Assembly: GCA_903869075.1 (NCBI GenBank)
Contig: CAIPXZ010000540.1
Coordinates: 1 to 43,450, forward strand
DNA from: an uncultured Myxococcales bacterium
GTDB taxonomy: Bacteria > Myxococcota_A > UBA9042
Length of the DNA: 43,450 bases
Direction of reading: 5' to 3'
Within the stretch, counting starts at the first letter, position 1. Every line of letters starts with the position of its first letter. Shown in pieces: positions 1 through 43,450 of the stretch. The notes below the pieces were generated by a model. That model was not told where the DNA came from and did not search any database. It saw only the letters and a program-made list of their open reading frames with translations. The translations under genes and the position numbers were made by a program.

Positions 1-885
1 CTGGCGATCGTGGCCCGCAACTACGCGACGTCTCAGCATTTTCTGCCGGCGACCTACTACGCCAAGCTCGTCGACGTGCCGTGGCTGGCGACGCCCGGGC
101 GGCTGTGGCAGGCGTTGCACTGGACCCTGGGCGAGACGCCGCCGCTGTGGCATGGCTGGGGGCTGCTGGCGCTGGCCGGGCTGGCAACCCGCGGGCAGGC
201 GCGGGCGTGGCTGCCCCTGCTGGCGGCGCTGGCGCTGGCGCTGGCGCACGTGCGCGTGCTGGAGCCGGGCGCGCCGGAGGTGTTCTATTCGCTGCGCTAC
301 CTGTTGCCGGTTGTGCCGCCGCTGACCGTGGCGCTGGTGCTGGGCGCGGCGGCGCTGGGCCAGCGCTGGCTGCCGCAGCGACCGGGGCTGCCGCTGCTGC
401 TGTTTGTGCTCGTGGCGCTGGTACAGGCGGCGCTGACGCTGCCGGCGGTGAGCGCCAAGCTGGCCAATGACACGCGCAATATCGATGAGGTCCAGGTCGC
501 CGCGGGGCGCTGGATTCACGCGCACGTGCCGGCGGGCCGGCGGGTGGCGTCGATCGACGCCGGCGCGGTGCGCTACGTGGGCGAGCGCTGGACGCTGGAT
601 TTGCTGGGCCTGAACACGCCGGAAGTGCTGTGGAATCCAGGGCCGTACATCGCCGCGCACCCAGTGGCGGCGGTGGTGTTCATGCCGGAGCTGTCGCGAC
701 CGCAGGCGTCGCCGGAATTTGCGGCGCCGTGGTCGCACCGCGCGGCGGTTTACACGGTGACGCAGCTGCCCGCGCTCGGCTTCCAGGCGATCGTCACCTG
801 CCAGCGCGCTGGCGATGACACGCCGCGACAAATGCGCTTTGACGGCAAGTACTTCCGCACGATGCTCTGGTGTCAGCGGTTCTGA
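1..885 (+). CDS. C-terminal part of a membrane glycosyltransferase-like protein (GT39/ArnT-type), 5'-truncated by window edge
   Basis: Frame 1 is open from base 1 and stops at 885; several hydrophobic TM segments followed by a soluble C-terminal tail (AGRWIHAHVPAGRRVASIDAGAVRYVGERWTLDLLGLN) typical of ArnT/PMT-like glycosyltransferases. Confidence 0.6.
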   Translation: MAIVARNYATSQHFLPATYYAKLVDVPWLATPGRLWQALHWTLGETPPLWHGWGLLALAGLATRGQARAWLPLLAALALALAHVRVLEPGAPEVFYSLRYLLPVVPPLTVALVLGAAALGQRWLPQRPGLPLLLFVLVALVQAALTLPAVSAKLANDTRNIDEVQVAAGRWIHAHVPAGRRVASIDAGAVRYVGERWTLDLLGLNTPEVLWNPGPYIAAHPVAAVVFMPELSRPQASPEFAAPWSHRAAVYTVTQLPALGFQAIVTCQRAGDDTPRQMRFDGKYFRTMLWCQRF

Positions 886-903
886 CCGCGGCGGCGCGTG
901 CGG

Positions 904-3900
904 TTAGTTGTGGCAGCACATGACGCCGTTGATCCACGGGTCCGTGCCGGAAGCCCGCACGCACGTCTGGTTCATCGCGTCGATGCGGTAGTTACTGCTG
1001 ATGCAGCTGACGCCGTAATTGGTGATTTTGCCTTGGCAAAGCGCGCCGACGCCGGCTGCGTCGTTGGTGTCCGTCGTGTTGGTGCAGGCGTGACATGTGC
1101 CGTTGTCGTTGGCGGCGTTGAGCGACCAGCAGCCCTGCTGGAACGCGTCGGCTTGGGTGATGGACTGCTCGAGGACCTGGTCGGCGGCGCTGGAGTTGCA
1201 GACGTGGAAGTTCACGCCGCACAGCAGCTGCGCCGAGCCGGCGCCGGAGCTCGAGGCGATTGAGCCGTACCAATTGCCGTTGCATTGCGCGATGTTCGGG
1301 TAGCGCGTCTTGTCCATGCTGCCGGCGCGCACGCCGCTGGCGCAGCTCGTGTCCTCGACCTGGCAGGTGGCGGAGCAGCCGTCGCCGCTGACTTTGTTGC
1401 CGTCATCGCACTGCTCGCCGAGCGCGGCCTGGAGGACGCCGTCGCCGCAAGTGCCCAGCACGCAGACGCCGGTCTTGCAGATGTTCACCGCGCCGCAGCT
1501 GGTCTTGTCGGCGAGCGCGATGTGCTGGCAGCCGATGCCGAGCACGCAGCTGTCGGTCGTGCAAGCGTTGCTGTCGTCGCAGTTCAGCGCCGGCGGGGCG
1601 CACGTGCCGCCCGAGCAGACGTCCGGGCCGGTGCACAAGTTGCCGTCATTGCACGGCGCGTTGTTGGCGACGTGGCTGCAGCCGCTGATGGCGTTGCACG
1701 AGTCGTCCGTGCAGGCGTTGCTGTCGTTGCAGTTCAGCGCGCCGCCGGGCGTGCAGGTGCCGTTGTTGCAGTAGTCGCCGCTTGTGCAGACGGAGCCGTC
1801 CGCGTCGCAGCTCGCGCCGTTGGCGCCGGCGCCGTTGAATACGCAGGCGCCGGTCAGCGTGTTGCAGGAGTCGACGGTGCAGGCGTTGCCGTCGTTGCAC
1901 GTCGTCGCCGGTCCGGAGACGCAGGCGCCGCCGGTGCACTTGTCGCCGTTGGTGCAGGCGTTGCCGTCGCTGCAGGCGCTGGTGTTGGCGGTGTGGGTGC
2001 AGCCGGTCGCCGGGTTGCAGCTGTCGTTGGTGCAGGCGTTGCCGTCGTCGCAGTTCAGCGCCGCGCCGGCGATGCAGCTTGTGCCGGTGCAGATGTCCGG
2101 GTTGGTGCAGACGCTGCCGTCGGCGTCGCAGAGGCTGCCGCCGTTTTGCGCGACGTAGCTGCACACGCCGGTGGCCGTCGCGCAGGTGTTCTTGCGGCAG
2201 GTGTTGTCGCCGGCGGCGCTGCAGGTGACGATCGTCGCCGGGTTCACCTTGCAGCTGTACGGCAGGACGCTCACGTCGCAGTAGAGCGTGCCGTTGCAGG
2301 CGTTGCCGTCTTCTTGGCTGGCGCAGTCGGCGGTGATCTTGCAGCCGCAGTTGTTGCTGCCGGACGTGCACACGCCGCCGCTGCAGACGTCGCCGATGGT
2401 GCACGGATTGCCGTCGTCGCAGGACAGGATGTTGTTGGTGTGGGTGCAGCCGGCGACCGGGTCGCACGCGTCGGTTGTGCAGACCTTGCCGTCGTCGCAG
2501 AGCACGGTCGGTACCACGACGTTGCCTTTGCAGACGCCCGCGCCGCAGACGTCGCCGGTGGTGCAGGCGTTGTTGTCGTTGCACGCCAGGTTGTTGATGG
2601 CGAACACGCAGCCGGTGCCGGGGTTGCAGCTGTCGGTGGTGCACAAGTTGTTGTCATTGCAGGTGATGCCCGTGCCGGTGCAGGCCTTGTTGGCGCAGAT
2701 GTCGCCGCTGGTGCAGGCGTTGCCGTCGTCGCAGAGCGCGGCGTTGGCGGTGTTCAGGCAGCCGGTGGCGCTGTTGCAGCTGTCCGTGGTGCACGGGTTG
2801 GCGTCATTGCAGTTGAGCGTGCCGGTGGAGCTGCACAGGCCGCCGGAGCACGTGTCGCCGGTGGTGCAGGCGTTGCCGTCGGTGCACGGCTGGGTGTTGG
2901 CGGTGTACTTGCAGCCCGTGGCGGCGACGCAGGCGTCGTCGGTGCACGAGTTGCCGTCGTTGCAGGTGATCGCGGTGCCGACGCACGCGCCGGCGGTGCA
3001 GGTGTCCGCGGAGGTGCAGGCGTTGCCGTCGTCGCACGCGGCGGCGGAGTTGGCGAAGACGCAGTTGCCGGTCGTGGCGTCGCAGCTGTCCGTTGTGCAC
3101 GGGTTGCTGTCGTTGCAGTTCTTGACGGCGCCGGGCACGCAGCCGGACGCGGCGCAGATGTCGCCGACGGTGCACGGGTTGTTGTCTGTGCACGGGCTGG
3201 CGTTGGCGGTGTGCGTGCAGCCGGTGGCGGGGTTGCAGCTGTCATCCGTGCAAGCGTTGTTGTCGTTGCAGTTGACCTGCGGACCGGGCAGGCACACGCC
3301 GCCGTTGCAGGCGTCGCCGACGGAGCAGACCGAGTTGTCCGCATTGCACGCCGCGTTCTGGTTCTGCGCCACGTAGCTGCAGACGCCGGTCGCCGGCACG
3401 CAGGTGTTCACGGTGCAGACGCCGTTGCCAGCCGTGTCGCAGGTGATGACCGTCGCCGGGTTGACCTTGCAGTTGTACGGCAGCGCGGAGGTGTCGCAGA
3501 ACAGCGTGCCGTTGCAGAAGTTGCCGTCTTCCTGCGCCGCGCAGTCGCTGTTTTGCGTGCAGCCGCAGGAGTTGGCGCCGCTTGTGCACACGCCGCCGGC
3601 GCAGACGTCGCCGACGGTGCAGCCGTTGCCGTCGCTGCAGGCGTTGGTGTTGTTCACGTGGGTGCAGCCGCTGAGCGGGTTGCAGGCGTCGTTGGTGCAC
3701 GGGTTGCCGTCGTCGCAGAACGTGGCGACAACGACCGCGGTGCCGCTGCACGCGCCGCCGGCGCAGGCGTCGTTGGTCGTGCAAGCGTTGCCGTCGTTGC
3801 AAGACAGCGCGTTGTTCGTGTGCGCGCAGCCGGTCGCGGGCGCGCAGGAGTCGCTGGTGCAGATGTTGCTGTCATCGCAGTTGACGTTGGTGCCGCCGCA

Positions 3901-6900
3901 GACGCCGCCGGCGCAGACGTCGTTTTGGCTGCAGGCGTTGTTGTCGTTGCAGGTGATGGCGTTGTTGGTGAACACGCAGGCGCCGGTCGCGACGTTGCAG
4001 CTGTCCGTCGTGCACGGGTTGCTGTCATTGCAGACGGCGACGGCGCCCGGCTTGCACGCGCCGGTGGCGCAGATGTCGCCGACGGTGCAGGCGTTGCCAT
4101 CGGTGCACGGCGAGGTGTTGTTTGTGTGCTGGCAGCCGAGCGTCGCGCTGCAGGAATCGTTTGTGCACGGGTTGGTGTCGTCGCAGTTGAGGCTGGCGCC
4201 GGCTTTGCAGACGCCGGCGGTGCAGACGTCCGGCGCGGTGCAGACGCTGTTGTCCGCGTTGCACGGTCCGGCTTCATTCTGGTTGACGTAGCTGCACTTG
4301 CCCGTGCCGGTGGCGCAGGTGTTCTTGGTGCAGGTCGTGTCGGCGCTGGCGTCGCAGGTGACGATGGTCGCGGGGTTGACCTTGCAGCTGTACGGCAGCG
4401 CGGACTTGTCGCAGAACAGCGTGCCGTCGCAGAAGTTGCCGTTTTCCTGGCTGGCGCAGTCGGCGGTGACGGCGCAGCCGCAGGTGTTGGCGCCGCTCTT
4501 GCAGGCGCCGGCGGCGCAGACGTCGCCGACGGTGCACGGGTTGCCGTCGTTGCAGGACACCGCGTTGTTGGTGTGGGCGCAGCCGGTGGCGGGGACGCAG
4601 CTCTCGGTTGTGCACGGGTTGCCGTCGTCGCACAGCACGGCGGCGCTCACGGCGGTTCCGGCGCAGGAGCCGCTCGAGCACAGGTCGTTCTGCGTACAGG
4701 CGTTGTTGTCGTTGCAGCTCAAGGTGTTGACGGCGTTGACGCAGCCCTTCTTCGGGTCGCAGCTGTCGGTCGTGCAGACGTTGTTGTCGTTGCAGTTCAG
4801 CGCCGAGCCGCCGCACGCGCCGCCGGCGCACACGTCATTGGCGCTGCAGGCGTTGCCGTCATCGCAGCCCAGCGCGTTGTTGGCAAAGATGCAGTTGCCG
4901 CTGGCTTTGTCGCAGCTGTCGCTGGTGCAGACGTTGCCGTCGGCGCAGACCTTGGTGGCGCCGGGCACGCAGCCGGACGAGACGCACTGGTCGCCGACGG
5001 TGCAGGCATTGCCGTCCGTGCACGGGTTGCTGTTGGCGACGTGGGGTGCAGCCGGTGACCTTGTCGCAGGCGTCGTTTGTGCACGGGTTGCCGTCGTCGC
5101 AGTTCAGGGTTGGACCCGCCGAGCAGATGCCGCCGACGCACGTGTCGTTGGTGGTGCAGACGCTGCCGTCGGCGTCGCACGGCTTGCCGGCGTTCTGGCT
5201 CAGGTAGCTGCACGCGCCGGTGGCGGTGGCGCAGGTGTTCTTGGTGCAGGTCGTGTCGGCGGACGCGTCGCAGGTGACGACGGTCTTCGGGTTGACTTTG
5301 CAGTTGTACGGCAGCGCGCTCTTGTCGCAGAAAAGCGTGCCGTTGCAGAAGTTGCCGTCTTCCTGGCCGGCGCAGTCCGCGTCCTGATTGCAGCCGCACG
5401 TGTTGGTGCCGCTGACGCACTTGCCGGCGGCGCAGGTGTCGCCGGTGGTGCAGCTGTTGCCGTCGTCGCATGTGGCGGTGTTGTTGGCGTGGCTGCAGCC
5501 GGTCGACGGGTTGCAGCCGTCGGTGGTGCACGGGTTGGCGTCATCGCACTGCACTGCGGCGCTGACCGCGGTGCCCTTGCACACGCCGCCGCCGCAGATG
5601 TCGTTGCTTGTGCAGGCGTTGCTGTCGTCGCAGGTCACGCTGTTGTTGGTGTGGACGCAGCCGCTGGCGGACGCGCACGAGTCGTTTGTGCACGGGTTGC
5701 CGTCGTCGCAGCTGATGCTGGCGCCGGCGCAGACGCCGTTCTGGCAGGTGTCGGCCTGGCTGCAGGCGTTGCCGTCGTTGCAGGGCAGGGTGTTGTTGGC
5801 AAAGACGCACTTGCCGGTCGTGGCGTCGCAGCTGTCGGTGGTGCACGGGTTGCTGTCATTGCAGACGGTGCCGCTGCCGGCGACGCACGCGTTCTGGCTG
5901 CAGGCATCGCCGACGGTGCACGGGTTGCCGTCGCTGCACGGGCTGGCGTTGGCCACGTGGACACAGCCGGTCTTGGGGTTGCAGCTGTCGTCGCTGCACG
6001 GGTTGCCGTCGTCGCAGACAAGCGCGGCGCCTTGCGCGCACTCGCCGGACTTGCAGGCGTCGTTGGTGGTGCAGACGCTGCCGTCGGCGTCGCACGTCAG
6101 GCCTTCGTTCACGGCGTTGTTGCTGCATTTGCCGAGCGTGACGTTGCATTGGTTGTGCAAGCACGCGGTGTCGGTGCTGGTGTCGCAGGTCACGACCGTC
6201 TTCGGGTTGACCTGGCACTTGTACGGCGGCGCGGACTTGTCGCAGAACAGCGTACCGTTGCACAGGTTGCCGTCTTCCTGGCTGGCGCAGTCGGCGTCGG
6301 CGTTGCAGCCGCAGGTGTTGGTGCCGCCGACGCAGACGCCCGCCGCGCAGACGTCGCCGGTGCTGCACGGGTTGCCGTCGTCGCAGGTGTTGCTGTTGGC
6401 GGTGTGGGTGCAGCCGGCGGTCGGGTCGCAGGCGTCGGTTGTGCAGGGGTTGCCGTCGTCGCAGACAACGCCGGCGGTGACCGCCTGGCCCTTGCACGCG
6501 CCGCCGCCGCAGAGATCGCCCGTGGTGCAGGCGTTGCCGTCGTCGCAGGGCACGCTGTTGGGCGTGTTGACGCAGCTCTTGGTCGGGTCGCAGCTGTCTG
6601 ACGTGCACGGGTTCTTGTCGTCGCACACGGCGGACGTACCGGAACAGACGCCGTTCGCGCATGTGTCGTTCAGCGAGCAGGCGTTGCCGTCGTCGCACGC
6701 CAGCGTGTTTTTGACGTAAGTGCACTTGCCGCTGGCCTGATCGCAGGCGTCGTCGGTGCACGGGTTCTCGTCGTCGCACTGCACGAGCGGACCGGCGGCG
6801 CATGCGGCGTCCTTGCAGACGTCGCCCACCGTGCAGCCATTGCCGTCGCTGCACGCCGCGGACGAGGGCGCGAACACGCAGCCGTTCTTCGGGTCGCAGC

Positions 6901-8512
6901 TGTCGGTGGTGCACGGGTTCTTGTCGTCGCAGTTCAACAGCGGGCCGGGCACGCAGGTGCCGCCGCTGCAGGTGTCGGTGGTGGTGCAAACGGTGCCGTC
7001 GGCGTCGCAGCCCAAGCCGTCGTTGACGGGCTGGTAGAGGCATTTGCCGGTGGGCTTGTCGCACTGATTCTGCGAGCACGCCGTGTCGGCGCCGCTGTCG
7101 CAGGTGATGACGGTGACCGGATTGACCTTGCACAGCCACTGCGCGCTGGTCTGGTCGCAGTAGAGGGTGCCGTTGCACAGGTTGTTGTCGTCAAACGGCG
7201 CGCAGTCCAGGTCGTTGGTGCAGGCGCACGACGACACGCCCGAGTTGCAGATGCCGTTGGCGCAGGTGTCGCCGCTCGTGCAGCTGTTGCCGTCTTCGCA
7301 GGGCAGCGTGTTCGGCGTCCAGGCGCAACCGGTGATGGGGTCGCAGGTTTCCGTCGTGCACGGGTTGCTGTCGTCGCAGATCTGCGCCGCGGTCAAAGCC
7401 TCGCCGACGCACGCGCCATCGGTACACGTGTCATTGCTCGTGCAGGGGTTTTTGTCGTTGCACGGCAAGGACGTCGGCGTGTAAACGCAGCCCTTGAGCG
7501 GGTCGCAGGCGTCGGTCGTGCAGATCGAGCCGTCGTCGCACGAGAAGCCTGTGCCGGCGCACGCGCCGCCGGAGCAGATGTCGTCCTTGGAGCAGGCGTT
7601 GCCGTCGTCGCACGGCGCGGTGCTGAACGTCGCGGTGCAGTCGCCGGCGAGGTCGCAGCCGTCGGTGGTGCAGGCGTTGCCGTCGTCGCAGACCTTGCCG
7701 GGGCCGGGCGTGCATACCGTCTGGATGCAGACGTCGCCGATGGTGCAGGAATTGCCGTCGTCGCACGCCGAGCCGTCCATGACCGCGTGGATGCAGCCGG
7801 CGATGGCGTCGCAGGTGTCCGCGGTGCACGGGTTCTTGTCGTCGCAGTTCAGGTTGCCGGCCGGCGTGCAGCCGCCAAATTGGCAGACGTCGCCGACGGT
7901 ACACGCGTTGCCGTCGTCGCAAGTGCCTGAATTGATGAGTGAATGCTGGCAGCCGTGGTTGAGATCGCATTGGTCGGCGCTGCACGGGTTGCCGTCGTCG
8001 CAGTTCTGCGCCATGCCGCCCTGGCACGCGCCGTCCTTGCAGGATTGACCGGTTGTGCAGGCGTCGCCGTCCTCGCACGTCGCCCCGTTGGGCAACTCGG
8101 TCGCGGCGCAGATGCCGTCGACGCAGGTGCTCGGCGTGCAAGGCGTTGACAATGCGACGCAATCTGTTGTTGTGACACACGTCGTGGTGGTGGTGACCGC
8201 GTCGCCCGCGTCCACCGCGTCTGATTCCGCATCGAACAGCGGATTCACGTCGCCGTCGCTGAATTTCACGTCGTAGTCGATGTTGGTGACGTCCTGCGGC
8301 AGCTGGATGTCTTGCTTGACCTTGCCGAGGTCATCGCCGTTTGTCGCGTCCGGATCGAAGGCAGGGAGCACGGTCGTGTTGTCGCTGCAGCTTGCCAACC
8401 CCGCGAGCAGCAAGGACAAAAAGCCGATGCTGGCGATCCACTTTAGGCCGTTGCCACGGGCGCGCTGCGCGCCGTCGGCGGGGTTCGTGGACGTGCAACA
8501 GGACGACTTCAT
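904..8512 (-). CDS. Giant cysteine-rich repeat lipoprotein (about 2535 aa if the frameshift is corrected), called as two ORFs (904-4968 and 4859-8551)
   Basis: ATG at 8512-8510 preceded by AAGGAG-TTCCC Shine-Dalgarno; signal peptide with lipobox LLAGLASC; continuous CDDGNxCT...CDPxTGC repeats across both ORFs; both ORFs join in register if one extra G at 5043-5046 is removed; TAA stop at 904-906; C-terminal CGDG...EQCDDGNxxSGDGCSATC repeat. Confidence 0.85.
2200..7180 (-). repeat. Higher-order tandem repeat of 915 bp (305 aa) within the giant Cys-rich gene
   Basis: Anchor motif NPxTxVTCD (plus-strand ttgac/ttcac) at 7122, 6207, 5292, 4376, 3461, 2243: spacings 915, 915, 916 (frameshift interval), 915, 1218. 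Second anchor NGTLxCD at 7171, 6256, 5341, 4425, 3510, 2292 gives the same spacings. Confidence 0.9.
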
Positions 8513-8580
8513 GGGAACTCCTTGCCTAAGACCGCCCTGAGCATACCCCAAGCGGCGCGGCGTCCAGTAAAGAACGATTG

Positions 8581-8620
8581 TGGCGATTTGTAAACTGGCG
8601 CTTGCCTACTGGAATCGCCA
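8581..8620. promoter_or_regulatory. Inverted repeat upstream of the giant gene (TGGCGATT...AATCGCCA)
   Basis: Perfect 8-bp arms 8581-8588 and 8613-8620 in the gap between acyl-CoA dehydrogenase stop (8642) and the giant gene start (8512). Confidence 0.35.
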
Positions 8621-8641
8621 GCGCAATTCGTCGACCCGCAG

Positions 8642-9820
8642 CTATTTGAAGACCGCCGTGTGCCGCAGATCGTAGGTGATGTTCTTCTGGTGCGCCTCGA
8701 TCGTGCCGCCGCCGATCTCCAGCAGCTTGGCGTCGCGCCACAGGCGCTCCACGTCGTACTCGCCGACGTAGCCGTAGCCGCCCAGCGTCTGGATCGCCCG
8801 GTCGGCGACGTTTTTGGCCATCGTCGCGCAGTACAGCTTGACGCCGTCCGAGTCGACGCGGTTGCCGTGGCTCGCCAAATCCATGCGCGCGGCGGTGACG
8901 TAGGTGTACGCCCGGCCAGCCATCCATTCCGCATAAGAATCGCCAATGTAGCGCTGGATCTGGCCGAAATTGCGCAGCGACTGGCCAAACGCGTGGCGCT
9001 CGCCAGAATAGCGGTTCATGACCTCGACGCAGCGCCGCGCGATGCCCAGGCTCATCGCCGCCAGCGTCAGGCGTTCGATTTCCAGATTGCGCATCATGTG
9101 TTTGGTCGACTCGCCCTCGTTGCCGATGCGGTTGACCGCCGGCACGAGGCAATCGTCGAACACAAGCTCCGCCGTCGCCGACGCGCGCATCCCCAGCTTG
9201 TCGTGGATCTTTTGGCCGAGGCGAAAGCCCGGCATGCCTTTCTCCACCAAGAAGCTGCTGATCTGCCTGCCTTTTTCCGTGCCGGTGCGGGCGTAGACCA
9301 AAAAGCAGTCGCCCAGCTCGGTGTTGCTGATGGCGCCGTTGGTGATCCACATCTTGGCGCCGTTCAGCACGTAAAAATCACCGTCGCGGCGCGCAGTTGT
9401 GCTCATCGCCAGGGCGTCCGTGCCGGCGTGCGGCTCGCTCATGCCCATGCCGGCGATCCACTCGCCGCTGATGACCTTGGGCAGCACCCGCCGGCGCTGC
9501 TCGTCGCTGGCGTTGACATTGAAATTGTTGACGAACAGCATCGCGTGCGCCAGGTAGCTCAGCGTGAACGCCGGGTCGACGGCGCTCAGTTCCTCGTGCG
9601 CAATCACCGCTGCGGTCGCATCCATGCCGGCGCCGCCCCACTTTTCCGGCACCGTCAGGCCAAGCAGCCCGAGGCTGCCGAGCTTGCGAAACAGCGGCAC
9701 GTTGAAGGTCTCCGTGCGGTCGGCTTCGCGTGCCTGCGGCTGCAGCTCGCGCTCGGCAAAATCCCGCACAAGCTCGCGCAACGCCAAGTGTTCTTCAGTC
9801 GGATTGTAGATGTCGTGCAT
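8642..9820 (-). CDS. Acyl-CoA dehydrogenase (isovaleryl-CoA dehydrogenase-like)
   Basis: Protein from MHDIYNPTEEHLALRELVRDFAERE...GMGMSEPHAGTDALAMSTTA...NGAKMWITNG...GGYGYVGEYDVERLWRDAK; SD GAGGGGG before ATG at 9820. Confidence 0.93.
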   Translation of the reverse strand: MHDIYNPTEEHLALRELVRDFAERELQPQAREADRTETFNVPLFRKLGSLGLLGLTVPEKWGGAGMDATAAVIAHEELSAVDPAFTLSYLAHAMLFVNNFNVNASDEQRRRVLPKVISGEWIAGMGMSEPHAGTDALAMSTTARRDGDFYVLNGAKMWITNGAISNTELGDCFLVYARTGTEKGRQISSFLVEKGMPGFRLGQKIHDKLGMRASATAELVFDDCLVPAVNRIGNEGESTKHMMRNLEIERLTLAAMSLGIARRCVEVMNRYSGERHAFGQSLRNFGQIQRYIGDSYAEWMAGRAYTYVTAARMDLASHGNRVDSDGVKLYCATMAKNVADRAIQTLGGYGYVGEYDVERLWRDAKLLEIGGGTIEAHQKNITYDLRHTAVFK

Positions 9821-9851
9821 GGTCCCCCTCGCTCGCGCCAGCCTAGCACAG

Positions 9852-10916
9852 TCACGTTCGCGGCGCACTCGCCCGGCCTAACCGGTCGGCGATCGCCGGC
9901 CACAGTCCTGTCACGGCGGTGATCGGCTCGGCGAACAGCGCACCCGGCGCCCCGTCCATCCCGCGCAGGCAGGCAAAGAGCCGCTGCGCCGCCGTCACAT
10001 CGCTGCCGTCCGGGCTCAACAACTGCAGCTGCGGCGGCTGGTGCGGATCCAGCAGCGCGCGCTCCGCCGCGCCGTCGCCGCGCGCCACCAGCACCACATC
10101 TGCCGGCGTGAACAGCCGTGCCCGCGTCGCCGCATCGAGCGCGACAATCGGCACCGGCAGCAGCTGCAGCGGCTGACTCGGCGCGTAGTGGCTGGCCAAC
10201 AGCCCCGGCGACGGCAGCGCCAGCGGCGAAATTTCTGGACGAAAAACAAGCTGTTGGCTCACTGCCGCAATCGCCTCGGCCGTCACACCGCCGGGCCGCA
10301 GCAGCGCGCAGCTGCCGTCGGGCTGTACGGCCACGACCGTCGACTCCACGCCGACCGCACACGGCCCGCCGTCGACGATCCAGTCGATCCGCGCGCCCAG
10401 CTCCGCCAGCACGTGCGCCGCCGTCGTCGGACTGACGCGGCCAAAACGGTTGGCGCTCGGCGCCGCCAGCGGCTGGCCCAGCGCAGCGAGGATCCGCTGC
10501 GCCACCGGGTGCGCCGGCATCCGCACCGCCACGCTGTCCAGACCCGCGGTGCACAGATCCGGCACCGCCCGCGCCCGCGGCAGCACCAGCGTCAGCGGTC
10601 CCGGCCAGAACGCGTCCGCCAGCCGTTGCGCCGTCTGTCGCGCCAGCGGCGTGAGCTGCGGCAGATCCACAAGCTGGGCGTCCGCCAGCGCTTGCAGCCG
10701 TTGGCCCTGCGGGCTGGGCGCGACGTGGGCGATCAGCGGGTCGAACGTCGGCCGATCCTTCGCGGCAAAAATCCTTGCCAGCGCCTCGGGTTGCAGCGCC
10801 AGACCGGCCAGGCCGTAGACCGTCTCCGTCGGGATCGCCACCAGCGCGCCGCGCCGCAGCGCCGCCACTGCCAGCGCCAGATCCGCCGGTGAGTCCCGCA
10901 AAATGCGCGCCGTCAT
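9852..10916 (-). CDS. tsaC: L-threonylcarbamoyladenylate synthase (TsaC/Sua5 family with C-terminal Sua5 domain)
   Basis: MTARILRDSPADLALAVAALRRGALVAIPTETVYGLAGLA...KDRPTFDPLIAHV...FWPGPLTLVLPR...PSANRFGRVSPTTAAHV...LLRPGGVT; start overlaps previous stop (ATGA at 10913-10916). Confidence 0.93.
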   Translation of the reverse strand: MTARILRDSPADLALAVAALRRGALVAIPTETVYGLAGLALQPEALARIFAAKDRPTFDPLIAHVAPSPQGQRLQALADAQLVDLPQLTPLARQTAQRLADAFWPGPLTLVLPRARAVPDLCTAGLDSVAVRMPAHPVAQRILAALGQPLAAPSANRFGRVSPTTAAHVLAELGARIDWIVDGGPCAVGVESTVVAVQPDGSCALLRPGGVTAEAIAAVSQQLVFRPEISPLALPSPGLLASHYAPSQPLQLLPVPIVALDAATRARLFTPADVVLVARGDGAAERALLDPHQPPQLQLLSPDGSDVTAAQRLFACLRGMDGAPGALFAEPITAVTGLWPAIADRLGRASAPRT

Positions 10917-12556
10917 GGCAGCACCACCCGCGTCAGCGCGCCCGCTTGCACCCACGCTGCCAGCCACGCGCCCACGTGGGTCGTCAACTCGGCCGCCCGC
11001 TCCGGCTGCGCCGCCACCACCGCCGCCATCGCCGCGCCCAGCGGCTCGCCTTCCATCAGCCTTGCCAACAGCGTCGCCGCGAGCGGCGCCAGCACCTGCC
11101 GCTGCACCTGCCAGCCGGCGCGCGTCACGAGCCACGTCTGCGGCCCCGGCGCCGGCGGCAGCACCGCGTGCGGCAGCTGCACGAGTTGGGTTGCCGGGGC
11201 GAAATGCAGCACGAGTCGCCCATGATCGGCCTCGGCCAGGTCCGCGAGCGCGCGCGTATCCAGCGGCGCGGCTGCGGGCGCCAAGTGCGCGCGGGTCAAC
11301 GCCAGCTCCAGCTGCGCCAGCGCGGCAATGGGCACGGGTACGTCGGGCTGCGTCGCCAGCCAGGCGGGAAACTGCGCGCCAAACTGCTCCAGCGCCCACG
11401 ACCGCGACGGCACGGCGTGGCGGTAGCGCGCCGCCAGCGCCAGAAAACGTTTTTTCCGCAAGGCCTTGCGCAGCAGCGGGTAATCCTCCAGCAGCGCGTC
11501 ATCGCCGCGCGCCGCGTACATGCCGCGGTGGATGGCGATGCGCTGCGCCGGCGTCAGGCGGCCATGCGTCGTCAGCCAGTGGTCCGCGGGCTGCCCCGTC
11601 GGCCAGCCGGTCAACTCCGCGAGCATCCAGCGTTGCAGCGCGGTCAGCTCCGGCGGCGGCAGCGGTGGCGGCGTCCGCGGCGGCGGCGACGGCAGCACCA
11701 CCGGCGGCGGCTTGGGCAGGTGCAGATCGGCGACGCGCGCCCACGCCGCTTGCGCCTCGCGCCAGGTCTCGCGCAGGGAGGGAATCGCAAAATCCCACTC
11801 GAGCAGCAGCGGTCGACCACCGCAGGCGGCAAACGCCGCGCGCAGCACGTCCCACACCGGCGCATCCACGGGGCCAATGTGGCTGTCAAAAAGGTGGGTC
11901 TCCAGCGTCGTGTGGCCGGCAACGTGCAGCTGGCAGACGCGCGACCACGGCATCGCCGCCAGGTAGTCCTGCCAGGCAAAATCGTGATTCTTCGCTGACA
12001 CATACACGTTGTTGACGTCCAGTAGCAGCCCGCAATCGGCGGCCTCGGCCAGCTGCGCCAGGAACTGCCACTCCGGCAGCGTGGACGCGTGAAACTGCAT
12101 GTAACTTGACGGATTTTCAACGACGAGCGGCCGCTCCAGCACGTCCTGCACAAGCCGCACGCGGTGCGCCAGCCACGCCAGCGTCCGTTCGTTGTACGGC
12201 ACCGGCAGCAGGTCATGGCTCTGGCGACCGTCGATGCCGGTCCAGCACAGGTGGTCGGACACCCACGGCACGCGCCAGCGATCTGCCAACGCCTTGATCC
12301 CTTTGAGATAATCCAAGTCCAGCGCGTCGCTCGAGCCGAGGTTTGCCGTCACCCCATGCAGCACCAGCGGATAACGCTCCGCCAGCTGGTCCAGCGCGTG
12401 GCGCAGCCAGCCCGGGTGGCTCAGCGCGTTGTCGGCGATGACCTCGAACCAGCCGACCGCCGGATTCTGCCGCAAAATCGCCGGGATGTGCTTGCCGCGC
12501 AGGCCGAGGCCCAGGCCCAGATCCGGCAAATTCCAGCGGTTGGCGATCGGCGGCAT
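10913..12556 (-). CDS. MNIO (DUF692, multinuclear non-heme iron oxidase) fused to a DUF2063/HvfC-like partner domain
   Basis: N-terminal TIM barrel with MNIO ligand motifs VLHGVTANLG, WVSDHLCW, VENPSSYMQF, LLDVNNVYVS, QLHVAGH, DSHIGPVDAPVW, LLEWDF; C-terminal LTALQRWMLAELTG...LTPAQRIAIHRGMYAARGDDALLEDYPLLRKAL... typical of DUF2063. Confidence 0.85.
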   Translation of the reverse strand: MPPIANRWNLPDLGLGLGLRGKHIPAILRQNPAVGWFEVIADNALSHPGWLRHALDQLAERYPLVLHGVTANLGSSDALDLDYLKGIKALADRWRVPWVSDHLCWTGIDGRQSHDLLPVPYNERTLAWLAHRVRLVQDVLERPLVVENPSSYMQFHASTLPEWQFLAQLAEAADCGLLLDVNNVYVSAKNHDFAWQDYLAAMPWSRVCQLHVAGHTTLETHLFDSHIGPVDAPVWDVLRAAFAACGGRPLLLEWDFAIPSLRETWREAQAAWARVADLHLPKPPPVVLPSPPPRTPPPLPPPELTALQRWMLAELTGWPTGQPADHWLTTHGRLTPAQRIAIHRGMYAARGDDALLEDYPLLRKALRKKRFLALAARYRHAVPSRSWALEQFGAQFPAWLATQPDVPVPIAALAQLELALTRAHLAPAAAPLDTRALADLAEADHGRLVLHFAPATQLVQLPHAVLPPAPGPQTWLVTRAGWQVQRQVLAPLAATLLARLMEGEPLGAAMAAVVAAQPERAAELTTHVGAWLAAWVQAGALTRVVLP

Positions 12557-12565
12557 GGCGGTAGC

Positions 12566-14332
12566 CTACGCGGGAGTGGCGGTAAACGGCAGCAGGATTG
12601 GGAATTCCGCCGCGCGCGGCGCGTTCAGCCCCGGCACCGGCCAGTCGTGCCAGCCATCGCCACGCTGCAGCGCCAGCCCCACGCCCGGCTGGATGCGCAC
12701 CGCCTGCAGGTCCGTCAGCGCCGCCAGCGCCGTCAGCCGCGCCGCCCAGTCGCCCGTCGCCGCTTGGCTCGGCCGCACGACGAGCCCGGTCACGTCCACG
12801 ACCTCGGTGGCCGACAGCGCCCGGCCGCGCAGCGACGCGCAGGTGCCATCGGCAAAAAGCAGAATCGGCTCAGGCGCATACGTCTGCTGTCGCGCCGTCC
12901 AGGCGGCGTTGTGCACCGCCAGGTCCGCCAGCAGCGTCGTCGCCAGCGCCTGCGACGCCGGGCAGTCAAACCGGCACGGCAGGTGCCGCAGCGGCGTGCG
13001 CGCCTCTTCACCCAGCAGCCCGGGCAAAGACGTCAGCTGCGCGTCGAAATGCCGGGTCCGCAGCGCCGCGCGCAGGATCGCGATGGCGTTGTCGGTCTGC
13101 CGCACGAGCTCGATGATCTCGGCGTGCGCGTCCAAAAACGCCTCGATGCAGCACGGCGGATACCCGTACAGCGCGCCCAGGCGGCGGTGCGTGGCGACGA
13201 TCGCCTCCAAATGCGCCCGCTGCTCGATGAGCGTCAGCGCCGGCCGCCGCTGCAGGTTCGCCATCTCGTCGCGCAGACAGTCCTCGGCGTCCTGCGCCGT
13301 CAGCGCTACGACCGTCAGCACGTGGTTGCCCTCGGCGCCTTCGCGGATCATGCCGCCCGCCGCGGCGTCGACGTTGGCCGCGCAGCGCACCTGCCAGCCG
13401 CGCGGCGCAAATGCCTGTTCGTACTCGGCAATGTCCGCCGGCGGCAGGAACAGCCGCCACGCCCGCCGCAGGCCCAGCGCCAAGCCGCGCGCCTCCACGC
13501 ACTCCGGGTCCACGTGCGCGATGGCGCTGTGCTGCTGGGTCGTCGGCAGGCGCTGCCACGCTTGCCAGTGCGGCCCCGGACCGCCGGCGCGATCGAGCAG
13601 CGCTGCCGCCACACCTTGGCAACCTTGCGGATGTTCTGGCGTTTCCCGCAGCGGGCAGCGCTCGCACGCTGCCACGTGACGCGGCGCGGCTTGGGCGCGC
13701 TCCGCTGTAGTCGCCGGCTCGACGTCAAAGCCCGCCAGACAGCTTGGCCACACGCCGGAGCGCAGCAGCGTCACGTCCGCCGGCAGCGTCCGCGGCCACG
13801 CCGCAATCACCGCGTCCAGCGCCGGCGCGTCCTCCGCGGTCAAATGCGGCAGGACCACGACCGACACCGCCGTACCCAGCCCGCTCAGCTCGTCCAGCTG
13901 CGCCAGCCCCGGCACCGCGCGCGCCGCCAACCGCCAGCGCAGCCGCACGATCAGGCCATGCGCCGCTGCCGCCGCGATCGCCGCCTGCATCCCTGCGGAT
14001 TCCTGCGTCCCGCCACTCCACGCCTGCGCTGCCGCCGACGTCGGCGCCCGCACCACCCACTCCACGCCCTGCGCACGGCCATCGGTCAGCGTCTGCAGCA
14101 GCGCCTCGTCGGCGCGTTGGATGCGCACCACCACCTGCGCGTCGGCGTTCGCCAGGCGGTCCAGCGCCGCGCGCAGCTGCGGCAGCGGCGCGTCGCCGTC
14201 CACCAACAGCGTCACCAGCGGCTCGGTCAGCCGGGCGCGCAGCTGCTGCGGGTCGATGGCCAGCACGGTCTGCAGCGGCCACAGCTGACGGTTCGCCGTA
14301 CGGCGATTTTCAGGCGGGTTGACGGCGACCAA
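12566..14332 (-). CDS. Uncharacterised protein with DUF483-like CC motif (YGYPPCCIEAFLDAH) and an N-terminal radical-SAM-like but Cys-motif-lacking region
   Basis: 588-aa ORF (TTG start at 14332), 3 bp after the OmpA-family stop and 9 bp before the MNIO start; motif ALYGYPPCCIEAF; Cys cluster ACERCPLRETPEHPQGCQGV mid-protein. Confidence 0.6.
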   Translation of the reverse strand: MVAVNPPENRRTANRQLWPLQTVLAIDPQQLRARLTEPLVTLLVDGDAPLPQLRAALDRLANADAQVVVRIQRADEALLQTLTDGRAQGVEWVVRAPTSAAAQAWSGGTQESAGMQAAIAAAAAHGLIVRLRWRLAARAVPGLAQLDELSGLGTAVSVVVLPHLTAEDAPALDAVIAAWPRTLPADVTLLRSGVWPSCLAGFDVEPATTAERAQAAPRHVAACERCPLRETPEHPQGCQGVAAALLDRAGGPGPHWQAWQRLPTTQQHSAIAHVDPECVEARGLALGLRRAWRLFLPPADIAEYEQAFAPRGWQVRCAANVDAAAGGMIREGAEGNHVLTVVALTAQDAEDCLRDEMANLQRRPALTLIEQRAHLEAIVATHRRLGALYGYPPCCIEAFLDAHAEIIELVRQTDNAIAILRAALRTRHFDAQLTSLPGLLGEEARTPLRHLPCRFDCPASQALATTLLADLAVHNAAWTARQQTYAPEPILLFADGTCASLRGRALSATEVVDVTGLVVRPSQAATGDWAARLTALAALTDLQAVRIQPGVGLALQRGDGWHDWPVPGLNAPRAAEFPILLPFTATPA

Positions 14333-14335
14333 CGG

Positions 14336-15379
14336 CTACTTCACCCGCACCCAGTTGCGCGCCGGAAAGCCGCGGCTCGCCGGCGGCGGCTGCACGGACA
14401 GCACGTAGCTCGCGCGGCGGTTGCGCGCTTCATCCACGCCATCGGCGGTCGGCACTTTCAGCCCGGTCTCGCCAAAGCCCTGGGACTGGATCGGCGCCTT
14501 GATGCCGTGCGCCGCAAACCAGGTGGCGATGGCGTGCGCGCGCTTGCGCGACAGCTCCAGGTTGTCTGCCGCCTGGCCGACGGTGTCGGTGTAGCCGCCA
14601 ATGTACAGGTCGATGACAAGCACGCCCGCCACCGCCTTGAGCTGCTTCTCGATGCGCTCCAGCGGCGCCGCCAGCTTGGGCTCCTCGCTCGGGCGGATGT
14701 CCCACTTGCCGGACTCAAAAATCACGTCCTCGTGCGGAATGTCGACAAACGTCACCGACTCCAGCCCGCTCCAGTAGCCGGCTTGGTCATAGCCGCGCAG
14801 CTGGAATTGGCCAACAACTTCATCGGCTTTCTGCTGCCAGCTGACCGTCAGCGGCGTGCCCGGCGCCTCGCCGTGGAACGTCTGGCTGACATTGGCGATC
14901 GGCTTGCCATCGTCGCCCATCACGTCCAGTTCGATCTTGCCGGCCGGCTCGGTCAGCCGCACCGTGATCTTGCGCGCCGCCTCGTCGATGTCCGCCGGCG
15001 CGATCTGGATCTTCGGCGGTTCACCGACGCGCGTGTCGAACTCCAGGTCAAAATTGGCGAATTTCTCCTTGCCGGCCTGGCCAGACAGCTTGCAGACGTA
15101 GTGGAACACGCCTTTGACAACTGGCAGCGGCACGCGCCTTTCGGCACCCGCGCGCAGCCCGGCGACGGCGAAGTTCACGTCCTGGCCGTCCGAGCGCTTG
15201 CAGGCAAACTGCACGCCGCCAAACGCCCGCGACGGCTTGAAGCCGAGCCACGGGTGATCCTTGGGCAATTGCGCGGTGCCGTGCACGGAGAAACCGAGCT
15301 CATCGGCGCTGACCTGCGCGTGGGCGGAAGCGGCGAAAAACAGGATAAAAATCAGCGAGAACGGTGCGATCCAGCGCAT
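14336..15379 (-). CDS. OmpA-family peptidoglycan-binding domain protein, secreted
   Basis: Signal peptide MRWIAPFSLIFILFFAASAHA; C-terminal VLVIDLYIGGYTDTVGQAADNLELSRKRAHAIATWFAAHGI...GFGETGLKVPTADGVDEARNRRASYVLS; GGAGG SD upstream. Confidence 0.88.
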   Translation of the reverse strand: MRWIAPFSLIFILFFAASAHAQVSADELGFSVHGTAQLPKDHPWLGFKPSRAFGGVQFACKRSDGQDVNFAVAGLRAGAERRVPLPVVKGVFHYVCKLSGQAGKEKFANFDLEFDTRVGEPPKIQIAPADIDEAARKITVRLTEPAGKIELDVMGDDGKPIANVSQTFHGEAPGTPLTVSWQQKADEVVGQFQLRGYDQAGYWSGLESVTFVDIPHEDVIFESGKWDIRPSEEPKLAAPLERIEKQLKAVAGVLVIDLYIGGYTDTVGQAADNLELSRKRAHAIATWFAAHGIKAPIQSQGFGETGLKVPTADGVDEARNRRASYVLSVQPPPASRGFPARNWVRVK

Positions 15380-15433
15380 GGCAGCCTCCACGGAAACCGC
15401 GGGGAGTGTAGCACATCGCGCTGGCCGCGAAAC

Positions 15434-15865
15434 TTACCGCCGCGGCGCGGTGGCCACGGTGACGGGCTCGCAAATGTCGTCGCTTTCCGCGCTGGTTTCG
15501 CTTGTCTTGACGCAGGCGTCGCGCTCGCCGTTGGCGCCCAGACTCAGCAGCAGCAGCGTCTGCGGGTCGTCGCGCTCGAGCACCAGCGGATGCTGCCAGT
15601 AGTCGCGCGTCACGTCGCGGTCGGTCTCCGCGGTCCGCGTCGAGCGCAGGTAGGTCGCCAGCTCCGCCGGGCGATCCGGCCGCGGGATCTTGCTGCCCTG
15701 GTCGGCGTCCGCTTGCAGCTGCCGCGCCGTGGCCTGCAGCTCGCTGCGCTGCAGCAGCGTTCGCACGGCGTTCTGCACTTTGGCAATGGTTTGCGGGCCT
15801 TCGGACGCAGCGACGGCGATCGTGCCAGTCAGCACGAGCAGCGGCATCACGCGCCCCAGGCTCAC
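15434..15865 (-). CDS. Small exported protein with GspG (type II secretion pseudopilin)-like C-terminal segment
   Basis: GTG start at 15865 overlaps the upstream stop (GTGA); N-terminal hydrophobic segment; RDYWQHPLVLERDD..LLLLSLGANGERD resembles GspG C-terminal region. Confidence 0.5.
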   Translation of the reverse strand: MSLGRVMPLLVLTGTIAVAASEGPQTIAKVQNAVRTLLQRSELQATARQLQADADQGSKIPRPDRPAELATYLRSTRTAETDRDVTRDYWQHPLVLERDDPQTLLLLSLGANGERDACVKTSETSAESDDICEPVTVATAPRR

Positions 15866-17859
15866 GACACCCCCCGCACGGCCTGCAGCCGCTCTGCCGC
15901 CACTTGCCACAGCCGCAGCGCCGCCTGCGGATCGCGCGCCAGCGCCGTCTGCGTCGCCGCCGCCGGCACCCGCAGCAACTCCACCGCCGTCGTCGCCCGC
16001 ACAGTGGCGTTGCGCGGCGCGCCGGTCAGCAGCGCCAGCTCACCAAACCAGTCGCCCGGACCCAGCGTTGCGGTCTGCACGTCCTGCTGCCACACGCCGC
16101 AAGTGCCGGCCAGCACAACGAACACGTCCTGGCCCGGCTCGCCCGCCGCCACGACCACTGCGCCTGGTGCGTGCTGCTCGGGCTGGGTCTGCGCCACGAC
16201 CGCGGCCAGATCCGCCGCCTGCAGCCCGGCAAACAGCGGGTGCGCGCGCAGCGCCGCGGCGTGGCGCAGCTGGCGGCGCATTTCAGCGGCCGAAGGCGCT
16301 GCGTCCTGCAGCAGCGTCCGCGTCGCCTCGCGGGGCAAGGCGTAGAGCACGACCGGCCCGTCCGCCACCACATGCGCGCTCCGCGGCGCGTCGTCCAGCA
16401 GCGCCGATTCACCAAAAAAATCGCCAGGTCCCAGCCGCGCCAGCAGGTGCCGCACGCCAGCTGGGTCCGCCCACTCCACGACCGCGTGCCCAGCGACGAG
16501 GCAGCACAGCCGATCGCCGGGATCGCCCTGCCGCAAGATGGTCGCCCCCGCCGGCCACGCTTCCAGCCGCATCTGCGCCACCACGGCGCCGGCAATCGGC
16601 TGCAAAAATACGACGTTGGCCACCGCCTGCCGCAGCAGCGGCGCGTAGGCGTCGGTCGTCAGCGGCGTCGCCTTCGCGTGTCGCCGCGGCCACGCCGCCC
16701 CCAGCAGCTGCCACACAACGCGCGTCAGGCCCGCCAGCAGCACCAGCAGCCACGCCACCGCCAGCGCCAGCGGCAGCGCCGCCCACAGCGGATTGCCGTG
16801 GCGAATCCCGCCGTTCAGCAGCGCCAGCGCCCACGGCAGCAGCCGGCGCGTCGTCAGCAGCCACGCCAGCAGTGCGTGCGCGGCGCTCGCCGTCGCCGCC
16901 CAGACGTAGCGCTGCTCCAGCGGCGCCATCGGCTGGCGGTGCCACAGGTTGGCCACGGCGCGGCGCACAAGCCACGTCCGCGCGCGGCTGCCGAGCGCCG
17001 GCGTCGTCGTTGCCAGGCTGATCAGCGTGCGGGCATCGGTCGGCAGCTCGGGCGTCGCGTCCACGAGCAGCGCGAGCGTGCTCAGCCACAGTGCCAGCCG
17101 CCACAGCGGCTGCGGCGATAGCCAGCTCGCGACGAGCACCGCCAGCAGCGCCAGCGCCAGCGCGCTCAGCCCCGACCACGCGACGACGAGCGCGCGCTGG
17201 CGTTCGGTCGCCGTCATCGCCTCGCCGGTGACCTCTGCGCCCGGCTGCCAGCGCAGCCGCAGCGACTGCGCCGCACCCGGCAGCGCGACTGCCTGCGCCG
17301 CCACGCCGCGCGCCAGCGCCCGCCAGAGCAGCAGGCTCACCAGCAGCCCGCCGGTCACTGCCGCCACCGCGCCGCCGTCCAGACCCACCGCCGGCGGCAG
17401 CAGCCCCGGCAGCGCCAGCCACGCCAGCAGCCAGACCAGCGCGAGCAGCGCGTCCAACTGCGCACGGCGTAGCCAGGCTTGCGGCCCCAGCCGCAGCAAC
17501 AGCCGGCCAATGCCGCCCGTCCCCGGCAGCGCCAGGCTCCACGCCGGGCGGCCATCGGTCAGCACGTTCGCCGTTTGCAGCCGCAGCAGAGTGCGCACCA
17601 CGGCCAGCGGCGGCACCGGCGGTGTGTGCTGCGCGGCGCGGGAGAGAAGCTCCGCCACCTGCTGCGGGGTCTGCAGCCAGCCGGCGACTGTCGCACCCTC
17701 AGCGTCCACGACCACACCGGCATCGCCGCGGCGCACGGCGGATGTGCCGTCGGCCAGCGGGCGAACCACGGCATCAGCCGCCAGTTGCCAGGTCCGGTCG
17801 AGGGGCTGCGGATGTCTGGCGGGCAACACGGCCATGACCGGATCGTGAAAGCTGGGCAC
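15862..17859 (-). CDS. Membrane protein with degenerate M50-like core and two C-terminal cyclic nucleotide-binding-like domains
   Basis: Many TM segments, then two cNMP repeats: AGATILRQGDPGDRLCCLVAGHAVVE...LGPGDFFGESALLDDAPRSAHVVA and PGAVVVAAGEPGQDVFVVLAGTCGVW...LGPGDWFGELALLTGAPRNATVRA. Confidence 0.75.
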   Translation of the reverse strand: MPSFHDPVMAVLPARHPQPLDRTWQLAADAVVRPLADGTSAVRRGDAGVVVDAEGATVAGWLQTPQQVAELLSRAAQHTPPVPPLAVVRTLLRLQTANVLTDGRPAWSLALPGTGGIGRLLLRLGPQAWLRRAQLDALLALVWLLAWLALPGLLPPAVGLDGGAVAAVTGGLLVSLLLWRALARGVAAQAVALPGAAQSLRLRWQPGAEVTGEAMTATERQRALVVAWSGLSALALALLAVLVASWLSPQPLWRLALWLSTLALLVDATPELPTDARTLISLATTTPALGSRARTWLVRRAVANLWHRQPMAPLEQRYVWAATASAAHALLAWLLTTRRLLPWALALLNGGIRHGNPLWAALPLALAVAWLLVLLAGLTRVVWQLLGAAWPRRHAKATPLTTDAYAPLLRQAVANVVFLQPIAGAVVAQMRLEAWPAGATILRQGDPGDRLCCLVAGHAVVEWADPAGVRHLLARLGPGDFFGESALLDDAPRSAHVVADGPVVLYALPREATRTLLQDAAPSAAEMRRQLRHAAALRAHPLFAGLQAADLAAVVAQTQPEQHAPGAVVVAAGEPGQDVFVVLAGTCGVWQQDVQTATLGPGDWFGELALLTGAPRNATVRATTAVELLRVPAAATQTALARDPQAALRLWQVAAERLQAVRGVS

Positions 17860-18063
17860 CGGCGGCGGCGCGGAACAGCTGCCCGCGCGTCGCAGAAGTG
17901 CTTGATCTTGCGTGCAACTGCCCGCAAGCCGCCGCCATGCTGCGGCGTGGCGCTCCGGCCGTCAAGTCTGGGTTTTTGCCGCGAACGGCTGCGTGGCGCG
18001 CTGAACTCTGGTAACCTAGACCGATTGCCGCGTAGGGCGGTTCAATCCGGTTCGGGGGTGACG

Positions 18064-21000
18064 ATGCTGCGGCTGTGGATGGGGCAAAAGACGGGCTGGA
18101 TGCTGGCACTTTTGGTGTTGGAAGTTGCCTGTGGCGATGCGGTCCCGGGCGATGGCAGCAACGGCGCCGATGGCGGTGACGCGACGCAGGACGCCGGCAA
18201 GGACGTCAAGGACACCACTTCTGGCAAGACGGACGCGATCGATGACGGTGCTGCCGATGCACCGGACGCGACGCCAACCGGCGATGCCGTGGGCGATTCT
18301 GCCGACGCGACGAACACCGCGTGCGCCAACACGCCAGGCGCACCGGGCTGTCCTTGTCAGGAAAACGGCGACTGCGACCTGCCGATCTGCTTGCCGACGG
18401 CGCAGGGACCGATGTGCGCCAAGTCGTGCATCGACACGTGCCCCGATGGCTTCAAGTGCGTCGGCGTGGCCGGACCGGGCGGCGACATTCAGCCGGCGTG
18501 CGTGGACAAGTGGCCGCATCTCTGCGATCCGTGTGCGAATTCGGCGCAGTGCGGCGCGGTTGGCCTGCAAGGCGCGGCGTGTCTGGATGACGGCAAGGAC
18601 GGCCATTTCTGCGGCACCGCCTGCAAAGCAGACAGCGATTGTCCCGGCGGCTACCAGTGCGGCAGCGGCACCAGCGTCGAAGGCAACGCCGTCCAGCAAT
18701 GCCAGCCAACGGCCGGCGCGGCGTGCACCTGCAGCCCATCGGCGGTGGCCAACCAGCTTTCCACACAGTGTTTTGCCCAGGCCAAGGACGCCAGCGGCAA
18801 CGTCATCGGCGCGTGCAAAGGCGTGCGCATCTGCGGCCCCAACGGCTTGTCGGCATGCAACGCCACCGTCCAGGTGGAGACGTGCAACGGCCAGGACGAC
18901 AACTGCAACGGTCAGGTCGATGAAGGCACCTGCGACGACAAGAACCCGTGCACGATGGACCAGTGCGACGGCAACGCCCAAGCGTGCAACCATACGAATT
19001 CACCGGGTTCTTGCGATGCGGACGGCAATGCATGCACCATCGGCGATACCTGTGTCGACGGCAAGTGCACAATCGGCACGCTGAAGTCCTGCGACGACAA
19101 CAATCCGTGCACGACCGACGCCTGCGACCCGCTCAACGGCTGCACCAAGACCAACGACGACGGCTTGCCGTGTTCGGACGGCTCCGGCTGCACCGTCGGC
19201 GACGTCTGCCAAAGCGGCGGCTGCGTGTCCGGCGCCGCGAAAATTTGCCCGGAAGGGGACGCCTGCACGTCCTGGAGCTGCGACGGCACCAGCGGGCTGT
19301 GCAAGCAGACGGCCAACGCCGATGGCACGAGCTGCTCGGACGGCACCGCCTGCACCTCGGGCGACGTCTGCAAGGCCGGCAGCTGTGCCGGCGTGCCGGT
19401 TGACTGCGACGACAAAAACCCGTGCACGCTGGACACCTGCGACCCGACCACGCAGTGCAAGCACGACGCCGCCAACACGCCGTGTGACGACGGCAACGCC
19501 TGCACAACCGCCGACACCTGCGCCGCCAAGAAGTGCACCGGCACGCCCATCGACATCGCCACCGAGTGCGGCGACGGCAACCCGTGCACGACCGATACCT
19601 GCGACAAAATCGCCGGTTGCATCTACACCGGCAACAGCGCGCCGTGCAGTGACGGCAACGCCTGCACCATCGGCGACACGTGCGTGGACAAGGTCTGCAA
19701 GTCCGGCACCAACAACTGCAACTGCCAAAAGGACGCGGACTGCGCCGGCAGCGAGGACGGCAACCTCTGCAACGGCACGCTGTTTTGCGACACGAGCGGC
19801 GTGACAAACCAGTGCAAGGTCAACCCGGCGACGATCGTCACCTGCGACACGACCGGCGACGGACCGTGCGAGCAGAACGTCTGCGACCCCGGCACCGGCA
19901 AGTGCGGCATCCTGAACCTGCCCGACGGCAAATCCTGCGACGCCGACGGCAACGGCTGCACGCCCAACGACGCCTGCCTGGGCGGCGCGTGCGTCGCCGG
20001 CGCGCTCAAGAGCTGCGACGACGGCAACGTCTGCACCGACGACAGCTGCGACACCATCAGCGGCAACTGCGTCAACACCGCCAACGTCAGCCCGTGCGAC
20101 GCCGACGGCAACGCCTGCACCCAGAACGACACGTGCTCCGGCAAAACCTGCATTGCTGGCGGCAAAGTCGTGTGCAATGACGGCGTGGACTGCACCATGG
20201 ACTCGTGCAATCAGGTCACCGGCAAGTGCGTTTTTGACGGCGCGGCGATGAGCGGCCAAGGCTGCGACGACAAGAACGTCTGCACGCTCGGCGACAAGTG
20301 CAACGGCACCGGCGCCTGCGTCGGCGGCAGCGCCTACAGCTGCGACGACGGCAACGCCTGCACGACCGACGTCTGCGACCCCGTCACAAGCTGCAGCCAC
20401 ACGACGCTGCCCGACCAGAGCAGCTGCGGCACCGGCAACTGGTGTTTGGCCGGCGTGTGCACGCCCAAAGCCGTGTGCGGCGACGGCAAGGTCAACCAGG
20501 CCAGCGAGCAGTGCGACGACGGCAACACCGCCAGCGGCGACGGCTGTTCCGCGACGTGCCAGTGGGAGAGCAAGAAGCCCGGCGCCGGCGATCTGGTCAT
20601 CAGCGAAATCATGGTGGATCCCAACAACGGCCAGCAGGACGAGTGGTTCGAGGTCTACAACGCCAGCGGCGTGCCGATCGAGATGGATGGCCTGTTCTTC
20701 ACCGACGAAAACGGCGGCCTGTTCTACCAAGTCTCGCCCGTGCTGTGGATTTTGCCGCCCGGCGGCTACGCCGTGTTCGCCGCCTCGAACCCGGTCAGTG
20801 GCACCGGCAGCCCGCATCCGGACGTCTATTACGGACCGTACATGGGCACGTACCTCGCGCTCAACAACACAAGCGACGGCGTGTGGCTGACGACGATCTC
20901 GGCCAGTGACCCAGCCAAAGTCCCGGCCGCCAACGTCGTCTCGCACGTCGGTTACGGCTCGACCTACAACACGGATCCGAGCAATACCAAGTGGTTGGCT

Positions 21001-21150
21001 GTGCCGTCCGGCAAGACCTACCAGCTGGACGTGACAAAGCTGACGGCCGCCGGCGCGCTCTCGGCCAAGAACTGGTGCTACGGCAACAAGGCGTTTGGCG
21101 CCAACGGCGACCTCGGCTCGCCCGGCACCGCCAACCACGCCTGTCCGTGA
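18064..21150 (+). CDS. Cysteine-rich repeat lipoprotein with MopE-type CNGxDDNCNG motif, Myxococcus Cys-rich repeat and C-terminal lamin-tail (LTD) domain
   Basis: MLRLWMGQKTGWMLALLVLEVACG lipobox; repeats CDDKNPCTxDxC; VETCNGQDDNCNGQVDEGTC; CGDGKVNQASEQCDDGNTASGDGCSATC; GDLVISEIMVDPNNGQQDEWFEVYNASG...PPGGYAVFA...GSPGTAN. Confidence 0.85.
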   Translation: MLRLWMGQKTGWMLALLVLEVACGDAVPGDGSNGADGGDATQDAGKDVKDTTSGKTDAIDDGAADAPDATPTGDAVGDSADATNTACANTPGAPGCPCQENGDCDLPICLPTAQGPMCAKSCIDTCPDGFKCVGVAGPGGDIQPACVDKWPHLCDPCANSAQCGAVGLQGAACLDDGKDGHFCGTACKADSDCPGGYQCGSGTSVEGNAVQQCQPTAGAACTCSPSAVANQLSTQCFAQAKDASGNVIGACKGVRICGPNGLSACNATVQVETCNGQDDNCNGQVDEGTCDDKNPCTMDQCDGNAQACNHTNSPGSCDADGNACTIGDTCVDGKCTIGTLKSCDDNNPCTTDACDPLNGCTKTNDDGLPCSDGSGCTVGDVCQSGGCVSGAAKICPEGDACTSWSCDGTSGLCKQTANADGTSCSDGTACTSGDVCKAGSCAGVPVDCDDKNPCTLDTCDPTTQCKHDAANTPCDDGNACTTADTCAAKKCTGTPIDIATECGDGNPCTTDTCDKIAGCIYTGNSAPCSDGNACTIGDTCVDKVCKSGTNNCNCQKDADCAGSEDGNLCNGTLFCDTSGVTNQCKVNPATIVTCDTTGDGPCEQNVCDPGTGKCGILNLPDGKSCDADGNGCTPNDACLGGACVAGALKSCDDGNVCTDDSCDTISGNCVNTANVSPCDADGNACTQNDTCSGKTCIAGGKVVCNDGVDCTMDSCNQVTGKCVFDGAAMSGQGCDDKNVCTLGDKCNGTGACVGGSAYSCDDGNACTTDVCDPVTSCSHTTLPDQSSCGTGNWCLAGVCTPKAVCGDGKVNQASEQCDDGNTASGDGCSATCQWESKKPGAGDLVISEIMVDPNNGQQDEWFEVYNASGVPIEMDGLFFTDENGGLFYQVSPVLWILPPGGYAVFAASNPVSGTGSPHPDVYYGPYMGTYLALNNTSDGVWLTTISASDPAKVPAANVVSHVGYGSTYNTDPSNTKWLAVPSGKTYQLDVTKLTAAGALSAKNWCYGNKAFGANGDLGSPGTANHACP

Positions 21151-21173
21151 TTTTCGCTCCGCAGAGGCCCCGC

Positions 21174-24100
21174 ATGTCGCTCCGCATCGTCCTGTTCCCG
21201 GTTCTTTGCGTCGTGTTGGCCTGCGGCGGCAGCAAAGGCGCTAGCGGCGGTGACCAGACGGACGCCGGTCCCGGCGGCACGGACGCGACGCTGGGTGATG
21301 GCCATGGCGACGCCGGCGGTGACGCGCCGGGCGATACGGCGACGGTGCCGGACGCCGCACCCGACGTCGCGCCGGATACCGGTCCGGACCTCCAGCCGGA
21401 CAGCGGCACGGACGCGCAGGTCATCGAGGAATGGGTCGATGTGCAGGACGTGCCGTGGACCGACGCCGACGCCGCCCTGCCGCCGGATGCCGGGGACGAT
21501 GCCGACGCTGACCTCGACGCGCCGGCGGACGCCACTGCCGTGGCCGATGCCGACGCCGAAGACGCCGCTGCCGATGCCGAGGACGTCACGGCGACGGCGG
21601 ACGCGCAAGTCGATGTTTTTGTGCCGAATTGCGCGACGGACAGCGACTGCGCCAAGCTCGCCACGCTCTGCGGCAACGGCGTCTGCTTGGCCGGCGACTG
21701 CACCGTTGTGCTCGCCACCGACGGCACGCCTTGCGACGACGGCAACTTCTGCACCGGCGGCGATGCCTGCGCCGCGGGCGCGTGCGTGGGCGCGACCCTG
21801 AACTGCAACGACGGCAACGGCTGCACCACCGACAGCTGCGACCCGACCATCGGCTGCCAGTACGACCCGCTCACCGGCGATTTGTGCAACGACGGCAACG
21901 CCTGCACGCTCGGCGACCAGTGCGTCGGCGGCACCTGCAAGCCCAGTGACACAATCCAGTGCGACGACGGCCTCGTCTGCACCGCCGACAGCTGCGACCC
22001 CGCCAGCGGCTGCACCACCACCAACCTCGACGGCGAAGCCTGCACCGACGGCAGCCTCTGCACCCAGACCGACAGCTGCAGCGGCGGCAAGTGCGTGGGC
22101 AGCAACCTGAAGGTCTGCACCGACGACAACCCGTGCACGGACGACGGCTGCGTCGCCGGCAGCGGCTGCGTCTTTCTCGCCAACAGCGCCACCTGCGAAG
22201 ACGGCAGCGTCTGCACCGCCGGCGACACCTGCGCCGACAAAGCCTGCGTCGCCGGCAGCAAGGTGCCGTGCGACGACGGCAACCCGTGTACCGACGACAG
22301 CTGCAACGCCGCGACCGGCTGCAGCCACGCCGCCAACAGCGCAGCGTGCTCGGACGGCGACGAGTGCACCGTCAACGACACCTGCAGCGGCGGCAGCTGC
22401 GCCCCCGGCTTTGCCAAGAACTGCGACGACGGTCAGGCCTGCAGCGTCGATTCCTGCGATAAAATCGCTGGTTGCAAGCATGATTCCAGCGCCTGCTGCG
22501 CCAACGACGCCGCTTGCAACGACGCCAACCCGTGCACGACGGACAGCTGCAGCTTCCAAATCGGCTGCGTCCACGCCGCCAACAGCGCGCCGTGCGACGA
22601 CGGCAACGCCTGCACCACGGGCGACGTCTGCGTCGCCAGCGCCTGCGCGTCCGGCGGACCGACGCCCTGCGACGACGGCAACGTCTGCACAACCGACAGC
22701 TGCGACAAGGTTTTTGGCTGCAAACACGGCGCCAACGCCTTGCCGTGCGACGACAAGAACGCCTGCACGGTCGGCGACGTTTGCCAAGACGGCGTCTGCG
22801 CGCCCGGCGTGGCGCTCAGCTGCGACGACACGCGGACGTGCAGCGTTGACAGCTGCGACAAGGTCGCGGGCTGCAAGCACGACCTGACGACGTGTTGCGC
22901 CAACGCCGCGGCGTGCAGCGACGGCAACGTCTGCACCGACGACCTCTGCGAATTCCAGACCGGCTGCAGCAACCCCGCCAACAGCCTCAGCTGCAGCGAT
23001 GGCGACGCCTGCACCGTCGGCGACGCCTGCGCCGCCAAAGCCTGCGTCCCCGGCAGCGCCGCTGTCTGCAACGACAGCAACGCCTGCACGACCGACAGCT
23101 GCGCCAAAGCGACCGGCTGCGCGTTCACCGCCGTCGCCGACAGCACCGCGTGCGATGACGGCAAGGTCTGCACCGTCGGCGATGCCTGCAAAACCGGCGT
23201 CTGCACGCCCACCGGCGCCAAAAACTGCGACGACAGCAACCCGTGCACGACCGACAGCTGCGACGCGGCGCTGGGCTGCCGCCACGTCGCGTTCGTCGGC
23301 GCATGCAACGACGGCAACGCCTGCACGACCGGCGAGAGCTGCGGCGGCGGCGGCACCTGCGGCGGCGGCACGGCGACGAGCTGCGACGACGGCAACGTCT
23401 GCACCGACGACAGCTGCACCGCGCCCACCGGCTGCGTCCACCTCGCCAACGCCAGCACCTGCAGCGATGGCAGCGTCTGCACGACGGAGAGCTGCGTCAA
23501 CAAGACCTGCACCGTCAGCATCGCGCTGACCTGCAACGACAGCAACGTCTGCACGACAGACAGCTGCGACGCCGTCGCCGGCTGCAGCAACGTCGCGATC
23601 AGCTGCGATGACACAAACCCGTGCACCACCGACAGCTGCGACCCCGCCACCGGCTGCAAGCACGTCAACGTCGCCGACACCACAAGCTGCGGCACCGGCA
23701 AGACCTGCACCGCCGGCGTCTGCGGCGGCGCGGCGGCCATCGACGTCAGCGGCTGGAAGCTCGTCCAGTACAGCGCCTCGCACACCTACACGATTCCGGC
23801 CGGCACCACGATCCAGCCGGGCGGCTACCTCGTCATCGGCCGACAGTCGACGGTCTCGGCGTTCTCGAGCTTCTGGAAGGTCACTTTTGCCAGCAACGTC
23901 GTGTTCCTCGATGCGTACGCGACCACCGCCACTTTCCCGGTCGTCAACGGCGGCAACTCGTTTGACCTCACCAAGGCGGACGGCACGCTCGTCGACGGCA
24001 CGACAATCAGCACGACGATCGCGACGACGATGGTGCGCACCAAGCCGACCGGCGCGGCCAATGCGGCCGGCTCGTGGACGGTTGCCGCGGAGACCACCGC

Positions 24101-24227
24101 TACGCCCGGTAGCGGCCAAACGACCGGCAGCGGCAAGGGCCTGTACATCAGCGAAGTCTCGGACGCGTCGGCGAGCGGCGACTACCTCTACGAATTCGTC
24201 GAGCTGTTCTACGATCCGGGTCCGTAG
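21174..24227 (+). CDS. Cysteine-rich repeat lipoprotein with C-terminal lamin-tail-like region in permuted order
   Basis: MSLRIVLFPVLCVVLACGG lipobox, Asp/Ala-rich linker, Cys repeats CDDGNxCTTDSC, C-terminal IDVSGWKLV...IPAGTTIQPGGYLVIGR...ATPGSG...GLYISEVSDASASGDYLYEFVELFYDPGP. Confidence 0.85.
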   Translation: MSLRIVLFPVLCVVLACGGSKGASGGDQTDAGPGGTDATLGDGHGDAGGDAPGDTATVPDAAPDVAPDTGPDLQPDSGTDAQVIEEWVDVQDVPWTDADAALPPDAGDDADADLDAPADATAVADADAEDAAADAEDVTATADAQVDVFVPNCATDSDCAKLATLCGNGVCLAGDCTVVLATDGTPCDDGNFCTGGDACAAGACVGATLNCNDGNGCTTDSCDPTIGCQYDPLTGDLCNDGNACTLGDQCVGGTCKPSDTIQCDDGLVCTADSCDPASGCTTTNLDGEACTDGSLCTQTDSCSGGKCVGSNLKVCTDDNPCTDDGCVAGSGCVFLANSATCEDGSVCTAGDTCADKACVAGSKVPCDDGNPCTDDSCNAATGCSHAANSAACSDGDECTVNDTCSGGSCAPGFAKNCDDGQACSVDSCDKIAGCKHDSSACCANDAACNDANPCTTDSCSFQIGCVHAANSAPCDDGNACTTGDVCVASACASGGPTPCDDGNVCTTDSCDKVFGCKHGANALPCDDKNACTVGDVCQDGVCAPGVALSCDDTRTCSVDSCDKVAGCKHDLTTCCANAAACSDGNVCTDDLCEFQTGCSNPANSLSCSDGDACTVGDACAAKACVPGSAAVCNDSNACTTDSCAKATGCAFTAVADSTACDDGKVCTVGDACKTGVCTPTGAKNCDDSNPCTTDSCDAALGCRHVAFVGACNDGNACTTGESCGGGGTCGGGTATSCDDGNVCTDDSCTAPTGCVHLANASTCSDGSVCTTESCVNKTCTVSIALTCNDSNVCTTDSCDAVAGCSNVAISCDDTNPCTTDSCDPATGCKHVNVADTTSCGTGKTCTAGVCGGAAAIDVSGWKLVQYSASHTYTIPAGTTIQPGGYLVIGRQSTVSAFSSFWKVTFASNVVFLDAYATTATFPVVNGGNSFDLTKADGTLVDGTTISTTIATTMVRTKPTGAANAAGSWTVAAETTATPGSGQTTGSGKGLYISEVSDASASGDYLYEFVELFYDPGP

Positions 24228-24238
24228 CCCGGCTACGG
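24222..24238. terminator. Perfect inverted repeat CCGTAGC-CCG-GCTACGG spanning both stop codons of convergent genes; possible bidirectional terminator
   Basis: 24222-24238 CCGTAGCCCGGCTACGG; TAG of plus gene at 24225-24227 and TAG (cta) of minus gene at 24233-24235 lie in opposite arms. Confidence 0.45.
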
Positions 24239-25918
24239 CGCGTCCGGCTTGGGCGCGTCGGTCGGCCGCATGTCGCACTTCGTGTTCTTGCCCGGCGTCG
24301 GCTTGTCCGGCACCACGAACCGCACCGTCGTCGCCTTGCAGCCCTGGCACTGTGGCCCCGGCTCGCAGCGCACCGTGTGTTGCGAACCAGCCTCCAGCGT
24401 CACCTTGGCCCAGCCTTCGCCGATCGGCGTCGCCTGGCCGTCGAGGTACAGCGTCGAGTTGGTCGGAATCGAGCCAATCTGCCACGGAATCATCGCCTTG
24501 GGCTCGGTCGCCGGCGTCACCACCGGCACGGTCTTGGCGTCTGACTCCGCCGGCCGGGCAAAATGCACGCCGGGCATGCGCTTCTTCGGCAGCTCCAGCG
24601 GCTCGTGGTTCGGCTGCGGCGGCACCTCTGCGAGGGCCGTCGTCGGCGCCGGCGGCAGTTGCACGATCGGTGGCTTGCTCGTCAACACCGCGGGGCCATT
24701 GGGCAAAGCCACCAAAGCGCCTTCGGCCGGCGCCGGTTTGGCGGCCACCGGCGGCGCCTCGTCCGGCTGGTGCACGAGCCAGCCGATCACCGCCACCACT
24801 GCCATCCCCGCCGTCACCATCCCCGCCGTCGCCGCCGCGCGCTTGAGCTTGCGCATGCGCCGCGCCCGCGTCGTCCACTCGTGCAGCGCCTTGCGCGGCT
24901 CGTCGGCGTCCGGGTCAATCGCCAGCGCGCGGTTCAGCGTGTCGATGGCCATCGCCAGCTTGCCCGCCGTCGCCTGCTTTTGTCCTTCCGCCGTCAGCAC
25001 TTGCACGAGCGTCGGCTTGAGGTCGAACTGGAACACCTCCGGCGCTTGCAGGAACCGCGCCAGCAAGCCGGTCGTGTCCGACATCCGGAACTGCTTCAGG
25101 TAGCTGCTCAGCGCCGCCTGCACCGCCGGCATGTCGGCGTAGCGGTCCGCCGGCCAGCGCGCCAGGCACTGCGCGATGATGTCGTCAAAATGGCGATCCA
25201 CCGCCGGATTGTGGCGCGACGGCAGGTCAAACTGGCCTTCGAGGATGAGTCGGAACAGCGCCTGCGGGTTGCTGGCGACAAACGGCAGCCGCCGCGTCAC
25301 CAGGAAATACAGCACGGTGCCGAGCGCGAAGATGTCGCAGCGCCCATCCAGCTGGCTGCCCTCAATCTGCTCCGGCGCCATGTGCGCCGGGGAGCCGACG
25401 ATCGCGCCCGTCGTCGTCATCTGCTCCATGTCCATCGCCTGGGCGATGCCGAAGTCCATCAGCTTGATCTGGCCGTCGCGCGAAATCATCAAGTTGTCCG
25501 GCTTGATGTCGCGGTGGATGAGCCCCATCACGTGGGCGTGGCCGAGCGCGCCGGCGATCGCGTGGCCGACCAGAGCGGCCGTCTGCGGCAGGAACAGCCC
25601 GTGATCATTGGTGAATTGTGTCAGCGTCTCGCCATGGACGAATTCGGTGACCAAGAACGCCGCGGCGTCGTCCCCGGCGGAGAAGTCGTAGACGTCGACG
25701 ATGTTGCCGTGGTGCAGCTTGGCGATCGCCTGCGCCTCGCGGTTGAAGCGCGCCCGCGCGTCCGGCTTGGAACCGAGGTGCGGGTGCATGACCTTGATCG
25801 CCACGTCGCGCTTGAGCACCCGGTCGCGACCGCGATAGACCGTGGCCATGCCGCCGTCGCCGACGCGCTCCAGGACTTCATAGCGATTGCCGTACAGCTC
25901 GGGCAAGCGAACACTCAC
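24233..25918 (-). CDS. Serine/threonine protein kinase (Hanks-type) with C-terminal TM segment
   Basis: GNRYEVLERVGDGGMATVYRGRD...VAIKVM...GLIHRDIKPDNLMIS...KLMDFGIAQ...GSPAHMAPEQ; TM near AATAGMVTAGMAVVAVIGWLV; GTG start. Confidence 0.93.
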   Translation of the reverse strand: MSVRLPELYGNRYEVLERVGDGGMATVYRGRDRVLKRDVAIKVMHPHLGSKPDARARFNREAQAIAKLHHGNIVDVYDFSAGDDAAAFLVTEFVHGETLTQFTNDHGLFLPQTAALVGHAIAGALGHAHVMGLIHRDIKPDNLMISRDGQIKLMDFGIAQAMDMEQMTTTGAIVGSPAHMAPEQIEGSQLDGRCDIFALGTVLYFLVTRRLPFVASNPQALFRLILEGQFDLPSRHNPAVDRHFDDIIAQCLARWPADRYADMPAVQAALSSYLKQFRMSDTTGLLARFLQAPEVFQFDLKPTLVQVLTAEGQKQATAGKLAMAIDTLNRALAIDPDADEPRKALHEWTTRARRMRKLKRAAATAGMVTAGMAVVAVIGWLVHQPDEAPPVAAKPAPAEGALVALPNGPAVLTSKPPIVQLPPAPTTALAEVPPQPNHEPLELPKKRMPGVHFARPAESDAKTVPVVTPATEPKAMIPWQIGSIPTNSTLYLDGQATPIGEGWAKVTLEAGSQHTVRCEPGPQCQGCKATTVRFVVPDKPTPGKNTKCDMRPTDAPKPDAP

Positions 25919-26216
25919 GCGCGGTGGCGAACGGACCGCCGGACCAGTGTATACGGCTTTTCGCGGCGCGGGCAGTGGGTTGCACAGCTACGGCATCGGC
26001 GCCGGCCGTGTGCGGTCAATCACTTGATTTATTTGGACAATGACGCTCAGGTGATGACGCGATGCGGCGCCACAAACCAGCGGTTGACGGCCGATCCCGG
26101 CCGGTCCAGACTCCGCCGACGGCCGGGCCCCGCCACTGCGCGCGCCCGTCTGACCGGTTCTTGCGCCCCGCTGCCCCTCGCGGTGGCGCGCGACCTTTGC
26201 CAGCTCGAGGTAGCGC

Positions 26217-27650
26217 ATGTTCGCCAAGTCCCGATTCCTCTGCCTTGTCAGCCTGTTGGCCATCGGCGTGGCGTTGCTGGGCGGCCAGGGCTGCGACCTC
26301 ACGTCGGCCAGCGCCACGGCCGCCGACAGCTTCCCGACGGTCACCGGCAGCGCGCTCTACGTCAGCGCCAGCGCCGGCAGCAGCAGCGGCGACGGCACCG
26401 CCGCGCGGCCCTTCGCGCACATCGCCGACGCGCTCAAGCTGGCCAACAGCGGCACGACAATCGCCATCGCCGCCGGCAGCTACGCGGAGGCGCTCACCGT
26501 CCCCGCCGGCGTCTCGCTCACCGGCACCGGTGCCGCCCACGTCCTGATCAGCGGCGGCAGCGACACGGCCATCCGCATCGCCGGCAGCGGCGCCACCGCC
26601 CTCCAGGACCTCGCCGTCGTCAGCGCCACTGGCGCCGGCATCCGCGCGAGCGGCGGCGTGGCGTTGCAGCTGATTCGCGTGCAAATCAGCGGTGTTGTCG
26701 CCAATGCCACCGATCCCGGCCACGGCCTCGCGCTCGACGGCGCCGCCAGCGCCGACCTCCAGGACTGCACAATCCGCGACAACAGCGGCGTCGGCGTCTA
26801 CGCCCACGCCAGCGGCCACGTCAGCATCATCGACCCTCTGTTCGTGCCCGGCGACGCACTCGCGCTCACGCTCCAAGCCACCGACATCGCCGCCAACGGC
26901 CACTTTGGCATCGCGGCGTTCGGCGGCGACGTCACAATCAGCGGCAGCGCCATCCACGGCATCATCGCACCCGACGGCGACGGCATCCTGATCGGCAGCG
27001 GCAAGGCCACGCCGGTCGTCCCCGCCGCCATCCACATCACCAGCAGCCTCGTCAGCGGCAACGCCCGCGCCGGCGTGCTCGTCACCGGTCCCGCCGCCTT
27101 GCAGTTCGCCGCCGAGAGCTCCGCCAACGGCCACGGCGGCTTGTGGGCGCAGCATCCCAGCGCGTCGATCACCACGGACGCCAGCGCGCTCATCGCCCGC
27201 AACACGCTGATTGGCATCGCCGCCAGCAACGGCGCGAGGTTGGAGATCACCGGCTCGCGCATCGCCGACACCCAGGCGTTCGTCTACACACCCGCCGGCG
27301 CCACAACGACCGTCTCCGCCGCCGACGGCATCGGCGTGTACACGAACGCCCACGGCGTCGTCACCGGCGCCACCCTCAGCGGCAACAGCCGCGCCGCGGT
27401 GCTCGCCAAGGACTGCGCGTCCGCCGCCGACGGCTCGCCCGACCTCGCCGTGACAAACTGCACGATTAGCGGCAGCAAGTGGGGCATCGTCGTCAACGGC
27501 CACTACGCGCTGGCCGCGCCCGCCACCGGCGCGGGCGGTAGCAACGACTTCCAGGGCGTCGACCCGAAGAACACGAGCGACACGTCGGAGCTGGACGCGC
27601 CCGAAAGCGCCTGCGCCGACGCCAGCTTCAGCTGCAACACAAGCCCGTGA
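26217..27650 (+). CDS. Right-handed beta-helix repeat lipoprotein
   Basis: MFAKSRFLCLVSLLAIGVALLGGQGC lipobox-like; SALYVSASAGSSSGDGTAARPFAHIADALKLANSGTTIAIAAGSYAEALTVPAGVSLTGTG followed by beta-helix-like repeats. Confidence 0.75.
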   Translation: MFAKSRFLCLVSLLAIGVALLGGQGCDLTSASATAADSFPTVTGSALYVSASAGSSSGDGTAARPFAHIADALKLANSGTTIAIAAGSYAEALTVPAGVSLTGTGAAHVLISGGSDTAIRIAGSGATALQDLAVVSATGAGIRASGGVALQLIRVQISGVVANATDPGHGLALDGAASADLQDCTIRDNSGVGVYAHASGHVSIIDPLFVPGDALALTLQATDIAANGHFGIAAFGGDVTISGSAIHGIIAPDGDGILIGSGKATPVVPAAIHITSSLVSGNARAGVLVTGPAALQFAAESSANGHGGLWAQHPSASITTDASALIARNTLIGIAASNGARLEITGSRIADTQAFVYTPAGATTTVSAADGIGVYTNAHGVVTGATLSGNSRAAVLAKDCASAADGSPDLAVTNCTISGSKWGIVVNGHYALAAPATGAGGSNDFQGVDPKNTSDTSELDAPESACADASFSCNTSP

Positions 27651-27652
27651 AA

Positions 27653-30600
27653 TCAGACCAGCTTCGCCAGCGTCTCGCGCACCGCCGCCGCCGCTGACGC
27701 CTGGCCAAACTGCTGCGCCAGCGCCAGCGCCTCTTGGGCCGCCGCGCCCGCCGCCTGCCGCTCACCGCCCGCCGCCAGCGCCAGCGCCAGCAGCCGCAGC
27801 GTCTCCGGCAGGTTCTCCAGCCGACCCATCCGCCGTTGCGTGCGCTCGCTCGCGCGCAAGGCCGTCAGCGCGTCGACGTGGCGGCCGACGTCCAGCAGCA
27901 CGTTGCCGAGGTTTGTGTCGGCCGTCGCCGCGCCCATCACGTCATCCAGCGCGGTGCACGCGGCGCTGACGGCACGGTAGACGCCCTCCGACTCGGCCAA
28001 ATCCCCGGCGCGGTAGGCGACGTTGCCCAGCGACAGCTCTGCCATCGCCGCGCCGAGCGCGTCGCCCGAGCGCTTGAAGGCCTCCTGCGCCGCGCGGTAC
28101 TGCGCGCGCGCCTGCGGGAACTGCCGCGCTCGCGACGCCGCGTGCCCCAGCCATGTCCGCAGCCGCCCGATGCCGGCATGCAGCTCCGCGTCCTCGACCT
28201 CATCGGTGCCCGCGCACTGCGCCAGCGCTTCCTCGGCGATGATCACCGACTCCGCGTGCCGACCGCGCCGTTGCAGCACCATGGCGATCAGGCTGATGGC
28301 CAGGATCGACGCCGCGAAACCGCCGGGCTGGCTGCGCGCGTCGTCGATGGCCTGGCGCAGCGCTACGAGCGCGTCATCGGGCCGCCCCATCCCGTCCAGC
28401 ACCTGGCCGCGCAGGCGCCGCGCCCGCACCCGCAGCCGCGCCAGCTCGGGGTCGTGCTCCGCCAGGGCGATCGCTGCGTCCGTCGCTTCCAGCGCCGCCG
28501 GAAGCTCGCCGCAGCGCATCCCGGTCTGCGCCACGCCGACGAGCGCCTGCATCCGCGTCTGCCGCGCGACCGGCGCGTCGGCCTCGCTCGCCAGCGCCGC
28601 GCAGTTGGCAAAGGCCTCGAAAGCATCGCGGTTGGCCAGCGCCCGCACCGCGTCCTCGGCGTTGCGTAGCCACTGCTCGGCGGCCAGCGCCGTCTCGCCG
28701 GCGTGCTGGTGGTGCCAGGCCAGCAGCGCGCCAAAGTGCTGCGGCCGCGGTCCTTCCCAGGCGCGCAGCCACGTCGCGGCGTTGCGGTGCAGCTCCGTGC
28801 GCAGCGCCGGCGGCACGCCGTCTTGCAGCAGTTCCGCCAGCGAATCCAGCCGCAGCGCCACTTCACGCTGGCCCGCCAGCCGCTGCGTGCGCGACAGCAC
28901 GATGAAGCCGGCCTGCTGCAGCCGCTGCAGGTCCGCCTCGGCGATGTCCCGCGCCAGCATCGCCGCCAGCAGCGCCACCGGCGCCGGACCGCCCGCCAGC
29001 GCCAGCGCGTCCAGCAGCGTCCGCTCCGGCAGCGCCAGCCGGCTGACGCGACGCAGCAGCAGCTCGGACATCGAGCGCTCCAACAGCCCTGCCGCCTGAA
29101 CTGCGCTGTTCAGCGCCCAGCCCGCCGGGCCGTTCTGCAGCGCGCCTTCCTCGGTCAGCGTGTCCAGCGCCTGTTCCACGCGCCCCGCCATGCCGTCCGA
29201 GAACCGCTGCACCGCGTCCAGAAGCGCCGGCGGTGGCTCAAAGCCGGCAAAGCGCTCCTGAACCAGCCGCCGCACAGCGGCGGCGTCCAGCGGCTCCACT
29301 TCCAGCGCTTGCGTGCGTTGCGGCGGCAGCTGCAGCGCGGCCAGCACGGCCTCGGCGCGATCGTCACGCAGCGGCAGGAGCAGCAACAGCGGCACATCGT
29401 CGGCGTGCCGCGCGATGTGGTTGAGCAGGCTCAGCGTCGACGGCCGCGCACCGGCGAGGCCCTCGATGACCCACACCGTCGGCTGGTTGCGACACAGCCG
29501 GCGCACCAGCGCTGTCCACGCCTCGAACGCCGCCTGCAGCTCCGCCTCGCTCGCCGGCTCGGTCGGCGTGTCCGGCGTCGCCGGTGTCAGGCCGAGCATC
29601 CGCGCCAGCGCCGTCACGCGCCGGTCCAGCCGCACCGGATCGCCGTCGTCCAGGCCGGGCAGCTGTCGCAGCCGCGCGATCACGTCGCCATCGGGGCCGA
29701 CCGGCAGGGCCGCGCGCACGAGGTCACCCAGGCCGAGCCAGGACGTCGCCGCGTCGCCGTGGCCACAGCGCACGACGTGCAGCCGCCAGCCGCCGTCACC
29801 GGTCTCCAGCTGCCGCAACACCTCACCGCACAGCCGCGACTTGCCCACGTCCGCCGGGCCGCGCACCGCCACCGCCACAAGCCCGCCGTCGCGTCGGGTC
29901 TTGCGCGCCGCCCGCAGCAGCACGCCCATCTCCACGTCGCGGCCGACAAGCGGCCGGCCGACATCGCGCGCCATGTAATCCGCCAGTGCCAGCGTCGCAT
30001 CGCGCCGCCGCAGCACCAACCGCTGGCGCCCGCGCGCATCGCTCTGCACCTCGAACTGGCCGCGGACTTCGCGCAGCGCCTTGTCGCCGATCGACACCTG
30101 CCCGGGCGCGCACTTGACCGCGGCTGCCCGCGCGCGCTCGACGGCTTCGCCGGCTGCAAGTGCCGTGCCCCAGACGACGCCGACGCCGCGGCTGGAAACG
30201 AGGCCGAGCTCAACGGCGGCGCGGACTTCGCGTCCGGGGCCGTCGTCGGTCGCCGCTGACAGGGCCAGCGCGGCGTCGACAGCGGCGGCCACATCGCCAT
30301 CGGCCATGCCGCCCAGACCCCACAGCGCGATCGCCTCGCGGCCGAGAAATGCTGTTGTTCTGCCGCCTTCGCGCGCGACGGCGGTGGCAAAAGCCGCGGC
30401 AAAATCGCCCTGCGCGCTGTCGTCGGCCTCGGCGCAGTCCAAGCGTGCCACGAGGATCGCTGTCGTCGCCTCGCGCAAGCCGCCGACGACGCTGCCCGCC
30501 TGCGCCGTCCAGGACACGAGCGACGCGCCGCACGTCACGCAGCGGTAGCGCTCGCCGTCGCGCTTGGTGCCGCAGCTGGAGCACTGCGCCGTGGGCACGG

Positions 30601-31573
30601 GGCTGCCGCATTTGGCGCAGAAGCCGTCGCCGTCGGGCACGGCGTGGCTGCAGCCAGGGCACGGCGTCGTCCGCTGTTTTTGCAGGCGCGCCGTGAGGTT
30701 GGCGGCGGCATCGAGCGCGTCGACAAATTCCAGCGGCGAGCCGTGGCGCTCCGCCGGATCCTTGGCCAGCGCCTTGCGCAGCTCGCGCTCGACGGCTTCC
30801 GGCGCGGCGTCGTCGAGCGGCGGCGGCGCGTCCAGCAGGTGGGCGATCAGCGTCGCGTGCACGGAATCGCGCTTGAACGGCAGCCGCCCGGCCAGCATCT
30901 GGTACAGCATGACCGCCAGCGCATACAGGTCCGTGCGGCCATCGACCGCCTCGCCGCGGATCTGCTCCGGCGCCATGTAGGACGGCGTGCCGAGAATCGT
31001 CGCCTCCTGCGTCAGCGCCTGGGTTTCCTGGCCCTGGAACTGCCGCGCCAGGCCAAAATCGCAGACCTTCGCCAGCTGGCCGCCAGACGCCAGGGCCCGC
31101 ACCAGCACGTTGCCGGGCTTGACGTCGCGGTGGACGATGCCCAGCGCGTGCGCCTCCTGCAGCCCTGCCGCGACCTGCCGGGCGATCGCCAGCGCCTCGC
31201 GCAGCGGTAGCGGACCGCCGCGCAGCAGCGCTTCCAGGCTCTGGCCGTCGACGTACTCCATCACCAGAAACCAGGCGTCGTCCCCGCGGCCAAAGGTATG
31301 AATTCCCACGACATTTGGATGGACGATGCGCGACAGCGCGCGGGCTTCCCGGCGAAACCGCGCGTCCGCTTCCTCGCCCTGCGGCGTCGCCGCGTGCAGC
31401 AGCTTGACCGCCACGAGCCGGTCCAGCCGCGGGTCGCGCGCGAGGTAGACTTGCCCCATGCCGCCGCCGCCCAGCGTCCGCTCGACGACGAAGCCCTCGC
31501 CAATCACGTCGCCGGGCTGCAGCGAGCGGCGCGGCGCGGTCAGCGGCTGGGTGGGTTGCGTCGGGCTGGACAT
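27653..31573 (-). CDS. Large multidomain Ser/Thr protein kinase: kinase, zinc ribbons, cyclase-like region, AAA-type ATPase, TPR-like repeats
   Basis: GEGFVVERTLGGGGMGQVYLARD...HRDVKPGNVLV...CDFGLAR...GTPSYMAPEQ; CPGCSHAVPDGDGFCAKCGSPVPTAQCSSCGTKRDGERYRCVTCG; GPADVGKSRLCGEVLRQL; C-terminal helical repeats. Confidence 0.88.
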   Translation of the reverse strand: MSSPTQPTQPLTAPRRSLQPGDVIGEGFVVERTLGGGGMGQVYLARDPRLDRLVAVKLLHAATPQGEEADARFRREARALSRIVHPNVVGIHTFGRGDDAWFLVMEYVDGQSLEALLRGGPLPLREALAIARQVAAGLQEAHALGIVHRDVKPGNVLVRALASGGQLAKVCDFGLARQFQGQETQALTQEATILGTPSYMAPEQIRGEAVDGRTDLYALAVMLYQMLAGRLPFKRDSVHATLIAHLLDAPPPLDDAAPEAVERELRKALAKDPAERHGSPLEFVDALDAAANLTARLQKQRTTPCPGCSHAVPDGDGFCAKCGSPVPTAQCSSCGTKRDGERYRCVTCGASLVSWTAQAGSVVGGLREATTAILVARLDCAEADDSAQGDFAAAFATAVAREGGRTTAFLGREAIALWGLGGMADGDVAAAVDAALALSAATDDGPGREVRAAVELGLVSSRGVGVVWGTALAAGEAVERARAAAVKCAPGQVSIGDKALREVRGQFEVQSDARGRQRLVLRRRDATLALADYMARDVGRPLVGRDVEMGVLLRAARKTRRDGGLVAVAVRGPADVGKSRLCGEVLRQLETGDGGWRLHVVRCGHGDAATSWLGLGDLVRAALPVGPDGDVIARLRQLPGLDDGDPVRLDRRVTALARMLGLTPATPDTPTEPASEAELQAAFEAWTALVRRLCRNQPTVWVIEGLAGARPSTLSLLNHIARHADDVPLLLLLPLRDDRAEAVLAALQLPPQRTQALEVEPLDAAAVRRLVQERFAGFEPPPALLDAVQRFSDGMAGRVEQALDTLTEEGALQNGPAGWALNSAVQAAGLLERSMSELLLRRVSRLALPERTLLDALALAGGPAPVALLAAMLARDIAEADLQRLQQAGFIVLSRTQRLAGQREVALRLDSLAELLQDGVPPALRTELHRNAATWLRAWEGPRPQHFGALLAWHHQHAGETALAAEQWLRNAEDAVRALANRDAFEAFANCAALASEADAPVARQTRMQALVGVAQTGMRCGELPAALEATDAAIALAEHDPELARLRVRARRLRGQVLDGMGRPDDALVALRQAIDDARSQPGGFAASILAISLIAMVLQRRGRHAESVIIAEEALAQCAGTDEVEDAELHAGIGRLRTWLGHAASRARQFPQARAQYRAAQEAFKRSGDALGAAMAELSLGNVAYRAGDLAESEGVYRAVSAACTALDDVMGAATADTNLGNVLLDVGRHVDALTALRASERTQRRMGRLENLPETLRLLALALAAGGERQAAGAAAQEALALAQQFGQASAAAAVRETLAKLV

Positions 31574-31585
31574 CGGCGGCGCTGC

Positions 31586-32863
31586 CTATTTGCGCGGCGG
31601 CAGCGCTGGCGTCGTCGGCGGCGCCGGCAGGTGGGGTGGCTGCGGCTGCGGCGGCGGCGCGGGCGTCGCCAGCTGCGCTGCGGCCTCGACGACGGGGTGA
31701 CCGGCGTGCTGCCAGGCAAAGATGCCTTCATCCAACACCGCGGTATTCTTGAACTTGCGCTTGCGCAGCTCATCGACGATCACGCCTGACGCGTGGTGCG
31801 GGCAGGCGCAATAGGCGATGACCCAGGTGCCATCGTTGGGGATCTTGTCCAGCTCGCCCGGCTCGTAGTACGGCACCGAGACCGCGCCGGTGATGTGCAA
31901 CCGCAGGAAATCCGACGGCGCGCGGGCGTCGACGATGACGATCCGCCGCTTGTTCTTCAGCGCGTCCGCGACCTCCTGCAGCGGCACAAGCCGATCGTCT
32001 TTCATCTTCAGATCCGCGGGCTTGCCGTTGGGATTGATGACGATCGGTCCGGTCAGCTTGGGCGCCGACTCCAGGCCCGGCATCTGCGCCGCCTGCGCAG
32101 TCTGCGTTACCACCGCCGGCAGCGGCGCGTGCCACGGCACCGGCGGCGCCGGCGGCACGCTCGTCGCCATCGAGCGCAAATAGGCGATCGCGTCGTCGAT
32201 TTGCTGCTCCGTCAGCTTGCCCGTCCACGGGTCCATTTTGGTGCCCGGCCGGCCTTTTTGGATGGCGTAGCGCAAGAAGCTGTCCTTGACCGACGCCAGC
32301 AGCTGCGGGTTGAACAGGTGCACCGCGCTGCCGCGCTGCGTCGTCCAGCCGTGGCAGGATGCGCACTGGGTCATGTACACCGTCTGGCCGCGGCCCACGG
32401 CGCCGGCGTTGGGCTTCTCGGCCAGCAGCACCGTCGGCGGCTGCGGCTGCGGCGGCGCGACGCGGCGGGTGTAGCCGATGATGGCGTCGATGTCCGCCGG
32501 TGCCAGCGGCCCGCCGACTTCCTGGGCATACGCCGCCATCGCCGTGCCGGGCCGACCGCGGGCGATCGACGTGCGCAGGAATTCCGTGCTCGCCGTCTCG
32601 CGAAACGTCCGGGAGACGAGCGACGGCGCGTTGTCGGCGGCGTAGCCTTCGGCGTTCTTGCCATGGCACAGCGCACAGTATTTCAGGAACAGCTGTTGGC
32701 CTTTGGCGGCCTCAGCCAGCGTCGGCGCATCGGCGGGCGAAGCGGGCGCGGGCAGGCTGACCGCATCGTCGACAGCGGCGCCGGCATCGGCACCGGTCGG
32801 CGCCGCCGCGCGCGCGCACGCCAGCGGGGTCAGGAGAGCCAACAAAAGCAGGAGACGAGACAT
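31586..32863 (-). CDS. Diheme c-type cytochrome-rhodanese fusion lipoprotein
   Basis: MSRLLLLLALLTPLACA lipobox; two heme motifs CALCHGKNAEG and CASCHGWTTQRG; rhodanese-like VDARAPSDFLRLHITGAVSVPYYE...VIAYCACPHHASGVIVDELRKRKFKNTAVLDEGIFAWQHAGHPV; GAGG SD. Confidence 0.87.
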   Translation of the reverse strand: MSRLLLLLALLTPLACARAAAPTGADAGAAVDDAVSLPAPASPADAPTLAEAAKGQQLFLKYCALCHGKNAEGYAADNAPSLVSRTFRETASTEFLRTSIARGRPGTAMAAYAQEVGGPLAPADIDAIIGYTRRVAPPQPQPPTVLLAEKPNAGAVGRGQTVYMTQCASCHGWTTQRGSAVHLFNPQLLASVKDSFLRYAIQKGRPGTKMDPWTGKLTEQQIDDAIAYLRSMATSVPPAPPVPWHAPLPAVVTQTAQAAQMPGLESAPKLTGPIVINPNGKPADLKMKDDRLVPLQEVADALKNKRRIVIVDARAPSDFLRLHITGAVSVPYYEPGELDKIPNDGTWVIAYCACPHHASGVIVDELRKRKFKNTAVLDEGIFAWQHAGHPVVEAAAQLATPAPPPQPQPPHLPAPPTTPALPPRK

Positions 32864-32932
32864 GCGATCCTCAGAGGGCCTCTGCCCTAGCCTGAGAATC
32901 CACTGAGTCGCGGCTGTGCGCAAGCCTTTGGC

Positions 32933-34471
32933 TCACAGCGCTTCGGCTTCGTGCACATAGTGCGGCTGGCCGCGCGGCGTCGCCCAGCGCTGGAACAGCG
33001 CCATTTCAAAGGGATCCGCGCGGTGGATGCGCTCCATCAGAAAATCGAAAATGCCCATGTGCTTCTGGCAATACGTGCTGTCCGCCATGCGGCCATGGAT
33101 GCTGCCTTGCTCGCAGTAGTTGTGCACCGGGCAGACGCCGCACCACGGCTTGTAGACGCAGCTGCTGCAGCCGGGCTGCGCTTCCAGCGTCGAGGCCATG
33201 ACCATCGAGCGCACGGTCGGGCTGCTGACCACGTCGCGGTAGCGGCTGGCGTCGGCGCCGTCACCGGTGCCATGCACGTTGCCGATCTGGAAGCAGTCGT
33301 CGCCGCTGCGATCGACCATCCGCCCTTCGTCGCAGGTGAAAAGTCGGCCGTCGTGGCCGTACGCCAACTGGCCGATGCCGGCGCCGCACGGGCTGCGGAT
33401 GTCCAGGTAGTTCGGCTCGGTGTTGCCGATGATTTTGCTGAACAAAAGCGCGGCGGTGCGCTCGACCATGTCCTTGCCGTTGCGGTTCATGTCGACGATG
33501 TGCAGGAACGTGTCGCGATAGAACGCCAGGAAATCTTCCATCGAATAGCCCAGCCGCGAGCGGATCGTCGCGCCCCAGCCAAACGGGTCGAGGTTGCGCA
33601 AGAAGATGCTCTTGCATCCCAATGCGTTGTAATGGTTCACTAATTCCTTGCCGCGCGCCAACGTCTGCTTGGTAATCGTCGGCAGCGCCTCGATGTGGTA
33701 GAGGTGCGGATCCATGCCGGCGTCGACGTAATGCTGGTTGATGCGGCGGATCCAATCCACGGTCGTGTCGTGCGATTTGCCGTCTTTCCAAATGCGCTGG
33801 CCGTCGTGCAGATCCGCCGGACCGTCGAGCGACGTGCAAATTTGCACCCGCCGATCAATGAGATACGCCAGCTTTTCCTCGTCCATCAGGCTCAGGTTCG
33901 TCACCAGCGCGAACATCAGCGACTTGCCCGCCAGCGCATTTTTCTGCCGCGCGTATTCGATGATGTGCTCGACGACCGGCCAGTTCGCCAGCGGTTCGCC
34001 GCCCTGGAACTCAATGGTCAGGCTCGGCGACGTCGTCTCAAAGGCAAAATCGACGCACCGCTCCGCCGTCTCGATGCTCATGTCCACGTCCGGCGCGTCC
34101 ATCCGCGCGCGCGAGGCGTGGCAATACTGGCAGGTGTGGTTGCAGCGCAGTGTGACGACGAAGATGTGCAGGCTCGGTCCAGCGCGCAAAAACCGGTATT
34201 TCTCCTGCAGCCGCGCGGTGATGGCGTCCTTGTCCAGCTCACGCGCCAGGAAATTGCCGGCCTTCAGCCGCGCCCGCAGCGGGTCGTCATTGGCCACGTC
34301 GCCCTTGAGAACGGCGTGATATTCGGCATTTTCGAGGAACAGGTGGTCGCCAAAATCATTGGACAGCAGCACCGCGCCGTCGACAGTGCGCTGGCGAAAC
34401 GGCACCAAATCCAGGACTTTTTGGCCGCGCACGGAGAGCGCTTCGATGGGCAGATGCGTGTGATGGCTCAT
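32933..34471 (-). CDS. Radical SAM/SPASM-type enzyme, HxsB-like (paired radical SAM maturase type)
   Basis: MSHHTHLPIEALSVRGQK...HIFVVTLRCNHTCQYCHASR...LTIEFQGGEPLANWP...TSLDGPADLHDGQRIW...CGAGIGQLAYGHDGRLFTCDEGRM...GCSSCVYKPWCGVCPVHNYCEQG; ATGA overlap with upstream gene at 34468-34471. Confidence 0.85.
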   Translation of the reverse strand: MSHHTHLPIEALSVRGQKVLDLVPFRQRTVDGAVLLSNDFGDHLFLENAEYHAVLKGDVANDDPLRARLKAGNFLARELDKDAITARLQEKYRFLRAGPSLHIFVVTLRCNHTCQYCHASRARMDAPDVDMSIETAERCVDFAFETTSPSLTIEFQGGEPLANWPVVEHIIEYARQKNALAGKSLMFALVTNLSLMDEEKLAYLIDRRVQICTSLDGPADLHDGQRIWKDGKSHDTTVDWIRRINQHYVDAGMDPHLYHIEALPTITKQTLARGKELVNHYNALGCKSIFLRNLDPFGWGATIRSRLGYSMEDFLAFYRDTFLHIVDMNRNGKDMVERTAALLFSKIIGNTEPNYLDIRSPCGAGIGQLAYGHDGRLFTCDEGRMVDRSGDDCFQIGNVHGTGDGADASRYRDVVSSPTVRSMVMASTLEAQPGCSSCVYKPWCGVCPVHNYCEQGSIHGRMADSTYCQKHMGIFDFLMERIHRADPFEMALFQRWATPRGQPHYVHEAEAL

Positions 34472-35523
34472 GGCGATTCCTTTGCGTGAACGGGCGGCGG
34501 GTCGGTGCGGGGCACGAATTCCGCCCAGCCAAAGCGATCGGGGTACTCGTGCCACGGTCCTTCGCAGGCGTACTGCCAGGTGCAGACCTCGCACGGCGGA
34601 CCGTGGGCTTTGCCTTGCTCCAAGCGGTAGCGGGCGTAGTCGCCGATGCGGACGTCGCCGTCGTACACCGTTGTGTCGGGCAAGCCGGGCTCGACGGCGG
34701 CCCATTCGCGGCCGCGCAGAAAGCAGAACGGCACAGCCTCCGTCACGGTGCTGCGGCCGGCCGCGCGCACCAAATCCAGCGCCAGTGGCAGGTGTTTTTG
34801 CACGTCGCGGTAGCGCGGTACCGTCTGGTCCCAGGTCTTGGCGGCCGTGCCCAGCGCGTGCACGAAAGCGAACTGCACCTGCCACACGCCCAGATGGACA
34901 AGCAGGTTGGCGATGTCCCGCAAATGCATCACATTCATGCGGGTGATGACGGTCTGGCTCAACACTTTCTGGTTCAATTTCTGGAGGTTGCGCAGGCCTT
35001 GAATGACTTGATTGTACGCGCCCTTGGCGCCCACCAGGCCGTCGTGCAGCGGCGCGATGTGGCCGTGCAAGCTCGGGTTGAACTCGGTCGCGCCGGCCTC
35101 GACGAGCGCCTCGGCGTAGCTCATGTACGCCAGCCGCCGGCCGTTCGTCTGCACCTGAATCAGCTTGTAGCCCAAGGACTTGGCGGCGCGGATGATCTCC
35201 GGCACGTCGTCGCGGATGCTGATCTCGCCGCCGGTCAGCAGCAGGCCATCGCAGGTCGCGCGCGCCGCTTCCAGCCGCTGAATCGCCTCTGCGGTCGTCA
35301 AATCGGCGACGTAATCGCGCTTGTCGCCCTGCACGCAAAACGTGCAGCGATTGTTGCAGCGAAAACCGAGCTTGAGGTCCAGTTTGTACGCGCGCTCCAC
35401 GCCGTCAGGTACTTGCGCCGGAAAGATCGTCTGGCCGGCGTCATTGCGGGCGGCCTCCGCGGGTGCGTGCTCGTGCGCGCACGCGTCCTGCACCACGCGC
35501 GGTTGCTGGGTTTCGCGCACCAT
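34468..35523 (-). CDS. Radical SAM enzyme with C-terminal Cys cluster
   Basis: LDLKLGFRCNNRCTFCVQGDKRDYVADLTTAEAIQRLEAARATCDGLLLTGGEISIRDDVPEII...PSLHGHIAPLHDGLVGAKGAYNQVIQG; C-terminal CEVCTWQYACEGPWHEYPDRFGWAEFVP. Confidence 0.87.
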   Translation of the reverse strand: MVRETQQPRVVQDACAHEHAPAEAARNDAGQTIFPAQVPDGVERAYKLDLKLGFRCNNRCTFCVQGDKRDYVADLTTAEAIQRLEAARATCDGLLLTGGEISIRDDVPEIIRAAKSLGYKLIQVQTNGRRLAYMSYAEALVEAGATEFNPSLHGHIAPLHDGLVGAKGAYNQVIQGLRNLQKLNQKVLSQTVITRMNVMHLRDIANLLVHLGVWQVQFAFVHALGTAAKTWDQTVPRYRDVQKHLPLALDLVRAAGRSTVTEAVPFCFLRGREWAAVEPGLPDTTVYDGDVRIGDYARYRLEQGKAHGPPCEVCTWQYACEGPWHEYPDRFGWAEFVPRTDPPPVHAKESP

Positions 35524-35635
35524 GAATCCTCCCCGCCAACGCCGCCGTCAGCTCCGGCGGGCACTTTAGCAGTCAGGCGTCGTGGACTCGACAGTCGTCT
35601 GTCACGCGCATGTCACGGCCGCGGGGGCGCGTGCT

Positions 35636-37660
35636 TTACGGGCAGGCGGCGAGGGTGCAGGCGTTCTTGGCGGCGGCCCAAGCGGCGATCTTGGCCTTGT
35701 CCGCGGCGCTCAGCGAGCTGCCCTGCGGCATGGAGCCGGACTGCACATAGCTGTTGATGAGCGAGTAGTTCGACGCCGACGAGCAGCCATTGCCGAACGT
35801 GTGGCCGTGGCAGCCGTTGCAGTTGTTCTGGAAGATCGCCTGGACGTCGGTGTACGTCGTGCACGTCTTGGCTGGGCAGTCGGCGGGGCAGTTGGCGGTC
35901 GTCTCGGTCGGCGCTTCGCACGTGCCGTTGCCGCAGACGGGCGCGGGCGGCGGGCAATCCGCCGGGCAGTTGGCCGTTGTCTCGCCCGCGTCGCAGGTGC
36001 CGTTGCCGCAGGTCGTCGGCGTGGTGCCGCCGCCGTTGCATTGCGTGCAGGTGGAGCCCGCGCAGGTCGTGCCGGTCGCGGTCCCCGCGGCGTTGCAGCA
36101 GTCGCCGTAGGTCGCGCACTGGGTGTCGCAGTAGCACGGCTTGCCGCCGACAGTGCCGCCCTGCGCGCCGCAAGCGTTGTCGCAGACGTTGCCGGCGGGC
36201 GGGGTGACGCCGCCGCCGCTGATGCAGTTGTTGTTGGCGATGCAGGTGTTCAGGTTGTTCAAGTTGTTCTTGGTCTTGTTGCTCTTGCCCGCCAGGCACT
36301 TGTTGATGCACGCCGCATCGCCGGCGGCGCACGCCTGCTCGCACTGGAAGCCCGTGCGGCAGCTGTTGCTGTTCGTGCACGCGTTGGCCTGCTGCTGGCA
36401 GTTGGTCAGGATGCAGGTGTTTTCGCTGCCGCAGTCGATCGGGCAGTTGGCCGCCGTCTCGCCGGTGTCGCACTTCAGGTTGCCGCAGGTGGCCGGCGGC
36501 GGCGTGATGGTGTCGGGGCCAGGGCCGACGGTGTCAGGACCGGGGCCGACGGTGTCGGGACCAGGGCCAATCGTGTCGGGACCGGGGCCAACGGTGTCCG
36601 GTCCGGGGCCGGTGTCGGTCGGGCCGGCGTCAGGCGCGCCGCCGGGGCACTGTCCCGGCGAGCAGACGTTCTTGCCCGCAGCCCACGCCGCGATCGTCGC
36701 CTTGTCCGCGCTGCTGAGCGAGCCGCCCTGCGGCATGGAGCCAGACTGCACATAGGCGTTGATCGACGCGTAGTTGCTGGCGGACGTGCAGCCGTTGCCA
36801 AAAGTGTGACCGTGGCAGCCGTTGCAGTTGTTCTGGAAGATCGCCTGAACGTCCTGGTAGTTCGTGCACGTCGGCGGCGGGCCGACGTCCGGCGGGCCGA
36901 TGATGGTGTCCGCGACGGTGATGCTGTCGTCCAGCACCGGGACGTCGATGCCGGGGCCGGCGTCGGGCGCGCCAATGTCGGTCGGGCCAGCGTCGGCGCC
37001 CGGGCACTTGTCCGGCGTGCAGGTGTTGTGGCCGGCCGCCCACGCGGCGATGAGCGCCTTGTCCGAGGCGCCAAGGCCGCCGCCCGGGGGCATAGCGCCG
37101 CTGCCGACGTACTGGGCGATGAGCGGATAGTTCGCCGCCGAGCTGCAGCCGTTGCCGAACTGGTGGCCGTGGCAGCCATTGCAATTGTTGACGAAAATCG
37201 TCTGCACGTCCTGATAGGTCGTGCACAGCCCGGGCTGGACTGTGCCGTCCGAGCCGCCGCTGGCGTCGGTGCCGACCGTGCTGTCGTCGACGGTGGCATC
37301 AAAACCGCTCTCGGCGTCGCTGCCGATGCCGGCGTCGTCGCTGCCGCCGCCGCCGGCGTCCACGCTGGCCGCCACGCACGTGGCCATGGTCGCGGATTGC
37401 TGGCATTTTTCGCCGATGCTGCAGGTTTGGTGGACAATCCAGGTGCCGGCGGGCGTGCACGCGAGCACGTTCTGGCCGACGCAGGCGTTGGTCGCCGTCG
37501 ACGGGTTGCAGACGCCGCCGAGGGTCGGCGTGCCGTCACCGTTGATGCCGACCGGCGCGCCGCCGGTGCTGTCCGCGCCGCACGCGGTCATGGCCAGCGC
37601 AGCGATCGCCGCGGGCAGCAGGAGGAAAGCGGAGCGGTGCAGGGTGCCAAAAGCAGACAT
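35636..37660 (-). CDS. Lipoprotein with three CxxCH-containing (putative cytochrome c) modules plus Cys-rich CGNGxCxxGETxxNCPxDC repeats
   Basis: MSAFGTLHRSAFLLLPAAIAALAMTACGADS lipobox; three copies of YQDVQxIFxNNCNGCHGHxFGNGCxSAxNY...SGxMPxGxxLxxxDKxxIAAWAA; AGGAG SD 5 nt before ATG. Confidence 0.82.
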   Translation of the reverse strand: MSAFGTLHRSAFLLLPAAIAALAMTACGADSTGGAPVGINGDGTPTLGGVCNPSTATNACVGQNVLACTPAGTWIVHQTCSIGEKCQQSATMATCVAASVDAGGGGSDDAGIGSDAESGFDATVDDSTVGTDASGGSDGTVQPGLCTTYQDVQTIFVNNCNGCHGHQFGNGCSSAANYPLIAQYVGSGAMPPGGGLGASDKALIAAWAAGHNTCTPDKCPGADAGPTDIGAPDAGPGIDVPVLDDSITVADTIIGPPDVGPPPTCTNYQDVQAIFQNNCNGCHGHTFGNGCTSASNYASINAYVQSGSMPQGGSLSSADKATIAAWAAGKNVCSPGQCPGGAPDAGPTDTGPGPDTVGPGPDTIGPGPDTVGPGPDTVGPGPDTITPPPATCGNLKCDTGETAANCPIDCGSENTCILTNCQQQANACTNSNSCRTGFQCEQACAAGDAACINKCLAGKSNKTKNNLNNLNTCIANNNCISGGGVTPPAGNVCDNACGAQGGTVGGKPCYCDTQCATYGDCCNAAGTATGTTCAGSTCTQCNGGGTTPTTCGNGTCDAGETTANCPADCPPPAPVCGNGTCEAPTETTANCPADCPAKTCTTYTDVQAIFQNNCNGCHGHTFGNGCSSASNYSLINSYVQSGSMPQGSSLSAADKAKIAAWAAAKNACTLAACP
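36509..36613. repeat. Five approximately 21-bp tandem repeats encoding GPGPDTV/I
   Basis: ggtgtcggggccagggccgac-like units repeated; protein GPGPDTVGPGPDTIGPGPDTVGPGPDTVGPGPDTI. Confidence 0.85.
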
Positions 37661-37782
37661 CGGAACTCCTCGAGCGCGGGCGCGGGCGAAAACGGGCGAA
37701 AATGGGGAATCCACACTGCCCGTTCGAGCAGTCAGATGAGTGTGAGCCTAGAAAAAAACCGGGCGAGTGCGCAAGGGTTAGT

Positions 37783-37815
37783 GCGCGAGAATGTGAACAT
37801 TCGTGAACCTCGCGC
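37783..37815. promoter_or_regulatory. Candidate operator: nested inverted and direct repeats in divergent intergenic region
   Basis: GCGCGAG(37783-37789)...CTCGCGC(37809-37815); GAATGT-GA-ACATTC (37789-37802); direct GTGAAC repeats 10 bp apart (37793, 37803). Confidence 0.4.
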
Positions 37816-37930
37816 GGAGTCGTGTGTGATGGCGGCGCCGCCGATGCGTGGCGGGTAAGCTTGCATCGCCGCGCATGGCCGTCACCGGCCGCCGCGGGAA
37901 TAGCCGTCGGTGCGGCAGGGTTGGCCAAAC

Positions 37931-39103
37931 ATGTTGATCGACGCGTGGATCCAGACCGCAAAAACCCACAATGCCAGCGATCTCCATGTGGAGCCGGGAA
38001 TGCCGCTCGCCGTGCGCGTGCGCGGGCAGCTGCGGATGATCGGCGCGCCCGTGACGGCGGCGACGATCGCCGAGGCGGTGCGCGAGCTGCTGACGGACGA
38101 GGATCAAGCCGTGTTGCGCGAGCGGCATTCGCTGGACTTTTCGCGCACCGTTGGCGGCTTGCGCTGCCGGCTGCACGTGCTGCGCAGCGCCCGCGGTCTG
38201 GGCCTGGCGGTGCGGCTGTTGACATCGTTTCAGGCGTCGCTGCGCAAGCTCAACTTGCACCCGGATCTCGCGAAGTTGGTGCAGCACCGCCACGGGCTGA
38301 TCCTGATCAGCGGGCCGACCGGCTCGGGCAAATCGTCGACGTTGGCGGCGCTGATCCAGGAAATCAACACGACGGAGGCGCGGCACATCATCACCGTTGA
38401 GAGCCCGATTGAATACGCGCTGGTGAGTCAGAAGTCCTTGATTCGTCAGCGGGAAGTTGGGCGCGATACGCCGAGCTTTGAGCAGGCGCTTGTCGACGCC
38501 ATGCGCCAGAACCCGGACGTGCTGATGGTCGGCGAGATGCGCGACCCGGAGACGATGCGGCTGGTGCTGAACGCCGCGGAAACAGGGCATTTGGTGCTGG
38601 CGACGGTGCATTCGGCGACGGTCGGCGAGGCTGTGGCGCGGATGGTCTCGGCGTTTCCGGCGGACATCCAGACCGGCATGGCGGCGCAGCTGGCGGACGC
38701 GCTCGTCGCGGTCATCGGCCAGCGGCTCGTGGCGCGCGGTGTGGGCGATCGGCTGGTGCCGGAGCTGGAGATCCTGCTGGCGAACACGGCGGCGCGGTCG
38801 ACGATCCGCCAGGGCCAGTTCGGCAAGCTGCAGTCCGTGCTGGAGAGCGGCGGGCTGGACGGCTGCTGGACGTTGGCGCGCTACCGCGATTGGCTGACGC
38901 GGCGCACGGATTTCTACGTGCCCAACGACGCGGAGCCCGAGCCCGCGGCCGAATTGCCGCCGCCGCCGCCGCGCGATCGCCCGCCAGCGCCTGCGCGCGC
39001 GACGAGCGTGCCGGTGCCGCGCGGCGATCCCAACGTGCTGGTGCTGGACGACGAAGACGACCCGCTGGCGATTATTCGCGCGCTGGAGGGCCGGTCGCGC
39101 TGA
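37931..39103 (+). CDS. pilT: PilT-family type IV pilus twitching ATPase
   Basis: MLIDAWIQTAKTHNASDLHVEPGMPLAVRVRGQLRMI...LILISGPTGSGKSSTLAALIQEIN...HIITVESPIEY...QREVGRDTPSFEQALVDAMRQNPDVLMVGEMRDPETMRLVLNAAETGHLVLATVHSAT. Confidence 0.92.
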   Translation: MLIDAWIQTAKTHNASDLHVEPGMPLAVRVRGQLRMIGAPVTAATIAEAVRELLTDEDQAVLRERHSLDFSRTVGGLRCRLHVLRSARGLGLAVRLLTSFQASLRKLNLHPDLAKLVQHRHGLILISGPTGSGKSSTLAALIQEINTTEARHIITVESPIEYALVSQKSLIRQREVGRDTPSFEQALVDAMRQNPDVLMVGEMRDPETMRLVLNAAETGHLVLATVHSATVGEAVARMVSAFPADIQTGMAAQLADALVAVIGQRLVARGVGDRLVPELEILLANTAARSTIRQGQFGKLQSVLESGGLDGCWTLARYRDWLTRRTDFYVPNDAEPEPAAELPPPPPRDRPPAPARATSVPVPRGDPNVLVLDDEDDPLAIIRALEGRSR

Positions 39104-39175
39104 GCGAGCGCGGGCTGTCACGCGGCTGTCATGCCCATCTTGACCCCGCCGCCGCTGCCACGCAGGCTAGCGGCC

Positions 39176-40255
39176 ATGACTGAAACCGCGAATCCACAGC
39201 GCATTGCCCTCTTGCCCGCCGCGCGGGCGCAGACGCCGATCCTGGAAGTGTCCCTGCCGCGCTTTGTGCCGCTGGGGCCGAATCCGCAGCCGCGGGCCCG
39301 TGAATTCGCTCAGGATTATGGCCCGTCGTTTTTTGTCGACGTCGGCACCGCGTGTCCGCTGCACTGCGTGTATTGCTCGGTGCAGCGCGGCGCGGACGAC
39401 AAGGACGTGCGCATGGAGGCGCGCGAGCACCTGTACATGCGCCTGGCCGACGGCGCGGGCGCGGGGATGCTCAAGGTCGCGTTCATCGGCGGCGAGGCGG
39501 CATCGCGCCCGGATTTCATGCACTTGGCCGACGTCGCGCACGCCATGTCCTTCGAGGACGTGATCCTGGCGACAAAAAGCGTGAAGCTGGCGCGGCCGGA
39601 ATTCGTCGCGGAGCTGCTGGCGCACAACGTGTCGATGGTGCACTTGTCGCTGGACAGCTTTGATCCCGCGGTGTTGGCCAAGCTGCTGGCCAGCCGGACG
39701 GCGCCCAAGCTGCTGCTCGCCGGGCTGCAGGAGCTGCTGCGCCAGGAGATGCAGCTGTTCCTGTTCGCGGTGCTGACGCGCCACAATCTGCCGACGCTCG
39801 ACGATTATGTGCGTTCAATTGCGGACTTGCAGCAGCAGTACGGCCGCCGGGTGCCGGCGGTTGTGGCGCCGCTGAAGCTGCAATCCCGCGCTTTGCGCCA
39901 GCGGGAAGCGCTGGTGCCACCGCTGGCGGAGGTCGGCGCGGCGGTGGCGCAGGCGATCGATCTGGCACAGCAGCTGGACGTGACGCTCATCCACAAAGCC
40001 CTGCCGTTGTGCGTGGTTCCGCGCCATGGCGCGTGGGCGCTGGAGCGCTATCTGGCGGAGGCGCGCATCGACCTCGACACCGGCGATTACCTGCCGCAGG
40101 GTCCGCACGCCTACCTCGTGCACGGTCCCGACTGTCCGGCGTGTCCGGCGCGCGCGCTGTGTCCGGGCGTGGATGTGGCGTACGCCAAGTGGCGCGGCTG
40201 GGCGGAATTCAAGCCTGCAGCGTCTGCAGCAGCGGATCCGTCGCCCGCGAGTTGA
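39176..40255 (+). CDS. Radical SAM enzyme with C-terminal Cys cluster
   Basis: PSFFVDVGTACPLHCVYCSVQRGADDKDVRMEAREHLYMRLADGAGAGMLKVAFIGGEAASRPDFMHLA; C-terminal CPACPARALCPGVDVAYAKWRGWAEFKP. Confidence 0.82.
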   Translation: MTETANPQRIALLPAARAQTPILEVSLPRFVPLGPNPQPRAREFAQDYGPSFFVDVGTACPLHCVYCSVQRGADDKDVRMEAREHLYMRLADGAGAGMLKVAFIGGEAASRPDFMHLADVAHAMSFEDVILATKSVKLARPEFVAELLAHNVSMVHLSLDSFDPAVLAKLLASRTAPKLLLAGLQELLRQEMQLFLFAVLTRHNLPTLDDYVRSIADLQQQYGRRVPAVVAPLKLQSRALRQREALVPPLAEVGAAVAQAIDLAQQLDVTLIHKALPLCVVPRHGAWALERYLAEARIDLDTGDYLPQGPHAYLVHGPDCPACPARALCPGVDVAYAKWRGWAEFKPAASAAADPSPAS

Positions 40256-41222
40256 ACGTGTCCCAAAACAGCACCGGCCCCTCGGCGCTGGCGAGCACGT
40301 CCAGGAACGCCGCGGCGGCCTTGCCGCTGTACGTCGCCTCGAGCGGGATCGCGAAATCAGTGGCAAAACGCGCGATTGCCGCTTGGCCAGCCGCCGTCGG
40401 CACGCCGTAGCCGTCGCCAAAATAGCCGTCGTCCAGCGGCGCCGCCGTCACCTGCAGGTCGCGCAGCGCGGGCACGTGCTGGCGCAGGAACGCGGTCGTC
40501 TTGTCGATCATCTGCTGCACCGCGCCGGTCGTACACGTCGCTATCGGTCCGAGGTGCGACGCCGCGACGCGCACGCCCACAAGCCGCGTCGGCAGCCCCG
40601 CCAGCTGCAGCCCGACGGTCAGCCCCGCCAGCGTGCCGTTGCTGCCGACCGGCACCACGATGACCGCCGGCACGGGCATTTCGCCCGCGGCGATCTGGTC
40701 CGCCAGCTCCAGCGCGGCGTTCACGTAACCCAGCACGCCGACGGGATTGGAACAGCCGGCGAACAAAAAGTAGCTGTCGCTGCGCAGCCGCGCCGGGTGC
40801 AGGTAGAACGTCAGCACCGTCGCCAGCAGCCCGCCCTTGTGCACGAGCGTGGCGCCCGCCGCGCGCATCAGCGTCTGGTTGCGCTGCACCGTCGGCGAGT
40901 CCGGCTGGTCAAAAGTGTAGACCGTCAGCGCCACGCCCGCCTGCTTGCACATCAGCGCCGCAGCGACGCCGGCGTTGGTGCCCGTCGCGCCAAAAGTGTA
41001 GGCGTGGCGCACCTTTTTGGCCTGCATCTCGGCAATCACGAGCTCGAGCTTGCGCACCTTGTTGCCGCCGTACGCCGCGTGCGTCAGGTCATCGCGCTTG
41101 ATCCAGCCGTGCGCCGTGCCCGGCAGCGCCTGCACCGGCGTCGGCAAGTCGGCCAGCGGCTGCCACGGCAGGTGCGCGACAAGCTCTGGAAAACGCTCAA
41201 AAATCGGCCGGGTCGTCGCCAT
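40209..41222 (-). CDS. PLP-dependent D-cysteine desulfhydrase / ACC deaminase family protein
   Basis: LPTPVQALPGTAHGWIKRDDLTHAAYGGNKVRKLELVIAEMQAKKVRHAYTFGATGTNAGVAAALM...VVPVGSNGTLAGLTVGLQLAGL...LEATYSGKAAAAFLD. Confidence 0.85.
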   Translation of the reverse strand: MATTRPIFERFPELVAHLPWQPLADLPTPVQALPGTAHGWIKRDDLTHAAYGGNKVRKLELVIAEMQAKKVRHAYTFGATGTNAGVAAALMCKQAGVALTVYTFDQPDSPTVQRNQTLMRAAGATLVHKGGLLATVLTFYLHPARLRSDSYFLFAGCSNPVGVLGYVNAALELADQIAAGEMPVPAVIVVPVGSNGTLAGLTVGLQLAGLPTRLVGVRVAASHLGPIATCTTGAVQQMIDKTTAFLRQHVPALRDLQVTAAPLDDGYFGDGYGVPTAAGQAAIARFATDFAIPLEATYSGKAAAAFLDVLASAEGPVLFWDTFNSRATDPLLQTLQA

Positions 41223-41228
41223 CGTCTC

Positions 41229-42602
41229 TCACACGCCGAAGAGCTGGTGCAGGTGCGCGTTGAGGAACTTGCCGCCCGGATCCAGCGCCTTGCGCACGCG
41301 CTGGAAGTCCTGCCAGTGGTCGTAGCGCCCGGCGAGCTCCTTGGCCGTCAGCGAGTGCCACTTGCCCCAGTGCGGCCGGCCGTCGTATTTCCAAAAGATC
41401 GGCTCGACCGCCTTGAACAGCGCGACGTGGTCCTGCTTGAAGTACTGGTGCACGGAAATCGTCACCGACTCGCGGCCGTGGTAGGGCGACAGCCAGAGGT
41501 CATCGGCGCCGACATGGCGGTATTCCAAGGGGAAAAATACCGGCAGGCCGTCGTCGCGGATCTTCGCCGCCACTTCCCGAAAGCACGCCGGACCTTGCTC
41601 CGCCGGCACCGCGTACTCCATCTCGTTGAAGCGCGTGTGCCGCACCGTCGGGAAGATGTGGTACGACGCGCCGACGCGCACCGTGTCCGGCACAAACCAC
41701 CCAGCGACGCTCTGGATGGCCGGAATCGTGAACGGCGCGCGCATGCCGACCTCGGACGCATACTCCAGCTCCGCCTCCTCCTCCTGCGGCGCGTTGATGG
41801 TCCGCGGTGTGGTCAGCGGCACCTCGCGCATGCGCTTGGTAAACACCGTCTCGCCGCGTGGAAAGGCGAAGAATTCCGTGTGGCGGTCCTGCTTTTGCCA
41901 GCTTGCGAACTGCTCCAGCGCGTCGCTGAGCGGCATGATCCCCTGGCGCTCCTCCAGCGCGTACGCCGTGCGATTTTGCAACGTCACCTCAGCCAGCACG
42001 CCGAGGCTGCCCAGCGACACCTGCGCCGCCTTGAACAGCTCCGGCTCCGCCGTGGCCGAGACAGTGTGCTGCGCGCCATCGGCGGTCACCAGCGAAATCT
42101 CCTTCAGATACGCGGCCATGCAGCGATGCTGCGCGCCCGGACCGTGGCTCGACGTCGACAGCACGCCGCCCAGCGCTTGTAGGTCGATGTCCGGCTGCAC
42201 CGGCAGGCCTTGACCGAGCTTGGCCAGCGGATCGCCCAGCAAATACAGCCGCGTGCCGGCCTGGATGGTTGCCGTCAAATTCGCGGCGTCATGGCGGACG
42301 ATGCCGCTCATCAGCTCCAGCGACAGCAGCGTGTCGTCGGTGGGCACAACCGCGCTGAACGAGTGCCCGGCGCCGGCGACGCGCACCGGACCTTTGGCCG
42401 CCTTGACCACGCTGGCGAGCTCGTCGACGTTGGCCGGCATTTGCAGCCCGCCTTTGGGCGTGCAGCGCTGCGCGCCCGACCAGTTGCGCCACTCGCCGGG
42501 CGGCGGCGTGGGCTCTTCGTCGCGCCCGCACGCGGCCAGCACAGGCGCGGCGAGGAAGCCTTTGAGCAAAGCGCGGCGGCGGACGTCGACGGGGCGGGCC
42601 AT
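41229..42602 (-). CDS. FAD-linked D-arabinono-1,4-lactone / L-gulonolactone oxidase family protein with Tat-like signal
   Basis: MARPVDVRRRALLKGFLAAPVLAACG; WRNWSGAQRCTPKGGLQMPANVDELASVVKAAKGPVRVAGAGHSFSAVVPTDDTLLSLE...ALGGVLSTSSHGPG; C-terminal KWHSLTAKELAGRYDHWQDFQRVRKALDPGGKFLNAHLHQLFGV. Confidence 0.9.
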   Translation of the reverse strand: MARPVDVRRRALLKGFLAAPVLAACGRDEEPTPPPGEWRNWSGAQRCTPKGGLQMPANVDELASVVKAAKGPVRVAGAGHSFSAVVPTDDTLLSLELMSGIVRHDAANLTATIQAGTRLYLLGDPLAKLGQGLPVQPDIDLQALGGVLSTSSHGPGAQHRCMAAYLKEISLVTADGAQHTVSATAEPELFKAAQVSLGSLGVLAEVTLQNRTAYALEERQGIMPLSDALEQFASWQKQDRHTEFFAFPRGETVFTKRMREVPLTTPRTINAPQEEEAELEYASEVGMRAPFTIPAIQSVAGWFVPDTVRVGASYHIFPTVRHTRFNEMEYAVPAEQGPACFREVAAKIRDDGLPVFFPLEYRHVGADDLWLSPYHGRESVTISVHQYFKQDHVALFKAVEPIFWKYDGRPHWGKWHSLTAKELAGRYDHWQDFQRVRKALDPGGKFLNAHLHQLFGV

Positions 42603-42795
42603 GGCGCGGACCTCGGGACGGATGTGGTCGCCGTCGCGCCGCAACGATGAACGCCGCGGGCGCTGCCGTCAATTGACGGCTGTCAATACTTGCCGCATGG
42701 TGCAGCGACGGCGGGCGGCTGTCCTGGCGACTGGATCGCGCTGCCCGCGTCCGCTATAACGTTCACGGCTGCCGGTTGGCCGCCCGGAGACTCCC

Positions 42796-43450
42796 ATGCG
42801 CATCGCCGCTGACATCACCAAGCTCATTGGCAATACGCCGCTGGTGCGCATCAATCGCCTGGCGGCGGGGCTGCCGGCGGAGATCGTCGCCAAGCTGGAG
42901 AGCTTCAACCCGGCGTCGTCGGTCAAGGATCGCATCGGCGTGGCGATGATCGAGGCTGCGGAGCGCGCCGGCCAGATCGCGACCGACACCGTGCTGCTGG
43001 AGCCGACGAGCGGTAACACCGGAATTGGCCTGGCTTTTGCCGCTGCGGCGAAAGGCTACAAGCTGACGCTGACGATGCCGGAGACGATGAGCCTCGAGCG
43101 GCGGCGGATCCTGCTGGCGCTGGGCGCCGAGCTCGTGCTGACGCCGGGCGCGACGGGGATGAAGGGCGCGATCGCCAAGGCGAACGAGCTGGCGGCGGCG
43201 GATCCGCGCTACCTGATGCTGCAGCAGTTCGACAACCCGGCTAATCCGGCGATCCACCGCATGACCACCGCCGAGGAAATTTGGCGCGACTGCGACGGCA
43301 AGCTGGACATCCTTGTCTGCGGCACCGGCACCGGTGGCACGATCTCCGGCTGCGCCGAGGTGCTCAAGCCGCGGCTGCCGCAGATGCAGGTCATCTCAGT
43401 TGAGGCCAGGGACTCGCCGGTGCTGGCGGGCGTTCAAGCCGGGCCGCACA
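42796..43450 (+). CDS. cysK: Cysteine synthase A, 3'-truncated by window end (not in the ORF track)
   Basis: Manual translation from ATG 42796: [61 protein letters not shown]...[43 protein letters not shown] upstream. Confidence 0.93.

Follow-up and report, generated by a model that had tools for sequence, protein, structure and literature searches.

A coupled pair of radical SAM genes in an uncultured lake myxobacterium as a probable relocated module of a dispersed Hxs system

Two overlapping radical SAM genes in the genome of an uncultured lake myxobacterium are probably a two-enzyme module that has been relocated within a dispersed Hxs system of the RiPP type and acts on an HxsA4 peptide encoded elsewhere in the genome. 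Judging from the sequences, the repeats of this unlinked HxsA4 are the most likely site of modification by the pair. The genes lie in a window of 43,450 nucleotides (contig C540), analysed here together with the rest of the genome and with genomes of the same phylum.

The enzyme pair and its surroundings

The features of the locus are as follows:
31586-32863 (-), diheme cytochrome c and rhodanese protein, flanking the pair, conserved in the genus
32933-34471 (-), HxsB, radical SAM/SPASM maturase of 512 aa, 499.9 bits against TIGR03978 (curated cut-off 370)
34468-34471 (-), ATGA stop/start overlap of the partner and HxsB genes, kept in five species
34468-35523 (-), HxsC4-like radical SAM partner of 351 aa, 162.4 bits against NF038332, below its cut-off of 500
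35528-35534 (-), GGGGAGG ribosome site, in the gap before the partner gene
35561-35617 (-), promoter-like block of the pair with a putative function, conserved in five species
35636-37660 (-), triheme (CxxCH x3) Cys-rich lipoprotein, flanking the pair, in place in this genus only

By its profile score, the 512-aa protein of the pair is HxsB, in agreement with the initial annotation, which had likened it to this family and proposed TIGR03978 as the check. It contains the radical SAM cysteines C110/C114/C117 (CxxxCxxC) and the full set of seven SPASM cysteines, among which C362, C380 and C447 are putative ligands of Aux I and C435, C438, C444 and C468 putative ligands of Aux II, an assignment based on SPASM motif order and spacing. 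The solved folds nearest to its AlphaFold model (pLDDT 86.7) are those of CteB (5WHY/5WGG), anSME, ChlB and TigE. The secondary structure predicted for residues 25-91 displays an N-terminal bbb-aaa segment, whose order is that of an RRE domain and which may thus be described as RRE-like.

The best family of the partner is HxsC4 and the second is HxsC (TIGR03977; 97.6 bits for a cut-off of 267.9); since both scores fall below the curated cut-offs, it is regarded as HxsC4-like and not as a member. It displays cysteines C56/C60/C63 together with C267, C311, C314 and C320 in a Twitch-like arrangement, the motif CEGPW.EYP is invariant in the alignment of its family, and its model (pLDDT 87.4) is nearest to SkfB (6EFN), BlsE and SuiB. 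These profile scores and the overlap at 34468-34471, shared by the five species sampled in the genus, uphold the earlier description of the partner as a distinct radical SAM enzyme coupled to HxsB by ATGA. Across the genus, the two proteins are 91-95% identical and the gene order is fixed, so that a chance pair of open reading frames is excluded.

In the five species, the order of genes is dcyd-like, third radical SAM, PilT-like, triheme lipoprotein, partner, HxsB, cytochrome c/rhodanese and kinase, allowing for genes missed by the searches at some loci. The third radical SAM protein of the window (39131-40255, +) is PqqE/HxsC4-like, scores below all cut-offs and occupies the same place throughout the genus with 68-69% identity. 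The block at 35561-35617 is composed of a GTGACA-N5-GTGACA direct repeat, GTCGAG and an extended -10-like TGnTAnAGT, and its conservation between the end of the lipoprotein gene and the beginning of the partner gene suggests that the pair has its own promoter. A local precursor was sought among small open reading frames and none fitted: the six frames of the window contain no HxS run, ORFs of at least 16 aa starting from ATG are absent from the gaps 35524-35635 and 32864-32932, and the gap 37661-37930 contains nothing but five short ORFs of 18-44 aa, all free of HxS runs.

The other Hxs genes of the genome

The genome (6.27 Mb, 806 contigs, 89% complete) encodes further Hxs components, so that the statement of the initial annotation that no HxsA, HxsC or HxsD is recognised holds for the vicinity of the pair but not for the genome as a whole. 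On contig C161, a second HxsB (521 bits) lies behind an HxsC-like enzyme, HxsD (53.8 bits, cut-off 50) and an HxsD-like protein (NF038315, 69.4 bits, cut-off 41), and HxsA4 is found on contig C582. No HxsC above the cut-off of 267.9 was found in the genome, the best score being the 107 bits of the enzyme on C161. A stand-alone paralogue of the partner, with 66% identity, is located on contig C457. The Hxs parts are thus spread over three contigs (C540, C161 and C582) instead of forming a single cluster, and they are also unlinked in relatives with long contigs.

HxsA4 was located with a DNA pattern for His-Gly-Ser arrays, which retrieved one place in the genome, on C582, where the peptide is surrounded by housekeeping genes. 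It is the only HxsA4 of this genome, scores 90.5 bits against NF038313 (cut-off 55) and consists of 103 aa, MKKTLPKLKKNAADFLSSEEGAISEKQEERVSTFLTLSGGDSSLLPGDVNLSAEHC(SHG)15SW, so that its C-terminal end reads HCS(HGS)15W. In relatives, small proteins that combine a leader with a (His-Gly-Ser)n-Trp tail are mostly encoded directly beside HxsB. The peptide is strictly conserved: among three congeners (G000, G050 and G060) its gene shows 15-23 synonymous codon differences and 0 nonsynonymous ones, and nearly every species sampled in the family has 15 HGS units. The search for HxsA with TIGR03979 retrieved from this genome only peptidoglycan-binding and similar chance matches, and the same search does find HxsA genes beside HxsB in G340, G371 and G067; on profile scores, the true precursor is a member of NF038313, not of TIGR03979. 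No motif common to the promoters of the pair and of HxsA4 was found. Two further observations concern the HxsA4 genes: about 75 bp before their start are almost invariant in five species (L352, upstream of 10844, -), and G181 carries two of them in tandem, with 15 and 18 HGS units (L359:2352-3413, -).

Distribution of the pair and of two HxsB forms

Among 379 genomes of the phylum, HxsB is present in 126, the HGS array in 129 and the partner family in 73. Array and HxsB occur together in 121 genomes, HxsB alone in 5, the array alone in 8 and neither in 245 (Fisher p 6e-82, not corrected for relatedness). Partner and HxsB, likewise not corrected for relatedness, occur together in 71, the partner alone in 2, HxsB alone in 55 and neither in 251. 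These co-occurrences are confounded by common ancestry, and also by the second HxsB, a copy that by itself could serve HxsA4. Each of the 25 HxsB-bearing genomes searched has an HxsD locus, and three HxsB-free controls have none. In those of the 25 with a pair, this locus sits away from it, and in HxsD clusters HxsA4 typically comes directly after HxsB.

Besides the genus, the combination of HxsB and partner with no HxsD nearby recurs in eleven genomes of several families (G378, G257, G057, G283, G072, G103, G028, G290, G195, G105 and G248), in varying orientation and mostly among housekeeping neighbours. These neighbourhoods derive from a simple home-made ORF caller that missed some genes (the window's third radical SAM gene among them), and the absence of small genes is therefore less certain at other loci than at the window. 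In a tree built from 74 HxsB proteins, at least seven changes of the label "pair" are required, all forced by well supported branches. The clade of the window-type HxsB (support 100/100) contains five pairs and seven solo copies and is sister to that of the C161-type HxsB (support 100/100); other genera of the family have the window-type HxsB as a solo gene and encode the partner family elsewhere in the genome.

The two forms differ in their cysteines. All HxsB compared retain C435, C438, C444 and C468 (Aux II), and every paired or solo window-type HxsB also has C362, C380 and C447. In all 19 genomes inspected that have two HxsB, one of which is partner-linked or window-type, that HxsB keeps these three cysteines, whereas the other HxsB lacks at least two of them. 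In G116 and G251, which are non-pair genomes, the HxsD-linked HxsB is the Aux-I-complete copy, so the loss of Aux I is not tied to HxsD alone. An Aux-I-complete HxsB is found in 37 of the 44 genomes that have the partner and in 5 of the 31 that lack it (p 4e-9, uncorrected), the remaining seven genomes with the partner having none. In G283, G072 and G103, the HxsB of the pair is the only one found, and HxsA4-type peptides and HxsD are encoded elsewhere in the genome. At the HxsD loci of these three genomes (L290, L291 and L292), an ORF of 303-307 aa follows HxsD and the HxsD-like gene, in the usual place of HxsB. Several HxsD clusters (L085, L086 and L098) combine an HxsA4 beside HxsB with an Aux-I-complete HxsB.

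In other phyla, the partner family sits in arrays of multiple radical SAM genes with HxsD clusters. Such arrays in Patescibacteria, Elusimicrobia and Omnitrophota (L221, L244, L245, L260, L268 and L272) contain as many as about ten radical SAM genes, together with HxsD, HxsB, HxsC, partner and HxsA4-type peptides, and HxsA4-like peptides also occur in Woesearchaeota (L239). Proteins with long HxS arrays continue for hundreds of residues past the repeats at L254:1117-2793 and L272:2797-4317. Beside HxsD clusters, L085:1438-2046 and eleven similar loci encode a protein family (about 130-200 aa), several members of which carry a Tat-like signal; the L085 member, the one scanned, has no Pfam or NCBIfam match. 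At L148 and L171, HxsB or the partner lies next to a CxxCH protein, another of about 190-207 aa and a third secreted protein (PSCyt-like and DUF1501-like on visual inspection). Two candidates near solo partner genes were set aside: a TKAFAD-repeat protein (L153) with no relative among the loci compared, and a Cys-rich lipoprotein whose similarity was weak and of low complexity only.

Proposed role, alternative explanations and known systems

From gene content, protein families, co-occurrence and cysteine patterns, we infer that the pair acts on HxsA4 and propose an order of steps and a chemistry. HxsB, with ligands for both auxiliary clusters, and the Twitch-type partner would act in trans on the HCS(HGS)15W core, HxsB probably binding the HxsA4 leader through its RRE-like N-terminal segment. 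The third locus, with HxsD, the HxsD-like protein, the HxsC-like enzyme and the second HxsB devoid of the putative Aux-I cysteines, would serve the same pathway. The likely chemistry would be a cross-linking by the 5'-deoxyadenosyl radical inside each His-Xaa-Ser unit, for example from a His ring carbon to the Ser C-beta at i+2. Since triceptide enzymes use His and Ser and TvgB modifies its substrate repeat by repeat, such a His-Ser cross-link in each unit is plausible by analogy, although we regard this particular bond as rather doubtful. On a broader scale, duplicated HxsB copies may repeatedly have split the work, the Aux-complete copy with a Twitch-type partner and the Aux-I-less, usually HxsD-linked copy both acting on one unlinked, length-conserved His-Gly-Ser ribbon peptide, a generalization that we offer tentatively and with slightly more doubt than conviction.

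The pair could instead modify the adjacent cytochrome-type proteins, either the triheme lipoprotein, named by the initial annotation as a candidate substrate or partner, or the cytochrome c/rhodanese protein, in the way QhpD modifies a subunit of quinohemoprotein amine dehydrogenase. In its favour, the five species all have both flanking proteins at this position, cytochrome or cytochrome-biogenesis genes occur close to several of the family's solo HxsB genes, and the next-best family of HxsB is quino_hemo_SAM, the model of the quinohemoprotein maturase QhpD, even though its 122.9 bits fall below the cut-off of 453. We nonetheless hold this explanation to be very improbable. Neither protein has HxS repeats, and the only HxS of the lipoprotein, at residue 8, falls within its signal region. 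No gene of the block changes faster than that of the lipoprotein (58-61% identity across the genus, against 91-95% for the pair). The lipoprotein is separated from the pair by the promoter-like block, is absent beside paired or solo HxsB in other genera and appears an unlikely substrate. The other pair loci moreover have housekeeping neighbours with no common cytochrome, and HxsA4 exists in trans.

It is also conceivable, yet unlikely, that the window-type HxsB and its partner took up another unlinked protein substrate, in an anSME-like manner, and that the C161 set alone serves HxsA4. The separation of the two HxsB clades within the class, their different auxiliary-cluster ligands and the presence of HxsB, HxsD and an HxsC-like enzyme in the C161 set are consistent with this possibility. 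They are countered by the three genomes that have HxsA4-type peptides and HxsD with no HxsB other than that of the pair, and by the Aux-I-complete form in HxsD clusters with an adjacent HxsA4. The existence of a second HxsB could finally designate the pair as a redundant duplicate without distinct role, which is hardly credible given its identity within the genus, its fixed order and overlap, the retention of all catalytic cysteines and the recurrence of the pairing in distant families.

The action of a relocated module on the unlinked HxsA4 is consequently the reading that we retain. This locus suggests that Hxs enzymes need not be encoded near their precursor, and RiPP mining based on gene neighbourhoods would therefore miss such sets. 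It also provides a natural comparison between HxsB with and without Aux-I ligands, and its HxsA4, a short and strictly conserved repeat, is a candidate substrate for testing HxsB activity.

CteB (the SCIFF maturase) and anSME, the closest solved folds to the HxsB model, share only 18-20% identity with it and have different substrates. The triceptide maturases OscB, MscB, HaaB and YhhB join an aromatic residue i to the C-beta of i+2, the residues of the cross-link including Ser (MscB) and His (HaaB, YhhB) (PMC11002830). Like HxsB, these three-residue cyclophane-forming enzymes are SPASM radical SAM proteins, and their motif would fit His-Xaa-Ser; in contrast, HxsB scores far below their families, and its putative substrate is a tandem array of about 16 units. 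TvgB, which forms poly-cyclopropylglycine, is a radical SAM enzyme that modifies a short tandem repeat unit by unit (PMC9062424), but its repeat is TVGG, its enzyme family is different and its genes form a single linked cluster. The open literature searched mentions Hxs proteins with no characterised product and, within this limited search, holds no description of the dispersed layout, the recurrent two-enzyme module or the paralogue pattern. The Hxs system itself is known (TIGR03976-TIGR03979; NF038313, NF038332, NF038315), and HxsB, HxsD, the HxsD-like protein and HxsA4 exceed its cut-offs here. It differs here by its distribution over three contigs, a pair without HxsA or HxsD, two HxsB forms, and a partner and an HxsC-like enzyme below the cut-offs of HxsC and HxsC4; the split layout and the pattern of HxsB paralogues appear to be new.
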